Of a stretch of DNA of 64,000 nucleotides, positions 1 to 64,000 are shown one piece after another. Each line of letters opens with the position of its first letter. The stretch's first letter is position 1. The notes under the pieces were generated by a model. It saw only the letters and a list, made by a program, of their open reading frames with translations. It was not told the origin of the DNA and did no database searches. The position numbers were made by a program, and so were the translations under genes. The DNA is taken from positions 1 to 64,000 of the forward strand of contig JAUNAC010000001.1 in NCBI GenBank assembly GCA_030527825.1, in the 5' to 3' direction. This DNA is from Lautropia sp. (GTDB taxonomy: Bacteria; Pseudomonadota; Gammaproteobacteria; Burkholderiales; Burkholderiaceae_E).

Positions 1-147
1 CCCAGCACCTATCCCAAACGCCCACACTTATCGGCTGCTGATTTTTAAAGAACAATCTGCTGACAAGCCATTCGTCTCGTGCCTTGCGGCGTCTATCGGA
101 ACAACCTGTCTTTCGCCGAACTTCTGTGTCAGCAGCAGAGAAACGAG
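1..147 (-). promoter_or_regulatory. rRNA operon leader with boxA-type antitermination signal
   Basis: Read on the minus strand, this stretch ends with TTGTTCTTTAAAAAT (positions 41-55). It is followed by a GC-rich segment reading CAGCCGATAAGTGTGGGCG. This matches the boxA and pre-16S leader that precede 16S rRNA genes in Burkholderiales. The 16S gene itself must lie just left of position 1 and be transcribed leftward. No protein gene is credible here. Confidence 0.82.
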
Positions 148-176
148 ATTATGGGCATCGACATCATGAATGTCAA
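148..176 (-). promoter_or_regulatory. strong sigma-70 promoter of the rRNA operon
   Basis: On the minus strand a perfect -35 TTGACA (171-176) is separated by exactly 17 bases from a -10 CATAAT (148-153). Transcription would start near position 141 and run into the boxA leader. Strength, spacing and position all fit an rrn promoter. Confidence 0.85.
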
Positions 177-244
177 ACGCTTTCCAACCCCAAAGGCATT
201 GAAAACACCAAAACCCGACCACAACAGCCTACCCAAAAGCCCGA

Positions 245-267
245 AGACTGGCTCTACAGGCCAGTCT
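245..267. other. 8-bp inverted repeat upstream of the rrn promoter
   Basis: AGACTGGC and GCCAGTCT are perfect inverted arms separated by 7 bases. On the plus strand an AT-rich stretch with a T run (292-298) follows about 25 bases later, too far for a classical terminator. It could be a weak terminator or a protein site. Bases 268-452 otherwise hold nothing recognisable. Confidence 0.35.
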
Positions 268-452
268 AGCGATCAAATCTGTTTATTGTAATTTTTTTGT
301 AACTTATCGACCATTCGCGCCGCACCCTACCTGCTTGCTACTTTTGCATCCGACACCGTCCGTGGCCCGTAGGCTAGCCCTGTGGCAAACGCGTCGTCAC
401 AAAGCCCTTCTTTTACCCAGACTAACTCACGTTCACCCTACCGTTGCCTGGA

Positions 453-1247
453 TCACCGGTTCTTGAACACCGGCGGGCGCTTCTCCAGGAATGCATGCAT
501 CCCTTCTTTCTGATCTTCTGTTGCAAACAATGCGTGAAAGAGGCGCCGTTCAAAGCGCACCCCCTCCGATAAAGGCGTCTCATAGATGCGCTGAACACTT
601 TCCTTGATTGCAAGGACCGCCATTCTGGGCATTGCGGCGATTTCTGCAGCCACCTGCATGGCAGTGGACAGCATTTCATCCGCCGGAACCACGCGTGACA
701 CCAATCCTGCCCGCTCTGCCTCTTGAGCATCAATCATTCGCCCAGTCAATAGCCAGTCCATGGCCTTTGCCTTGCCGACGGCACGCGGCAGGCGCTGCGT
801 ACCCCCTGCCCCCGGCATGGTGCCAAGCCTGATCTCCGGTTGCGCAAACCGCGCATTGTCTGCCGCGATAATCAGATCGCACATCATGGCCAATTCGCAG
901 CCACCGCCCAAGGCGTACCCAGCTACCGCAGCAATTACAGGTTTCCGGATATCGCAGATAATTTCCCAGTTGCGCGTAATAAAGTCGCGCTGATAGGCGT
1001 CACCAAAGCCATATTCCTTCATGGCAGATATATCGGCCCCAGCAGCAAAAGCATGAGGCCCCCCTGTCACAACGATTGCCCCAATATCCGGATTTCGATC
1101 GAATGTCTGTAGCGCACCTCCCAGCGCATCCATGACGCTGTCATTCAGTGCATTGCGCCTGTCTGGGCGGTTGAACCGCACCAGCCCGACACGGCCCTGG
1201 GTTTCCGCTAGGACAACGCCACTGACTTCACTGTTCGGTTCACTCAT
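453..1247 (-). CDS. enoyl-CoA hydratase/isomerase (crotonase family)
   Basis: The 264-residue protein has the crotonase fold along its whole length and should hydrate trans-2-enoyl-CoA in a fatty acid or aromatic acid degradation route. The oxyanion-hole segment AGADISAM lies at residues 69-76. The GGGCEL loop contains Glu118, and PEIRLG contains Glu138, matching the two catalytic glutamates of true hydratases with the usual spacing of 20. The length is normal for single-domain members. It is divergent from the tct operon with a 250-base gap, so it may be the last gene of its unit. The precise acyl-CoA substrate cannot be told from sequence; PaaF- or FadB-like roles are equally possible. Confidence 0.9.
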   Translation of the reverse strand: MSEPNSEVSGVVLAETQGRVGLVRFNRPDRRNALNDSVMDALGGALQTFDRNPDIGAIVVTGGPHAFAAGADISAMKEYGFGDAYQRDFITRNWEIICDIRKPVIAAVAGYALGGGCELAMMCDLIIAADNARFAQPEIRLGTMPGAGGTQRLPRAVGKAKAMDWLLTGRMIDAQEAERAGLVSRVVPADEMLSTAMQVAAEIAAMPRMAVLAIKESVQRIYETPLSEGVRFERRLFHALFATEDQKEGMHAFLEKRPPVFKNR

Positions 1248-1494
1248 CTGTTCACCCGGTAAAAACTAGACAACGATGGCCGGCCTGCGCCCTGCAGAAT
1301 TTTGATTCTTGCATCCACGTCATACCCCGAATATTCGGAAAACCCCTAAGGCGACAGCCCGTGCATCACCGCACAAACAGGCCATGTGATCGTTAAACTG
1401 ATACCGTTAATAAAGGAACCATACGGCACATCTCAGGTTCAGTCTGCATTGCACACTCCACCACCGATGCACCGCCAAGATCAGGAGACCATTC

Positions 1495-2673
1495 GTGGCA
1501 ACCGACGCGAAACTGCATTTACCCAACAGTGACAACAGCCTCCCCATGAGCCTGACGCTTGCTGAAAAGGTACGAGTGACAGGCAGGAAATTCCGGCCAT
1601 CCTCCACAAAAGGAGATCCAGATCCTCAGACGAATCCCGTCATCACAAAGAATGAGCGCAGGGTTCGCGGTTCGCTGCGGCAATCCTTGTCGACAGTGGT
1701 GGCAACCACAATAACTTTATGTTTCGCTGCCCATGTCCATGCCGAAGAGCCGCGGCGGCCGACCTGTATTGCTCCCGCACAACCTGGCGGAGGTTTCGAC
1801 CTGACCTGCCGCCTGGCACAGGGCGGCCTGAAGGAGAGTGGCCAACTTCATCGCCCCATGCGCATCGTGTATATGCCGGGAGGAGTTGGTGCGGTCGCGT
1901 ACAACACAGTCGTCGCCCAGCGCCCTTCTGATGGCGGAACCATTGTTGCATTTTCCGGCGGGTCACTGCTAAACCTTTCTCAAGGCAAATTTGGCCGCTA
2001 TTCCGCTCATGATGTACGTTGGCTTGCCGCAATCGGAGCGGACTACGGCGTGGCCATTGTGCGCGACGACTCCCCTTACCAGAATCTTGGTGAATTAATG
2101 ACTGCCCTCAAAAAGGATCCCGGCAGCATTGTGTTCGGAACGGGGGGAACGATTGGCAGCCAGGACTGGATGAAGGCTGCTCTGACGGCTCGAGCCGCAG
2201 GAGTCGATTACCGAAAAATTCGTTTTGTTGCCTTTGAAGGAGGAGGTGAAGGCATTACGGCGCTGCGCGGCAATCACATTCAGGCCTATATGGGGGACGC
2301 AGCGGAAGCCGCTACCATGCTGGAGGGAGGCGCCCCTATTCGCGTGCTTGCGGTCTATCACCATGAACGTCTGCCGGGACGACTGAAAGATACCCCCACC
2401 GCAAAAGAACAAGGCTATGACATCGAATGGCCCATCATCAGAGGGTTTTATGTTGGCCCGAAAGTGTCTGACGAGGATTATCGATGGTGGCAGGCCGCAT
2501 TTGAAAAAATGCTTAAGAGTGATGGATTCATCCGACTACGCAAGCAACAAGGGCTATTCCCTTTTGAACTAGAAGGCGAAAAGCTTGATGCGTATGTACA
2601 GGAGCGGGTGCAGCATTACACCGAGCTGGCAACATCATTCGGGCTGATCCTGCCCAAGAGCGCCCATGAGTAA
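1495..2673 (+). CDS. tctC: TctC-type solute-binding protein of a tripartite tricarboxylate transporter
   Basis: This is the periplasmic binding protein of a TTT carrier, which captures a carboxylate and delivers it to TctA/TctB. The body begins with the family pattern of a short strand followed by PGGGFDLTCR, then the MPGGVGAVAYN and FGTGGTIGSQDW regions typical of Bug/TctC proteins. A signal peptide is visible with its hydrophobic core at residues 67-80 and an AHA-type cleavage site near 83. The GTG at 1495 has a good CAGGAGA ribosome site 7 bases upstream, but it leaves an unusually long n-region of about 60 residues, so an internal start is possible. The gene overlaps tctB by 8 bases. The ligand is not predictable. 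Confidence 0.88.
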   Translation: MATDAKLHLPNSDNSLPMSLTLAEKVRVTGRKFRPSSTKGDPDPQTNPVITKNERRVRGSLRQSLSTVVATTITLCFAAHVHAEEPRRPTCIAPAQPGGGFDLTCRLAQGGLKESGQLHRPMRIVYMPGGVGAVAYNTVVAQRPSDGGTIVAFSGGSLLNLSQGKFGRYSAHDVRWLAAIGADYGVAIVRDDSPYQNLGELMTALKKDPGSIVFGTGGTIGSQDWMKAALTARAAGVDYRKIRFVAFEGGGEGITALRGNHIQAYMGDAAEAATMLEGGAPIRVLAVYHHERLPGRLKDTPTAKEQGYDIEWPIIRGFYVGPKVSDEDYRWWQAAFEKMLKSDGFIRLRKQQGLFPFELEGEKLDAYVQERVQHYTELATSFGLILPKSAHE

Positions 2674-3103
2674 TCGTAGCCTGGGCCTTGGCGCAGTAAC
2701 GGCTGCCATTCTGATGGCATGGAATGCCTACGGACTGCATACGCCGTTTTCCTATGAACCATTAGGGCCACGTGCATTTCCTATGTCGGTTGCACTCATT
2801 ATGGGGCTCTGTGGACTGAAGTTGCTCGTTGAGGGAGAAGGCAGGAGCCCCGCCAATCCGCCCGGGGCTAACTGGCGGATTGCGGCAATGATTATCGTAT
2901 TGGTAGGCTATGCGCTTTCCTTCGAGCGACTGGGTTTTATCATCGGCACAACCATCATGACAACACTGGTTGGCAAAATATTTGGCGGCCATTGGCTCAA
3001 GTCTGCAATAGCGGGCCTGCTTGGCAGCTTCCTGCTCTTTTTTCTGTTTGACCGGGCGCTGGATGTTGTTCTGCCTGTCGGCCTTTTGGGAGAATGGCTA
3101 TGA
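2666..3103 (+). CDS. tctB: TctB-type small membrane subunit of the tricarboxylate transporter
   Basis: The 145-residue protein has four hydrophobic segments in the TctB arrangement: an N-terminal helix, a helix following the PRAFP motif, and two helices near the C-terminus. The motif GPRAFP near residue 34 is characteristic of the family. It works with TctA in the inner membrane. The start codon overlaps the end of tctC and the 3' end overlaps tctA, so the three genes are translationally coupled. Confidence 0.88.
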   Translation: MSNRSLGLGAVTAAILMAWNAYGLHTPFSYEPLGPRAFPMSVALIMGLCGLKLLVEGEGRSPANPPGANWRIAAMIIVLVGYALSFERLGFIIGTTIMTTLVGKIFGGHWLKSAIAGLLGSFLLFFLFDRALDVVLPVGLLGEWL

Positions 3104-4605
3104 GCGACGTACTTGCACAACTGGGGCAAGGTTTTTCTGTTGCCCTGTCTCCCTTGAATCTGGGTGTGGCAGCAGCAGGGTCTTTTTTTGGCACCGTGGT
3201 GGGAGTTCTCCCTGGTCTGGGACCAATCAATGGCGTAGCCATGCTCATTCCGATTGCTTTCGCCATGAACCTCCCTCCCGAGACCGCGCTCATCCTACTG
3301 GCGGCAGTCTATGTGGGCGCCGAATATGGAGGACGCATTACATCCATCCTAATCAACGTTCCAGGGGACGCAGCGGCCGTGATGACGACCCTGGATGGCT
3401 ATCCACTGGCGCGTCAAGGCATGGCCAGCGTAGCACTGTCACTCTCTGCGTGGGCATCCTTTGTTGGCTCCTTGCTAGCGTTCTTCGGCATCGTCGTTTT
3501 CGCGCCAATACTGGCAACCTGGGCTCTTGCATTTGGTCCGGCAGAGTATTTCGTACTGATGGTTTTTGCCTTCTGCTGTCTGACAGGGCTCCTTGGGCAC
3601 GATCCCATCAAAGGCATACTTGCAACCAGCATTGGTCTGGCCATCTCCACGGTTGGAGTCGACGCCAATTCCGGTATCTACCGTTTCACATTTGACTCGC
3701 CCAATCTGTCTGATGGCATTGATTTTGTGGTGGTGGTCATCGGTCTCTTTGCCATCAGCGAAATGCTACATATGTTGGAGCAACTGATTGCAGGTATTTC
3801 TGTCTCGGTACCAACCAGCAGCCGGAAACTGTTCAACACAGAGGAGCTACGCTTTACATTCCCAAGCGTCATTCGCAGCAGTCTTACCGGGTTTGGTCTG
3901 GGTGTATTACCTGGAGCAGGCGCCAGCGTGGCATCGGCGATTGCTTATGCCAATGAGAAGCGCCTGACAGAGCGGAAAGACCCCAATGCCAAATTCGGGC
4001 AGGGGGACATGCGGGGACTAACAGCACCTGAATCGGCAAACAATGCGGCAGCGATCGGTTCTTTCATTCCAATGCTCACCCTAGGGGTGCCCGGCTCAGG
4101 AACCACAGCGGTAATGATGGGCGCGCTAACGCTCTATAACATCACACCTGGTCCCCTGTTATTTGATGCGCAACCTCACCTAGTCTGGGGATTAATCGCC
4201 TCCCTAGCAGTTGCCAACGTGATGTTGTTCATTATGAATGTCCCCATGGTACGAATATTTGCCAGTATTCTTTCGATTCCTCCCTGGCTGCTGGTACCGG
4301 GCATCGTTTGCGTCAGCGTGATCGGCGTCTACTCGATCAACTCCACCGAATTCGACCTGCTTCTCATGCTCGGTATCGGCGTGCTCGGTTATTTTTTGCG
4401 TAAGGCTGGAGTACCCGTAGCGCCGATGATTCTTGGTGTAGTTCTCGGAGGACTGATGGAACAGAACCTGCGCCGGGCACTGGCCATCTCAAACGGAGAT
4501 GTCCGCATCCTCTTCAGCAGCCCGGTCACGATAGGATTCTGGCTATTAGCCATTGCCGTGTTCCTCGCCCCTCCCTTGTATCGACGTTGGCGCACAGCTC
4601 GATGA
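3094..4605 (+). CDS. tctA: TctA-type large membrane subunit of the tricarboxylate transporter
   Basis: The 503-residue integral membrane protein is the transport channel of the TTT system. It shows the family signatures GVLPGLGPINGVAM near residue 45, the YGGRITSILINVPGDAAA region near residue 90, and a second copy of the inverted motif, LGVLPGAGASVASAIAY near residue 270. About a dozen hydrophobic segments cover the protein. Length is normal. It is the last gene of the tctC-B-A operon, overlapping tctB by 10 bases. Confidence 0.92.
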   Translation: MAMSDVLAQLGQGFSVALSPLNLGVAAAGSFFGTVVGVLPGLGPINGVAMLIPIAFAMNLPPETALILLAAVYVGAEYGGRITSILINVPGDAAAVMTTLDGYPLARQGMASVALSLSAWASFVGSLLAFFGIVVFAPILATWALAFGPAEYFVLMVFAFCCLTGLLGHDPIKGILATSIGLAISTVGVDANSGIYRFTFDSPNLSDGIDFVVVVIGLFAISEMLHMLEQLIAGISVSVPTSSRKLFNTEELRFTFPSVIRSSLTGFGLGVLPGAGASVASAIAYANEKRLTERKDPNAKFGQGDMRGLTAPESANNAAAIGSFIPMLTLGVPGSGTTAVMMGALTLYNITPGPLLFDAQPHLVWGLIASLAVANVMLFIMNVPMVRIFASILSIPPWLLVPGIVCVSVIGVYSINSTEFDLLLMLGIGVLGYFLRKAGVPVAPMILGVVLGGLMEQNLRRALAISNGDVRILFSSPVTIGFWLLAIAVFLAPPLYRRWRTAR

Positions 4606-4780
4606 CTTCTCTGGCGGCAGGATTCTTCCTGAGGGGTCTACCGCCCCCTATCCGCGACAGGCTGACATACATGGTCACCCGTAGCCCGTGCAGTAGAGCC
4701 CACTCTGCCATAATAGACGTAGTGCAGACTACCTAGCCTTCCCGACAGACCAAGTCGACGGCATTCGGAACAGGAACAAT

Positions 4781-6727
4781 ATGAAAGATATTCATTATTC
4801 AATTTTCCCGATCGCCCCGGGAGCGCATCTGTTTGAAGTATCAATATGGATTGCTCACCCAGATGTCGGTGGCCAAGTATTGATGCTACCCGTCTGGATA
4901 CCAGGAAGCTATCTTGTCCGAGAGTTTTCCCGTCACTTGGACAGAGTATCTGCCTGGTCCTTTCCGAAAGCACCCAAGTCTTTTCACAGCATCCCGGAAA
5001 AAAACCCGAAGCGACCTGAGTCGACCGGCGTGGCCCTTGGCATTCGCAAGACATCAAAAAACACCTGGCAATGTGATCCTGCTGTTGACCCTAGCCACGG
5101 ACTATTGATCCGCTATAACGTTTATGCTTGGGATTTATCCGTACGCGCTGCTCATTTGGACACAACGCATGGTTTTTTCAACGGCAGCAGTGTGTTTTTA
5201 GCCGTGCAAGGCCAGGAAATGCATCCATGCTCGGTAGATATTTTTCCTCCCAATGGGATTGCCTATGAACACTGGCGTGTAGCCACGACCCTTCCCAGAG
5301 AACTTGAGCAACAGCCATCATCTCGTCGCTCCAACAGCCAGCGTCAACGCAAAACATCCTCTCGTGAGGGGCAATCTGAAACTTATCTGTTCGGCCGCTT
5401 TCAGGCAGCGAACTATGATGAGCTGATTGATCATCCGGTAGAGATGGGCAATTTTCAGATTGCTCACTTTGATGTAGGCGGCTGCCGCCACGATATTGTA
5501 ATAACGGGTCGTTCCATCGTAGATTTTGAGCGTCTTATAAAAGATGTACGCGCGATCTGCGCCACCGAGATCTCCCTATTTGATCCTGTGGGGAAAAAAG
5601 CACCTGTACATCGGTATTTATTTATGATCATGGTGGTGTCCGACGGTTACGGCGGTCTGGAGCATCGTTCAAGCACTGCGCTGATTTGCTCGCATGATGA
5701 TCTGCCCTGGCCAGGGATGAAGGGAACGCCCGAAGGTTACCGGACATTTATGGGGTTAGTCAGTCACGAGTATTTTCACACCTGGCACGTAAAACGCATC
5801 AAGCCATCCCGTTTCGCGCCTTACGATCTGAATCGTGAGGTTTACACAGACCTGCTTTGGATTTTTGAAGGCTTCACTTCTTATTATGATGATCTGACGC
5901 TGATCCGATCGGGCGTGATTGATCTACCCAGCTATTTGAAGATGCTATCGCAAAGTATTCAGCGGGTTGCCATGAATCCCGGAAGGCACCTGGCAAGTGT
6001 AGCGGAGTCCAGTTTTGATGCCTGGATAAAATATTACCGTCCAGACGAAAATACTGCCAATGCCATTCCCAGCTATTACGTCAAAGGCGCGCTGGTTGCC
6101 CTTTGTCTTGACCTGACTATTCGTCAGCGTACCCGGGGACGACGCTCTCTAGATGATGCGATGCGGCTGCTATGGCAGAGATTTGGCCAGCACTTCTATG
6201 ATGCTGGCCAAACAGGCAAAGGGCTTGATGAATCGCAGCTGCCAACGGTCATCCAGGAAGCGACTGGGCTAGATCTCCGCCGCCAGATCAGGGCCTGGGC
6301 TTACGGCACCGAAGATCTTCCGCTGGCCAGACTGTTAAAACCGATGGGATTAAGCCTAATACAGGAAAATCCAGAGACCATTCAGGTTTCTCTGGGCATA
6401 CGCACAGGAGTCCAGGACGGTGAGTTGACCATTTTTGGGGCTGAACGGGATGGGCCGGCAGCACGAGCCGGTTTGTCTGCTGGCGACCGGCTCGTAGCGA
6501 TTGATGGTCTACGCTGTACGGAAAGCAGGATGAAGTCACTACTGTCCCGACATTTGCCGGGACAGCAAGTGGTGATCACAGCATTTCGCCGTGATGAGCT
6601 GTTCACGACCACTGTCGAATTTACAGAAGCGGCAAGAACACCTCAACTAGTTGCTCATACACAGGTCAATGCACTGCGAAATGCATGGCTGGGAACCAAG
6701 AGCAAGCCCCACCAGCACACACGCTGA
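4781..6727 (+). CDS. M61-family glycyl aminopeptidase with C-terminal PDZ domain
   Basis: The 648-residue protein is a zinc metallopeptidase of family M61. The catalytic signature HEYFHTWHVKRIKP (HExxH) begins near residue 330, and the WIFEGFTSYYDDL block about 40 residues further supplies the third zinc ligand glutamate. A PDZ domain occupies roughly residues 540-620 (GPAARAGLSAGDRLVAIDG). There is no signal peptide, so a cytoplasmic role in cleaving glycine-rich peptides is likely. It starts at an ATG with AGGAAC upstream and stands alone, convergent with trpC. A segment near residues 180-200 is unusually rich in Ser, Arg and Gln and may be a lineage-specific loop. Confidence 0.9.
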   Translation: MKDIHYSIFPIAPGAHLFEVSIWIAHPDVGGQVLMLPVWIPGSYLVREFSRHLDRVSAWSFPKAPKSFHSIPEKNPKRPESTGVALGIRKTSKNTWQCDPAVDPSHGLLIRYNVYAWDLSVRAAHLDTTHGFFNGSSVFLAVQGQEMHPCSVDIFPPNGIAYEHWRVATTLPRELEQQPSSRRSNSQRQRKTSSREGQSETYLFGRFQAANYDELIDHPVEMGNFQIAHFDVGGCRHDIVITGRSIVDFERLIKDVRAICATEISLFDPVGKKAPVHRYLFMIMVVSDGYGGLEHRSSTALICSHDDLPWPGMKGTPEGYRTFMGLVSHEYFHTWHVKRIKPSRFAPYDLNREVYTDLLWIFEGFTSYYDDLTLIRSGVIDLPSYLKMLSQSIQRVAMNPGRHLASVAESSFDAWIKYYRPDENTANAIPSYYVKGALVALCLDLTIRQRTRGRRSLDDAMRLLWQRFGQHFYDAGQTGKGLDESQLPTVIQEATGLDLRRQIRAWAYGTEDLPLARLLKPMGLSLIQENPETIQVSLGIRTGVQDGELTIFGAERDGPAARAGLSAGDRLVAIDGLRCTESRMKSLLSRHLPGQQVVITAFRRDELFTTTVEFTEAARTPQLVAHTQVNALRNAWLGTKSKPHQHTR

Positions 6728-6797
6728 CGTTTCAATAGGCCAATATACAGCCGGTCGGTCAGCTTGACTTCGTGCAGTACGATGCTGATCTGCGTCC

Positions 6798-7628
6798 TCA
6801 CGCCATTCCACCCAACCAGCCGGCTAGCGCCAGACCAGGGTCTGGCGCCCGCATCAATGCTTCACCAACTAGAAAGGCATGTATTCCGCCTGCACGCAGG
6901 TTTCGTATATCCTCAGGTCCCCAAATGCCACTTTCTGATATGGTGATACGATCCGCCGGTAAGCGGCTCTGCAGACTCAATGTAGTATTAAGCGTGACAC
7001 TGAAATCGTGTAGGTTGCGATTGTTGATACCAATAAGCGGCGTGTCGATTCGCAAAGCCCGATCCAGTTCCGCGTCATCGTGGACCTCAACCAAAACGTC
7101 CAATCGATTTTCGTGCGCACAGGATGTAAGCTCTGCCATCTGACTATCTGACAATGCGGCCACGATCAACAACACACAATCAGCCCCAATGGCAGCAGCC
7201 TCCAGTATCTGCCATGGATCTATGGTGAAGTCCTTGCGCAGTATCGGCAGTGGCACACCAGAGCGCACTTGGCGCAGAACATCATCATGCCCCTGAAAGT
7301 ACTGTTGATCCGTCAACACCGAAAGACAGGTAGCTCCTCCTTGCTCGTAGCTCCGCGCAAAGGCTACAGGCTCAAAATCAGGACGGATAACCCCTTTACT
7401 GGGACTTGCCTTCTTGATTTCAGCGATGACCGCCGGCTGGCTGGCTGCATCTCTCTTGGCTTTGCTGACACACGTCTGGATGGCGTGGGCAAAACCTCGT
7501 GGAGGGTCATTTCGCAGTCTTTCCGCGACGTAACGCTGCAGTGCTGCCTCCCCATAATGTGCCCGAGACTGTGCGATTTCGACCCGTTTGGTGTCGAGAA
7601 TTTTTTCAAGTATGGTAGGAATTTTCAT
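6798..7628 (-). CDS. trpC: indole-3-glycerol-phosphate synthase
   Basis: TrpC closes the indole ring in tryptophan synthesis, converting carboxyphenylamino-deoxyribulose phosphate to indole-3-glycerol phosphate. The sequence has the expected opening [11 protein letters not shown], the substrate lysine in [16 protein letters not shown], the LRKDF motif, the IGINNRNL motif and the ISESGI phosphate loop near the end. I chose the ATG at 7628, which is preceded by GAGGGG at 8 bases; a GTG two codons upstream is also possible. It is the last gene of trpG-trpD-trpC and lies 20 bases after trpD. Confidence 0.95.
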
Positions 7629-7647
7629 AAACACAGCCCCTCTGTGC

Positions 7648-8676
7648 TCAGGTAAACGAACGCGTTACCTGCACAAACTCATTGAGCTTGTTCCTCGCGG
7701 CTCCTGAAGCCAGCACCTCCTGGGCCAGCTTCATGCCGTCAGCCATCGAGTCTGCCACATTGCAGCAGTAGAGCGCAGCACCGGCATTCAGCGTAACGAT
7801 GTCACGGGCTGGCCCGGAGGTATTCTCCAGAACGCTCAGCAATACCTCCCGCGATTCTTCGGCGCCCGCCACCCTAAGCTGGCGACTGGAAACCATGCTG
7901 AAACCAAAGTCTTCCGGATGAATGCTGTATTCACGAATCTGGCCATCGCGCAGCTCTCCCACCAGAGTCTTGGCGCCCAGCGAGATTTCATCCATACCGT
8001 CCATACCATGCACTGCCAGCACCCGCTCGGCCCCAAGCTGTTTCATTACCCGTACAAAAATGCCAACCAGATCCGGATGGAATACACCCAGCAGGTTGTT
8101 GGGTGCCGAAGCCGGATTAGTGAGCGGGCCCAGAATATTGAACAGGGTTCGGACACCCAGCTCACGCCGCACGGATGCGAGATTTTTCATGGCTGGGTGG
8201 TGGTTTTGTGCGAACATGAACCCGATACCGCACCTGGCAATGCACTCCGACACCTGCTCACTGGTCAGCATGATGTTCGCGCCCAATGCCTCCAGAACAT
8301 CTGCCGCGCCCGATTTTGACGATACGCTGCGATTGCCGTGCTTGGCCACCGCCCCTCCGGCCGCGGCCACGACAAACATGGTGGTGGATGAAATATTAAA
8401 GGTATGCGCCCCGTCGCCACCGGTGCCCACAATGTCGATGAAATTGTCACGATCGGCCACATGGACGGGCACGGCGAACTGCCGCATCACTTCTGCTGCG
8501 GCCACGATTTCACCGATGGACTCTTTTTTCACCCGCAATCCGATCAAGAGGGCTGCGCTCATGACGGGAGAAACCTCTCCCTTCATGATCATGCGTATCA
8601 AATGGAGCATTTCATCATGAAAGATTTCCCGGTGCTCGATGACGCGCTGAAGCGCTTCCTGTGGAGAGATGCTCAT
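7648..8676 (-). CDS. trpD: anthranilate phosphoribosyltransferase
   Basis: TrpD transfers phosphoribose from PRPP to anthranilate. The 342-residue length is standard. The PRPP-binding block [15 protein letters not shown] occurs near residue 85, [21 protein letters not shown] follows about 30 residues later, and the [11 protein letters not shown] block is near residue 180. The gene sits between trpG and trpC on the same strand in the usual order, with a gap of 94 bases to trpG. Confidence 0.96.
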
Positions 8677-8770
8677 GGTGGCTATGTAACTGTATAAAAA
8701 GAGGCAAGGCGACGGGAGACGGTGCCAGCGCCGACAACCGGCGGCAGAGACACTGCGCGGTAACGGCCGT

Positions 8771-9349
8771 TCAGTTTTGACGCGCCAGAAAGATTTTCAA
8801 CATGTCATAGCCATGTTCACTTTCGATGGACTCAGGATGAAACTGCACACCCTCGACGCTCAACTGACGGTGGCGCAGTCCCATGATTTCGCCATCAGCA
8901 CTCCAGGCAGTTACTTCCAGACTATCGGGCACAGAATCAGGAGCAACGACCAGGGAGTGATAGCGCACGACCTTGAAGCGCTCGGGCAGTCCAGCGAAGA
9001 CACCCTTGCCGTTGTGCAGAACGTCATCATGCTTGCCATGCATGACCCGCCTGGCGCGAACCACCTGTCCTCCGTAAGCCTGCCCAATGGCCTGATGCCC
9101 CAGACAAACCCCCAGAATGGGCAATTGACCGGCAAAGGCACGGATACTCTCCAATGTAATACCAGCACCGTCCGGATCGCCCGGGCCGGGAGAGAGCACC
9201 AGATGCGAAGGGGCCAGCCGGCGGATTTCTTCCAGGCCAATGGCGTCGCTACGGTAGGTCACCACATCCGCTCCCAACTCGCCTAGATACTGGACGATGT
9301 TGTAGGTAAACGAATCATAGTTGTCGATCATCAGAACTTTGGCGGACAT
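8771..9349 (-). CDS. trpG: anthranilate synthase glutamine amidotransferase subunit
   Basis: TrpG supplies ammonia from glutamine to TrpE. It is a class I amidotransferase: the nucleophile is the cysteine in [10 protein letters not shown] near residue 82, and the His-Glu pair is in VQFHPESI near residue 170. The ATG at 9349 gives the family start [17 protein letters not shown]; the longer reading frame upstream has no family similarity. In related genomes trpE lies directly upstream of trpG, but here trpE is 4.3 kb away, so trpG-D-C needs its own promoter somewhere in 9350-9600. Confidence 0.94.
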
Positions 9350-9608
9350 GACAATCCTGTAAGGTTCCCGGAACGGAAGAGGCAAGTGTTGTGGCCAGCG
9401 CCATGGACCCATGTCTTTCGAACAGCCACGCACCAGCACAGGCCGATAGTGTACCGTTCACCCCGACCATTGGCAGCCTCACACCGGTGTCTGCATCGCC
9501 CATTGTGACACACTAAGCATGCCGGGCGCGCTTCACATCATCCGGGAAAACCGCGAAAATGCCTGACCCTGGCCAAAAACCCGCCTGGCAGACTGGCTAT
9601 GCCAGGAA

Positions 9609-10937
9609 TTGATATTTCTGTTGCTCGCCCTGACGCTCATGTGTACGTCCGATGCCTTCTTTAAACGTCATATCAGGCTGCGCCTGGCGCTGGCCGTACT
9701 CCTGACAGGCATTGCGGCGGGATTAGGGGCTGCCGCTCTCTCCTGGCTGATTCATGTCGTCGAGCAGCTCGCCTTTGGACACAGTGAAGCACGCGTGCAG
9801 ATCATCACGGATGGCACCAGTCCCGAGCGTCGCCTGCTGGCCGTGATGGGGGGAGGAATAATCGTATCAATCTGCTGGGCCTGGCTCCAGATGAAGGGGC
9901 GCCCGGTCGTCAGCGTAGCTGCCGCGGTTGCTGCGGACACCCCGGTGAGACTTAGCCCCCCCTTGTTGGAGAACCTGTGTCATGCCATTCTGCAGATCGT
10001 GGCTGTTGGCTCTGGCGCCCCCATCGGCCGGGAGGTCGCCCCCCGCGAACTCGGCGCACTGTTTGCCGGACGGATCGCTGCGTGGTTCAGACTGGATGCC
10101 AGTACCCATCGACTGCTGGTCGCCAGTGGCGCAGCAGCCGGCCTGGCCGGGGTATATCAAGTGCCACTGGCGGGCACCCTCTTCACCCTGGAAATCCTGA
10201 TTGCGCAGTTTTCCCTGCGCAACGGCATCGTGGCCATGAGCGTGTCAATTGTTGCGACACTTGTTGCCCGGCTATCCGTCTCGACCCACACTTTCTACGT
10301 GGTGGGCCAGCTAGGCGGCTCAAGTCATGATGTACTCTGGGCTGCCATGATTGGAGCCTGTGTTGGCTTGCCTGGCCTGGCATTTCGACAGGCAGTCAAA
10401 CAGATGGAGTCTCGTCGGGCGCATGGCTGGACCGTTTTGTGGGCACTACCGATGGCCTGCCTGGCAACAGCACTGATCGCCATCTGGCTACCCCAGATAC
10501 TGGGTAATGGCCGCTCAGCCGCCCAGACGGCCTATGATGGAACAACGCTGGCGCTGTGCTCTGCACTGTTGGTAGGGAAGACCGTGAGCGTTCTCATCAC
10601 CCTGCGTGCGGGAGCCTTTGGCGGCACCCTGACGCCGGGCCTGTCAATCGGCGCATTGCTCGGCCTGTTTCTGGCGCTGCTGATCCGTCTCGTACCGGAA
10701 AGCGGCCTGCCAGGTACCGGCGGCGCCCTTGCCTCAATAGACCTTGCCGCCGCTGCGCTGGCCGGATCTGCCGGTTTTTTGGCTGTCTCCATGAACGCCC
10801 CCCTGACTGCCTTTGCCCTCGTCATGGGCTTCACGGGAGAACACAGTCAGGCCATTCTGCCACTCATGAGTGCCGTCATGATGGCCATGGCGACAGCCGC
10901 GTGCTGGCCCGCTGGCCACCATAGCACACAAGCATGA
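9609..10937 (+). CDS. ClC-family chloride channel or transporter
   Basis: The 442-residue polytopic membrane protein belongs to the ClC family. It contains the selectivity-filter segments GSGAPIGREVAPRELGA (GREGP equivalent, with the gating glutamate retained) near residue 135, and GAAAGLAGVYQVPLAGTLF near residue 180. No cytoplasmic CBS domains follow. The TTG at 9609 directly follows CAGGAA, while an ATG about 10 codons later lacks a ribosome site; either could start translation. The gene is on the opposite strand from the trp genes it separates. Whether it is a channel or a H+/Cl- exchanger is not resolved. Confidence 0.88.
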   Translation: MIFLLLALTLMCTSDAFFKRHIRLRLALAVLLTGIAAGLGAAALSWLIHVVEQLAFGHSEARVQIITDGTSPERRLLAVMGGGIIVSICWAWLQMKGRPVVSVAAAVAADTPVRLSPPLLENLCHAILQIVAVGSGAPIGREVAPRELGALFAGRIAAWFRLDASTHRLLVASGAAAGLAGVYQVPLAGTLFTLEILIAQFSLRNGIVAMSVSIVATLVARLSVSTHTFYVVGQLGGSSHDVLWAAMIGACVGLPGLAFRQAVKQMESRRAHGWTVLWALPMACLATALIAIWLPQILGNGRSAAQTAYDGTTLALCSALLVGKTVSVLITLRAGAFGGTLTPGLSIGALLGLFLALLIRLVPESGLPGTGGALASIDLAAAALAGSAGFLAVSMNAPLTAFALVMGFTGEHSQAILPLMSAVMMAMATAACWPAGHHSTQA

Positions 10938-11024
10938 ACCTATCGCCCCCGCTCGGCTACGCCGTCCTATCCTTAGCCGATACGTTTCGAACAAACTCTC
11001 CAGCCTTGACGGAACAGGGACCGA

Positions 11025-11597
11025 TTACACCACGGCCGGAGATCCCAGGGAAAAAGGCTGGTGGTTCGCCTGTTCATGGGCGATGAGCCACTGCTTTCGA
11101 AAAACGCCTCCACCATAGCCAGTCAGGCTGCCATTTTTGCCGATCACTCGGTGGCAGGGGATGATGATCGAAATGCGGTTGGCCCCATTTGCTGCTGCAA
11201 CAGCCCGGACAGCTCGTGGATTGCCCAGCTGCATCGCTTCGTGCTGATAGCTGATCGTCGTAGCATACGGAATATCTTTCAGTACACGCCAGACCCCCTG
11301 CTGGAAAGTGGAGCCAGGAGTATGAAGGGGCACCTCGAATACCTGACGTCGCCCGACGAAATATTCCGCCATCTCCTGCTCGGCCTGACGAGTATGGGTG
11401 TTCTGCCCTGGTTCGACGTTGGTATGGAGCAAACGGCATAGATCTCGATACTCCCGTTGCAGACATGCGGTATCTGAAAATTCCAGAAGGCAAACCCCGC
11501 GGTCACTGGCACACACCTGCATTTCGCCAATAGGTGTCTGAAACGAATGCGTAAGTAGGGCCCCCCCCACAGATGGGATAGTGCAACGAACATCCAT
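11025..11597 (-). CDS. ogt: methylated-DNA--protein-cysteine methyltransferase
   Basis: The 190-residue protein repairs O6-alkylguanine by transferring the alkyl group to its own cysteine. The reactive Cys148 lies in the family motif IIIPCHRVIG. Upstream are the DNA-binding helix region STFQQGVWRVLKDIPYATTISYQ and the RAVAAANGANR segment. The N-terminal half is the usual variable domain. There is no AdaA-type domain, so this is an Ogt/MGT form. It is convergent with the ClC gene and sits inside the insert that splits the trp genes. Confidence 0.92.
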   Translation of the reverse strand: MDVRCTIPSVGGALLTHSFQTPIGEMQVCASDRGVCLLEFSDTACLQREYRDLCRLLHTNVEPGQNTHTRQAEQEMAEYFVGRRQVFEVPLHTPGSTFQQGVWRVLKDIPYATTISYQHEAMQLGNPRAVRAVAAANGANRISIIIPCHRVIGKNGSLTGYGGGVFRKQWLIAHEQANHQPFSLGSPAVV

Positions 11598-11998
11598 CGT
11601 CTATTTCACTCTAAGTATGAGAACAACCCCCAGTCTAGATGGATAAATGCACAGCCGCCGCGATCCCGGCTGCACAACATACGCGCCCAAGTGCCATAGC
11701 CTATCTCACCGGTACGCCGACCATGGTAGCAGACACCGCCAGGTTCTGGAGCGCACGAACATCAGATCTACGGGCAACAACATTCCTATGAACAGCGCTC
11801 TGTCGCCTTCACATTTACATCGTACCGGCCTTGCGCTGCTCCATCTAGCAACACCAATTGAATGCTTAGCAGTTTCAGCATCCTCCATGCCCCGGATTGA
11901 CGGAACCGCGCTGCCAGCCCTGCCAGCAAGCAGCACCACCTGCCTTTGATGCCGGCCCTACGGGCAAGGTGTTACAAACATCGCGCCGCCGTGGTTGC

Positions 11999-12019
11999 AC
12001 CCTTGACTTTTTCAAGGGT
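11999..12019. repeat. 8-bp inverted repeat in the AT-rich gap
   Basis: ACCCTTGA and TCAAGGGT are perfect arms around a 5-base loop. No T tract follows on either strand, so a terminator is not supported. It sits at the left boundary where the sequence becomes strongly AT-rich. Confidence 0.35.
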
Positions 12020-12781
12020 CTTCAAAAACCAGATGATTGATAAAAACTATCGAATCAACACGCTTAAACTATTAAAAAATCTCTTTGTATCTCTGATACT
12101 TACCTAACAGTCTCATAGCCCACCAAAAATAATAGGACAAATACTGTAAATAAATCCAGCTATCGAAACCTAAAGATCGTGGGTGGGAATCTCTGTTTTT
12201 CAGAACGGACAAGATACAAATCGTAAACATAAAACAACTTTTTTATATAAATAGTTAATTTTAACTATTTTTAAACCTATGTTGTCTCCTATGAACAACC
12301 AGATGCCCAAAAAATCACTCTTTAAGCGAATACATTTAGATCTACTCACGAATATTCACATTGAACACCATGTCAGACCGGTTTGATAAACAGGCAGCAC
12401 ATCATCGAACCGCCCGATATTTTGCAGTTTTGCGGACATTGCACAAAAGACAGCGTGTAATCAACGCATATGCAATGAATTCCGACTCAATTGCGACCGA
12501 ATACGCGGCTGCCAATGATCTAACCAAGGGGTTAGTACGGAACTCCAATTCAGTGTGAATTAGTAGACAATCAATGTTGATTTTCAATGATTGTCAAGTG
12601 GTACGCCGTTTTTCGCCCAAGATTTTCTGGATCATCGAGCATTTTTTTAACGCAAACTTGTAACCAAAGGTAATTTTTTTCATCCGTCTCACTCCCACCC
12701 CCAAGCCAGCCGCTACACGAATCAAGACACGACGCCCGGGTCTGCATCGCAATCCGGCTACGGCCTTTTCCCTTTCATCGT
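12020..12781. other. AT-rich non-coding stretch inside the split trp block
   Basis: From about 12020 to 12660 base composition falls well below that of the flanking genes, with many A and T runs. Only short, unconvincing reading frames are present. A perfect 10-bp inverted repeat with a 2-base centre (AAATAGTTAA and TTAACTATTT) lies at 12249-12270. The stretch may hold the promoter of the secreted protein at 12782 or be foreign DNA. Bases 11598-11998 also hold no gene I can support. Confidence 0.5.
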
Positions 12782-13615
12782 ATGTCAACATCCATGAATA
12801 AGTTTTCCTTCTCCATAAATCCACTGGCTATTGGTCTATTCTCCCTAATCATGGCCAGCACACCAGCCCGACCACAGAGTGCTGGTGACGCCGTCTGCGC
12901 CAGTGCCGAGCGGATGATTGCAGATCAGGGATGGGGTGACGGCTACCTAGCAGGCATCAATCCTTCATGGACATGGTCACATGCCGGCTATTCCATCAGC
13001 GCCAAAGGCGGCTGGAGCCACTGGCCGTCTTGGGAACAGTCACGCCTGCCTCAATTCCGCGGCGTAGGAGGAACCTGGAACAAGCTCATGCCCTGGTTCG
13101 TTATCTCTGGTCCCCGGGGCAGCAGCAGCCCAGCACACATCCAGCTCGGGCAGATGTCGGTATTCTATTTTTCGCGCAGCTCACAGCAATGGCGCTTGCT
13201 GAGCCGGGACATGCATCCGGAAATCGGCACCTGCACGGCCGATACCGCCCTGACCGACTGCCATATGACCAGTTCCCCTGCTGCAACCGCCTATTCTCCC
13301 AACCCCCTGCATGGCTGGTTCAGCTTCGTCTGGATTCCGGGCGATGTTCAAGCCATTTCAGTCAGCGTTCAGGCCCGACTAATCAGTGGGGGGCAAGCAC
13401 TCATGACAGTCGGTGCGGACTACTATCCGCCCAACACGGCAAGCATGCGCGGTGTGGCTATCCCTGCAGCAGGCAACTCCGCGCCGCGCCGACTCCGTAA
13501 TAGCTGGACAACTGTCACCATGACGACTCTAGCTGATCAGACGACCGACGACACAGGCATCAGCCGTCAGGTCCTGCGTCGTAATCCGCCTGTGTGCAAC
13601 AATCCGGCCCGTTAA
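12782..13615 (+). CDS. secreted protein of unknown function
   Basis: The 277-residue protein begins with a signal peptide: a charged start, a hydrophobic core at about residues 14-26 and a likely cleavage near 30. The mature part is rich in Trp, Ser and Pro, with several GGWSHWP and WTWSH-type segments, and has cysteines at about 40, 147, 156 and 273. I do not recognise a family. A second ATG at codon 5 is an alternative start. Its stop codon abuts the stop codon of trpE with no bases between, so the two genes converge exactly. With the AT-rich DNA upstream it appears to be part of the accessory insert. Confidence 0.68.
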   Translation: MSTSMNKFSFSINPLAIGLFSLIMASTPARPQSAGDAVCASAERMIADQGWGDGYLAGINPSWTWSHAGYSISAKGGWSHWPSWEQSRLPQFRGVGGTWNKLMPWFVISGPRGSSSPAHIQLGQMSVFYFSRSSQQWRLLSRDMHPEIGTCTADTALTDCHMTSSPAATAYSPNPLHGWFSFVWIPGDVQAISVSVQARLISGGQALMTVGADYYPPNTASMRGVAIPAAGNSAPRRLRNSWTTVTMTTLADQTTDDTGISRQVLRRNPPVCNNPAR

Positions 13616-15127
13616 TCAGCTGCCACCATTAGCCAGACCGCTCTCAACCATTTCGGCCGCACGCAGGACTGCTCGGGCCTTCATTTCGGTTTCCTGCCAT
13701 TCATTCTCCGGCACCGAATCGTAAACAACGCCCGCAGCGGCCTGCACATTGAGCATGCCATCCTTGATGACGCCCGTCCGGATAGCGATGGCCACATCCA
13801 TTTCTCCAGAGTAGCTGAGGTAACCGCAAGCTCCTCCATAAATACCGCGTTTGACCGGCTCCAGCTCCTCAATCAATTCCATGGCCCGAACCTTCGGTGC
13901 TCCCGTCAAGGTTCCTGCAGGAAAAGTCGCCCGAAGGATGTCAATCGCATCCAGCCTCTGCTCAAGCAGACCTTCTACATTCGAGACGAGGTGAATGACG
14001 TGTGAATATTTTTCGATTGCCATCTGCTCGGTCACCTTCACCGTTCCCACCTTTGCCAGCCGCCCGATATCATTGCGTGCCAGGTCGATCAGCATGAGGT
14101 GCTCTGCTCGCTCCTTTGGATCAGCCAGCAACTCCGCCGCGGCATGGGCATCCTCCGCCTCGGTCAATCCCCGTTTTCGCGTACCTGCAATCGGTCGCAG
14201 GGTAACGCGCGGCGCGGCGCCCATCTCCTGGCGCACCAGGATCTCGGGCGATGACCCCGTGACATGAAAATCGCCGAAGTCGTAGTAGTACATATACGGG
14301 GATGGATTGATCGAGCGCAATGCCCGGTACAGCGACAGGGCAGAGTGTGGGAAGGGCTTGCGCAGCATCTGTCCGATCTGAACCTGCATCAGATCACCCG
14401 CAATAATATGCTCCCGGGCTGCTGCCACCGTCGCCAGATAATCTTCCTTGGCAAAGGGTCGCTCAACAGGCGTGTGGATTACCTGTCCATTGGCGTTACC
14501 TATGAGAAGATCCTCCGGCGCCAGTGCGGCGTTGCGCATCTTCATCCGCAGATCATTCAAGCGCTCACAAGCCCGCCCATAAGCTTCTGGCTGCGTCGGA
14601 TCAGCATAGACAATGAGGTAGATCATTCCACTCAAATTGTCGATGATTGCCAACTCATCGACGATCAGCAGTAGCAGATCCGGAACCCCAATCGGATCAG
14701 GCTTGTCAGCATGACCCACCCGCGGCTCGATAAAATGCACCACATCGTAACCAAAATAGCCTGCCAGACCGCCACAGAAACGCGGCATTCCCGGCAGCAG
14801 ATGCACTCGGTTACGTTTCTGATATTGCTGGACAAAGGCCAACGGATCTCCAGTCGCACTTTCAACGGTCTCCGCATCTCGTACTACCTCGATGCGGCTT
14901 CCCTTGGCGCGGATGGCGGTACGGGCTGGCAGGCCAATGAAAGAATAGCGACCGAAACGCTCTCCCCCCACCACCGACTCCAGCAGGAAGGAATTACGTC
15001 GGCAGTTTGCATCCGTCAACTTAAGATACAGCCCCAGTGGGCTATCCAGATCTGCCAGCGTCTGCAGCACAACCGGGATTCGGTTATAACCTTGGGCGGC
15101 GAGCGCCTTGAATTCGAGTTCAGTCAT
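13616..15127 (-). CDS. trpE: anthranilate synthase component I
   Basis: TrpE makes anthranilate from chorismate with ammonia from TrpG. The 503-residue protein shows the chorismate-binding fold: the feedback-site motif LLES at about residues 48-51, the PIAGTRKRG block, the EHLMLIDLARNDIGRL block, and the GTLTGAPKVRAMELIEELEP block near the C-terminus. It follows gph on the minus strand with a gap of 36 bases, so rpe-gph-trpE form an operon. Its usual partner trpG is displaced 4.3 kb downstream. I see no leader peptide with tandem Trp codons before it. Confidence 0.96.
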   Translation of the reverse strand: MTELEFKALAAQGYNRIPVVLQTLADLDSPLGLYLKLTDANCRRNSFLLESVVGGERFGRYSFIGLPARTAIRAKGSRIEVVRDAETVESATGDPLAFVQQYQKRNRVHLLPGMPRFCGGLAGYFGYDVVHFIEPRVGHADKPDPIGVPDLLLLIVDELAIIDNLSGMIYLIVYADPTQPEAYGRACERLNDLRMKMRNAALAPEDLLIGNANGQVIHTPVERPFAKEDYLATVAAAREHIIAGDLMQVQIGQMLRKPFPHSALSLYRALRSINPSPYMYYYDFGDFHVTGSSPEILVRQEMGAAPRVTLRPIAGTRKRGLTEAEDAHAAAELLADPKERAEHLMLIDLARNDIGRLAKVGTVKVTEQMAIEKYSHVIHLVSNVEGLLEQRLDAIDILRATFPAGTLTGAPKVRAMELIEELEPVKRGIYGGACGYLSYSGEMDVAIAIRTGVIKDGMLNVQAAAGVVYDSVPENEWQETEMKARAVLRAAEMVESGLANGGS

Positions 15128-15163
15128 GTGTGATGCCAGGGGAAAATTTTCGGAAATAAATGA

Positions 15164-15922
15164 TCAGGAAAACGCCCTGGTATTCACAGGCAAGCCGCGC
15201 GACATCTCCAGCCAATCGGCCAGGCAATCCAGACCAGCCACCAGCGCATCAGCATCCACGCCCGACAGCGGCTGACCTTCGTTATAGCCATAGGGAAGCA
15301 TCACCACCGGCATACGAGCAGCGCGGGCAGCCTGGGCATCATTGAGCGAGTCTCCCACCATAAGTACCTGACCCGGATCCAGGCACCAGCGGTGGGCCGC
15401 TTCCAGCAGCGGACCAGGATCCGGCTTCCGGACCGGTAAGGTATCCCCGCCAATGAAAAAATCGAAATACTGGCGCAGGTGAAAATGCAGAAGCAGGGGC
15501 TGAACGAATTCCTGCGGCTTGTTCGTGACGCAGGCCATGGGCAGGCCAAGATCCGCCATACGTTTTAAACCACTGGCTACGCCCGGATAGAGACGGGCGG
15601 CCTTGCCATTGCAATGCCGGTAATGGGCATAGAATATCTGGCGTGCCCGGGCAAACAGCTCACTTGCCAGATCAGCCGGCTGCCCAGCCGACGCCAGCAT
15701 GCGGGCAATCAATCGGTCAGCCCCCTTGCCTACATAAGTCGCCACTTCATCCTCGGGGCGCGGATTCAATCCCAAATCCTTCAACATGCCATTGGCTGCG
15801 GCAGTCAGATCGGGGATAGTATCCAGCAAGGTTCCATCCAGATCAAAACATAAAGCCCGAATAGCGGCCAGCCGCAACTGGAAATGGGCGGGCGGATGGT
15901 CAACAGGTTGTGCTGGTTGCAT
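15164..15922 (-). CDS. gph: phosphoglycolate phosphatase (HAD family)
   Basis: This HAD hydrolase dephosphorylates 2-phosphoglycolate formed during DNA repair. Motif I is FDLDGTLLDT about 25 residues from the start. TNKP is motif II and GDSLNDAQAAR carries motif IV. I chose the ATG at 15922, giving 252 residues; the longer upstream reading frame overlaps rpe and is not conserved-looking. It lies 25 bases after rpe and 36 before trpE, an arrangement known from Bordetella relatives. Confidence 0.92.
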   Translation of the reverse strand: MQPAQPVDHPPAHFQLRLAAIRALCFDLDGTLLDTIPDLTAAANGMLKDLGLNPRPEDEVATYVGKGADRLIARMLASAGQPADLASELFARARQIFYAHYRHCNGKAARLYPGVASGLKRMADLGLPMACVTNKPQEFVQPLLLHFHLRQYFDFFIGGDTLPVRKPDPGPLLEAAHRWCLDPGQVLMVGDSLNDAQAARAARMPVVMLPYGYNEGQPLSGVDADALVAGLDCLADWLEMSRGLPVNTRAFS

Positions 15923-15947
15923 GGCGACAGACTCCGAAAAACACCGG

Positions 15948-16634
15948 TCAGACCTTGGCCAGCGCCTGGCGGAAGCGCTGCATGACACCATGGTACCCTC
16001 CGTCCGCGTCAGGCGCACCAAAGATGGCGGATCCTGCGACAAAGGTATCAGCACCGGCGGCAGCCACATCGGCGATATTGTCAACCTTGACGCCACCGTC
16101 GACCTCCAGCCATATCCTGCGCCCGCTGCGCGTCTGTTCCGCGTCTATACGCAGGCGGGCATCACGCAACTTGGCCAGCGTACCCGGAATGAAGGTCTGA
16201 CCGCCAAATCCAGGATTTACGGACATCAGCAGCACAATATCCAGCTGTTCCAGCGTATAGTCCAGCCAGGACAGCGGCGTCGCCGGGTTGAAAACCAGTC
16301 CGGCCCGACAGCCGTGTGAGTGGATCAGCTGCAGGGTCCGGTCGACATGCGGGCTGGCCTCAGGATGAAAAGTGATCATGTCGGCCCCGGCATCGGCAAA
16401 AGCCGCTGCCAGCGCGTCAACCGGCTGGACCATCAGGTGCACATCGATCGGCATCTTCACATGGGGGCGTAGCGCCTTGCAGACCATCGGCCCCACCGTC
16501 AGATTGGGCACGTAATGATTGTCCATCACGTCGAAATGCAAGAGATCGGCGCCGGCAGCTTCAATGGCCTGAACTTCCTCTTTCAGCCGCCCGAAATCGG
16601 CCGACAGCATACTGGGTGCAATCCGGTAAGTCAT
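15948..16634 (-). CDS. rpe: ribulose-phosphate 3-epimerase
   Basis: Rpe interconverts ribulose-5-phosphate and xylulose-5-phosphate. The 228-residue TIM barrel has the family blocks [26 protein letters not shown] with its metal-binding His and Asp, [20 protein letters not shown], and [11 protein letters not shown] with the catalytic Asp. It is the first gene of the rpe-gph-trpE unit and is divergent from apaG, leaving 129 bases for both promoters. Confidence 0.96.
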
Positions 16635-16763
16635 ACGTCTTGCCCTGCCTATATGGCGAGTGTTGAATAGAATCGCATTGTATTCACGGAATCCCGTGCA
16701 GACGCCTTGCCCAAAGCACTATCGGGCCCCATCTGATCAATTCCTCAACACAGGATCCCGCCT

Positions 16764-17147
16764 ATGAACCCGGAAAACCGGTACGCAGTGGACATTACCG
16801 TCGAGAGTCAATACCTGGAGGAGCAATCCTCCCCCATGGAAGGTATCTTTGCCTTTGCCTACACCATCACCATCACCAATCGTGGCACCGTCAGCACCCA
16901 GCTGATCAGCCGGCACTGGATCATTCAGGATGACACCGGTGAAAAACGAGAAGTCAAGGGGCTCGGCGTCGTGGGGCACCAGCCCCTGCTCAAACCAGGC
17001 GAAAGCTTTCAGTACACTAGCGGCAGCCAGCTCCCCACGCCAGGCGGCACGATGCAGGGCAGCTATTTTTTTGTCGCCGAGGACGGCGCCCGCTTTGATG
17101 CCGAGATTCCCAGCTTCACCCTGAACATTGCCCGCACCCTGCACTGA
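16764..17147 (+). CDS. apaG: ApaG/CorD-family protein
   Basis: The 127-residue protein matches ApaG over its full length, a small fibronectin-III-like beta domain. Diagnostic segments are the FAYTITITNRG strand, the SRHWIIQD strand and the GVVGHQPLLKPGESFQYTSG block. Its biochemical role is poorly defined; links to cobalt and magnesium efflux and to Ap4A metabolism have been reported. It is 30 bases upstream of mltA and probably co-transcribed. Confidence 0.95.
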   Translation: MNPENRYAVDITVESQYLEEQSSPMEGIFAFAYTITITNRGTVSTQLISRHWIIQDDTGEKREVKGLGVVGHQPLLKPGESFQYTSGSQLPTPGGTMQGSYFFVAEDGARFDAEIPSFTLNIARTLH

Positions 17148-17177
17148 CCCACACCGCCTGAGCTGGCGCCTGCTCCC

Positions 17178-18326
17178 ATGAATCTTCGCTATCTTCACTG
17201 TCCGTGGCTCCTCGGTGCTCTTGCAATGCTGCTGATCATGGCAGGCTGCCAGAGCCCGATCCCGGCACCGTCGGGGGCCCCAGCCGAGCCGGCCAAAATT
17301 CCTGCCAGACAGATTCCTGGCCTGGCCAATGATGATCTGAACGGGCTGGATGCAGCCCTCCGGCGGCAATGCGCGCTGCCGCATCCGCCCTTCCCCTGGC
17401 CAGCACTCTGTCAGGAGATCACACGGCTGGACGCCGACCCCACACGCCTGCGTGAATGGATTGGACAGAGATTTCTGGCCCAGGAACTACAGGACACCGC
17501 CCTGCCCGACGGCCTGCTGACCGGCTACTACGAGCCTCTTTTGACCGGCAGTCGCGCCCGGGAGCGGGACTCACAGGTGCCGGTGCGTGCCATTCCAGCC
17601 GACCTGCTGACCATTGATCTCAGCGCCATTCAACCCCTGCTCAAAGGGATGCGACTGCGTGGACGGCTCAGCGGTCAACGCGTCATCCCCTATGCCGACC
17701 GCCGGGAAATTGAAACCCGGGAACAGCAGGGCATCTATGACACCCAGCCCGTCATCGCCTGGCTGGACAGCCCGGTCGATGCTTTTTTCATGGAAATTCA
17801 GGGATCTGGCCGCATACAGCTCCGTGACGGAACACGCATCCGTGTAGGCTACGCAGACCAGAACGGCCATCCCTATCAGGCCATCGGCAAGGCGCTGGTC
17901 AAGCGCGGCGCCCTGTCAGGCGAACAGGTCACGGCCCCAGCCATCAAGCAGTGGCTTCTCGCTCATCCTGCCCAGGCCCGTCAGGTCATGCAGACCAATC
18001 CTGGCGTGGTCTTCTTTCGCGAAGTACCCAGCGACCCGGACGATCCAGAGGCGGGCCCGCTCGGCGCCCTGGGCGTTGCGCTCACGCCGGGACGTTCACT
18101 GGCCGTGGATCGCAGCCACATCCCGTTGGGCACACTCATCTTCATCCAGAGCACTGATCCCATCAGCCAGCAACCCATAGAACGGATCATGCTGGCCCAG
18201 GACACCGGTGGCGCCATCAAGGGAACAAGACGGGCCGATTTTTTCTGGGGCTTCGGCCCCGAAGCCGGACAAAGGGCCGGCCTGATGAAAGCCCCTGTGC
18301 GCATGTGGCGGCTGATACCGCGGTAG
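17178..18326 (+). CDS. mltA: membrane-bound lytic murein transglycosylase A
   Basis: MltA cleaves peptidoglycan glycan strands, forming 1,6-anhydro ends. The protein is a lipoprotein with lipobox MAGC near residue 23. The MltA domain follows (GYYEPLLTGSR near residue 116, then FMEIQGSGRIQL). The 3D-like catalytic region AQDTGGAIKGTRRADFFWG near residue 340 contains the two conserved aspartates. The 382-residue length is typical. It acts at the inner face of the outer membrane. It converges with dsbC. Confidence 0.95.
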   Translation: MNLRYLHCPWLLGALAMLLIMAGCQSPIPAPSGAPAEPAKIPARQIPGLANDDLNGLDAALRRQCALPHPPFPWPALCQEITRLDADPTRLREWIGQRFLAQELQDTALPDGLLTGYYEPLLTGSRARERDSQVPVRAIPADLLTIDLSAIQPLLKGMRLRGRLSGQRVIPYADRREIETREQQGIYDTQPVIAWLDSPVDAFFMEIQGSGRIQLRDGTRIRVGYADQNGHPYQAIGKALVKRGALSGEQVTAPAIKQWLLAHPAQARQVMQTNPGVVFFREVPSDPDDPEAGPLGALGVALTPGRSLAVDRSHIPLGTLIFIQSTDPISQQPIERIMLAQDTGGAIKGTRRADFFWGFGPEAGQRAGLMKAPVRMWRLIPR

Positions 18327-18349
18327 GCACTCGTCCCGCCGCCGCAGAC

Positions 18350-19210
18350 TCAGCTTTTCCCGGAGGAGGATGCCTGCTCTTGCGTGGTCCCTCCGGCCGG
18401 GTGCTGCATATTAAGCAACTGATCCAGCTGAGCCGGCGAAATGGCACCTGGTACCCGGTTGCCATCCGGGAAAAACAGGGTGGGCGTACCCGTCACATTG
18501 AGCCGCCGTCCCAACGCCACAATATCTTTCACGGGCGTCTTGCAATCCCCGGCGTTATCCGGCTCCTGGCCACTGGTCATCATCTCCGCCCACGCACTCG
18601 CCGGATCCTTCGCACACCACGCCTTCTGCGACTTGGTCAGCGATGACGGAGCCAGGATCGGATAGGTGAACGTATAGATCGTCAGGTTGTCGATATTGGC
18701 CAGCACACTGCGCATCCGCCGGCAATACGAACAGTTTGGGTCCTCGAAGATCGCCAGCACCCGCTCACCCTTGCCATGAACCTGCTTGATCGCCTTGTCC
18801 AGCGGCAGATCCCGCTGGAAGTCGATACGCGACAGATCGGTCAGACGCTCATGCGTCAGGTTGCGCCGATGCTCGATATCGATCAGATCCCCCTCGGCCA
18901 GCACATATTTGCCACTGGCATCGGCGTAAACGACCGAACGGCCCACCTGCACCTCGAACAGCCCGGGAATCGGCGTCGGCCGGATCTGCTCCACCTTCAT
19001 TTCGGGGTTGCCAACCATCAAGCGCTGCATGCCATGACGGATGGCCGACTCAGTCGCCCCGTCCACCGAAGCCACCGATGCAGCCGCCGGCTCTGCTGCC
19101 AGCGACGGCGCCGCCAGGCAGGAGGCCATCATGCCGGCAGCCAGCACCTGACCCACCAGTCGACGCAGGGTACGGCGCTTGCCATGCGTTGGGCACATCT
19201 TCTCGATCAT
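18350..19210 (-). CDS. dsbC: thiol:disulfide interchange protein DsbC
   Basis: DsbC corrects wrong disulfides in the periplasm. From the chosen ATG at 19210 the protein has 286 residues, a signal peptide (hydrophobic core about residues 20-38), an N-terminal dimerisation domain and a thioredoxin domain. The active site CSYC is at residues 160-163 within FEDPNCSYCRRM. The cis-proline is in VTGTPTLFF. An ATG 14 codons upstream is possible but gives an odd n-region. The C-terminal 20 residues are Gln- and Ser-rich and look disordered. Confidence 0.93.
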   Translation of the reverse strand: MIEKMCPTHGKRRTLRRLVGQVLAAGMMASCLAAPSLAAEPAAASVASVDGATESAIRHGMQRLMVGNPEMKVEQIRPTPIPGLFEVQVGRSVVYADASGKYVLAEGDLIDIEHRRNLTHERLTDLSRIDFQRDLPLDKAIKQVHGKGERVLAIFEDPNCSYCRRMRSVLANIDNLTIYTFTYPILAPSSLTKSQKAWCAKDPASAWAEMMTSGQEPDNAGDCKTPVKDIVALGRRLNVTGTPTLFFPDGNRVPGAISPAQLDQLLNMQHPAGGTTQEQASSSGKS

Positions 19211-19273
19211 CGGATATCTCGCTTCCTGTTGAATGAATGAAACCGGTACCACCGTATTTCGCCACAGCCGGAC

Positions 19274-20572
19274 TCAACGAATGGCATGCGCGATCAGTTG
19301 ACGCCGTGCCCAGCCGGAGGCTGCCACGGCCTGCCAGCCCAGGTTACGCAGCAGCGCCAGCGGCAGCGGCAGCGGCAGGGGGCCGAAGGCACGGTGCAGT
19401 CCCGTCATCAGGGCCTGCATGCCCGCCACCGGCTCACGACGCGCCCGCTCATAGCGACGCAGCGCCAGCCACCCCGGCTGTCCACCTCGCCAGAGGACAC
19501 CCTGCCCAAGCAGCACATCACCGAGCGCCTGTACATCACCAAACCCCAGATTCATACCCTGCCCCGCCATGGGATGCACCACATGCGCCGCATCACCGAT
19601 CATGACAAAAGCAGGGGCAATCACCCGCGCACAGCTGACGGAGCGCAGCGGGAAACTGGCAGCCGGCGTGATGCACTGCAGATTTCCCAACGCCCCCCGC
19701 GCCTGCCAGGCCACCTGTTCGGCCAGCCCCTCGACTGGCATAGCCCGCAGGGCCTGAGCCCATTCCGTCGGCGCCGACCATACCAGGCTGACCCGCCCCT
19801 GCCCCTCCGGTCGGCCGAGCGCCGGCAAGGGCAGTAGCGCCATCACCCCCATCTCGGCATCGAACCACTGCCAGGCCGCATCCCGGGTCGGCAGAGAACT
19901 ATTGAAATTGGCCACCACCGCGGTCTGTCCATAATCGAATACCGAAGCCGACAGCCCTGCCATTTCTCGCAGCGACGAGCGGGCGCCGTCCGCCGCCACC
20001 ACCAGACCCGCCTCCCAGGTCTGGCCACCGTCCAGCATCAGCTGCGCCAGCGTATGGTCATTGGCCCGCGCAGGTAGCACCAGCCTCGATACCTGGCCCC
20101 GAATCCGCCGCAACCCCAGCGACCAGCTGGCCTCCGCCACGGTAGCATCCAGTGCCTGCTGCAGATGACGCCCCTCGACGATATGCGCCAGCAGCTGCAC
20201 GCATCCTTGGAAAGCATCCAGACGCAGACTCTCCTGCACCTTCCCCCCGTCCTGGTCATGAAAGAGGCGCATGTCATGCACTGGTGCCACCCGAGCCCCA
20301 TCCAGCCGTTCCCAGACCCCCAGGGATAGCAGCAACCGGACACTCGCCGGCGACAGCGCAAAGACCCGCGCGTCCCAGTCATCGCAGCCAGCCGCGGCAT
20401 CGAAGGATCTGGCGGATCCTTCCGCCGCCGGCACGACCCTGACCGCCGCCTGATCCCCTCCGGCAGGACGCGGATCAACCAGCACCACACGCTTGCCCCC
20501 GCGGGCAAAGGCCAGCGCAGCAGCCGCGCCCACGCTGCCCGCCCCAACGACGGCCACATCACAGGTATTCAT
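19274..20572 (-). CDS. UbiH/UbiF-family FAD-dependent hydroxylase
   Basis: The 432-residue flavoprotein monooxygenase probably hydroxylates the ring in ubiquinone synthesis. The FAD-binding start DVAVVGAGSVGAAAALAFA lies at residues 4-22. The DG motif is in VVAADGARSSLRE, and the ribose-binding GD motif GDAAHVVHPMAGQGMN is near residue 320. I chose the ATG at 20572, because upstream translation shows no similarity and runs into the 50-bp repeat. It follows dsbC's start by 64 bases on the same strand. UbiH, UbiF and UbiM cannot be told apart from this alone. Confidence 0.9.
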   Translation of the reverse strand: MNTCDVAVVGAGSVGAAAALAFARGGKRVVLVDPRPAGGDQAAVRVVPAAEGSARSFDAAAGCDDWDARVFALSPASVRLLLSLGVWERLDGARVAPVHDMRLFHDQDGGKVQESLRLDAFQGCVQLLAHIVEGRHLQQALDATVAEASWSLGLRRIRGQVSRLVLPARANDHTLAQLMLDGGQTWEAGLVVAADGARSSLREMAGLSASVFDYGQTAVVANFNSSLPTRDAAWQWFDAEMGVMALLPLPALGRPEGQGRVSLVWSAPTEWAQALRAMPVEGLAEQVAWQARGALGNLQCITPAASFPLRSVSCARVIAPAFVMIGDAAHVVHPMAGQGMNLGFGDVQALGDVLLGQGVLWRGGQPGWLALRRYERARREPVAGMQALMTGLHRAFGPLPLPLPLALLRNLGWQAVAASGWARRQLIAHAIR

Positions 20573-20758
20573 GCCACCAGTATATCGGGGAGCCCTCCCG
20601 GAAACATCCGATTTGTGTTTCAGGAACACCTGGACACGAGCCATACACACGAACTCAAGGCCGCCCCTTACGCCTTCCCTCCTCGGGAATACACCATGGA
20701 TGAATTTCACCACCTCTGGCGGCTGCACCAGGCATCGGCCGCCTGCTTGCCATGCGTC

Positions 20759-20808
20759 TCCTGATGTCTGTATTTTCCATGGCAGAAGCCCCACACCGAT
20801 GAGACGCA
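20759..20808 (+). repeat. 50-bp direct repeat, copy A
   Basis: These 50 bases are identical, in the same orientation, to 41488-41537. The element contains a central CCATGG flanked by partly symmetric bases. In this copy the left flank GCGTCTC (20754-20760) is complementary to GAGACGC at its right end. It lies in the gap before the alpha/beta hydrolase gene and ends one base before that start codon. The 185 bases between the UbiH-type gene and this copy hold only a short open frame (20605-20764) that ends at a stop codon inside the repeat. Confidence 0.95.
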
Positions 20809-20809
20809 G

Positions 20810-22081
20810 ATGATGATCATGCGGGATATCAAGACCGAATCCGGAAAGCTCGTAATCGATACACTCAACTCCCGTCCCGGCCGCCTGGAACTTCCCTACC
20901 TGCACTACCGGCAACCTGACAGGGTGCGCCCCACCGTTTTTTTCCTCGGCGGTGGACCGGGCATCAGCAACCTGGGTTTCAAACCGCAGCCCGAATGGTT
21001 GCGTGACTTCGATGTCGTGGTGCTGGAGTATCGCGGTGTAGGTAACTCATCGATCCTGCTCAATTCACGCCATTTTGGCGCCGGACTCCGCAAACTTCGG
21101 GGGCGTCTGTCCAGTGCCGACTCCGAGATCATGAAAGCCGATTTTGCAGCCGGTTTTGCGGATCTTCGTGCACAGGGTATCGATTTTGCCGAGTTCTCCA
21201 TCGACGCACTGGCTGATGATCTCGAACGCCTCCGGCACAAGCTGCAACTGCCGGCAGTTCACCTGGTTGCGCATAGTTTCGGCACACGCGTGGCCCTCAG
21301 CTACCAGACCCGCCATCGCAGCAGTGTGGCGTCAAGCCTGCTGCTGGCCATGAACATGCCTGGTGGTTTCATCTGGCAGCCACGACAGACAGACAGTGTG
21401 GTGAAACGCTATCAGACCCATCTCACACACCGAGCCCCTGAACTGGCGGCTTCGCTGGCACGCTTTCTTGATGCGCCGACACCACGTCCGGGCAGCTACG
21501 GCCCCTTCGTGCTCAATGACGCCAAGGCGCTGTTCGTCTCCTTTTTTCTCACGTTCAACACCAACACCCGCGATTTCGCCTACAAGGCATTGAGCACTGC
21601 CAATGAAGGTTCGGGCGGGCGCTGGCTTCTCCTGGACCTATCCTATGACTGGTTCATCCGCTTTGGCTTCAACTGGGCTGATTTCTTTCTCAAAGCCTAC
21701 ATTGCCGACTGCGACCGCGACGCTATCCAGCGTGCTGATGCCGACGGCCAGAGCGCTATCTTTCAGAGTCCCTCGTCCGTGCTGTTTGCCGGCATGGACG
21801 GTTTTGAAGCATCAGGTGGACGTTGCGGCGCCCTATCCTGGACACCTGACCTGCGTCACACGCTAGCCATCAACGGCGAGTTTGACACCACCACTCCGCT
21901 GGAGCGCCGCCCTGCGGCGTTGAACAACGAACAGTACATCGTCATTCCCGGGGGTGGTCATGCGGACATTTTCTATCCAAACCACGGACAAGCAGCCCGG
22001 TGGATGCGCAGCTTCTTCTTGAAACCAGCACACCGCTATCCGCCCCCACTCAGCGAAAGCCCGATACCGCCCGCCCCATGA
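20810..22081 (+). CDS. alpha/beta hydrolase, proline-iminopeptidase-like
   Basis: The 423-residue cytoplasmic protein has an alpha/beta-hydrolase fold. The oxyanion loop is GGGPGIS near residue 46, the nucleophile serine lies in VAHSFGTRVA near residue 158, and the acid-histidine end reads GEFDTTTPLE followed by GGGHADIF. The GGGPG loop and the late TAP-like C-terminal block resemble peptidases of family S33. Three in-frame ATGs lie within the first four codons and the upstream bases belong to the 50-bp repeat, so it has no clear ribosome site. The substrate is unknown. Confidence 0.82.
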   Translation: MMIMRDIKTESGKLVIDTLNSRPGRLELPYLHYRQPDRVRPTVFFLGGGPGISNLGFKPQPEWLRDFDVVVLEYRGVGNSSILLNSRHFGAGLRKLRGRLSSADSEIMKADFAAGFADLRAQGIDFAEFSIDALADDLERLRHKLQLPAVHLVAHSFGTRVALSYQTRHRSSVASSLLLAMNMPGGFIWQPRQTDSVVKRYQTHLTHRAPELAASLARFLDAPTPRPGSYGPFVLNDAKALFVSFFLTFNTNTRDFAYKALSTANEGSGGRWLLLDLSYDWFIRFGFNWADFFLKAYIADCDRDAIQRADADGQSAIFQSPSSVLFAGMDGFEASGGRCGALSWTPDLRHTLAINGEFDTTTPLERRPAALNNEQYIVIPGGGHADIFYPNHGQAARWMRSFFLKPAHRYPPPLSESPIPPAP

Positions 22082-22362
22082 CGCGGCATCGGGCAACATC
22101 CCATTTTTCAGCGGAGCACACCCGCCCAGTCCATCGCCACCATCAGCCAGCACCAAACGGGCAGGCGAGCATCCATCCCGGCTGCAACAGCACTTCCCGG
22201 CGCAGCACACAGCCCTGAACCCTACGCAGCAACTGCAAACACGGGCCGCCTGACCTCCCCACCCGGCGGCGCCACACCGACACAGCCAGCACCAGCACCG
22301 ACCACCTCACCGGTATTTATCCCCACAGTATTTAGAGCGCCCTGTGGTCTGAAAACGGTCAT

Positions 22363-22391
22363 TTGTGTTTCTGAAATTCATGGGATAGAAT
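22363..22391 (+). promoter_or_regulatory. sigma-70 promoter of tRNA-Phe
   Basis: A -35 TTGTGT (22363-22368) and a -10 TAGAAT (22386-22391) are separated by 17 bases. Transcription would begin near 22398, about 47 bases before the mature tRNA. The rest of 22082-22362 shows nothing I can support. Confidence 0.6.
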
Positions 22392-22444
22392 CCTGAGTTC
22401 AACGAAAGCCGGCAAGACGTTATCACTCTTTCGGCAGCCGGTAT

Positions 22445-22520
<76 letters not shown>

Positions 22521-22527
22521 CTATTCC

Positions 22528-22559
22528 AACGCTCGATCCTTGGTCGGGCGTTTTCTTTT
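22528..22559 (+). terminator. intrinsic terminator of tRNA-Phe
   Basis: A 9-bp stem (AACGCTCGA with TCGGGCGTT, including one G-T pair) encloses a 7-base loop. It is followed at once by TTTTCTTTT. It begins 7 bases after the tRNA end and closes that transcript. From 22560 to 22960 I see no gene, RNA or clear regulatory site. Confidence 0.85.
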
Positions 22560-23117
22560 GCCGGCCTCACCTTCGCACGGTTTACAGGACAGCCGGGGCC
22601 ACGCCTGGCCCATCAGCCACGCCCTCACAATACGCGCATGCCACCCTGCAGCCGGGCATGCACAGCCAACACTGGCTGTTTCAATGCCTGATACCTCTCC
22701 GGCACGGATCTGACGATTTATCAATTGTGCCCACAGAACCGAGCAGTTTTTCACCTTGTGTGCCATGACATTTCAATCGGCAAACATTTGCATCGAGCGG
22801 CATTCATAAACATGTACTCCAATAATCCGCCCATTAACCCATAAACGAGCAGACAATATCCCTTATTATTTCGAGCCACGTTCCAGACACCCTCCATAAC
22901 TGCCTCACCCCCTTTATCACTAATAAAAATCAGTTGTGCTATAGTTCAGCGACTATCGTCGTACGAGACACCTTACCGGCCAGCCTGCTGCATGGCCTGA
23001 ACAAAAAAGCAAAATTTTTCGACGGTGTGCAGATCTACCTGCAATGACAGGATCTCCATCAGGAAAGCCATCCCTTCGTATTGATCCCAATTGACTTGAT
23101 TCGCCTGGATGACCGCC

Positions 23118-25328
23118 ATGAAAGACATTAGCCGTCCATTCTGCGCATACATACACGCCCGATTTTCAGTGGCCACCCTGCTGGCATGCTCATTGGCCCC
23201 GCTGGCAGTCCATGGCGAAACAGCACAAGGCCCGGAAAACAAGGGGGCGACGCACATGGAGCTTGAAGAAGTTCACGTACGTGCCGAAGGGCTTGGCGGC
23301 GCCAACGACAAATCGCCCATTGCCAGGAATTCGCTGGGCGCAACCAAGACCAACACGCCCATCACCCGGATTCCACAATCGGTATCCGTCATCAGCCGCG
23401 AACAGATGGATGCCCAGGGCGCCCAGAGTGTCGAGCAGTCGGTCGGCTACCTGGCCGGGGTCAGTACAGGGGTCAGCGGCACGGACAGTCGGGTCGATGA
23501 AATCTGGGTGCGTGGCTTCCGGACGGGCAGCTTTGCCAACAACATGTATGTTGATGGTCTGCGTCCCCCCGGCAGCAGTGGTGGCGCCACCGCCATGTCA
23601 ACACGATTCGACAGCTATGGTCTGGAGCGGGTGGAGGTACTGCGTGGCCCGTCCTCGGTTTTATATGGCCAGGTTGCACCAGGTGGCATCGTCAATCTGC
23701 GCAGCAAACGCCCGCCAGAGAAATTCCAGGCCGAGGTGGGAATCCAGGCAGGCAGCCATGGCCTGGGACGCCTGAACGTCGATGTCGGCGGCCCCCTGAC
23801 CAATGACCATACCTGGCTGTATCGGGTGGTCGGCTCGGGATCACACAGCGGAACCCAGGTCGATTATGTTCATCTCAACCGCGTATTTCTCAACCCGAGC
23901 CTGACCTGGCAACCGTCAAACCGCACCTCACTGACATTACTGGGGAATTTCCAGCAGGATCGGGGAGGTTCGACGTTCCAGTTCCTTCCGGCCACGGGCA
24001 CCTATCTGGCATCCCCCTATGGAAAACTGCCCACCAGCAGGTTCCTGGGTGAACCCGGCTTCAACAAATATGACCGGAACCAGAATGCCATTGGCTATTC
24101 ATTCGAGCAGTTTCTGGGGGACTCGTTCAAGTTTCACCAGAATGTCAGATACATCGAAGTCTCGACCGACAATGCCGGCGTGTCACGCAGAATGCTGCAA
24201 CGGGATGGACGCACCCTGCGGGGCAACGCCTTGCTTAATGAAAACCGCAGCAAAGGCTGGAGCGCCGATACCAATCTGGAATACGTGACATACACCGGCG
24301 ACATCCTCCATCAGGTACTGGCCGGCTTCGATTACCAGCACGTCGACATCAAACTCTCGTCCGCAACAGGAACTGCCGCACCTCTGGATCTGTTCAACCC
24401 GGTATACGGCTCTCCGGTCGTCATCGGGCAGGCGCAGCCAGCCTCGAAGTCCGACAGGATCCAGCGGGGGCTATACCTGCAGGATCAGGCATTCTGGGGG
24501 AAATGGACACTCACCGCGGGACTGCGCCACGACAAGGCCAGCGCCACGGTTCAGACGTTCACCCGAAACACCCGGGAAGACAGCCAGAACACCGCCAATA
24601 CTGGCCGGATCGGCATGACTTATGCATTCGATAACGGCCTGTCCCCTTATGCCAGCTATTCCACCTCATTCGAGCCCTCCTCCGGGGAGGACTACTACGG
24701 CCATGCCTTCAAGCCGGTCCGCGGAAAACAGAAGGAAGCGGGCATCAAATATGCACCCGCAGGCAACAATGGCCTGCTGACGGCATCGGTGTATGAAATA
24801 ACCCAGAGCAATATCAGTACACTGGATACCGACCCCAGCCACACCTGCTATGGCGGAACCTGCTGGGTGCAGACAGGACAGGGACGCGTGAGAGGACTTG
24901 AGCTTGAAGGGAGCTATCAACTCACCCGCAACCTCGCCGTGAACGGCTCCTATACGCACCTGAACTCGAAAGTGACACAAAGCAACGAAGCCGACCTGGG
25001 CAAGCGGCTGGCTCACGTACCCAGAAACATCGTCGCAGCACGTGTCGACTACCGCTTCGACAATGACGCCCACGCCAGTGTCGGTGTCCGCCATAACGGC
25101 GCCAATTATGGTGACACAGCCAACAAATGGCATAACGGCGCCCGCACCTATGTTGATGCAAGACTGAGCTACGCGCTGCGGACATCCGGAAGTGGCAAAA
25201 ACGGGGTCAAACTCGCCCTGAGTGCCGACAACCTGTTCGACAGGGAATATGTGTCCTGCAATGCAGCGGCGGCATGCTTCTATGGCGTGCGACGCAGCAT
25301 CAACGCCAGCCTCACCTATAGCTGGTAA
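23118..25328 (+). CDS. TonB-dependent siderophore receptor (FhuA type)
   Basis: The protein imports a ferric siderophore across the outer membrane using TonB energy. From the ATG at 23118 (GGA upstream) it has 736 residues: a signal peptide ending near AVHG, a plug domain with the IPQSVSVISREQM motif and LERVEVLRGPSSVLYGQ, a 22-strand barrel, and a final strand ending in aromatic YSW. The plug begins SLGATKTNTPI, as in ferrichrome-type receptors. An ATG three codons upstream is also possible. No N-terminal signalling domain is present. The esterase gene follows after 83 bases, so the pair likely handles one ferric siderophore. I looked for a Fur box upstream and did not find a convincing one. 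Confidence 0.93.
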   Translation: MKDISRPFCAYIHARFSVATLLACSLAPLAVHGETAQGPENKGATHMELEEVHVRAEGLGGANDKSPIARNSLGATKTNTPITRIPQSVSVISREQMDAQGAQSVEQSVGYLAGVSTGVSGTDSRVDEIWVRGFRTGSFANNMYVDGLRPPGSSGGATAMSTRFDSYGLERVEVLRGPSSVLYGQVAPGGIVNLRSKRPPEKFQAEVGIQAGSHGLGRLNVDVGGPLTNDHTWLYRVVGSGSHSGTQVDYVHLNRVFLNPSLTWQPSNRTSLTLLGNFQQDRGGSTFQFLPATGTYLASPYGKLPTSRFLGEPGFNKYDRNQNAIGYSFEQFLGDSFKFHQNVRYIEVSTDNAGVSRRMLQRDGRTLRGNALLNENRSKGWSADTNLEYVTYTGDILHQVLAGFDYQHVDIKLSSATGTAAPLDLFNPVYGSPVVIGQAQPASKSDRIQRGLYLQDQAFWGKWTLTAGLRHDKASATVQTFTRNTREDSQNTANTGRIGMTYAFDNGLSPYASYSTSFEPSSGEDYYGHAFKPVRGKQKEAGIKYAPAGNNGLLTASVYEITQSNISTLDTDPSHTCYGGTCWVQTGQGRVRGLELEGSYQLTRNLAVNGSYTHLNSKVTQSNEADLGKRLAHVPRNIVAARVDYRFDNDAHASVGVRHNGANYGDTANKWHNGARTYVDARLSYALRTSGSGKNGVKLALSADNLFDREYVSCNAAAACFYGVRRSINASLTYSW

Positions 25329-25411
25329 CGGTCTCAACCGGACATGCTGTGGCCCCTGGCGGGCCCGGCATGCCGCCTTCATTTCCAGACCCCTGACTGC
25401 CAGACACTCCC

Positions 25412-26449
25412 ATGGTCACCAGACGATTTGCCATGCTGGGCATGCTTGCCACAGCCACGTCAGCCTCGGCCCAGCCCGCCACGTCGCCTCGCCCGGGCAA
25501 TGGTCAGTCCTTCTCCCGACGCCTGGCAACCCCTCCCAAAAAGATCCACGACGAGCGGGTCGAGCACTTTCTGCTCAAAGGCAGCCGACATGAGGGAGAG
25601 CCGTGGCAGATTCACGTGGCATGGCCTGCTGCATCGGCACCAGCAGACGGATATCGGACACTGTATCTGCTTGATGGGAACGCCACCTTTCCGATGGCCT
25701 GGCATCACCTGAAGGCACTGGAAAAACAGACAGCGCACAGATCTGCAGCACAAACTACGATCCTGATCGGCATTGGCTATCCAGATGATGTCATGTTTGA
25801 TGTCAGACGGCGCTATTTCGACCTGACATCACCCACGGCGCCCGAATACGAGGCAACCCGGCCAGGCGTAAAACCTGGTGGCAACGAATTTTTCCTGGAC
25901 TTCATCGAATTCGACCTGCTGCCAGCCCTTTACAAAAGGGCCCGTATTAACCGCCAGCGACAATCCCTTTATGGGCACTCACTGGCAGGGTACTGTGCCT
26001 TGCATGCCTTTTTCACGCGTTGCCACCTGTTCAACAACTGGATCATGGCAGATCCATCCCTGTGGTGGGATGCCGGCAGCATCATTTATCAACACGACGC
26101 CTTTCTGTCCGGCGTCCGTGCCGCCGGCAATCAACTACGCCATCAAAAAAGACTGTTGATCGAAAGATCAATGGGCAAAAAGCCTCGCCCCCCCGGCAGT
26201 CCAAACGTCAAGCCAGACAACCCGCAACGCCGGCATATCATCGAATCCATCCATCCGGAGCTGCTGGCCCGGCTTGATCTCCTGACCTTGGGCAGCGAGC
26301 TGGCGACCATCTCAAATGTTGAGGTCGGTTATCACCAGTACAGCCACGAAACCCACGGATCAATGATCAACCCATCGGTGGGCGATGCCGTGCTGTTCTC
26401 GCTAGACACCATTCCGGATCACGTACAGAAACTGCCCAACAAACGCTGA
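25412..26449 (+). CDS. periplasmic siderophore-esterase-like alpha/beta hydrolase
   Basis: The 345-residue protein resembles the IroE/Fes/BesA esterases that hydrolyse ester siderophores. It begins with VTRRFAMLGM and an SAQP-type cleavage, so it is exported; the double Arg could direct Tat export. The nucleophile Ser190 is in LYGHSLAGY, LLDGNATFP near residue 87 forms the oxyanion strand, and the catalytic His is probably in HETHGS near residue 318. Its position just after the TonB receptor suggests it opens or trims the imported ferric siderophore in the periplasm. The specific substrate is unknown. Confidence 0.82.
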   Translation: MVTRRFAMLGMLATATSASAQPATSPRPGNGQSFSRRLATPPKKIHDERVEHFLLKGSRHEGEPWQIHVAWPAASAPADGYRTLYLLDGNATFPMAWHHLKALEKQTAHRSAAQTTILIGIGYPDDVMFDVRRRYFDLTSPTAPEYEATRPGVKPGGNEFFLDFIEFDLLPALYKRARINRQRQSLYGHSLAGYCALHAFFTRCHLFNNWIMADPSLWWDAGSIIYQHDAFLSGVRAAGNQLRHQKRLLIERSMGKKPRPPGSPNVKPDNPQRRHIIESIHPELLARLDLLTLGSELATISNVEVGYHQYSHETHGSMINPSVGDAVLFSLDTIPDHVQKLPNKR

Positions 26450-26580
26450 CGCATTGCCACGCCCACGTGTCCTGACTGCCGCTCGGCATCAATTCATGGA
26501 CGGCAACCGGGCAACAGGCGTGCAGCAAAAAACAGCCTCACTGCGCGCCGCCAGAAGATCTGCAAAAACGGACGACCCGA

Positions 26581-27768
26581 TCAGGCCAGATAACGTTCAG
26601 CAAGCAAAACCCAATATGCCGCGCCGATGGCGATATTGCCATCGTTGAAATCATAATCCGGGTTATGCACCATGCGGGAACCGACATCATCACCGCTGCC
26701 ATTGCCCACAAACAGGTAGCAGCCCGGTGCCTCCTCCAGCATGAACGCAAAATCCTCGCTGGCCATCATGGCCGGCCCCTGCATCGTCACGTTGTCGGCG
26801 CCGACAAGTTCAACGGCAACCTGCCGGGCAAAGTCAGTCTCCTGCTTCGTGTTCACCAGCACCGAGTAACCACGCCGATAATCCACCTCGGCAGTGCACC
26901 CAAAGCTCTCGGCCTGCGCACGTGCCAATTCAGTGATACGCTTTTGCAGTCGTGCACGCACACCATTGTCCAGTGACCGCACGCTGAGCTCCATGTGCAC
27001 ACTGTGCGGTATCACGTTGTTGGCATGGCCAGCCTGCAGCACGCCCACCGTCACCACAGCCGCCTGCTGCGGATCGATATTGCGTGACACCACCGTCTGC
27101 AACGCCATCACCAGACTCGACGCCGCCACGATCGGATCAACCGCATCATGCGGCATCGCCGCGTGGCCCCCTTGACCCGTCACCGTGATGTAGACCTTGT
27201 CGGACGAGGCCATCATCTCGCCTTCGCGAAGCACCAGATGCCCCTGTGGCCAGCCAGGCATGTTGTGCATGCCAAAAACGGCATCGCAGGGATACTTGCG
27301 AAACAGGCCATCACGTATCATGCGCACGGCACCACAATCTTCCGTACCATATTCCTCCGCTGGCTGGAAGATCAGATTCAGCGTACCCGAAAAGCGCCCT
27401 GTCTCGGCCAGCACCTTGGCAGCGGCCAGCAGCATGGCGGTATGCCCATCATGTCCGCATGCGTGCATAAACCCATCCCGTTCGCTCGCATAGGGCAACC
27501 CCGTCGCCTCTCGGATGGGCAAGGCATCCATGTCCGCGCGCAGCCCCAGCGAACGCCCACCATCACCACGTCGGAGCTGTCCTACCAGGCCGGTTCCGCC
27601 GAACCCGCGCTCGACCTGATACCCCCACGAAGTCAGCTTCTCAGCCACCAGATCACTGGTTCTGTGCTCATCGAACGCCAGCTCGGGATGGCGATGCAAA
27701 TCGTGACGCAATGCGATGAATTCATCGGCATTGGCTCGCGCCGCAGCCAGGATCTGATCTCTGTCCAT
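26581..27768 (-). CDS. M20-family amidohydrolase (hippurate hydrolase type)
   Basis: The protein hydrolyses N-acyl amino acids or related amides using two metal ions. The metal-binding blocks are visible in order: HACGHDGHTAM near residue 100, the EEYGTEDCGA block near 135, and MASEDFAFMLE near 350. The lid domain begins at GQGGHAAMPH. I favour the ATG at 27768, which has GGAG six bases upstream; an ATG four codons earlier lacks one. The MFS transporter gene lies 66 bases further downstream-to-upstream on the same strand (29165-27846), so substrate uptake and hydrolysis may be linked, but its order (transporter first) only suggests this. Confidence 0.88.
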   Translation of the reverse strand: MDRDQILAAARANADEFIALRHDLHRHPELAFDEHRTSDLVAEKLTSWGYQVERGFGGTGLVGQLRRGDGGRSLGLRADMDALPIREATGLPYASERDGFMHACGHDGHTAMLLAAAKVLAETGRFSGTLNLIFQPAEEYGTEDCGAVRMIRDGLFRKYPCDAVFGMHNMPGWPQGHLVLREGEMMASSDKVYITVTGQGGHAAMPHDAVDPIVAASSLVMALQTVVSRNIDPQQAAVVTVGVLQAGHANNVIPHSVHMELSVRSLDNGVRARLQKRITELARAQAESFGCTAEVDYRRGYSVLVNTKQETDFARQVAVELVGADNVTMQGPAMMASEDFAFMLEEAPGCYLFVGNGSGDDVGSRMVHNPDYDFNDGNIAIGAAYWVLLAERYLA

Positions 27769-27845
27769 GACCTGCTCCATGATGTAACCAAGAATATTAT
27801 CAAGCGGACGCGCTTGCCTTCCGTACCAACTTGTGACCTGGGGGT

Positions 27846-29165
27846 TTAATGATGGAGCCGCTCCGTATGCCCCGTCTCATCCATTGCCAACACCCCCAGA
27901 ATAGCCGCTACCCCGGTCACGACAACATACAATGCTGGCGCAGCCGGATTTCCCGTCACCCCGATCAGCCAGGTCACAACAACCTGGGCGCTGCCTCCAA
28001 ACACACAAACCCCCACCGCGTAAGCAACAGATAAGCCCAGCGCCCGGACCTTGGCAGGAAAAAGTTCCGGAATCGCCACAATCGTGGGAGCGCCGCTGAT
28101 TGCCGTCAGCCCGGCCAGCATCGATGTTGTCACGACCAGCATGGCCAGACTCGGATACGCGATTAGCATGGCAAACAGCGGATAGGCTACCAGCGTCAGC
28201 ACGACCCGTACCCACAGGATCACGGGCTTGCGTCCATAACGATCCGACAGCCATCCTCCAAGAATTGCGCCTGCCCAGGTTGCAGCCCCGAAACACACTG
28301 TGGAACTCATGGCAATAACCGGAGCCAACTTCAGTGTAGCGGTTGCATACGTCGTCATGTAGATAGCGACATAGGTCGAAATCGTCGTCCCCATGATCAT
28401 CACTAGACCGATCGTGATCGTGCCAAGATGGCCACGTATCCCGAGGCGGTCAGCCGACTCATCCACCCGAGGTTCCATATGCTCCAATGATTCCGGCATG
28501 TGCCGGCGGATATACAGCGCAACAGGAATGAGCAGCAATCCCAGCAAAAACGGTACGCGCCATCCCCATGACTGCATCTGCGCTGGCGTCAGGCTTAGCG
28601 TCAGCAACACCCCCACAATACCTGCACACAGACTGGCCATCCCCTGGCTGCCTACCTGCCAGCTGCCATACAGGCCCCGACGGCCAGGGGGCGCAATCTC
28701 GATCAGAAAGGACGTCGACGGCCCCACCTCGCCACCCAGCGCAACCCCCTGCAGCAGACGACAGATCACCACCACCACCGGCGCTGTCAAACCGATCTGC
28801 TCATAGGATGGCGTGATGGCCAGACCCAACGTCCCAACAGACATCAAGGTAACCGTCAGCAGCAGTGCCGGCTTGCGACCAACCCGGTCCGCAAACGCAC
28901 CAATCAGGACGCCACCCAGCGGACGCGTCACAAAACCGACTCCAAAAACAGCCACCGACAGCAACAGACTCATAAAGGGCGTATGGGCCGGAAAAAACGC
29001 CTTGCCAATATAAATGGCAAAGAAAGCGTACGTCGTGAAGTCAAAGAACTCCATGACGTTACCAGCCACTGCTGCAGCGACGACCCTTTTGGGCACACCT
29101 TGTTCCTGCAGCCCATCAGCGGGATGGCGGTCGGAACTGTCCGGGGTCGATGATTGCATAGCCAT
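27846..29165 (-). CDS. MHS-family major facilitator transporter
   Basis: The protein belongs to the metabolite:H+ symporter branch of the MFS. It has 12 hydrophobic segments. The opening AGNVMEFFDFTTYAFFA corresponds to the N-terminal helix of the family. The GFVTRPLGGVLIGAFADRVGR loop carries the MFS motif, and a second copy reads LGGWLSDRYGRKP. I chose the ATG at 29165, preceded by GGAG, because the longer frame adds a basic extension without similarity. The substrate is probably a carboxylate or an amino acid derivative. It is upstream of and likely co-transcribed with the M20 amidohydrolase. Confidence 0.9.
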   Translation of the reverse strand: MAMQSSTPDSSDRHPADGLQEQGVPKRVVAAAVAGNVMEFFDFTTYAFFAIYIGKAFFPAHTPFMSLLLSVAVFGVGFVTRPLGGVLIGAFADRVGRKPALLLTVTLMSVGTLGLAITPSYEQIGLTAPVVVVICRLLQGVALGGEVGPSTSFLIEIAPPGRRGLYGSWQVGSQGMASLCAGIVGVLLTLSLTPAQMQSWGWRVPFLLGLLLIPVALYIRRHMPESLEHMEPRVDESADRLGIRGHLGTITIGLVMIMGTTISTYVAIYMTTYATATLKLAPVIAMSSTVCFGAATWAGAILGGWLSDRYGRKPVILWVRVVLTLVAYPLFAMLIAYPSLAMLVVTTSMLAGLTAISGAPTIVAIPELFPAKVRALGLSVAYAVGVCVFGGSAQVVVTWLIGVTGNPAAPALYVVVTGVAAILGVLAMDETGHTERLHH

Positions 29166-29317
29166 ACGCTTGTCTCCAGGCGAGGGCCTTTTGTGCATGG
29201 CCGCCTGCGGATGCAAGGCCCTCTTGTGCGAGCGAATCAGTGCAGACCCTATCATGCGGTCTCGGACACCGTCCAGCGTGCATCAGGGTTTTCGATAGAC
29301 AGGCCCAAACTGCGCGT

Positions 29318-29656
29318 TCAGTCAGGCACAGCAGGCTGCAACGCGATAACCGCCATGCCCGCCAGCGCCAGACCCGCACCTATCATGTCCCAGCGGCTCA
29401 GGGTGGCACCTTCCACCAGATGCAGCCAGCCCAGCGCAACCACAATATACATGCCACCATATGCGGCATATGTTCGGCCGGCAGCAGTGGGATGGAAGGT
29501 CAGCAGCCACGCAAACAGCCCCAACGACACAGCGGCCGGCAACAGCAGCCAAAGGCTTCGTTCCTGGCGGATGACCAGCCAGGGCAGATAGCAGCCGACA
29601 ATCTCCGCTACTGCGGTGACGGCGAACAGGGCGGCGAGCCTCACCAATGTCATCAC
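29318..29656 (-). CDS. YnfA/UPF0060-family small membrane protein
   Basis: The 112-residue protein has four membrane helices and the family segments [22 protein letters not shown] and [15 protein letters not shown]. The fold is related to the small multidrug resistance transporters, but no substrate is established. It stands alone on the minus strand, divergent from nosZ. Confidence 0.92.
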
Positions 29657-29865
29657 TCCCCCAGCAAGTATCCAGGTCCTGGATCAGCGCGTCTGTGGTT
29701 GGGCTGAGCCTTCCGGCCCAGAACCCGGTGCATCTTTTCCTTCGAACATTATCGCATCTGCACATCCCGGCCAACGATGCACATGGGCGCGCGCTAGGCA
29801 AACAAAACCTCTTCCCTCAGATATCTCGGGACAACAACAGAAAGGAAGCGCCGTCATCTCATTAT

Positions 29866-29879
29866 TTGACATTCGTCAA
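29866..29879. promoter_or_regulatory. FNR/DNR-type box 1 upstream of nosZ
   Basis: TTGAC-N4-GTCAA is a perfect palindrome of the CRP/FNR superfamily type used by DNR and NnrR regulators in denitrification. Its centre is exactly 20 bases upstream of that of box 2. This predicts induction of the nos operon under low oxygen and nitric oxide. Confidence 0.75.
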
Positions 29880-29885
29880 CTGTGA

Positions 29886-29899
29886 TTGATGAATGTCAA
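29886..29899. promoter_or_regulatory. FNR/DNR-type box 2 upstream of nosZ
   Basis: TTGAT-N4-GTCAA is a near-perfect half-FNR, half-DNR type palindrome. Its centre (29892.5) is about 41.5 bases before a start site near 29934 set by the -10-like TACGCT at 29922-29927. That is the classical class II activator position. Confidence 0.75.
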
Positions 29900-29966
29900 C
29901 ATAAAACCCCGTGCCCTGGCCTACGCTTGAGAAGTCAAGAAACAAGGCCAGTCGCAAGGAGATAGC

Positions 29967-31925
29967 ATGAGCCTCGAAGCACAGGACCCCCATGGAGAAA
30001 AAGCATCCGCGGGCATTGGCAGGCGTCGCTTCCTGAATGCGGCGGCCGTGCTTGGCATCAGCGGTGCAGCACTGGCGGGCTGCAAGGAGGAACGCGCCAG
30101 TAACGAAGGTGGCTCTGCCAACGGTTCTTTGCAACCTTCGTCCCAGACACAAGAATCCTCAGTGGGCGGAGCCGGGTCAGTCGATATCAAACCGGGGCAG
30201 CTCGATACACACTATGGCCTGTGGAGCAGCGGCCATACCGGCGATGCCCGGATTCTGGGCATTCCATCGGGACGCGAGCTATTGCGCATCCCTTGTTTCG
30301 TGCCGGATGCACTCACCGGCTGGGGCATCACCAACGAGTCCAAGGCAGTCATGGGCACGAAGCCCGACGGGACACTGCGCTATACCGTTGGTGACACGCA
30401 CCATGTACATGCGTCTTACAAGGACGGGGTCTACGACGGCAAATACGCCTGGATCAATGACAAGATCAATGCGCGCATTGCCCGCATCCGGCTGGACTAC
30501 ATGGTGTGCGACAAGATCACCAAGCTGCCCAATGTGCAAGGATTTCACGGCATCTTTCCGGACAAGCGGGATCCGGTCAAGCCGGAAATCAACTACACCA
30601 CCCGGGTGTTCTGCGGACAGGAGTTCCGGATTCCACAACCGAACAAAGGTGCAAATGTCGAAGACGCCACCAAATACGGTGCCCTGTTCAGCTGCGTCGA
30701 TGCCCAGACCATGGAAGTGCGCTGGCAGGTTCGCATCAACGGCAACTGCGATCTGGTGGCCACATCATTTGACGGTAAACTGGCTGCCACCAACCAGTAC
30801 AACGTAGAGGAAGGCGATTACTACACCGACATGATGTCGCTGGAGAGGGACAGCTGCCTGTTCTTCAACGTAGCCAGGATCGAACAGGCTGTCAAAGAGG
30901 GCAAGTTCACAACCATCGGCGATTCAAAGGTTCCGGTGGTCGAAGGTCGGATGGACTACAACAAGGATCCGAAGACGGCCCTGGTGTGCAGGGTGTCGGT
31001 GCCCAAGAACCCTCACGGCGTCAATGCGACACCTGATGGCAAATATTTCATCTGCTCCGGCAAGCTGTCTCCGACCTGCACCGTCATCGAGCTGCAGAAG
31101 GTACTTGACTGGTTCGATGGCAAACTTGACGATCCGGACAAGGCGATCATTGCCGAACCGGAAGTGGGCCTGGGACCACTGCACACCACCTTCGACGGTC
31201 GCGGCAATGCATACACCACACTGTTTCTCGACAGCCAGGTCTGCAAGTGGAACATTGACAAGGCCATCAGAAAGTATGCCGGCGACAAATCCCTGAATCC
31301 AATCATCCACAAGCTGGACGTCATGTACCAGCCGGGTCACATCAATGCGTCCTGCGCGGAGACAAAGGCGGCGGATGGCATCTGGATGGCGGTGGGCAAC
31401 AAGTTCTCGAAGGACCGTTTCCTGCCCGTGGGACCACTGCACCCGGAAAACGATCAGCTTGTCGACATCACGGGCGAACAGATGGTTCTGGCACACGACA
31501 ACGCCGTACGGCCCGAGCCGCACGACTTCGTCATCATACCGCGCGACTGGCTGCAGACGAAACAGGTCTACGACATGAAGGACTTCCCCATGGCGACCAA
31601 GGACGCCAGCGAGTCCGGCATCAAGCGTGAAGGCAACAAGGTCACCATAAAAATGGTGTCGTTCGCGCCCAGTTATGAGCCCTCAGAATTGAATCTGAAA
31701 GTCGGTGACGAGGTGACCCTGTATCTGACCAACATCGACAAGGTGGAAGACCTGACACACGGGTTTGCGATTCCCGAATACAACATCCAGTTCATTGTGA
31801 ACCCGCAGGAAACCCGCTCCGTCACGTTCAAGGTCGACCGGCCCGGTCTCTTCTGGTTCTACTGCACCAACTTCTGCCATGCACTTCACCTGGAAATGCG
31901 AGGCCGGATGATGGTCGAACCCTAA
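29967..31925 (+). CDS. nosZ: nitrous-oxide reductase (clade I)
   Basis: NosZ reduces N2O to N2 in the periplasm. It begins with a Tat signal: GRRRFLNAAAVLG at about residues 13-25, ending near LAGC. The beta-propeller carries the CuZ histidines, for example in GDTHHVHAS near residue 140. The C-terminal cupredoxin domain has CuA ligands in CTNFCHALHLEM (Cys633, Cys637, His641, Met644) and an upstream His in THGFAIP. Length of 652 is normal. AAGGAGA lies 5 bases before the ATG. It is the first gene of the operon, unlike the common order in which nosR leads. Confidence 0.97.
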   Translation: MSLEAQDPHGEKASAGIGRRRFLNAAAVLGISGAALAGCKEERASNEGGSANGSLQPSSQTQESSVGGAGSVDIKPGQLDTHYGLWSSGHTGDARILGIPSGRELLRIPCFVPDALTGWGITNESKAVMGTKPDGTLRYTVGDTHHVHASYKDGVYDGKYAWINDKINARIARIRLDYMVCDKITKLPNVQGFHGIFPDKRDPVKPEINYTTRVFCGQEFRIPQPNKGANVEDATKYGALFSCVDAQTMEVRWQVRINGNCDLVATSFDGKLAATNQYNVEEGDYYTDMMSLERDSCLFFNVARIEQAVKEGKFTTIGDSKVPVVEGRMDYNKDPKTALVCRVSVPKNPHGVNATPDGKYFICSGKLSPTCTVIELQKVLDWFDGKLDDPDKAIIAEPEVGLGPLHTTFDGRGNAYTTLFLDSQVCKWNIDKAIRKYAGDKSLNPIIHKLDVMYQPGHINASCAETKAADGIWMAVGNKFSKDRFLPVGPLHPENDQLVDITGEQMVLAHDNAVRPEPHDFVIIPRDWLQTKQVYDMKDFPMATKDASESGIKREGNKVTIKMVSFAPSYEPSELNLKVGDEVTLYLTNIDKVEDLTHGFAIPEYNIQFIVNPQETRSVTFKVDRPGLFWFYCTNFCHALHLEMRGRMMVEP

Positions 31926-32042
31926 TCACACCACTCCGGTTGACAGCACAGACAAACAGCCGACATCCGTATGTTGGCAGGCGGCGGTGTCCGCCTGTCG
32001 CTCTCGGCCGGATCATGAACGCATTCCGGATATCAGCAAGAC

Positions 32043-34679
32043 ATGAACTGGACATCTTGTGGGAAACGGCTGTTGACGGCCATCGTCTTCGGTCTGCTGT
32101 CCCTGAATGTATCGGCCCGGCCTGCAGCCGGCGCCGGCGGGTCACAGGCATACGAAGCACAGCTTCCCCCCGACCTGGGCACCGCCCGGGACATGTGCGC
32201 CCTGGTTCCCTGCCAGGACGTCTTTCCGAAGGCAACCTCCTTCTCCGAGCGCAAGGGGCAGCCCCCCTATGTCGAAGCGCTGGGCGGTCCGGACGGCAGG
32301 CAGGTGCTGGGCTATGTGATGCTGTCGACCGACATCACCGATACGCCCGCCTATTCCGGCAAGCCGGTGGTGACCCTGATCGGCATGGATCGTGATGGAA
32401 AATATGTCGGCATCAAGGTGCTCAAGCACTCCGAGCCGATCCTGCTGCTGGGGATCCCGGAGTCAGCCCTGCTCAAATTCAATGATCAATACATCGGTCG
32501 TTCAGTCAAGGACAATATCGAAGTAGGCCAGTCCCGTCCCGAGGACGGTGTGGTGGGCGTGGATGCCATCTCGGGCGCGACCGTCACGGTCGTGGCGCAG
32601 AATCAGGTCATCATGACTTCCGGGGCAGCCGTCGCCCGTCAGGTCGGCATCATCAAACCGATCGAACGCAAGCCCGTCGCTTATGTCCAGCCGTCCGCCG
32701 GACAAACATCCCCCGACTGGGACACGCTGGTCAGGCAGGGGGCCATCAGCCGGCTGCTGGTTCAGCCGCAGCAAGTCGGTCTGGATAACACCGGTTCTCC
32801 TTTCATTGAGCTATGGTTCGGTTCACTCAATTCGCCCATCGTGGGTCCCGCCATCCTGGGTGAGCGGAGCTGGCAGCACCTGCACAACAACCTCAAGGAG
32901 GGCGAGAACGCCCTGTTCATCATCCGCACCCAGGGCCGCGAGTCCTTCAAGGGTTCCGGGTTCGTCCGCGGCGGCATCTATGATCGCATTCAAGTTCATC
33001 AGGGCAACGAAGCGTTCACCTTCCGGGATACCGATGCACTGAACCTGTACGGCATTGCCGCCCGCGGCGCACCCGCCTATTCCGAATCAGGCATCTTCAT
33101 TGTCCGCTCCCGGGCCTTTTCCGCCGCCTACCCCTGGCGGCTCAGCTTCCTGGGCAACAAGCGCGATCGCAGCACTGGTGCCAAAACCTTCACGGCCTTC
33201 GAGAGCGAATACTGGCTACCCGCACAGTACCTGATCGGTGGACATCCGGAAGTGATCCGCCCCACCCCAACCTGGCTGAAGCTCTGGAAAGCCAGACGGT
33301 GGCAATTGATCATCTTCAGCATCATGCTGGTCAGCATTGCGGTTGTCTACGCTTTCCGGGAACGCCTCACGCGACTGTCGTCACGCCGAAACAAGTGGCC
33401 GGTCAACGGATTCAAGTACCCCTTCTGGATCATATGCATCACCTGGGTAGGATTCGGACTGCTCGCCCAACCATCTGTGACCCAGGTGCTTACCTGGTTC
33501 CATGCAATCCTGTTCAAGTGGGAATGGGCACTGTTTCTGAGCGACCCCTTTCTCTTCCTGTTCTGGATCTTCATCTTCATCACGGTCTTTTTATTCGGGC
33601 GTGGCCTGTTCTGTGGCTGGGCCTGTCCATTCGGCTCACTGCAGGAGCTTCTGCACGTCGTTGCGGAAAGAATCGGCCTCGGACGCTACCAGTTTTTGCT
33701 GCCCGAAAAATGGCATCACCGTCTCAAATGGGTCAAATACGCCGTTTTTCTCGGTTTGCTGGTGGTCTCGCTCTTCTCAATGGCTGATGCCGAGAAACTG
33801 GCCGAAATCGAACCTTTCAAGACCACATTCCTGGTCGGCATCACCCATCGCAGCTGGCCTTATGGCACGTTTGTCCTGGCGATCCTCCTGCTGGCAGTAT
33901 TCACCGAACGTCCCTACTGCAAGTACATCTGCCCACTGGGCGCCTCACTCGCCATGCCCAGTACCTTCCGGTGGTTTGGCCTCAAACGCAAGCCGGACTG
34001 CAACAAGTGCAAGGCATGCGCCAAGGATTGCGGGGCGCTGGCCATCAACCAGGATGGACAGATCGACCATCGCGAATGCCTGCACTGCCTGGACTGCCTG
34101 ATTCTCTACAGCGACGCGCATACCTGTCCGCCTCTGGCCAAAGAGCGCAAGCTGCGTGAGCGCAATGGCCAGCCCCTGACCGCCATTGGCAGCGATGGTT
34201 ATTTCATCCCTCTGATTCCCGAAACACCAACCCCCGCACAGCTACCGGTAAAAGGTACCGACCCGCGCTGGCCCAGTCCTCGCGTCCATCCGCAAGTGGA
34301 GGAATTGCAGGGCGTGCGCCGACTACTGGGAGAAATACTTGACCACCTCTGGCCATTCAGCCGCCATGGCTGGCAGGCCAGTCACCTGACAACAGCAGCA
34401 GGAGCCGCACTGGCCATCGGGACCACCATAGCCTGGATCCTGTCTACCCAGGGCAGCGTCTCCCCGCTGGGCATCATTGGTATCTGGTTCGGGTGGAGTC
34501 TGTTTGAAATACGGATACGTCTGCTGAGTAAACGCTATGTCAAAGACGGGCCATGGTGGCAAAAAACCTACCGGCAGGCCAACGTCATGGACATGATCAG
34601 CTACGTCACATTCAAGAACCTGCTCATAGGTGCAGTCCTGTTCTGGCTCTTGAGTCAGGCCCATACCCTGATTCTCTGA
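32043..34679 (+). CDS. nosR: NosR/NirI-type membrane iron-sulfur flavoprotein
   Basis: NosR is needed for nosZ expression and for electron supply to NosZ. The 878-residue protein has a signal peptide, a periplasmic FMN-binding domain with the flavin attachment motif SGATVTV near residue 177, membrane helices, two cysteine-rich motifs at membrane ends (CGWACPFGS near 523 and CKYICPLGA near 626), and a bis-[4Fe-4S] ferredoxin domain (CNKCKACAKDCG near 653, then CLHCLDC). The C-terminal part after residue about 710 carries two more membrane helices, making it longer than the usual 700-780 residues. It follows nosZ after 117 bases. Confidence 0.95.
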   Translation: MNWTSCGKRLLTAIVFGLLSLNVSARPAAGAGGSQAYEAQLPPDLGTARDMCALVPCQDVFPKATSFSERKGQPPYVEALGGPDGRQVLGYVMLSTDITDTPAYSGKPVVTLIGMDRDGKYVGIKVLKHSEPILLLGIPESALLKFNDQYIGRSVKDNIEVGQSRPEDGVVGVDAISGATVTVVAQNQVIMTSGAAVARQVGIIKPIERKPVAYVQPSAGQTSPDWDTLVRQGAISRLLVQPQQVGLDNTGSPFIELWFGSLNSPIVGPAILGERSWQHLHNNLKEGENALFIIRTQGRESFKGSGFVRGGIYDRIQVHQGNEAFTFRDTDALNLYGIAARGAPAYSESGIFIVRSRAFSAAYPWRLSFLGNKRDRSTGAKTFTAFESEYWLPAQYLIGGHPEVIRPTPTWLKLWKARRWQLIIFSIMLVSIAVVYAFRERLTRLSSRRNKWPVNGFKYPFWIICITWVGFGLLAQPSVTQVLTWFHAILFKWEWALFLSDPFLFLFWIFIFITVFLFGRGLFCGWACPFGSLQELLHVVAERIGLGRYQFLLPEKWHHRLKWVKYAVFLGLLVVSLFSMADAEKLAEIEPFKTTFLVGITHRSWPYGTFVLAILLLAVFTERPYCKYICPLGASLAMPSTFRWFGLKRKPDCNKCKACAKDCGALAINQDGQIDHRECLHCLDCLILYSDAHTCPPLAKERKLRERNGQPLTAIGSDGYFIPLIPETPTPAQLPVKGTDPRWPSPRVHPQVEELQGVRRLLGEILDHLWPFSRHGWQASHLTTAAGAALAIGTTIAWILSTQGSVSPLGIIGIWFGWSLFEIRIRLLSKRYVKDGPWWQKTYRQANVMDMISYVTFKNLLIGAVLFWLLSQAHTLIL

Positions 34680-34684
34680 TCATC

Positions 34685-36028
34685 ATGATGAGTTGCCATG
34701 ACCAGCTGCGCAAGAAACACACGTCCGCACACCCGATATGGGTGCTGATGCTGGCACTTGATCTGGCGGTGTACTCCCACTCGCTGCCTGCAGCGACATT
34801 CACCGTCCATCCTGGTGAAAGGATCCAGAGCGCCATAAAACAGGCTTCATCCGGTGATGAAGTTGTGATCATGCGTGGCCACTATGCAGAAAACCTGCGC
34901 ATCGACAGACCCGTGGTCTTGCGCGGCATCGGGCGCCCGACGATCAGCGGGGGCAATCATGACGATACCATTCGAGTGACATCACCAGATGTCATCATTG
35001 AGGGACTGATTGTCTCGGATTCCGGTGACAGCCTGCTCAGACAGAACGCAGGCATCTATATCCAGCCTGGCGCCCACCGAACCATCGTGCGCTCCTGCTT
35101 CCTGAGCTACAACCTGTTCGGCCTCTGGATTGAAAAATCCAACGACGTGCAGGTGCTCAACAACAACATCACCGGCAAACGCAACTACGACAGTGCCCGG
35201 CGCGGAAACGGTGTCCAGCTCTATAACACCAAGGGCGCCCGAATCATCGGCAACGAGATCAGCTTCGTGCGTGACGCACTCTACGTCGATGTGTCCCACC
35301 ATGCCGTCTTCCGGCGGAACCGGCTGCACCATAGCCGCTACGGAACACACTACATGAATTCTTACTACAACCTGTGGGAAGACAACGATACCTGGAACAA
35401 CCGTGGCGGCCTGGCCTTGATGGAAGTTCGCAACCAGACCATCCGCCATAACCGGGCCTGGAACAACGCAGACCATGGCATCATGCTGCGTACGCTGCAA
35501 GATTCGACGGTAGAGAACAACTGGGTGGCGGGGAACGGGCGGGGGCTCTTCATCTACGATGTCGAGTACGTGCGACTGACCGGCAATGTGGTCAGCGGCA
35601 ACCGGACCGGTGTGCATCTGTCCGGTTCGCCACGCAATGAAGTCGACAACAATGATTTCGTAGAAAACCGCCAGCAGGTCAAATACGCTGGCACCCGGGA
35701 CATGAACTGGGGCGGCCCCAAGGGGAACTACTGGAGCAACTACCGGGGCTGGGACCGCAATGATGATGGCCGTGGCGATATTCCTTACGAGGCCAACGAC
35801 ATGGTTGATCGGCTGACCTGGCGCTATCCAGGCGTTCGCCTGCTGATGGCCAGCCCGGCCGTACAGGCACTGCGCATGGTCGGGCAGCAATTCCCGATCC
35901 TGCGTGTACCCAGCATCGTGGAGCAACGGCCCCGCATGACACCGCAGACGACTGCCTGGGCGACCTGGCTCACCGGCGTCAGGAACAATCTGTTCAACGC
36001 ACCCGAGGGCCTGCGCCATGACCATTGA
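34685..36028 (+). CDS. nosD: periplasmic copper-processing protein NosD
   Basis: NosD helps assemble the CuZ centre of NosZ together with the NosFY ABC transporter. It is a right-handed beta-helix protein of the CASH/NosD family: repeated N-x-N-type coils are evident throughout (NNNITGKRN, NVVSGNRTG, NNDFVENRQ). A signal peptide ends near LPAA. I chose the ATG at 34685, just after the nosR stop codon; the open frame further upstream overlaps nosR. The 447-residue length fits the family. Confidence 0.93.
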   Translation: MMSCHDQLRKKHTSAHPIWVLMLALDLAVYSHSLPAATFTVHPGERIQSAIKQASSGDEVVIMRGHYAENLRIDRPVVLRGIGRPTISGGNHDDTIRVTSPDVIIEGLIVSDSGDSLLRQNAGIYIQPGAHRTIVRSCFLSYNLFGLWIEKSNDVQVLNNNITGKRNYDSARRGNGVQLYNTKGARIIGNEISFVRDALYVDVSHHAVFRRNRLHHSRYGTHYMNSYYNLWEDNDTWNNRGGLALMEVRNQTIRHNRAWNNADHGIMLRTLQDSTVENNWVAGNGRGLFIYDVEYVRLTGNVVSGNRTGVHLSGSPRNEVDNNDFVENRQQVKYAGTRDMNWGGPKGNYWSNYRGWDRNDDGRGDIPYEANDMVDRLTWRYPGVRLLMASPAVQALRMVGQQFPILRVPSIVEQRPRMTPQTTAWATWLTGVRNNLFNAPEGLRHDH

Positions 36029-37019
36029 GCCGCAGACCCCCACACCAACCCGGATCAATCCATCGACCGATTCCGCCTCCATCATCCGGCTGCAGAATGT
36101 GACCCGGCGCTTCGGAAACTTCACTGCTGTCGATGATGTGTCACTCGATATCCGGGCAGGAGAGGTATTTGGCCTGATCGGCCACAACGGCGCCGGCAAG
36201 AGCACATTGTTCAAGATCATGCTCGGCCTGCTGGCCCCTACCACAGGCAGCATCCGCATCGACGGAGAACCAGTCGGGCAGGCCGGTGCCCTGCCCGTGC
36301 GCCGCCGCATCGGCTATCTGCCCGAGAACGTGGCACTCTGGGACAATCTGAGCGGACTGGAAACGCTGGCATTCTTTGCCCGGCTCAAGGGGCTGGATAC
36401 ACATGGATGCCGTCCCCTGCTGGACAGGGTGGGGCTGATGCGGGCCGCTGACCTCCCGGTGCGGGCCTATTCCAAGGGAATGCGCCAGCGCCTGGGCTTT
36501 GCCCAGGCCCTCCAGGGGGATCCGCACGTACTGTTCCTTGACGAGCCCACGACGGGCCTGGATCCACGTGCGATCCACTTCTTCTGGGACACGCTGGCCG
36601 AACTGCGTGACCGCGGACTGACCATCGTGCTGACCTCACATATTCTTGCCGAGCTGCAGAACCGGGTGGATCGTGTTGCCGTCATGGCCAATGGCCGAAT
36701 TCAGGCGCTGGGCTCACTGTCCGATCTGCGTACGGGATTTGATCTGCCGCTGCACGTCCAGGTGCAGCTGACCCCTGGCACCCAGACCGCGACGATTGCC
36801 CGCTGGCTGCAGTCCCTGCCCGACGAGCTGGCCCGCCTGCCGGTACAGCCCACGCCCACGGGTGGTGCAGTGCTCATCGCAGTACCTCGCGTGCACAAAA
36901 TGCGGCTGCTCCAGTCTCTGCTGTCCACGCAGGAATATGTGGCCGACATCCAGATTCATGAGCCATCGCTGGAGGACATGTTCTTTTCCCAATCCAGTAC
37001 AGGAGCATCACTGCAATGA
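36018..37019 (+). CDS. nosF: NosF, ATP-binding subunit of the nos ABC transporter
   Basis: NosF powers the NosDFY system that delivers sulfur or copper species for CuZ assembly. Walker A is GHNGAGKST near residue 55, the ABC signature is YSKGMRQRLGF near residue 151, and Walker B is VLFLDEPT. The start overlaps the nosD end by 11 bases and the stop overlaps nosY. The 333-residue length includes a roughly 25-residue N-terminal extension before the first ABC strand. Confidence 0.95.
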   Translation: MTIEPQTPTPTRINPSTDSASIIRLQNVTRRFGNFTAVDDVSLDIRAGEVFGLIGHNGAGKSTLFKIMLGLLAPTTGSIRIDGEPVGQAGALPVRRRIGYLPENVALWDNLSGLETLAFFARLKGLDTHGCRPLLDRVGLMRAADLPVRAYSKGMRQRLGFAQALQGDPHVLFLDEPTTGLDPRAIHFFWDTLAELRDRGLTIVLTSHILAELQNRVDRVAVMANGRIQALGSLSDLRTGFDLPLHVQVQLTPGTQTATIARWLQSLPDELARLPVQPTPTGGAVLIAVPRVHKMRLLQSLLSTQEYVADIQIHEPSLEDMFFSQSSTGASLQ

Positions 37020-37834
37020 TCCAGCCGGGACAGATCGTCACCATTGCCGCCAAAGAATTCCGTGATCGGCTGCGCAATCGCTGGGTCCTTGCTGTTGCCC
37101 TGGTGTTTGCGGTGTTCTCGCTGGTGATCACCTATGCGGGCGGTGCCCAGCAAGGTACCGTCGGGTTGCGTTCTCTAGAATTCACCATCACCAGTCTGGT
37201 CAGCCTTGTGATCTATCTGGTACCGCTGATTGCCCTGTTGCTCGGATTTGATGCCATCGTCGGCGAGCGCGAGCGCGGCTCACTGGATCTGCTGCTGGCT
37301 TATCCGATCACCCGGGGTGAGTTGCTGATCGGCAAATATCTTGGCCTGACCATGGCCATGGCACTGGCCATGCTCGCCGGGCTGGCCACTGTGGGAGTTG
37401 CCCTGACCTGGCAGTTCGGTGTCAAAGCACTATTTCATTATGCTGGTTTTGTGCTGAGCACACTGCTGATGGGCATGTCATTTCTCAGCCTGGCAATGCT
37501 GGTATCCACGATTGCCCGTGATCGGACCCGGGCATCGGGTGCCGCCATTGCGCTTTGGTTCCTGTTCGTTCTGGTCTTCGATCTGCTGTTGCTGGGCGTT
37601 CTTGTCGGTACTGCCGGACATTATGGCGGTGCCATCTTCCCGTATCTGCTGCTGCTTAATCCAACGGATATCTTTCGCATCCTGAATGTGTTTTCCCTGG
37701 AGGATGTGCGAAGTGCCTATGGTCTGGTCAACATGGTGCCACCTCTGCTGTCGAACATGAGCGTGCTGAGTGCTGCCATGCTGGTCTGGATCGTGATGCC
37801 CCTTGCTCTTGCCAATTGGAGGTTCCGCCCATGA
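37016..37834 (+). CDS. nosY: NosY, membrane subunit of the nos ABC transporter
   Basis: The 272-residue protein has six membrane helices and the ABC-2 permease segment FDAIVGERERGSLDLLLAYPI that couples to NosF. It starts with an ATGA overlap with nosF and ends overlapping the nosL start. Confidence 0.95.
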   Translation: MIQPGQIVTIAAKEFRDRLRNRWVLAVALVFAVFSLVITYAGGAQQGTVGLRSLEFTITSLVSLVIYLVPLIALLLGFDAIVGERERGSLDLLLAYPITRGELLIGKYLGLTMAMALAMLAGLATVGVALTWQFGVKALFHYAGFVLSTLLMGMSFLSLAMLVSTIARDRTRASGAAIALWFLFVLVFDLLLLGVLVGTAGHYGGAIFPYLLLLNPTDIFRILNVFSLEDVRSAYGLVNMVPPLLSNMSVLSAAMLVWIVMPLALANWRFRP

Positions 37835-38433
37835 GTACACCACGTCTGCATTATCGCTGCCGCTGCTGCGCTAGCTGGCATCAAACGGATGCCCCGCGTG
37901 CCGGTCGGCGCCAACTGCTCGGCGCAATGATGGCCCTTGCAACCCTGCCCGTCCTGCATGGCTGTGACAAGGCCGTGAAGCAGAACAGTCTGATTGCCCC
38001 GGTAGAAATCAGCCAGGATACGGCATGTGAACTGGATGGCATGTTGCTGGCTGACTATCCGGGCCCCAAAGGACAGATGCATTTTGCCGATACCCACGAA
38101 CCCGCCTTCTATTGCGACACCACGGAAGTGCTCAACACGCTGCTGCATCCCGAAGAAGTGCACAAGATCACCGCGGTCTATGTTCAGGACATGGGCAAAG
38201 GCAAGGCCGACTGGGACAATCCCCGGGGGCACTGGATCGATGCCCGCACAGCCATTTATGTGCAAGGCAGCCGGCGCCACGGCTCAATGGGGCCAACTTA
38301 TGGCAGCTTCAGTCTCGAACAGGACGCCCGGGACTTTGTCGCCCAGTATGGTGGGCGGATTCTGCGGATGGCAGACATCACGCCTGAGATGGTGGACCTG
38401 CGCGGGGGCGCCAATATGGATCAGAGCATGTGA
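37831..38433 (+). CDS. nosL: NosL, copper chaperone lipoprotein
   Basis: NosL binds Cu(I) and delivers it to apo-NosZ or NosD. The gene starts at the ATG 37831 with GGAGG 8 bases upstream; its ATG overlaps the nosY stop. A lipobox is in LHGC near residue 45, after an unusually long 26-residue, Cys- and Arg-rich stretch (RCRCCASWHQ). The copper site region reads CELDGMLLADYPGPKGQMHF. The C-terminal TYGSFSLEQDARDFVAQYGG block is typical. The long N-terminal stretch with three cysteines before the signal core is odd; a later start is possible. Confidence 0.9.
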   Translation: MSTPRLHYRCRCCASWHQTDAPRAGRRQLLGAMMALATLPVLHGCDKAVKQNSLIAPVEISQDTACELDGMLLADYPGPKGQMHFADTHEPAFYCDTTEVLNTLLHPEEVHKITAVYVQDMGKGKADWDNPRGHWIDARTAIYVQGSRRHGSMGPTYGSFSLEQDARDFVAQYGGRILRMADITPEMVDLRGGANMDQSM

Positions 38434-39311
38434 TGATGAACAAACCGGTGATCGGCGCCTCGCGTCCCCTGTCAGCCCAGACCATCGGCACACTCTGGCA
38501 GGCACACCCTTTTTTTTCCCCTGATGGTCTGGGCCGCCAGGCAAATCCGGCCATCCATGCAGCATGGGCACCCCGCCAGCATATCGCCCCCGCAGCACCT
38601 GCCGTCACCCGCACCAGTGGTCGGCAGGCGCAGGCTGGATTCGAAGAGGTTACGCTGCTGCTGGACGGGGATCTGATGGTCCACACGACCATACCTGACG
38701 CGGGCAACCAAACCAATACCCTGGTGCAAACAGGTGATGTTCTCTGGAATGGCGCCGGCAGCGGTATATTCACCGAAAAACGGGTCGGCCCCGTCCTGAA
38801 CCGGACGGGAGGCATCCTGTCGGCTCTGACCCTGTGGATCAATCTGCCCGCCCGGTTCAAGGCGAGCGCCCCCTGTCTGCAGCATCTGCGAAGTGCCCTG
38901 GTCCCCACAATTGCACTGGATGGCGAGGCCGGGAGCATGCGCCCGATTGCCGGGCGGTTCAAGGACTGTGAAGGCCCCATCGAAACGGTACAGCCGCTCC
39001 AGCTCTGGGATATACATGTCCGGGCAGGCTCCAAGGTATCGCTGCCGCTGCCTGCGGGGTGGTATGCCCAGATACTGGTGCTGGCCGGCTGCCTGGACAT
39101 GGCATTCTGGCCCGATCCCCTACACGCCCCCCAACTGGTACTTCTGGATGCCGCTGGCGATGGTGTGACCTTCACCGCCCGGGAAGCGGCACATCTGGTA
39201 CTCCTGTGCTGCGAACCGCTGAACGAACCGGTGGCCATCCATGAACAACTGGTCCTGAACACATCGTCACAGCTGGCAGAGACCCGAACACGCCTCGCGA
39301 GCGCAGACTGA
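38433..39311 (+). CDS. pirin-like protein lacking the metal ligands
   Basis: The protein aligns with pirins along both cupin domains. Conserved stretches include LTLWINLPA, RPIAGRF followed by EGPIETVQPL, VSLPLPAGWYAQ, and EPLNEPV near the C-terminus. The usual RHPHRGFE motif reads GRQAQAGFE, and the usual GIVHSE motif reads GIFTEK. All four iron ligands (three His and one Glu) are therefore missing. Candidate starts are GTG 38430, ATG 38433 and ATG 38436, all overlapping or abutting the nosL stop, so it is coupled to the nos operon. A metal-free binding or regulatory role is more likely than dioxygenase activity. Its role in N2O respiration is unknown. Confidence 0.85.
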   Translation: MMNKPVIGASRPLSAQTIGTLWQAHPFFSPDGLGRQANPAIHAAWAPRQHIAPAAPAVTRTSGRQAQAGFEEVTLLLDGDLMVHTTIPDAGNQTNTLVQTGDVLWNGAGSGIFTEKRVGPVLNRTGGILSALTLWINLPARFKASAPCLQHLRSALVPTIALDGEAGSMRPIAGRFKDCEGPIETVQPLQLWDIHVRAGSKVSLPLPAGWYAQILVLAGCLDMAFWPDPLHAPQLVLLDAAGDGVTFTAREAAHLVLLCCEPLNEPVAIHEQLVLNTSSQLAETRTRLASAD

Positions 39312-39326
39312 CGATCATCGGGACAC

Positions 39327-40754
39327 TCAGGTTTGTACAAGCGCCGCGCGGGCAATGACTCGACTGGTCAGATCAGTCGCCTCCCAATGTGGCATGTGGC
39401 CGATTCCTGGCAGCAGATACAGCGCGGTGCCCGGCGGGGCGTTCAGTGCCTGCTGCCAAGGGATAATGGCGTCTTCGCGACCATGAATCAGGGACAGAGG
39501 AACGCTCAACCCGGACAAAGTGCCTGTGATGGAATGGCTCTGGCGGCCGGTGACATCCACAATGCTATCCATCAGCTGGTAAAGCTGCGGCCGGGCAGAT
39601 GACAGGCGGGACCACATCGCCCGCAAGGCGGCAGGAGCACTGCGGTAACGGCGAACAGTCAGTCGCGACAGCGCATCGGCCAGTGTCTGTTCGTCACTGG
39701 CCTCCAGAACCGACAGGAGAAAATCCCGGTTAACCTCCTCCCCAAGTCCGCTGGGCGCCAACAATACCAGCCCCGCCAATTCCGCACGTCGATCACACAG
39801 GGCTGCCAGTTCAGCCGCTAACAGTCCACCGAACGAATGTCCCACGAACAACCAGGGAGGCTGCAGACGGGCGATCGACGCGGGTAGGCCAGCAACCATA
39901 TCCGGGCATATTGCCCGCAGGGCTGCATCCAATGCGGACACTGCCTGAGAAACGGTTTCAACCGAGGCTGAGCTGTACCCGTGGCCGGGCAAATCCAGCG
40001 CCAGGACATTCAATCCAGATCTGACCAGGCTCAAAGCCGTGGCCGACCAGACGTTTACGTCGCCAAACATGCCGTGCAGCAATACCACTACCGGCAGCAT
40101 ATTGGGCTGACGCAGACGGGACGGCCAGTATTTCAAATGTATGTTGCCGAACGGCGTGGGCAACAAGGTCTGCTCAGCAGCAGGGTGCGCACTAGTAGGT
40201 TTTTCAGATGGAAGTGAAGACGGCTTCTCGGGCAACACACGTTGCATGAAGACGAGATCCCGCCAACGGCCGAATTTCCGGCCCACTTCCGGCAACAGGC
40301 CCGTCTGGACGAAACCCAGACGCTGGTGCAGACGCCGTGAACCCGCATTGTCCGCATCGATGGCCCCCACCATCACATGGACGCCCATGGACTGCGCAAT
40401 CGGGAACAGGGCCTTGATAAGGGCACTGCCCACGCCACGCCCCTGATACGCCTGATGCACATGGACGCTGTGTTCTACCGTGTGACGGTAACCAGGCCAG
40501 TTACCACGAAAAGGGCCAAAACTGGCATAGCCAAGAATGGCACGACGCTCATCGACCCACTGGCCATGGGCTGCCTCGGCCACCAGCACGGGAAACCCCG
40601 CTTCGGTCCGGGATCTGAACCAGGACAACCGCTCATCCAGATCGACAGGTGCTTCAGTGTAGACCGCGGTCGATCCAGCAATCAGGGCATTGAAGATGTC
40701 CAGAATGGCCGGCAGATCCTCAACCCGCGCCTGCCGGATCAGAAACGGCTGCAT
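39327..40754 (-). CDS. fusion of GNAT acetyltransferase and alpha/beta hydrolase
   Basis: The 475-residue protein joins two enzymes. Residues 1-165 are a GNAT N-acetyltransferase of the phosphinothricin-acetyltransferase type (IRQARVEDLPAILDIFN, then VHVHQAYQGRGVGSALIKAL, the acetyl-CoA loop, then HQRLGFVQTG). A Pro- and Ser-rich linker follows at about 175-200. Residues 205-475 are an alpha/beta hydrolase with oxyanion LLHGMFGD, nucleophile GHSFGGL, and final GIGHMPHWE. The frame is continuous, so it is a real fusion or a fused reading frame. It overlaps the stop codon of the upstream secreted-protein gene by one base, so the two are co-translated. Substrates are unknown. Confidence 0.85.
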   Translation of the reverse strand: MQPFLIRQARVEDLPAILDIFNALIAGSTAVYTEAPVDLDERLSWFRSRTEAGFPVLVAEAAHGQWVDERRAILGYASFGPFRGNWPGYRHTVEHSVHVHQAYQGRGVGSALIKALFPIAQSMGVHVMVGAIDADNAGSRRLHQRLGFVQTGLLPEVGRKFGRWRDLVFMQRVLPEKPSSLPSEKPTSAHPAAEQTLLPTPFGNIHLKYWPSRLRQPNMLPVVVLLHGMFGDVNVWSATALSLVRSGLNVLALDLPGHGYSSASVETVSQAVSALDAALRAICPDMVAGLPASIARLQPPWLFVGHSFGGLLAAELAALCDRRAELAGLVLLAPSGLGEEVNRDFLLSVLEASDEQTLADALSRLTVRRYRSAPAALRAMWSRLSSARPQLYQLMDSIVDVTGRQSHSITGTLSGLSVPLSLIHGREDAIIPWQQALNAPPGTALYLLPGIGHMPHWEATDLTSRVIARAALVQT

Positions 40755-41194
40755 CAGCGTGCGATGTCACCTTTCAGAGCAACCCCGACAATAAAGGCGC
40801 CAGCATGGCACTCATATTCGGTGCTGCTCTTAAACTCGTTCTTTTTGTAGTAGCTGACCACATTGACAACCCGGGTGCCCCCCTGATCCCGGGCAGATTG
40901 CTGAAGCTTTTTGACAGCTGACAGGAAAGCCCAATGGCAAGCATCCGTGTCGCTCTTGCCAAAGCCGTTGGTCTTTTTGTTGCTGATGAGATCAGCACGA
41001 ATGATCTTGCCACCCCCGCGTCCGAAAACCAGTGCAATGCCCGGATCCAGCACTTCCTTGGCCGAGCCTTTACTGCCGGTATAGTTCAGTGCATCCTTGA
41101 TCGGCAATAACAGCCTTGTATCCCGTGCCTGGACGCCAGCAGCACTGCCCAGAACTGTCAAAGCTACGGCCAGCGATGTCACGACTTTTTTCAC
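40754..41194 (-). CDS. small secreted protein of unknown function
   Basis: The 146-residue protein has a clear signal peptide (core TSLAVALTVLGSAAG, cleavage after VQA). The mature protein is 123 residues with two cysteines (in DACHWAF and YECHAGAF) that may form a disulfide. It starts at a GTG with AGGGAG upstream. Similar small exported proteins are sometimes mislabelled as excinuclease subunits; I cannot give a function. It precedes and overlaps the GNAT-hydrolase fusion gene. Confidence 0.82.
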   Translation of the reverse strand: MKKVVTSLAVALTVLGSAAGVQARDTRLLLPIKDALNYTGSKGSAKEVLDPGIALVFGRGGGKIIRADLISNKKTNGFGKSDTDACHWAFLSAVKKLQQSARDQGGTRVVNVVSYYKKNEFKSSTEYECHAGAFIVGVALKGDIAR

Positions 41195-41298
41195 AGATCA
41201 CTCCCTTCGTCATTTGTTGACAGGCTCCCGGCCATGATAAGCACAAGGTCCCTGACAGATCAACCTCCTGGGCGAACAACAAACACCGGGAAAACATC

Positions 41299-41493
41299 AT
41301 GATTTCGATTCTGCTGGCGAGCTCTTCCTGTCAGAAGGACTACCTGCATGAGGCACTGGATGAAGCTGACCGCGAGCGCTGTCAACAGGTACCGGGCCTG
41401 GTGGATCGGGTTGACTGGCGAAGCAGCCGTTTTCTGAAGCAGCAGGCCATGACGGCGCTGGCGGCGGGCGCCAGGCATTCGCTCAGTTCCTGA
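41299..41493 (+). pseudogene. 5' fragment of a 4'-phosphopantetheinyl-transferase-like gene
   Basis: The 64 residues contain ALDEADRERCQQVPG and VDWRSSRFLKQQ, a pattern typical of the N-terminal region of PPTases found with aryl-polyene clusters (DEADR, then a W-x-SR-x-LK motif). The frame ends at a TGA that lies inside copy B of the 50-bp repeat, and nothing beyond resembles the catalytic half. The catalytic Mg-binding part is absent, so the product cannot act. The call rests on a short motif, so it is moderate. Confidence 0.55.
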
Positions 41494-41746
41494 TGTCTGT
41501 ATTTTCCATGGCAGAAGCCCCACACCGATGAGACGCAACGGTGCGCACCGTGCGAAAGTCATCTGCCACCAGCCGGTACCCCGTCTCACGCTTGATATGG
41601 TCGATCAGATCAATGGCATCGATGCTGTCGATCTCCAGATCTTCATAGATATTGGCCTCTGGCACGATTCGAGCCGGATCGATTTCGAACAATTCAACCA
41701 TCGCCTTGCTCAGCATCGCGCTGACCTGCTCCCTGCTCAGCATCAT
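41483..41746 (-). CDS. acyl carrier protein with a replaced C-terminus
   Basis: The protein begins MMLSREQVSAMLSKAM and carries the phosphopantetheine serine in DLEIDSIDAIDLI, as in aryl-polyene ACPs. Helix III is cut off after the DDFRTVRTV segment: the last 17 codons are encoded by the 50-bp repeat and do not match an ACP. The normal gene would be roughly the same length with a different final helix. It overlaps the start region of the upstream ACP by 4 bases. It may be non-functional or only partly folded. Confidence 0.8.
   Translation of the reverse strand: MMLSREQVSAMLSKAMVELFEIDPARIVPEANIYEDLEIDSIDAIDLIDHIKRETGYRLVADDFRTVRTVASHRCGASAMENTDIRN
41488..41537 (+). repeat. 50-bp direct repeat, copy B, at the scar of a truncated lipid cluster
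   Basis: Identical to 20759-20808. On the left it ends the PPTase-like fragment. On the right it supplies the last 17 codons of the second ACP gene read on the minus strand, replacing that protein's normal end. It thus marks a deletion or insertion junction. Confidence 0.95.
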
Positions 41747-42018
41747 TTGCTCCCGGCGCCCTGCTGCTTCGTCCCGATAAAACGGGCCAGCGAGTCCACG
41801 CTCTGAAAGTGCTCACGCAGCGTTGCATTCTCGCCATCGAGGCGAAAGCCAAAGGCTCTTTGCAACGCCAGCCCCAGTTCCAGCGCATCCACCGAATCCA
41901 GGCCCAGACCATCTGCGCTGAACAGAGGAGCCTGCTCATCAATGTCGGCCGGCGTCATGTCTTCCAGATTCAGACTCTCGATGATCAACGCCTTGATGGA
42001 CCGCTTCAGGTCATCCAT
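41743..42018 (-). CDS. acyl carrier protein of an aryl-polyene-type cluster
   Basis: The 91-residue protein starts at MDDLKRSIKALIIESLNLE. The 4'-phosphopantetheine attachment serine is in DGLGLDSVDALELGLAL. I chose the ATG at 42018; the longer frame runs into the acyltransferase gene. Paired ACPs after an acyltransferase are a hallmark of aryl polyene biosynthesis loci. It overlaps both neighbours by a few bases. Confidence 0.88.
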   Translation of the reverse strand: MDDLKRSIKALIIESLNLEDMTPADIDEQAPLFSADGLGLDSVDALELGLALQRAFGFRLDGENATLREHFQSVDSLARFIGTKQQGAGSK

Positions 42019-42820
42019 GCATGTGCTCCCGCGCAAAATAGTCCTGTAAATAATCATTCAGCCGACGGGAAGCAATGGGCATCGGCTTTCCGGCCAGCCA
42101 TTGCGCCGGATCAATATCCGCCCCCACCCGCAGCTCGTAACAATACTTTATGCGCGGAATTTTATACCAGGGCTGCCGTTTCTTGAGGCCAGGCGGTGAC
42201 ATTCTCACCACCACAGGCGTAATCACCCGGGCGCTGCGCAGCCCGATCGACACCGCCCCCCGGTTAAGGCGAATCACACCATCTTCCCCCGTGCGCGTTC
42301 CTTCGGGAAAGATCAATAGCGCATTCCCGTCACGCAGCACCCGGTCAGAATCCGCCAGCACCCGTTCCGACACATCATTGCGCACATAGTCACAGGCCAA
42401 AATCGGCCAGCGCATGACCGGGTTGTCCAACAGCGATGCCTTGACCACGCAATCCAGCCCCGGTACATACGCCACAAAAAACAGAACATCCAGCAGCGAC
42501 GGGTGATTGGCCAGAATCAGTTGACCTGGCCGCCCCAGACGTTCAAAACCTTCCTGCCGGACAGAAATCACACCTGACCAGCGCAACCATGCCAGCAACA
42601 TGCGCCAACTGACGGCCACCAGCCGACGTGCCCGCATCCGCTGTCGCCTGCCGCCTCCCGCCAGGGGCAGCATTAACAGTATGAACAGCAGGCCAACCCC
42701 ACCAAAAGCCACAAATGCCAGCATCACAGCCAGAAAGCGCCCGGCGAATGCCAACCCTTCCCGCCACGGGCGCCATCCCATCCTGTCTCCCCTTTTCACA
42801 TCAGGCACTCCCAGTGCCAC
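42011..42820 (-). CDS. 1-acyl-sn-glycerol-3-phosphate-type acyltransferase
   Basis: The 269-residue PlsC-family enzyme has an N-terminal membrane helix pair (FLAVMLAFVAFGGVGLLFILL), the catalytic NHPSLLD motif (Hx4D) near residue 104, and the FPEGTR motif near residue 170. In aryl polyene clusters such enzymes are thought to attach the lipid anchor. It overlaps the ketosynthase-like gene by 25 bases and the first ACP by 8. Confidence 0.9.
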   Translation of the reverse strand: MALGVPDVKRGDRMGWRPWREGLAFAGRFLAVMLAFVAFGGVGLLFILLMLPLAGGGRRQRMRARRLVAVSWRMLLAWLRWSGVISVRQEGFERLGRPGQLILANHPSLLDVLFFVAYVPGLDCVVKASLLDNPVMRWPILACDYVRNDVSERVLADSDRVLRDGNALLIFPEGTRTGEDGVIRLNRGAVSIGLRSARVITPVVVRMSPPGLKKRQPWYKIPRIKYCYELRVGADIDPAQWLAGKPMPIASRRLNDYLQDYFAREHMHG

Positions 42821-43515
42821 ATCTGTCGCTGCCCCGGTACATCAAACTGACGTTCCTGGCACACATGATGACGAATCCAGTCCAGTGCTCCCCAATAGCC
42901 AGACCTGACCTCCGCATTAAGAGGCTGCCAGCCCAGGGACCAGTCCTGTCCGGGAACCAGCACCATGGCCAACGCATACGGCCACGGCGCACGCGGTACC
43001 CGCGGTGCCGCATATTCTGGTAATAGTGGCTCATCGACCACGACGACCAGTACCGCCGGATGCCCATCCGCCAGCAGCCCGCACCCCTCCACCACCCCGG
43101 TTTCCAGCAGGGCGGAACGGGCGCTCAGGGCTGTATTTTCACTGGTATCCCCCCGCAACATCGACCATTGCCCGACCAGCGCATTGTGCACCGACAATGC
43201 GAATGACGTAGGCGAAACCTCGCCATCGCGCAGCAAGCCCAGCCAAAGTGCAACACTCCGGTTGATCTCGCCATCATGCGACACATACACCATCGGCATG
43301 TGCTCCTGCTCGCCCAGCAAAGGCCATGCGGCCTCCACCATCATACGGGCTGAGGCACTCAGGCGCCGTCTCTGCATCGGTGCCAAAAAATCCAGCGTGG
43401 GGGATCTGGGCGGAAAATCCTCCGCTGCCATGCCCATTGCCCAGGCCCGCCAATCTGCTTCCTGTCCCATACGCCCACTGACAGCACGCCAGCCCCTGAT
43501 GGAAAACCTCAGCAT
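42796..43515 (-). CDS. beta-ketoacyl synthase-like chain-length factor
   Basis: The 239-residue protein belongs to the short ketosynthase N-terminal-like family of aryl polyene loci. Recognisable are the opening FSIRGWRAVSGRM, the region FLAPMQRRRLSASARM, and the segment SPTSFALSVHNALVGQWSML. The expected active-site Cys is replaced by Ser in the SVHNA region, so it acts as a chain-length partner and not as a condensing enzyme. AGGGAGGGG precedes the ATG. It is the first gene of the four-gene stump; 43516-43756 holds only promoters. Confidence 0.85.
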   Translation of the reverse strand: MLRFSIRGWRAVSGRMGQEADWRAWAMGMAAEDFPPRSPTLDFLAPMQRRRLSASARMMVEAAWPLLGEQEHMPMVYVSHDGEINRSVALWLGLLRDGEVSPTSFALSVHNALVGQWSMLRGDTSENTALSARSALLETGVVEGCGLLADGHPAVLVVVVDEPLLPEYAAPRVPRAPWPYALAMVLVPGQDWSLGWQPLNAEVRSGYWGALDWIRHHVCQERQFDVPGQRQMWHWECLM

Positions 43516-43756
43516 CGCCCCTCCCTGGATTAGTCATGTTTCCCGGCACATAGCCAATTCGCAATCATGCCGTAAAACGTGCCATCCCATGGCCTCTAGA
43601 CGAAACCAAGCGTCGCAGATTCAACATCTGTCCTCCCAATCAGGCCGCCCATCCGTTATCAATCCATTCCCGGTTCCATTCAATGCTGCTTTCTGCCATA
43701 CCGCGGCATAATCTGGACGTCCCTCGCTGGCTTACTCTTTCCCACTCTCCTCATTC

Positions 43757-44377
43757 ATGAACGCTGCGCAACAGCTGGCAAACCTGCGGCCGCAGATGCT
43801 GTCCTACGCCACCCACCAACTGGGCGACAGTGCACTAGCCGAAGACGTTGTCCAGGATGCCTTCGTTGCAGCCCTCGACAAATCCGAAGCCTTTCGCGGT
43901 GAAGCTGCCCTGAAAACTTGGGTTTTCGCCATCCTGAAACACAAGATTACTGACGCCCTGCGGCACCGCTACCGGCGTCAGGCGCGCGAAATTGCCATTG
44001 AGACTGAAGATCCCGAAGGAGACGAACTGGAAGCCATACTGTTTCGGAAAGACGGCCACTGGGCAACCGGCGAAACCCCGGCTGATGTCGGCACCCCCGA
44101 ACAGCTATTGAGTAACCGTGAATTCTGGCAAATTCTGCAGCGATGCCTGAACGGACTGCCTGGTATCCAAGCGCAGGTTTTCATGATGCGTGAGCATTTT
44201 GGCCTCAGTACAGGAGAAATCTGCCAGCAAACCCAGCTCTCCAGCAATAACATCAATGTCATGCTTTATCGGGCCAGGTTGAAACTGCAGAAATGTTTGC
44301 AACTGTATTGGCTGGGCGATGGTGCCCAGCCATCAGCCTCCCCGCGACTCCGTAAAACCGACGGCCACGCTCCATGA
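43757..44377 (+). CDS. ECF-type RNA polymerase sigma factor
   Basis: The 206-residue protein has sigma region 2 (LAEDVVQDAFVAAL, then RGEAALKTWVFAILKHKITD) and region 4 (LPGIQAQVFMMREHFGLSTGEICQ, then the recognition helix SSNNINVMLYRARLKL). An unusual stretch of about 45 residues separates them. The next gene overlaps by 4 bases and encodes a zinc-finger-like partner, so they form a sigma/anti-sigma pair. The regulated genes are not visible. Confidence 0.9.
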   Translation: MNAAQQLANLRPQMLSYATHQLGDSALAEDVVQDAFVAALDKSEAFRGEAALKTWVFAILKHKITDALRHRYRRQAREIAIETEDPEGDELEAILFRKDGHWATGETPADVGTPEQLLSNREFWQILQRCLNGLPGIQAQVFMMREHFGLSTGEICQQTQLSSNNINVMLYRARLKLQKCLQLYWLGDGAQPSASPRLRKTDGHAP

Positions 44378-44643
44378 AGCCCCCAGCACCCGCTCACAGC
44401 AAATGCCTGCGTGTCACTCGACTGATTTCCGCTGCACAGGATCAGGATGAGAGCCTTTCCCTGACCGACCGCCTGATCATGCGGCTACACCTGTCCATCT
44501 GCCCGCACTGTCGCAGATTTCGTCGCAACACGCGCACCCTGCACCAGGTCATGAAACACTATTCAGACCCCGACATCTGCGCCACACCAGCGTCTGCCTC
44601 ACAAGGTGACGGGACTGTGGACACATCTACCAAGCAGCCATAG
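44374..44643 (+). CDS. zinc-finger anti-sigma-factor-like protein
   Basis: The 89-residue protein has the zf-HC2-type pattern H-x3-C-x2-C in HLSICPHCRRFRRN near residue 47, as in small ZAS anti-sigma proteins. No membrane helix is present. The ATG overlaps the sigma factor stop, so expression is coupled. Its function as inhibitor of the adjacent sigma factor is inferred from position. Confidence 0.72.
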   Translation: MKPPAPAHSKCLRVTRLISAAQDQDESLSLTDRLIMRLHLSICPHCRRFRRNTRTLHQVMKHYSDPDICATPASASQGDGTVDTSTKQP

Positions 44644-44849
44644 CACGGCGAATCGGGTTCAGTTCAGATACCACGCCCCATCTGCGCTCCCTGGATACGG
44701 GCCGCAAACAGCTCCTTGACAAAGGTCAACACCCCTGACTCACCCTCAACCTACAATGTCCCGCAGGTTGAGGCCCCCAAACCCGCCCTAGGCGCGCCAG
44801 GTGCCTCGTTCCGGACAGAACAACAATGATTATTTCCCGGCAATTCCTG

Positions 44850-44885
44850 CCCGTCTCTTCTCTATCGGAGACGGGTTTTTTTTTT
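44850..44885 (+). terminator. strong intrinsic terminator with a 10-base T tract
   Basis: CCCGTCTC pairs perfectly with GAGACGGG around a 10-base loop and is followed by ten T residues. It can end the sigma/anti-sigma transcript or a short RNA starting after the -10-like TACAAT (44752-44757). The stretch 44644-44932 contains no credible protein gene. Confidence 0.85.
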
Positions 44886-44932
44886 GCCCTGACACGCTCT
44901 GCCGGCGCAGTCACCCGCCGCGATCGGTCACT

Positions 44933-46060
44933 TCAGTTGCCAGGGACGGAATTTTTCGTCAGTGGCACTCGCCTGACGATAACCCGCCGGTCAGGCTGCA
45001 GGCAGGCGACGGTATGCGTCAATGTTCCTGGTGTCTGGTCACAGCCCGATGAATAGTCTTCTGTAGCCCCCTTGGCCTGAACATTCATCGGCAGCACCAC
45101 GCCCAGACGCTGCAGCACGGCCTTAACGGTTGTGGCCCGGCGCATCGACAACTGTTCGTTATAGCCCCGCCCACCCAAACGGTCTGTGTAGCCTATCACC
45201 ATCAAAGCATCCGCATTCGAAACCACCTGTTTCAGATCATCTGCGAACGCATGCAGTTTCTGTCGATCCTCTGCGAGAATGTCACTCTCGTTGTAGCGAT
45301 CGAAGCGGAAACGGACCTCTACCTCTAACGGCATTGCGGCAGGCACTGGCACAGGCAGCTGTGGCCGAACATTCTGAACGGCCTGCACCTGCTTGACCGA
45401 ACACTGTTCGGACAACCGCTGTGCATCATCTGTCAGGTCTTCGGCCATCTGGATATAAGGACTGGCATGTCTCCATCCCCCCTGACGGATCTCGTTGCCC
45501 GCGTGCACCAGCTCAACTTCCGCACAAGCCAGGCGGGTTGCCGCGCAACGCATCCCCTGCGTCTCCTGACGCAGGCGCGCATGGCGTTCCCACAGGTCAT
45601 CGCGCAGTCTGCGGGCACCGTTGACCAATGGCGTATCACTGACATCCGGCATTTCGCCAGCCTCCAGGCGATCCAGAATCCCGGTCGCCTGGGCCAGCGC
45701 AGCCTTGGGAAAGCCGCCGCGATCATTGCGGGTATATTCGTGAAAACTGACATCCAGCCAGCACTGCGCCTTTGCCAAGGCATAGTTGCCCAGACGAATG
45801 CCTTTGTCACTGTTGAGTGCCGCAATCCTGGCCTGTGTAGCCCGATAGATCCCCTGATCACGTGCAATCTGCGAATCTTCCATTTGCTGGAAGGGGGTAT
45901 AGGATGCCTGCTGCCCACGCTGGGCCACTGATGTGACATCCTCCGCCCTGGACTCGCCGGACGCAGACTTGCCCACGTCCTGGGGAGTGGCCGCGCAGCC
46001 TCCCAACATCAATGACAGCAGCAACGCAGCAGCAGGCGTGCAATGACGTGTATTCACCAT
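44933..46060 (-). CDS. OmpA-domain lipoprotein
   Basis: The 375-residue protein is exported as a lipoprotein (lipobox LGGC near residue 22). The middle part, residues 40-235, is helical and unknown, with a DUF4398-like tendency that I cannot confirm. The C-terminal OmpA/MotB domain binds peptidoglycan (VEVRFRFDRYNESDI, then VIGYTDRLGGRGYNEQLSMRRA). It ends in ACLQPDRRVIV. It should tether the outer membrane to the cell wall. Confidence 0.88.
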   Translation of the reverse strand: MVNTRHCTPAAALLLSLMLGGCAATPQDVGKSASGESRAEDVTSVAQRGQQASYTPFQQMEDSQIARDQGIYRATQARIAALNSDKGIRLGNYALAKAQCWLDVSFHEYTRNDRGGFPKAALAQATGILDRLEAGEMPDVSDTPLVNGARRLRDDLWERHARLRQETQGMRCAATRLACAEVELVHAGNEIRQGGWRHASPYIQMAEDLTDDAQRLSEQCSVKQVQAVQNVRPQLPVPVPAAMPLEVEVRFRFDRYNESDILAEDRQKLHAFADDLKQVVSNADALMVIGYTDRLGGRGYNEQLSMRRATTVKAVLQRLGVVLPMNVQAKGATEDYSSGCDQTPGTLTHTVACLQPDRRVIVRRVPLTKNSVPGN

Positions 46061-46294
46061 GATGTATTAACAGCCACGTGCAACAAGCCGGCATAAACAG
46101 GCAATTCCCTGCATGCCTTGCCATGGCCCATCCCTGTTTGTGGTTGGACGAATCACGCAAGGCTAAGCCAACACTTTCGTGCTGCTGCCCCCAACCTGAC
46201 GGGAGGGCAAAAAAAGCCGATACACAGATCTAACACCATCCAGCACACCACAGAGCAGTACAGCAAACCCCGCCAGCCGAATCTGAGCCTATAG

Positions 46295-46325
46295 AAAAGC
46301 CCCTGACAGCATGTCTGCCAGGGGC
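46295..46325 (-). terminator. intrinsic terminator of the copper-radical oxidase gene
   Basis: On the minus strand GCCCCTG and CAGGGGC form a stem extended by four more pairs with one mismatch, followed by TTTTC. It lies 58 bases after the oxidase stop codon. The rest of 46061-46382 shows nothing. Confidence 0.75.
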
Positions 46326-46382
46326 CTGTCAATCCGGATCATCAGTGCCGGAAGCGGTCAAACTGCTGTGCCCTGATGAGCC

Positions 46383-48347
46383 TCAGATCGGCGCTTTTTC
46401 CGACGGATTGATACGAACCATCCGCGACCTAGAAGGCACACCTGCCTTGTTGAAGGCAAACACATGGTAGTAGCCCGGGGGCGTCAGGAACTTGTTTTTT
46501 GGCAGCTCAATATCCAGACCCTTGCCATTGACTCTGAAACTTACATCGTTGTAGCGTTGCTCCATATCGAACGAATGAGTCACTGCCCCTGTCTTGATCA
46601 GCGTGACTTTGTCGATGTCATTGGCATCGTCCGTTTCTATATGAATGACACTGGCGGGATCCGCCACCAGGGCCACGGCACCACTGCCCACCTCCCCTTT
46701 CAGCACGGGACGCTTGGCCAGGGAACCATCCTTGTTGAACAGATAGGGGGGACGGTAGATCTGGGCATTGAGATTGTCGACCGGCCCTGGCTGCCCCCCT
46801 CCAGTGGACAGCACCGTTGCATCAGGCAACAGCAACGTCACACTGTGGTACAAACGCGGCACGCTCATTCTCGCCCCCGGCGTGATGTCACGCGTCTTCG
46901 GGTTGAAAATCATGCTGTCATAATTGATTTCACCCGCATCTTCATTGATCGGCTCTTCAGCATCCAGGAGCAAATTTTTGGTCGAACCACCTGAGATCAA
47001 CACCTTGCCGTCTGCCATGATGGTCGCATTGCTCCAATGGTAGACCTTGTCCATCGAAGCCACGTCTATCAATTTCGGTTTCTCACCATTGATGTCGATC
47101 AGCGTCAGCCGGGAAGCATTCTCCTTGCCAGGCCGGCCTTCAGGGTCACCACCGCCAAACTGGAGAATGAGCCCCGGGCCCACCATCGCGGTGGTGGAGG
47201 TCGCCATCCACCAGCGGTAATATGACCAGTCTTCCTTGCCGCTTTCGTCAACACGCGGGAAGTCCCAGTGGGCACCAAAAATCTTCACACTCCCTTCACC
47301 GCGATTGGCATAGGGATCGATTTCGTACATAAAGTGCGGGTCGAAACCAAACACTTTTCCGTTTGGCCCGACGAAATTGCGCGGGTAGTCATTCTCGAAA
47401 ATAGCCATATCCGAGTCGTTTACCTTCCGCTTGGCTTCGGTGTCAATCGTCAGAGCCTTGAAACTCCCATCAGCCTTGCGGATCTCCGGGTGGCGCTCTC
47501 CATCCGTCCCTCCCTGGATATAGACCTCGCCTGTCGGCAATGTAGTCGCTGTTCCGTACCAGCGCGGCAACGTCATTTCGTTGCGGGCAGGGGTAAGCTG
47601 GTTGTTTGTCGGGTCAAACAGGTTGGCATCTTTCACCCCCCGGTTGGTTACCCGGCCATCCTTCAGGAGATCTCCGCCCAGTATAAGCATCTGGCCGTTC
47701 TGCAGCAGGATCTGCGCGGAACAAAAAAGAAAGGTCTTGGTGGAATTGAGCAGCAGCAGGTGAGACGCATCATCCATACCCATTGATGGATCCCAGACAT
47801 CGTAACGAAATTGGCTATCCTGCTTGACGTTGTAATCAGTACCATAGGTCAGCACCCGGCCATCCGCAGTAAGCGCCGCATGGATAGAGACGACCGGCCA
47901 GTTGATCTTCGCCGACCAATCTCCCCGTGTACTTCTGTCACCCTGACCGGCCGCAGCAAAGGCTCCATCGTTCTGATTCTGCTGCTCAGCACCCGGTATC
48001 TGCGAGGTGCCTGGCTTAGCAGATGATCCCCCTCCCGAAGCGAGGATTTCCGGGGGTCGAGGTTGCAGGCCCGCTTTAGGCGGAGATGGAATCACTGGAG
48101 CGGCATTGTCTGGTATGCCGCCTGTCTGCTCGGCGGGGCGTACATCGACAACCGGCTGCCCTGTAGAACTGGCGCTGTCTGCTGGCGATGGCGATGGCGT
48201 ATTGATCATCACACCACCCGCCTGAGCGGTTGTACCGGCAGTTGTAGCTACAGCCGGAGCGGAATTCCCCCCGCCTCCGCCACAGGCGGCCAATACGGTC
48301 AGCATTGTCAACGGGGCAAGCTTGAAAGCAGGCATCGATACTCTCAT
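46383..48347 (-). CDS. copper-radical oxidase lipoprotein (galactose oxidase / glyoxal oxidase family)
   Basis: The 654-residue protein is a lipoprotein (lipobox LAAC, Cys22) followed by a Pro/Ser/Gly-rich linker to about residue 140, a seven-bladed kelch-type propeller and a C-terminal DUF1929 domain. All copper-radical site residues of galactose oxidase have a counterpart: Cys209 (LFCSAQ) and Tyr264 (RWYGTA) for the thioether cofactor, Tyr500-His501 (RLYHS), and His591 (AVTHSFDMEQR). The enzyme should oxidise an alcohol or aldehyde on the cell surface, producing hydrogen peroxide. I chose the ATG at 48347. It is downstream of the GMC oxidoreductase on the same strand, each with its own terminator. 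The substrate is unknown. Confidence 0.9.
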   Translation of the reverse strand: MRVSMPAFKLAPLTMLTVLAACGGGGGNSAPAVATTAGTTAQAGGVMINTPSPSPADSASSTGQPVVDVRPAEQTGGIPDNAAPVIPSPPKAGLQPRPPEILASGGGSSAKPGTSQIPGAEQQNQNDGAFAAAGQGDRSTRGDWSAKINWPVVSIHAALTADGRVLTYGTDYNVKQDSQFRYDVWDPSMGMDDASHLLLLNSTKTFLFCSAQILLQNGQMLILGGDLLKDGRVTNRGVKDANLFDPTNNQLTPARNEMTLPRWYGTATTLPTGEVYIQGGTDGERHPEIRKADGSFKALTIDTEAKRKVNDSDMAIFENDYPRNFVGPNGKVFGFDPHFMYEIDPYANRGEGSVKIFGAHWDFPRVDESGKEDWSYYRWWMATSTTAMVGPGLILQFGGGDPEGRPGKENASRLTLIDINGEKPKLIDVASMDKVYHWSNATIMADGKVLISGGSTKNLLLDAEEPINEDAGEINYDSMIFNPKTRDITPGARMSVPRLYHSVTLLLPDATVLSTGGGQPGPVDNLNAQIYRPPYLFNKDGSLAKRPVLKGEVGSGAVALVADPASVIHIETDDANDIDKVTLIKTGAVTHSFDMEQRYNDVSFRVNGKGLDIELPKNKFLTPPGYYHVFAFNKAGVPSRSRMVRINPSEKAPI

Positions 48348-48603
48348 GACGATCAACCCAAGTGAATTGAAGATGCCTCTGCGAAAATCCGTTTCGCCGG
48401 ATCCGCGCCATCTGCATACCTTCAGCCATGGATAACACGGCAAGCACGCAATACAACATAGCGACCAGAAGCTATTCCAATCATCCTCCCGGGCGCAAAA
48501 TCCAACGCTGACATATTTCACAGATACCCGCATCCTGACGGCGGGAAATACCCGATAAGGGACATCTGATAGCCACGCAACGTCATGATCAATGCCTTGA
48601 CGT

Positions 48604-48636
48604 CAAAAGAGCCAATACCGCTTGCGATATTGGCTC
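48604..48636 (-). terminator. intrinsic terminator of the GMC oxidoreductase gene
   Basis: On the minus strand a perfect 9-bp stem (GAGCCAATA with TATTGGCTC, 10-base loop) is followed by CTTTTG. It lies 52 bases after the GMC stop codon and separates it from the oxidase gene. Confidence 0.82.
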
Positions 48637-48687
48637 CTGAAGACAGGGTGTCCGACCGCTATTCCGGTCGGGATCGGTGACTGACCG

Positions 48688-50400
48688 TCAGGCCACCGCC
48701 TCCACTTTGACACTCTCGTTTGCCGCAACCGCGTTGACAGCCTCTGCTTCAAACGGAGACTTACTCCGGAACTGTTCTACCAGGTGATCAGACAGACGTA
48801 GCGCAAGAGCGATCAGCGTCATGGTGGGGTTATTTGACGAAGACGTGGGAAACACGGAAGAACCAGCAATATAAAAATTGTCCATGCCGTGAATCTTGCA
48901 GTCACGGTCCACCACACCTTCACGAGGAGAATCACTCATGCGCGTTGTACCCATGTGGTGGTAGGTGCCCTCCATGTCAGCAGGCCATCCCACATCATTA
49001 ATGCGTGGCCCCAACGTGACCTTGGCAATTTTCTTGTCTTCCAGCTCACGGGCCAGCAACTCGAATGATGTATCCACCGTATCTTTGACGCGCTGGCTGA
49101 GACGCCAGTCAATTTTTGTACGACGCATACCGAGTGCATCCAGATCATCGCTCAACATGACCCGGCTATTGGGATCTGGCTCCGGCTCCGCAATCAGCTC
49201 CATCGTGACATGACGCACCATTTTGAGCGAGCCAGTCGAATGGGCAACCGTATAAGCCAGAGAATCCATGGGATGCGAAAAAATAAGGCCCAGATCCTCA
49301 CTCAATCCCACCAGCGGCGACCACTTGCCGCGCACTCGCTGACGCAGACGATATAGCGCCCGTACCACATTGGTGCCCTCTCCCGCATACAACGAACGGA
49401 ACCACATCTGGGCATCAAGCAGACCCCGTTCTTCCTGAACCTTATAGGGGATACGCATCTGACCCGAGATATCAACCCCACCAATGTTCACTTTGTTGAC
49501 GATACAGTGGAACTTGATGTCGAACAAAGGATTGTGCCGGTAAGGCTCTGCAAATTCGACAATGCCGTTGAGAAAGCGGGGATGATCCTGGAAATAGCGT
49601 CCCACCAGGTCATACCGGTTACCGATACCGGCGCTCTGCTGACGGTTGGAGGCCAGCAGCAGACGGGCATTCTCGATGCCGCCCGATGCCAGGACAAAAA
49701 CCTTGGCTTGCACCGTGGCCGAGACACCCTTCAGGGTTCTGACCTTGACACTCTCGACTGCACCTCCCCACGGGTTGCACTGGATCTCCACCACGTTGGC
49801 CTTCAGGTAAAGCTTCACATGGCGAGCCGCCTTGAGATCTTCCCGATACGCCTCCCCAAGCTTCAGTGGCGGGCTGTACTGGGAAATGATCTCTTCGATC
49901 TTATCGGGATCAAATGGGTAGCTGGCAGCCTTGGATGACAGGCCCGTCGACTTTCCTCGGGTAGCCTCACCCGTCTGTCCAACCCAGTCCTGCAGCTTAT
50001 AGTCATCAGACGGAACATGGAGGACAGCGTGTGACCGCTGGTAGTAGGGCTCCAGCTCCGCACGGCCAATGGGCCAGCCACTGGCATTGACCCAGGGACG
50101 GCGCTCGAATGCGATTTGATCCCAGGGACGACAGAACCCTCCCCAGCAGTTGCTGCTCCCGCCCAGATAGCGGCTACGGGTACCATCCGAAAAATCGTAG
50201 GGAATACCTACGCTGGGGCCACGATACAGATCAGCCGTCGCCTCATCACGAACATAGCTGCCACTTTCCAGAATGACGGTATCAATACCGGCCTTCTCAA
50301 AGGTCAACCCCATGGTGATGCCGGCGGCGCCACCACCAATGATACAAATCTGGGTTTGGATGACAGAGCCAGAGGCCAGTTCATTTGCATCGATCAGCAT
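48688..50400 (-). CDS. GMC-family FAD oxidoreductase
   Basis: The 570-residue flavoenzyme oxidises an alcohol. The dinucleotide-binding loop CIIGGGAAGITMGLTFE begins at about residue 17. GGSSNCWGGFCRPWD near residue 80 belongs to the FAD and substrate region. The C-terminal GTYHHMGTTRMSDSP contains the active-site histidines, and GSSVFPTSSSNNPTMTLIA is the final FAD block. The ATG at 50400 begins MLIDANELASGS; the longer frame has no similarity. There is no signal peptide. Sugar or sterol alcohols are possible substrates; the neighbourhood suggests a sugar. Confidence 0.9.
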   Translation of the reverse strand: MLIDANELASGSVIQTQICIIGGGAAGITMGLTFEKAGIDTVILESGSYVRDEATADLYRGPSVGIPYDFSDGTRSRYLGGSSNCWGGFCRPWDQIAFERRPWVNASGWPIGRAELEPYYQRSHAVLHVPSDDYKLQDWVGQTGEATRGKSTGLSSKAASYPFDPDKIEEIISQYSPPLKLGEAYREDLKAARHVKLYLKANVVEIQCNPWGGAVESVKVRTLKGVSATVQAKVFVLASGGIENARLLLASNRQQSAGIGNRYDLVGRYFQDHPRFLNGIVEFAEPYRHNPLFDIKFHCIVNKVNIGGVDISGQMRIPYKVQEERGLLDAQMWFRSLYAGEGTNVVRALYRLRQRVRGKWSPLVGLSEDLGLIFSHPMDSLAYTVAHSTGSLKMVRHVTMELIAEPEPDPNSRVMLSDDLDALGMRRTKIDWRLSQRVKDTVDTSFELLARELEDKKIAKVTLGPRINDVGWPADMEGTYHHMGTTRMSDSPREGVVDRDCKIHGMDNFYIAGSSVFPTSSSNNPTMTLIALALRLSDHLVEQFRSKSPFEAEAVNAVAANESVKVEAVA

Positions 50401-50616
50401 GAATGATTCCCTATTGGGGATGCGGACTCGCAGTGGCAACCCACTTGAATTGAAAGGAAAATTTCCGTCACGACCAGGAAGATGGATCAGAATCCGGCGA
50501 ACTCTCTCACTAGCCCGAAGCAGTATAAGCCCCTCCCTTATGTAACGGGATAGCCTCTTTGCTTCAAAGTTTGACGTATTGCACACATAGAGAACAATTG
50601 ATAACGATGGTCATAA

Positions 50617-51336
50617 TTATTTTTTCAAAACGTCGTCTATATCATACATACTGAAGAAGGGACGTGCAGCGGGCTCGCTCACATTCATTGTTTTTACAAC
50701 AAATTGTGTTTCCAGACCAGAGCGGACCAGCCAGACAGCATGTAGCCCCGCTTCCCGAGCTCCCCGCACATCCAGAACCCAGTCATCGCCGATGTGTAAC
50801 GTCTGCTGCGGAGGCACGTCAAGCGCTTCGCAGGCGGCATGAAATATTCGCGCATCGGGTTTGGCAACGCCAAACTGGGAAGCGCTGATACTGGCCGTGA
50901 AATAAGTGCCTAGCGGCGTGCGGTAAATATCTGCATTGCCATTGGTGAGCGCAGCAATTCGATAACGTTTTGCCCAGACGGCCAGGACTTCCGCGACATC
51001 TGGCCAAGGCTGAACCTGCTGACGTGCCGCCAGAAAAATATCAAAGGCCAGATCAGCCAGCGCCGGATCCTCCGAACAAGCCAGCAGCACGGTCGTAAGC
51101 AGCTGGCGCCTGATCCAGCCCATGTCATGCGATTGGTCTGGATGCTTTCGCCTGATGTCTTCGATCCGATATCGACCTTCTGCCAGCGCCTGCTCGGCCC
51201 GTGGTGCACGTGGCCTCAACCAGTCACGCATTACCTGCTCAGCGTGTAACAGCACCGGTTTAACCGGCCACAGCGTATCATCAAGATCCAGCGTGATCGC
51301 CCGGATCCCGTCCAGGCGTATCATGGGCCGGTTCAC
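50617..51336 (-). CDS. HAD-superfamily phosphatase (YigB-like)
   Basis: The 239-residue HAD hydrolase has motif I LDLDDTLWP near residue 17, motif II ALTNGNAD, and motifs III/IV in GVAKPDARIF and HIGDDWVLDV. Related enzymes dephosphorylate FMN or sugar phosphates. It overlaps the glycosyltransferase gene by 4 bases and is the third gene of the same transcript. Confidence 0.88.
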   Translation of the reverse strand: MNRPMIRLDGIRAITLDLDDTLWPVKPVLLHAEQVMRDWLRPRAPRAEQALAEGRYRIEDIRRKHPDQSHDMGWIRRQLLTTVLLACSEDPALADLAFDIFLAARQQVQPWPDVAEVLAVWAKRYRIAALTNGNADIYRTPLGTYFTASISASQFGVAKPDARIFHAACEALDVPPQQTLHIGDDWVLDVRGAREAGLHAVWLVRSGLETQFVVKTMNVSEPAARPFFSMYDIDDVLKK

Positions 51337-52484
51337 TTCTGGTATTTCAGAAGCAGCGTCTCATAGGCCGACAGGATTTTGTCCCATTGAAACTCGGCCT
51401 CGAAACGCGCCCGGGACGCCCGGCGCATGGCGTCGAGACGTCCTGGATCCCCCAGGATACTCTCCAGTTGATCGGCAAAACCGGAGGCACCATCAAAATA
51501 GGCGGCCCCTGGGCCCGCAACCCAACGGTTGAAGCGGTTGTCGTGCGCGATGACAGCATTGCCCGCTCCCAGCGCCTCCACCAGCGAGGGGTTGGTACCC
51601 CCCACCTGATGGCCATGCACATACGCTGCGCTGTGAAACCGTAGCGCCTGAACGATGGCCTTGTCATAAATGGCCCCCAGGAACCTGACCTCGTCACTCG
51701 CAGCTGCTTTGACGGCCTGATGGTAGGGGTTGGCCGCGTCATATTTGCCCAGTACCGCCAGTTTCAGCCCGCGGGGCTTTCGGGAAAAGCCTGACACAAT
51801 TTCCAGTAGTGAATTTTCCGGTTCCGCCCGGGCAATGACGCTGAGGTACCTGCCCGGCTCCAGGCCGAGCGCGGTAACCGGCGCACTGTCTGCCGACCGG
51901 ATGTCTTCCGCGCCGTACGGGATGACCGTAATGCGGTCAGGACTTGTGCGTCTTGAAAGGTGTGTCTTGATTTCCGGGTGGTCGGCGACCAGATGATTGC
52001 CCAGCCACGCACCAGCCCACTCATTGAGATAGAACCAGACCTTTGGGCCCATGCCCCATTTCGCCCGCTGCCATTCGATACCATCCATGTTGATGACATT
52101 GGGCAGGCGTGCAAGACGCAACAACGTGCAGAAAATGGCGGTGTTGTACCCCAATGTCAGACAGGGCTCGCCTGCCTTCTGGGCGTGTCGGGTCGCTATC
52201 CAGTCAAACTGGATGGTACCGGCTGGCCCTTCCCGGTCCACGGGAATATGGATGCGCCGGACACCCCGCCAGCTGTCTTCCTTGATGGCACCCGTCCCGT
52301 CTACCTGACAATAGACCGTGATGCGCCAGCCTTTTTCCGCAAGGTAGAGTGCAAGATATTCAGCGAAGGTTTCGAAACCCCCGTGGGCTGCCGGCACGCC
52401 CCGAATGCCCAGGATGCGCAGGGCATGGCCTGACGTCGTAGCCGGCAGGGCAGCGGCGGACGCAGCAAGAGATTCGTTGCTCAA
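51333..52484 (-). CDS. glycosyltransferase with N-terminal DUF1972
   Basis: The 383-residue enzyme starts with LRILGIRGVPAAHGGFETF, the DUF1972 signature of rhamnosyl- and related transferases, followed by a GT4-type Rossmann domain with donor-binding motif GGTNPSLVEALGAGNAV. It should add a sugar to a lipid-linked oligosaccharide on the cytoplasmic face of the membrane. It overlaps both its neighbours by 4 bases. Confidence 0.9.
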   Translation of the reverse strand: MSNESLAASAAALPATTSGHALRILGIRGVPAAHGGFETFAEYLALYLAEKGWRITVYCQVDGTGAIKEDSWRGVRRIHIPVDREGPAGTIQFDWIATRHAQKAGEPCLTLGYNTAIFCTLLRLARLPNVINMDGIEWQRAKWGMGPKVWFYLNEWAGAWLGNHLVADHPEIKTHLSRRTSPDRITVIPYGAEDIRSADSAPVTALGLEPGRYLSVIARAEPENSLLEIVSGFSRKPRGLKLAVLGKYDAANPYHQAVKAAASDEVRFLGAIYDKAIVQALRFHSAAYVHGHQVGGTNPSLVEALGAGNAVIAHDNRFNRWVAGPGAAYFDGASGFADQLESILGDPGRLDAMRRASRARFEAEFQWDKILSAYETLLLKYQK

Positions 52485-53710
52485 AACTTGACTCCCAGCT
52501 CACGATATACGGTTTCGATCCCTTCAATATACCGCGTACGGTTGAAATGTGTGGCGCAATGTATTCGCGCCTGGCGCCCCATCTCGGCGATTTCATGATC
52601 GGGCCGACAGGCGACTTCGGTCAGGACCGCGGCCAGCCGCTCGACATCACCGCTGGGAAAGACCCAGCCTGTGTCGGATGTAATCATTTCAGGAATGCCA
52701 CCAATGTCAGCACCAACGACCGGTTTGCCACTGGCAAATGCTTCCAGCACGCTCATCGGCGCATTCTCATACCACTCACTCGGCAGAACCAGCGCTCTAG
52801 CCCCCCGGATCTGGTTCCAGAGAGCATCACCAGAACAGAAACCCAGCCATTCGATGCTGTCTGCTCCCGGCATGGCCTTCAGCTCTGCTTCCAGCGGACC
52901 GGTACCGGCAACACGTAACTTGATGCCGGCCATCGCCGCAGCCCTGGCCAGGGTTGCCACCCCCTTTTCTGGAGCAAGACGACCGGCAAACAGCACGTAG
53001 TCGCCTGGCTCATAGGCCGGGGTGAAAGCATTGACGTCGACATAGTTGGGAACGTAGGCAACCTGCCAGGCAGGCCAGCCCCACTCAATGAGCTTGTCCC
53101 GGTAGAAATGGGAAGGCGCCACCACCCGACCCAAGTATTTCTGCCAGATGTTCATGGTGCGACTGAGGCCGGACTCCAGCATCACAATGGCGCTGGCGCC
53201 CAGGGAGTTACGAACACAGCGATGGCGCAGCACATTGAGCACAGAACCGTCCCGACACCGTTCGCAGACACCGGTGCTGTTGAGCATTTTGTAGGCCGGG
53301 CAGGCGATCTTCAGATCGTGCGCGGTCAGTACCGAAGGGATTCCGGCATCATGCAGCACGGGCAGCACAGACGGCGACAGATGATGGTAGATACAGTGCA
53401 GGTGGGCAACATCGGCAGGAAAGACCCGCAGCAGTTGGCGTAGTTTATCCTGGGCTTCAAAGGAATAGATGGCCTTGGATGCCTTGAGCAGCTTGTCTTT
53501 CAGACCATGTGCATTGCCAAACTCCAGTTCATCGACGAAGTATTCGCTCCAGGGCGAGGCCATGTTCTTTGGGTGATGCATGGACATCACAGCGGTTTCC
53601 CATCCGAGCTCCCGAAATAGCGCGTCGTGCTCAAGGTAGACAACGTCTGAGCCTCCACGACGGTAGTGGTAGGAGTTCAGGGAAAGGAGGCGTGGTGCGG
53701 GCGTTTTCAT
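52481..53710 (-). CDS. GT4-family glycosyltransferase
   Basis: The 409-residue enzyme has the GT4 N-terminal domain (NSYHYRRGGSDVVYLEHDAL) and the C-terminal donor site (FAGRLAPEKGV, then SEWYENAPMSVLEAFASGKPV with the EX7E-type motif). A Cys-rich loop (CERCRDGSVLNVLRHRC) in the middle is common to a branch of this family. It is the first gene of a three-gene unit with the DUF1972 transferase and the HAD phosphatase. Sugar specificity cannot be predicted. Confidence 0.92.
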   Translation of the reverse strand: MKTPAPRLLSLNSYHYRRGGSDVVYLEHDALFRELGWETAVMSMHHPKNMASPWSEYFVDELEFGNAHGLKDKLLKASKAIYSFEAQDKLRQLLRVFPADVAHLHCIYHHLSPSVLPVLHDAGIPSVLTAHDLKIACPAYKMLNSTGVCERCRDGSVLNVLRHRCVRNSLGASAIVMLESGLSRTMNIWQKYLGRVVAPSHFYRDKLIEWGWPAWQVAYVPNYVDVNAFTPAYEPGDYVLFAGRLAPEKGVATLARAAAMAGIKLRVAGTGPLEAELKAMPGADSIEWLGFCSGDALWNQIRGARALVLPSEWYENAPMSVLEAFASGKPVVGADIGGIPEMITSDTGWVFPSGDVERLAAVLTEVACRPDHEIAEMGRQARIHCATHFNRTRYIEGIETVYRELGVKF

Positions 53711-53917
53711 GGGTTTGCCATTCTATAGACCCTGTGCCATCTGACAGTGTATTAGTACGCTTATGAGCAGATCGCGACACCGCCGCGCTACCGGCGATTA
53801 ACCGTCCGTCCATTTTGCCTGTTTATCCAGGCGCCAAACGTTGCATGATGGCAACGTGACTTTCTTGCTCCATCGTGTGGCCAATCCTCTTGTTATTCCA
53901 ACAAAATCAACGCGATG

Positions 53918-53944
53918 TGCTCTATTTTTCTGAGAAATAGAGCA
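53918..53944. repeat. perfect 10-bp inverted repeat before the polysaccharide genes
   Basis: TGCTCTATTT and AAATAGAGCA flank a 7-base loop. A weaker 6-bp pair (AAGATC/GATCTT, 53944-53961) follows directly. No T tract is present. These look like transcription-factor sites or an RNA leader structure. The whole gap 53711-54152 contains no gene and should hold the divergent promoters. Confidence 0.55.
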
Positions 53945-53992
53945 AGATCGCTCATGATCTTTTGAAAAAAATGTTTCATAAATGTTACCTAT

Positions 53993-54026
53993 ACGGTCGA
54001 TCAGGTACTTATCCTTGATCGACCGT
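53993..54026. repeat. perfect 11-bp inverted repeat before the polysaccharide genes
   Basis: ACGGTCGATCA and TGATCGACCGT are perfect arms around 12 bases. It lies 127 bases upstream of the GT14-type gene, just after an AT-rich stretch (53960-53990) that could hold the promoter. It may be an operator or a leader hairpin. Confidence 0.55.
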
Positions 54027-54152
54027 TAGCATAGTCCGGACGTCGGTGTCTTCGCGGCAGAGGCATAGCAGCCGACGGGCAAGACAGCACTTTCAGCACC
54101 GATTCCGGGCAGACACCCTGGCGACCTTCACCGAGCAGCCCCTGTACCAGCC

Positions 54153-55205
54153 ATGAAACCCAAGATTGTTTTTGTTGTGATGTCAGCCATCCACAGTGCG
54201 GACTCGGTGGCGCAGTTGGCGCGCTCTCTGGCCCCGCACACAGTGCTTGTCCATCACGACTTCAGCCAGACCCCCGACTTCTCGGTCAACGAACCCAATG
54301 TGCGCTTCGTTCCTCAGCCCAAACGTACCGGTTGGGCAATCTGGGGATTCTCGGAAGGCATTTTTCATGCCATGCGCTATGCCTACGAGAATCTGGAATT
54401 TGATTATCTGCAGATTCTGAGCCCAACCTGCCTGCCCATCAAACCGATCAAGGCCATCGAGGAGCATGTGGCATCCAACAAGACGGATGTTGACTTCGCC
54501 TGGATCGATATGCTGACCGATGAAGACGCATTGATGACAGCGGCATACCGCGGCTTTGCCGGAGAGGAAAGTTTCCGGCATCGGCTGCTACGCCGCATGA
54601 TGGTGCTGTATTTTAACAATACGGCCGAGCGTCGCGATGTAGCCGGCGTGCAGCTGCGCACTGGCGGCAATCTGGATAGCCAGGGTAAATTGCGCCCTGT
54701 TGCCCGCCTGGCCCGCTTTGTGACACGGCTCTTCGTGAATCCTACGATTGGCGGACACGTCTTTACCAAGTCGTTTTCACCTTACTACGGATCGACCTGG
54801 TTCGGTGCCCGCCGACCTGTCATCGGCTGGATGCTGGAACGCTTCACACAGCCCGATATCCAGCGTCACTTCCCTAAGCTGCGTATTGCGGATGAATACC
54901 TGATTCCCTCTATGCTCATGCAGGCTGTCAAACAGCAGGGGCTCAAGCATGGCCCGATGAACCACTGTATTGTCACCTTCATCGAAGCAAACCCGGCCTG
55001 GCTAACGGATGCAGACTTCGATTTTCTGAAGCGGTCCCATGCATTTTTTGGGCGCAAGTTTCCGGACGATATCCGCACGCCGATTCGGCGTCGGGTTCTG
55101 ACTGAGCTGGTTGGCATGACATCCGCCCAGGTCATCCCGCCCGAGGATGGTGAGGAAATGGTAGCGGTTACGCCGTCGGTCAGCCCCCCCATTCATACGA
55201 CCTGA
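54153..55205 (+). CDS. core-2/I-branching-type glycosyltransferase (GT14-like)
   Basis: The 350-residue protein resembles bacterial Branch-family transferases: an N-terminal IVFVVMSAIH strand, VLVHHDFSQTPDF, the acceptor region YLQILSPTCLPIKP near residue 90, then GSTWFGARRPVIGWM and ADEYLIPSML near residue 247. It would add a branching sugar to the polysaccharide. It is divergent from the GT4 operon. The C-terminal 30 residues are not conserved-looking. Confidence 0.85.
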   Translation: MKPKIVFVVMSAIHSADSVAQLARSLAPHTVLVHHDFSQTPDFSVNEPNVRFVPQPKRTGWAIWGFSEGIFHAMRYAYENLEFDYLQILSPTCLPIKPIKAIEEHVASNKTDVDFAWIDMLTDEDALMTAAYRGFAGEESFRHRLLRRMMVLYFNNTAERRDVAGVQLRTGGNLDSQGKLRPVARLARFVTRLFVNPTIGGHVFTKSFSPYYGSTWFGARRPVIGWMLERFTQPDIQRHFPKLRIADEYLIPSMLMQAVKQQGLKHGPMNHCIVTFIEANPAWLTDADFDFLKRSHAFFGRKFPDDIRTPIRRRVLTELVGMTSAQVIPPEDGEEMVAVTPSVSPPIHTT

Positions 55206-55441
55206 GTACACCGCCAGGGCCGGCGGTAAGAGCGCTGCAGGCTTACCCGTGCTGTCGAGCAGACAAAATCCGCGCTGAATATCAAGAAGTCTGTTGTACC
55301 AATATCATGTCCGGTTTCCCTGTGGCAACAAGATATCGGTAGTATCATCGTGTCGCTCCCGGGAAATCTGTGCTGGCATATGGGTAAAAACGATGCCAGA
55401 TCCGCATTTTTCCCGTATTCAGACTCGTCAAGGAGGCTGTT

Positions 55442-56476
55442 CTGCTCTCCATCATCATCATTTCCCGAAACCAGGTCGAAACAATCGATATGTGTCTGGA
55501 CAGTGTCCTGGCCGCAACCAGGTCTGCTGGGCTTGAGCACTTTGAGATTGTTTTCGTAGACTCAAAATCCACGGATGGAACTCCCGAGCGCGTCCGGGAG
55601 CGTCTTGGCAGGGATGTGACCATTGTTCGCCTGTCCGGCTACACCAATGCCGCCATTGCACGCAATGCCGGCACAGCGGTAGCCAAGGGCGATGCCTTTT
55701 TCTTCATCGACGGCGACATGGAAGTTGGCCCGGACTTCCTCAAAGTCGCTATTGGCCCCGATGGTCAGCCGGTTCATGACGTGACGTCCGGACAGCTACC
55801 CGAGAAGTTCTACGATCCGAACGGTCATTTCCTGACGGATGGCCCTGATCGCTACAAGGTACGGGCCAGCGGCTACCGTTCTGAGCTGGGGGGAATCTCG
55901 CTGATCAAACGGGAAGCCTTCGAGAAAGTAGGCGGGTTCATGACGGAAATGCGTGTCAACGAAGACCAGGAGCTCGGGCTGCGGCTATGTGCCGCCGGTT
56001 ACCGGATCTATGCCTTTGCCACCGTCATGGCGACCCATCACACTGTCGACTATTTCCAGTGGCACCGGCTTGGCCGGATGCTGCTCGATGGCAGCATGTG
56101 CTATCCCGGCGTCGTCTTCCGACGTCACTGGCTGAATCGTAGCTACTGGCCTTTGCTGATCTCCCATCAGCGCCCGACGGCCGTCTTTGCGCTATCCCTG
56201 TTGCTGGCGATCTTCGCAAGTCCGTGGTGGATTCTGCTGTTCGTGGGCTATATCGTGGCCAAGAACCTCCGGCGGCCGGGCGTCAGTTTCCTGCAGGATC
56301 TGGCCGGCACCGCTGCCCGCAGCTCTGGCTTTCTGATTGGCGTACCGTTCTTCTACCCCCACCACATCGACAACGCTGATATTCACTATACCGTACTGGA
56401 GTACCCGGAACCCTTGAAGACGAGCCCCAAGGCGGCTGCTTCCGGTGCACAGGATGGTCGCGCATCGGCGACCTGA
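55442..56476 (+). CDS. GT2-family glycosyltransferase with apparent CTG start
   Basis: The family's first beta strand, SIIIISRNQVETI, is encoded upstream of the first ATG (55490), so that ATG is too late. No ATG, GTG or TTG occurs in frame between it and the preceding stop. A CTG at 55442 has AGGAGG (55431-55436) five bases upstream and gives MLSIIIISRNQ. The body shows the GT-A motifs VDSKSTDGT, IDGDMEVGP (DxD type) and NEDQELGLRL. Two hydrophobic segments follow near the C-terminus. It is co-directional with the GT14-like gene after 236 bases without a gene. Confidence 0.82.
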   Translation: MLSIIIISRNQVETIDMCLDSVLAATRSAGLEHFEIVFVDSKSTDGTPERVRERLGRDVTIVRLSGYTNAAIARNAGTAVAKGDAFFFIDGDMEVGPDFLKVAIGPDGQPVHDVTSGQLPEKFYDPNGHFLTDGPDRYKVRASGYRSELGGISLIKREAFEKVGGFMTEMRVNEDQELGLRLCAAGYRIYAFATVMATHHTVDYFQWHRLGRMLLDGSMCYPGVVFRRHWLNRSYWPLLISHQRPTAVFALSLLLAIFASPWWILLFVGYIVAKNLRRPGVSFLQDLAGTAARSSGFLIGVPFFYPHHIDNADIHYTVLEYPEPLKTSPKAAASGAQDGRASAT

Positions 56477-56665
56477 ACGCACAGCGTCGCCATCCCTTCG
56501 TCCAAAGCGCCCTGCCCCTGGTATGGGCGCTTTTTCATGCGTACCTCCGCGACCGGTACGAACGGCCCAGGCGCCGGCAGCCGATTGATCGTTAGAATGA
56601 AGTCTGCGCCGGCCCCCTGACAGACCAAGCGTCATCGACATGGCGCTCGACCTCCTGAATAGACC

Positions 56666-57247
56666 ATGAGCGGCAGACCCAGAGAATTCGACGACAAGGC
56701 GGTCATCGAGGCCGCGATGGAGGTGTTCTGGTCCAACGGCTATGAAGCGGCGTCGACGCAGGAGCTGGTCGAACGCACCGGCCTGGGCAGGGGCAGCCTG
56801 TACAACGCCTTTGGCAGCAAGCAGGGGCTCTATCACAAAGCACTCAAGTGCTATCAGGAATATGGTATCTAGGCGCAGTCACGGATTCTGGAGAGGCCCG
56901 GCACCGTCAAGGAGCGCCTGCGCGTCCTGATGCAGCAAGGTATCGAAGACAACATGGATCCGGCCAGGCGTCGCGGCTGCATGGTTCTCTTCTCGGCGCT
57001 GGAGCGGGCCGGCAAGGATCCCGTGGTGGCACAGATCAACCAGACCCATGTGCACTGGCTGGAGCAGATGCTGTGCCAGCTGTTTGCAGAAGGACAGCGC
57101 CGCGGCGAGGTATCGGCGGAGCGTTCGGCGCTGTCGCTGGCGCGGGCTTTCATGAGCAGCTACTACGGCCTGCACCTGCTGGGCCGCTCCAGGCCACAAC
57201 AGGATTTCCTCGAAGATACGATGGAGAGCATCCTGGCGCAGTTCTGA
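56666..57247 (+). pseudogene. TetR-family regulator broken by one in-frame stop codon
   Basis: Codons 1-68 encode a complete TetR helix-turn-helix (SGRPREFDDKAVIEAAMEV, then RTGLGRGSLYNAFGSKQGLY). A TAG at 56870-56872 then interrupts the frame. The same frame continues with RILERPGTVKERL and the ligand-binding part to the stop at 57245-57247. No frameshift is needed to join the halves. One changed codon has inactivated the gene, or it is read through. The second half could start at internal codons but would lack the DNA-binding domain. Confidence 0.88.
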
Positions 57248-57334
57248 GGAGAGCCTCTCATCGCGGCTGCGCCGTTCTGCCTTATCTGGCCCTGATCTGC
57301 CGAAAAACCGGGCAGGCCGTGTGAAGTCGTCAGG

Positions 57335-57523
57335 TTGCCTGATCGGCCCGCCTGGCCGCCTGCAGCCCGGATTTCGTCGACCAGCTTAAGCAGGCGATCC
57401 CTTCGTCTTGCCCCCAAGCACCAGTCTGGCTCCCCGGACGGCCAGATGACGCACCGTTTCTTCGCCAGCTCCCGATGATGCACCAGTGATGACGATGACC
57501 TTGTCCGGGATGTTGTTGCTCAT
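57335..57523 (-). pseudogene. remnant of a short-chain dehydrogenase/reductase
   Basis: On the minus strand the first 35 codons read SNNIPDKVIVITGASSGAGE, the NAD-binding start of a classical SDR, then RHLAVRGARLVLG. An extra base in a run of five C (57411-57415, plus strand) shifts the frame to a stop. In the corrected frame it continues as ARRRDRLLKLVDEIRAAGGQ. Similarity ends soon after, so more than three quarters of the enzyme is missing. No catalytic YxxxK remains. Confidence 0.8.
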
Positions 57524-57598
57524 GCTCGTCCGCCCCTTTCAGTTGCCAGGCGACTGATGCTGCCTGGAAAAGCAACCTGCCATTGCGCCTATCCCTCA

Positions 57599-57815
57599 TC
57601 CGTCAAATGCAGCGTCGCGCATCCTTTGCGCGAGCTCGCCAGACAGAATGCAATGTTGCTGCCGTAGTCGAACGTCTCAACCTGGCCATCCTCCTTCGGC
57701 ATGACGATCTGCAGATCTTCTGCGCAGACCGTCGGGAATTCTTCAGTACACGGTCATGACAGGCGACGTCGATCATTCTCGCAACGGCCTGAACCAGCGC
57801 ATGATCGTTTTTCAT
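57599..57815 (-). pseudogene. frameshifted small reading frame of unknown family
   Basis: On the minus strand about 23 coding-like codons from the ATG at 57815 (KNDHALVQAVARMIDVACHD) are followed, in a different frame, by a coding-like stretch that includes EDLQIVMPKEDGQVETFDYG and ends at a stop near 57599. The composition of the second part looks like genuine protein, but I recognise no family. One small insertion or deletion would rejoin the two. Confidence 0.45.
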
Positions 57816-58023
57816 TCGGCATCCCCTGATCTGGCATCATCATCGATATTTGACTGATCGTTCAAGAATAACTGCAATTCACGCTCGGCCTGTGTGCCCG
57901 GTTACCTTGCCGTCTTGATGAATTGTGTCGAAAAAGGATGCCCGTTCCTTCATAACTTGGGTGCGCAACGCCCGGGCCAGCATGGCATTTTTGTTTTGTC
58001 TATTATGTATTGATCAGTCAAAT

Positions 58024-58400
58024 ATGAAATTACTCATGCAGATACCACAGTCGCCAATCCATCCATGGCCAGCTTGTGCGCTCTGCCGCAGCGCACCAGG
58101 GGCAACACAACATCAGCTTTCGCAGCGCGCGCGATTTTCCACTGTCATTCTCTGGCGTGGATGCTGAACAGGCAGGATTTCCTGCCGGGGTTAAGCAATT
58201 CTTCGCTGAGCTCGACAGCCACGACGCCGTTGTATTCGCATGCGCCGAGCACAATGGCAGCGTCGCGGCCGAGCTCAAGAATCTTCTGGACTGGGCCGTA
58301 CGCTATCCACGGTGACCAGAAGGTATTTGCGGGCAAGTCCATGCTCATTCCGAGCACATCGCCGGCCATCCGCTACTGGCAAGCAACTGATACCGGCGCG
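58024..58400 (+). pseudogene. frameshifted NAD(P)H-dependent FMN reductase
   Basis: The middle frame encodes FFAELDSHDAVVFACAEHNG and SVAAELKNLLDWAVRYP, the conserved core of NADPH-dependent FMN or quinone reductases (usual form PEYNGSxPxxLKNxxDW). The N-terminal MKLLMQ lies in another frame, and QKVFAGKSMLIPSTSP lies in a third. At least two frameshifts are needed, and the C-terminal end is lost. The enzyme cannot be made. Confidence 0.8.
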
Positions 58401-58493
58401 GCCTGCCTGCCCTGTGCAGGGTCTGGCTGCTGGATCGGCACCGGCAGCGACACGCCAAGATAACCCATGCCGACCGGAGCAGAGCACATCGGG

Positions 58494-60068
58494 TCAGACC
58501 GTCGGTGTCGCCCCGTCGGCGGCGGCCTCAGGCTGGCCGCGCTTGCGCTTGAGCACCGCCTGGAAGATACGGATTTCCTCCTGCCGGGGGCGCAGGAACA
58601 GGGCGAGAACAGCCAGATACGCCAGCGAAGCAAACAGGATGCGCCACCACCACTGCTGGAAGGCATGATAGAGCGTCACTGCCACCACAAGGCCGACACC
58701 ACTGGCGCACAGGCAGGCGAGGATATGCCGCAGATAGACCTGGTAAGGGAAACCGGTCCGCCGCAGCCAGTAACCAACCATGATATTGGCCAGCACAAGG
58801 CCGATACAGTTGGCCGCCGGCAGGGCGACAATGCCGAACCGGGGTGCCAGTGCGACGCCGAGCAACAGCGACAGCCCAAGAAACGCGTTACTGAAGACCA
58901 GAAAACCGTAGCGTTCGACGGTGTGCGAAATGTTTTCCAGCGAGTGGCGCCAGGACTCCAGAGCCATGTCCAGACACATCATGAGAATCAACACCGCTGC
59001 ATCGGAGCCATACTTGCCTTTCGAGAGCCAAAGGTAGAAATCACCCCCTCCTGCCGCAAAGAAGGTAGCGGCCAGGCCAATCAGGACCAGATTGACGGTC
59101 AGGGCAGCATTGGCCACCGTTTCCGCCTCCTTGTAGGAGCCGTTGGCCGAATAACGCGCCGCCATCACCGGGCGGATCATACCGTTAAAGAGCTGGGCAG
59201 GAAGATACCGCTGCAGCTGGTCAAAAATAGACTGGGCGAAACCGAACAGGGCCACCTGGATGGCAGAAAACTGGTTGCCGGCCACCAGCCGGTTTACCAT
59301 GCCACCATAGGGCAGGATGATCAGCCCCTGGGTATAGCCCTTGACGCCAAAGTCGATCATCCGCCGCGTATTCTTCTGCAGCCACTCACGTTGCAGCGGT
59401 ACATCGGTGTTATCTCCTGGCCGGTCGCGACTAGCCTGATAGACCCCCCAGCTCATGACAAAAGCGCCGATGGATTCGTTGACCACCTCGACAAAAATCA
59501 GATTGATCAGGCTCATTTTCTGGAACCAGACCAGCCCGAGCACCCCGATGAACTTGCCGACGGTCACCGCCGCAAAAGCGGTCTGGCCACGCTTTTGCTC
59601 CAGCATCGCCTCCAGAATCTGGAATTCAGAGTTAGATGTGGTGCGAAACAGGACAACCAGCAGATAAAGCTGCATGGGAAACAGCCAGCGCTTGAGGCTG
59701 ACCCAATCCGCCAGCCAGACCGGAAAGGCAATCAGCACCATGACAGTCAGCAGGATCAGCACCAGACGCAGACCCATGGAATAACCGATGAGCCGACGCA
59801 GCGCCCAGGCATAGCGCAGATTGAAAATCTCGGGGACGAAACGGGTGAGAATCTGGCCAGTCCCCACCGAAGTCAGCGTGAGTAGCACCTCGGTCAGGCC
59901 CAGCAGCACGGAATAGGCTGCGAATTCCTCAACAGGCAGATGACGGACGATCAGCAGCAAAGCGCCGACGCCAGCCACCGAGGTCAGTGCCTTGCCCATC
60001 AGGAAATGTTTCATGCCGGCGGCAATACGCCGCGCACTATAGGGGTTGTGATCGGCGTGTTCCGACAT
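58494..60068 (-). CDS. Wzx-type polysaccharide flippase
   Basis: The 524-residue integral membrane protein has about 12-14 hydrophobic segments and the MATE/PST-family opening KHFLMGKALTSVAGVGALLLI. It should flip lipid-linked repeat units across the inner membrane. It is separated from the glycosidase-like lipoprotein gene by 45 bases on the same strand and is probably co-transcribed with it. No Wzy polymerase is recognised in the window. Confidence 0.88.
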   Translation of the reverse strand: MSEHADHNPYSARRIAAGMKHFLMGKALTSVAGVGALLLIVRHLPVEEFAAYSVLLGLTEVLLTLTSVGTGQILTRFVPEIFNLRYAWALRRLIGYSMGLRLVLILLTVMVLIAFPVWLADWVSLKRWLFPMQLYLLVVLFRTTSNSEFQILEAMLEQKRGQTAFAAVTVGKFIGVLGLVWFQKMSLINLIFVEVVNESIGAFVMSWGVYQASRDRPGDNTDVPLQREWLQKNTRRMIDFGVKGYTQGLIILPYGGMVNRLVAGNQFSAIQVALFGFAQSIFDQLQRYLPAQLFNGMIRPVMAARYSANGSYKEAETVANAALTVNLVLIGLAATFFAAGGGDFYLWLSKGKYGSDAAVLILMMCLDMALESWRHSLENISHTVERYGFLVFSNAFLGLSLLLGVALAPRFGIVALPAANCIGLVLANIMVGYWLRRTGFPYQVYLRHILACLCASGVGLVVAVTLYHAFQQWWWRILFASLAYLAVLALFLRPRQEEIRIFQAVLKRKRGQPEAAADGATPTV

Positions 60069-60113
60069 GGTTTCTGTGGTGTGTTCTGGCAGAAAAGGAA
60101 ATCGCGGGATGTC

Positions 60114-61679
60114 TCAATGCGACGCTCGCGCAAAGGTCAATCCCGATACGGAATAGGGTGCCACAGTGTAGTGAGCCATCCCCTTGGCATCGAAGCTCAG
60201 CTCGATGGGCTGCTGTCTGGGTGCATCAATAACCTGTCGATCATAATTATTAATCTTCGGCGAACCGCCACCCAGACTGGCCAGCATGGCCTTAACATGC
60301 AGGCCCGCCAGCGCTGGTATGTGGAGCGTGATCTCGGCGGCATCCTGGTCACGGTTGATGGCCCAGACGCTGTAGTGACTGTGCGTCTGGTCGGTCATGA
60401 CCGTGCCCCGGGCGGTATAGCCACCACTGTACTTTGCCGGGTTACCGCTGGTACTGCGGGTCTCCAGCACCAGCGGCAGCTGGGTCTGGCGCAGGAGCGC
60501 ATAAGCCAGCAGAGGCAGCGACGGGTAATAGGCCGCTGTTCCCTCCGGCTGATGGAACATCGGCCAGGGGCCAGTGCTGCCATGCAGGGAATGCAGATCC
60601 CCACCCTTGACCTGTGCAAGCTGTGTGCTGGCGATGATCAGATCCGCCACGCCAAGGCTGGCGCCAAGGTCGCCCGACTGGCGCCAGTGATGGTTCCATT
60701 CTTCACCCTGCCCATCCGGCCAGCGAGCATGCTCGGTGATCCAGAAGCCCGTGGCGCGTTCAGCCACGCCACCATGCTCCGCATCTGCAATCGACTGGCA
60801 CAGGTGATCGACCCGGTTGGTGACCGGAGGGCCATCCGGCTCACCATCATAATAAAGATGCTGGGCGAATTCGGTCACGCCGTCAGCCTTGAGTCCCCGA
60901 GCAACGGCGATGTTGTACTGGGAAGCATTGATACCCTCGTCAGCCTGCGCATCAAAATCGGCCATCATGGCCACAAAACGTGCGTCGGGATCCGACTTGC
61001 GGACAGCCGCCATGACGCGCTGTGCCCGGCTTACATAACGCTCGGGCTTCCATTTTTCCCCAAAACGGTCAAGCTCGTTGCCCAGCTCCCAGCGCACGAC
61101 CTTCATGTGTCGCGCCCCGATGTAGTGAGCCAGCTCCCCGGCTTCGCCTGACAGCGTATCGACGGAAGCCAGCTTGTCGATGTCCCCTTTCAGGTTGAGC
61201 ACATACCAGACCTGACCACCGACATCGCTCACAAAATCCAGATACTCATCTACACCGAATTCGATGCGGGGCAGCTCGATCCAGTCATTGATCCGAACCG
61301 ACTTTCGCCTGGCGATATTGCCCACCGAGGTTTTCCAGCGATGATAATTGGACGTGGTGCCTCCAGGATAACGATAAAGCGCGCCGGGAAAGTGCTGCTT
61401 CAGAAAGCGGCTGACTTCCGGACGGACCCGCTGCCGCCCGGCATCCCAGAGCGACAGCTGGAACTCACTGTTTTCCAGGTTGAAGCCGAAGTACTCGGGC
61501 CCCATGGTCTTGACCACCCGATCCGACACCGTCAGGGATAGCCCGTCCTCGCCGCGATTGACCGCCACCGGCTTGCAATCTCCACTGGGCGTTACCGTGG
61601 ACTTGCAACCTGTCAGCGCCAAACCAACCGCCAGGGCCCAGGACAGCCTGTGAAGGGTACTGACTGCAGGTTTTGTCAT
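60114..61679 (-). CDS. arabinofuranosidase-like glycoside hydrolase lipoprotein
   Basis: The 521-residue protein is a lipoprotein (lipobox LTGC, about residue 25). A TIM barrel of GH39/GH51 type follows: ALYRYPGGTTSNYHRWK near residue 95, and WELGNELDRFGEKW near residue 200 with the likely acid/base glutamate. A second glutamate lies in FWITEHARW near residue 320. A C-terminal beta domain ends the protein. It probably trims or remodels the polysaccharide made by this locus. I chose the ATG at 61679. The exact family and substrate are uncertain. Confidence 0.8.
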   Translation of the reverse strand: MTKPAVSTLHRLSWALAVGLALTGCKSTVTPSGDCKPVAVNRGEDGLSLTVSDRVVKTMGPEYFGFNLENSEFQLSLWDAGRQRVRPEVSRFLKQHFPGALYRYPGGTTSNYHRWKTSVGNIARRKSVRINDWIELPRIEFGVDEYLDFVSDVGGQVWYVLNLKGDIDKLASVDTLSGEAGELAHYIGARHMKVVRWELGNELDRFGEKWKPERYVSRAQRVMAAVRKSDPDARFVAMMADFDAQADEGINASQYNIAVARGLKADGVTEFAQHLYYDGEPDGPPVTNRVDHLCQSIADAEHGGVAERATGFWITEHARWPDGQGEEWNHHWRQSGDLGASLGVADLIIASTQLAQVKGGDLHSLHGSTGPWPMFHQPEGTAAYYPSLPLLAYALLRQTQLPLVLETRSTSGNPAKYSGGYTARGTVMTDQTHSHYSVWAINRDQDAAEITLHIPALAGLHVKAMLASLGGGSPKINNYDRQVIDAPRQQPIELSFDAKGMAHYTVAPYSVSGLTFARASH

Positions 61680-62298
61680 GACGATGAACCCTTGGAGCAG
61701 GAAATGGAGTTCGGAAGGTGGCAGCCGGACAGCTGCATGCGTCGTTGGCCCCATGGGCCAGCAGTGAACGCGGGGCCGCCAGAATACCCACGCTCAGGGC
61801 GCAGTAACAGGTAACTGTGCACGCCCTCCAGAACACGAAAACCGGACAGTGGAAATGCCCGTTCCTGTCTGGCGTGCCGCCCATTGTAAGGCGAGAGACC
61901 GCACCGTGCCATTTTTGGGGCTCCCATAGGGACTTTTCCGTCAAGCGCACTGACCGGAACATCGTCCGGCGCATCCGAGGCGCCTGTCGCCTGTACGCCA
62001 CAAATAACCCGACCTGGCCTGACGGGAGTGCCCACCCTTCTTTTCATCCAGCAGGACAAAACACACAAATTTTGTTGCTTTTATTTAACAAATCGCCCAA
62101 AACACCGTCTTGACAACCCCTTTTCTGCGTGAAGTGTCGCCTTGTCTCTCACCAGATACCGCCCATCATATGTTGTTTAACAACCAAAACGGCTGTCCGT
62201 AGAGTGCTTCGCGCATATCACTTATGCGCACACCACAACGTCGACAGCCACTTCGGGGATCTGTCGGGCTTACCAACCATACGACCATCACCAGATTT
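61680..62298. other. 619-base gap upstream of the repeat lipoprotein and the glycosidase
   Basis: No convincing gene is present. A TTGACA occurs at 62110-62115 without a good partner -10 element. GTTGTT-T-AACAAC forms a short perfect inverted repeat at 62172-62184. The divergent promoters of the glycosidase-like gene and the repeat lipoprotein must lie here. Confidence 0.5.
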
Positions 62299-64000
62299 AT
62301 GGATAAGCAGCTTTTTATGCCAAGGATCGCAGACTCTCTTGCTCCTCCCGGCGCTCCCTCGACCTCATCACCCAAAGTACTTGCGGCGTTGTTCCTGAGC
62401 GCCAGTCTGCTGGCAGCCTGTGGCGGCACTGACGCCCCCCCCGGCGACAGCCCGTCAGCCACCGGCGAAGGCGCCCAGACATCGGCTTCTCAACTGGCTG
62501 CGGCATATCAGCCCGCCGCCGGCCTGACCATGCCGGACGAGCATTACACACCGCAATATCATGGCAGTAAACTGGCTAAGGCAGTCAAAGTGACGGCCAC
62601 ACAGCCGGCCATTCTGAAAGCCCCCTCATTCGGCCCCATCGGCCAGGCTGTCCGCGTCGGTCGCGCCATCACCCGTGTCGTGGGCGAATACCGCAACGGC
62701 GAACCGGTCGAAGGTCATCGTTTCTACGTTGGCGGGGGCGAAGTCGCCAACGGCCAGCAAGCCGCTTACACACCGACCGCCGCTGATCTCGGTAAGCAGA
62801 TTGTCTACCGCGAACGCGTCGTCAACCCCCTGACCGGTGAAGAAACCTGGGCAGAAAGTGCCCCGGTCACCGTGGTCAGCAGCACCGCCCCTGTCATACG
62901 CAAGGCCCCGGCCTTTGGGCCGGCTGGCCGGCAGATCCGTGTCGGCGAATCCGTCACGCGCGTTGTCGGCGACTATGATGGCGGCGAACCATTCGAAGGG
63001 TTCCGGCTGCGCAATGGTCAACCGGTCGAAAACGGCCAGCAGGCCGCTTATATCCCGGTTGCTGCGGACATCGGCCAGGTGCTGGTCTATGGGGAGCGGG
63101 TTCGCAATCCTAAAACCGGTGAAGTCATCACCGTCTACAGCCCAGAAGTCACGGTAGTCGGAGCCAACGGTCAGGTCACCGTCAGGCCAAGCAGCCCGCC
63201 ACCGGCCGCCAAGCCCAGCACCTCTACATCGGCAAGCGCCCCCCGCATGAGTGTAGCGCCCCGATTCGCCCCCCCTGGCCAGCCCCTGGTCGTCGGCGTA
63301 CCGGTAACCAGGGTCACCGGTGTCTACCAGAATGGGGTGGCATTCGAAGGATTCCGGCTGCGTAACGGAGAAGAAATCAGCAATGGCTACGCGGCCAGCT
63401 ATACGCCGGTGGCAGCCGATATCGGCCAAAAAATCATTTACGGTGAACGAGTTCGCAATCCGAAAACCGGTGAAATCAAAACCTTCTACAGCGCCGAGGT
63501 CACCGTTGTCGACGCCGCGTCACCCGCACAGCTCGTGGCGCCCAGAATTTCGGCTAGTGCCGAAGTCAAAGCCGGTACACGTCTGAATGCGGTTGCAGGC
63601 ACCTATCGGAATGGCCAGACCAGCTCCCGCCAATGGATGCGCAATGGCCAGCCCATCAGCGGCGCCACCCAGACAGCCTACACGGCCACGTCTGCAGACG
63701 TCGGCAAAAAACTAAGCTACGCCGAGCGCGTACGAAACCCGGCCAATGGCAAGAGCGCGACCTTCTACAGCGCCCCCGTCAGTGTCGTGGCCGACCACCA
63801 GTTGAGCGCCAGCACCCTGCCCCGCCTCACAACCGGCACCAAACCGGCCGTCGTGGGCCAAAAACTGGAACGGCAAATGGGCTCGTATCAGAATGGCCAT
63901 GTTCTGAATGCCATCTGGCGGGTGGATGGTATTGACAAGGGCTGGGGACCGGAATACACCCCGGCTCGTGAAGATATTGGCAAACACATCGTCTATACCG
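62299..64000 (+). CDS. repeat lipoprotein, partial at the window edge
   Basis: An open frame runs from the ATG at 62299 past the right edge. A signal peptide ends in LLAAC (Cys41), so the product is a lipoprotein. From about residue 107 it consists of Ig-like repeats of about 94 residues: units begin near residues 107, 203, 320, 414 and 507. Each has a GxYxNGxxxxxxRxxNG stretch, then YTPxxADxGxxIxYxERVxNP. A Pro/Ser/Thr-rich spacer separates units 2 and 3. It resembles surface adhesins or matrix proteins. It is divergent from the glycosidase-like gene; its position at the polysaccharide locus suggests cell surface attachment. Confidence 0.85.
   Translation, partial: MDKQLFMPRIADSLAPPGAPSTSSPKVLAALFLSASLLAACGGTDAPPGDSPSATGEGAQTSASQLAAAYQPAAGLTMPDEHYTPQYHGSKLAKAVKVTATQPAILKAPSFGPIGQAVRVGRAITRVVGEYRNGEPVEGHRFYVGGGEVANGQQAAYTPTAADLGKQIVYRERVVNPLTGEETWAESAPVTVVSSTAPVIRKAPAFGPAGRQIRVGESVTRVVGDYDGGEPFEGFRLRNGQPVENGQQAAYIPVAADIGQVLVYGERVRNPKTGEVITVYSPEVTVVGANGQVTVRPSSPPPAAKPSTSTSASAPRMSVAPRFAPPGQPLVVGVPVTRVTGVYQNGVAFEGFRLRNGEEISNGYAASYTPVAADIGQKIIYGERVRNPKTGEIKTFYSAEVTVVDAASPAQLVAPRISASAEVKAGTRLNAVAGTYRNGQTSSRQWMRNGQPISGATQTAYTATSADVGKKLSYAERVRNPANGKSATFYSAPVSVVADHQLSASTLPRLTTGTKPAVVGQKLERQMGSYQNGHVLNAIWRVDGIDKGWGPEYTPAREDIGKHIVYT

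Follow-up and report, generated by a model that had tools for sequence, protein, structure and literature searches.

A pirin-fold protein with a lost iron site encoded at the 3' end of the nos operon of Lautropia and some Ottowia

The nos operon and its last gene

The main biological sink of N2O is nitrous oxide reductase, an enzyme whose full complement of helper genes is still being worked out. The window, which is the whole stretch of 64,000 nucleotides analysed here, comes from a 2.8 Mb genome of the oral genus Lautropia and carries a nos operon in the order nosZ-nosR-nosD-nosF-nosY-nosL-pirin, with the whole set on the + strand. The following features have been assigned to this operon and to its last gene, which we call nos-pirin.

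29866-29879, weaker FNR-like copy
29886..29899, + strand, FNR/DNR-like site TTGATGAATGTCAA, 1 mismatch, about 70 nt 5' of nosZ (consensus match only)
29967..31925, + strand, nosZ, Tat-type (clade I) nitrous oxide reductase (TIGR04244, 929.9 bits, cut-off 625)
32043..34679, + strand, nosR, FMN-binding and Fe-S membrane protein (NF046105, 6.4e-181, under the curated cut-off)
34673..36028, + strand, nosD (TIGR04247, 1.1e-124; listed ORF from 34553, start provisional)
36018..37019, + strand, nosF, ABC ATPase
37016..37834, + strand, nosY, ABC permease
37831..38433, + strand, nosL (Pfam NosL, 1.8e-47; its stop shares 1 nt with the nos-pirin ATG)
38433..39311, + strand, nos-pirin, 292-aa pirin-fold bicupin without metal site, the last gene of the operon
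38625..38645, + strand, former HxH ligand motif, now QAQAGFE (residues 65 and 67 are Q)
38763..38780, + strand, former H.E ligand motif, now GIFTEK (residue 114 is T, residue 116 is K)

A sequence-only reading of the window had named the gene at 38433-39311 as the last of a nos operon; these coordinates are confirmed, and nosZ, nosR, nosD, nosF, nosY and nosL upstream of it are real. The 292-aa ORF begins with the ATG at 38433, the A of which is also the last base of the nosL stop TGA (38431-38433), and its stop ends at 39311. Since the starts of the homologues align with the second Met of the window protein (38436), the gene may in fact begin there, with 2 nt separating it from nosL. The distance from nosL to the pirin gene ranges from about 1 to 230 nt in relatives; the overlap, which had been read as a pointer to the role of the gene, is thus not conserved, so that a special translational coupling of the two genes has been rejected and no special argument for NosL remains.

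The two FNR-like palindromes lie 20 nt apart, both before nosZ. In the entire window, 35 FNR-like sites with at most 2 mismatches were counted versus 22 expected, and none of 100 shuffles reached as many. The site about 70 nt before nosZ suggests that the nos operon is switched on without oxygen, and nos-pirin would presumably be turned on with the rest of the operon. Beyond nos-pirin, on the opposite strand, a 475-aa ORF (39327-40754) resembles a GNAT acetyltransferase fused to an alpha/beta hydrolase; its relatives are found near the nos operon in other Lautropia, and the two halves sometimes match separately.

Family, fold and the replaced iron ligands

In the window protein the Pirin_C domain scored 46.4 bits (cut-off 27) and the N-terminal Pirin domain was weak (15.9 bits, under the cut-off of 26.1), while nine of nine aligned homologues matched both models (best E-value for Pirin 3e-12). 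By descent and fold, and by its two cupin domains, nos-pirin belongs to the pirin family (PF02678 and PF05726). Similarity to pirin had been claimed for both cupin domains; this is right for the similarity but does not extend to the metal site, whose four ligand positions all belong to the N-terminal cupin.

A bicupin fold was predicted by AlphaFold2 (pLDDT 89, pTM 0.88). YhaK-type pirins of Yersinia pestis (7te5, 7tg5) and Acinetobacter baumannii (6d0p) are similar to nos-pirin across the full length (E-values 1.8e-38 and 7e-32, respectively), the former being its best solved relative by sequence, and the model superposes on them with TM-scores of 0.92 (7te5, along the whole length) and 0.91. 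Nos-pirin also has the bicupin fold in common with two metal-binding pirins, human pirin (TM 0.81-0.82) and E. coli YhhW (TM 0.58). Because the first long strand starts at residue 6 and no signal peptide was seen in the window protein, nos-pirin is presumably cytosolic.

The iron ligands of human pirin are His56, His58, His101 and Glu103 (PMC11304471); the corresponding residues of the window protein are Q, Q, T and K. The earlier claim that all four ligands are replaced (HPH by QAQ, and H.E within GIFTEK, at residues 65, 67, 114 and 116) was therefore correct. The pirins of Yersinia and Acinetobacter retain both HPH and H.E, whereas the window protein retains neither and sits in a nos operon. 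HHHE was found in 63 of 64 other Burkholderiales pirins when the ligand positions were aligned, and the source genome itself has a second, normal YhaK-type pirin with HPHRGFE, GILHEE and all four ligands (L041:8561-9412; G000 contig 4, 219563-220372).

The four ligand positions of the 11 nos-pirins known to us, including that of the window, read QQTK, QQTT, TMTQ, QRYD, QMTT, VQTK, RHCQ, QQHQ, QFRE, QMRE and QMRE, so that at most one ligand is retained in any of them. The replacing residues differ by position (Q/T/V/R, Q/M/R/H/F, T/Y/C/H/R and K/T/Q/D/E, respectively) and vary by species; this variation speaks against a replacement metal site, and likewise against a new active site under strict conservation, at these positions.

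Loss of the metal site is not in itself new among pirins. E. coli YhaK (2vec) is described as a metal-less bicupin with three His missing and without quercetinase activity, in the account of Gurmu 2009 given in PMC10376123, and its subclass is named redox sensitive in the title of the former. The pirin His ligands are absent from both proteins, but nos-pirin has neither a conserved reactive Cys nor a close sequence relationship to E. coli YhaK, which is shorter, gives only a distant fold match (TM 0.57) and was not among the sequence matches of the window protein at E-values up to 10. Membership in the E. coli YhaK subgroup has thus been rejected by sequence and fold, and the difference in TM-score (0.92 for Yersinia versus 0.57) makes it most likely that the metal was lost separately in the two cases.

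Distribution, linkage and history

Pirin-like genes after nosL were sought in other genomes, and ten further homologues have been found, five in Lautropia and five in Ottowia, all intact and with no more than one ligand kept. With the window copy, all 11 directly follow nosL or a second nosL. Among nine Lautropia genomes, six have nosZ above the family cut-off, and in all six nos-pirin comes directly after nosL in the synteny nosZRDFYL-pirin; the three genomes lacking nosZ also lack nos-pirin, an absence that is provisional for the two that are less than 90% complete. The two outcomes that had been named in advance as refuting the sequence-only reading, namely His ligands kept in nos-linked homologues and a lone decaying copy with frameshifts, did not occur.

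A scan of genome contigs at the species level gave seven loci, exclusively in Lautropia or Ottowia, with the copies outside Lautropia belonging to Ottowia sp. oral taxon 894 and two MAGs (L051 and L054). The search of the Ottowia genus set, which includes the two MAGs, added two more genomes with nos-pirin. Since the patterns of the contig scan were derived from Lautropia and missed two divergent Ottowia copies, other distant nos-pirins may exist.

No pirin was present in 36 control nos loci (35 from other Burkholderiales and one from Ottowia G438, which has a different NosZ type) or in 29 NosL loci of the wider class, a few control contigs being short or ending before nosL. A general linkage of nosL and pirin elsewhere has thus been rejected for these 65 loci. 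In 399 genomes of the order, nos-pirins scored more than 480 bits to their own profile and the best other pirin 242 bits; no further nos-pirin was found in 369 genomes of the class at an E-value of 1e-75, and a plasmid search gave ordinary pirins only (about 31-36% identity). Nos-pirin shares linkage to nosZ with the known accessory proteins NosR, NosD, NosF, NosY, NosL and NosX/ApbE, but it belongs to none of their families.

All five Ottowia genomes with nos-pirin (L051, L054, L055, L109 and L110) have a second NosL-like gene between nosL and the pirin gene, encoding CPVCGMYPAR or a close motif and often a His-rich C-terminal tail. Such a gene follows nosL in some other Burkholderiales too (L158, L160, L161 and L166), and it was not found beside nos in Lautropia. 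The N-terminus of the window NosL (37831-37990) has a Cys cluster, RCRCC, preceding the RR/lipobox signal, and CxC(C)-like motifs are present in most NosL of the nos-pirin clade, and some of the pirin-less sisters have them too (RCAC in L159 and L161); the cluster could possibly be a cytosolic metal or interaction motif.

In the tree, the 11 nos-pirins form one clade with 100/100 support and a stem branch of 1.38 changes per site. The ten available NosZ sequences from the same loci also form one clade (100/100), whose sister consists of five pirin-less Burkholderiales NosZ. One Ottowia NosZ (L086, from the same genome as L051) nests inside the Lautropia NosZ, a placement suggesting that the nos operon has passed from one genus to the other. 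Since both nos-pirin and the linked NosZ are monophyletic, the pirin appears to have joined one nos lineage once and to have moved with the operon between genera. On the simplest reading of these trees, a single nos operon would have captured a YhaK-type pirin once, and operon and pirin would then have been transferred together.

Within the genus, identity to the window copy is 45-55% for nos-pirin and 79-84% for NosZ; by this comparison, nos-pirin changes fast yet remains intact. The closest pair, two Ottowia copies that are 80% identical, gave a dN of 0.12, a dS of 0.67 and a dN/dS of 0.18, and more distant pairs gave rough dN/dS ratios of 0.31-0.50 with dS near saturation. That the gene is under selection had been proposed from the window copy, and the ratio in the closest pair, together with the 11 intact ORFs, shows retention under purifying selection and has led us to reject decay to a pseudogene. 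No nos locus of the linked lineage is missing nos-pirin.

Proposed role of nos-pirin and alternative explanations

The reading that we favour, tentatively and at slightly under an even chance, starts from a long YhaK-like pirin, as in Yersinia and Acinetobacter, which would have been captured once at the 3' end of nosZRDFYL, would then have lost its iron site, and would have been retained thereafter as a cytosolic, non-catalytic partner of the Nos machinery. What is known of normal bacterial pirins is chiefly that they bind other proteins, a proposed switch being the oxidation state of their iron, Fe(II)/Fe(III); their partners include redox enzymes, namely pyruvate dehydrogenase E1 in Serratia and, in Bacteroides fragilis, the Fe-S enzyme PFOR and others (PMC11304471). 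With the iron gone, nos-pirin would be an adaptor without this switch, i.e., a constitutive one. Since fold, linkage and selection have been kept while the iron site is gone, we infer, as the best-supported guess for its protein-binding role, a constitutive adaptor for a cytosol-facing Nos component, and candidate contacts would be NosR through its Fe-S part, the ATPase NosF, and NosZ or NosL as folded Tat precursors. With the same restrained confidence, nos-pirin may represent a new class of metal-independent nos accessory proteins that act, facing the cytosol, on the machinery of Nos assembly or electron transfer (NosR, NosFY or Tat precursors), gained once in the Lautropia/Ottowia nos lineage and transferred with the operon.

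Several points count against the adaptor. Genetic linkage indicates a common pathway, not contact. Nos-pirin evolves fast, and many of its conserved columns are those of the core of any ordinary pirin. N2O is presumably reduced without it by the nearest sister operons that lack a pirin, so that nos-pirin cannot be generally essential.

The sequence-only reading had stated that no nos accessory protein of this type was known to be described, and in the open-licence papers searched we have likewise found neither a connection between pirins and nosL or nosZ nor a nos operon in which a pirin without metal is fixed. Nos-pirin is probably a helper of N2O reduction that works without metal and is new to the literature. 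It is a testable candidate for such a helper, in a genus with cultured species, and is absent from the other denitrifiers examined here. Besides E. coli YhaK, it is a second retained pirin with a lost metal site, which asks what a pirin does without iron.

An emptied cupin pocket could instead bind an organic ligand (a metabolite, a flavin or a signal), making nos-pirin a metal-independent binding protein or enzyme, a sensor or a co-regulator of nos transcription. In its favour, the residues around the pocket have undergone systematic remodelling (from GDVQWMTAG to GDVLWxGxG, plus further clade-specific changes), and regulatory roles have been linked to pirins (PMC10376123, PMC11304471). We consider this explanation unlikely, since the substitutes at the ligand positions vary freely, unlike the residues of a conserved binding site.

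It is distinctly unlikely that nos-pirin acts outside N2O reduction, e.g., in directing central carbon metabolism during denitrification, for which nos would provide a convenient anaerobic promoter. Other bacterial pirins do modulate pyruvate metabolism (PMC11304471), but nos-pirin is absent from the Lautropia that lack nosZ and follows one nos lineage across genera.

NosL is a copper chaperone, and the loading of NosZ with copper is periplasmic. A role in NosZ biogenesis had been suggested for nos-pirin and may apply; copper handling and redox sensing, which had been suggested with it, are not supported, since no Cys, His or Met position except the start Met is invariant across the 11 proteins. 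Adjacency to nosL within the nos operon, and Gln and Met that could coordinate weakly at some ligand positions, would fit the handling of copper in NosZ biogenesis or the binding of another metal by replacement ligands. This is quite improbable, as the replacing residues differ among species, no conserved set of Cys, His or Met is available, and no export signal was seen. A thiol-based sensor of redox state or NO, as proposed for E. coli YhaK, is very improbable: the precedent of three missing His and a subclass named redox sensitive (PMC10376123, citing Gurmu 2009) and the FNR-like site upstream of nosZ speak for it, but the label belongs to E. coli YhaK, which matches nos-pirin distantly in fold and not in sequence, and the commonest Cys column is filled in only six of the 11 nos-pirins. 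Fast evolution, ligand loss and the long stem branch would also be expected of a decaying passenger without function, an explanation that 11 intact ORFs in two genera, the presence of the gene in every nos locus of the lineage and a dN/dS of 0.18 at a dS of 0.67 render highly improbable.
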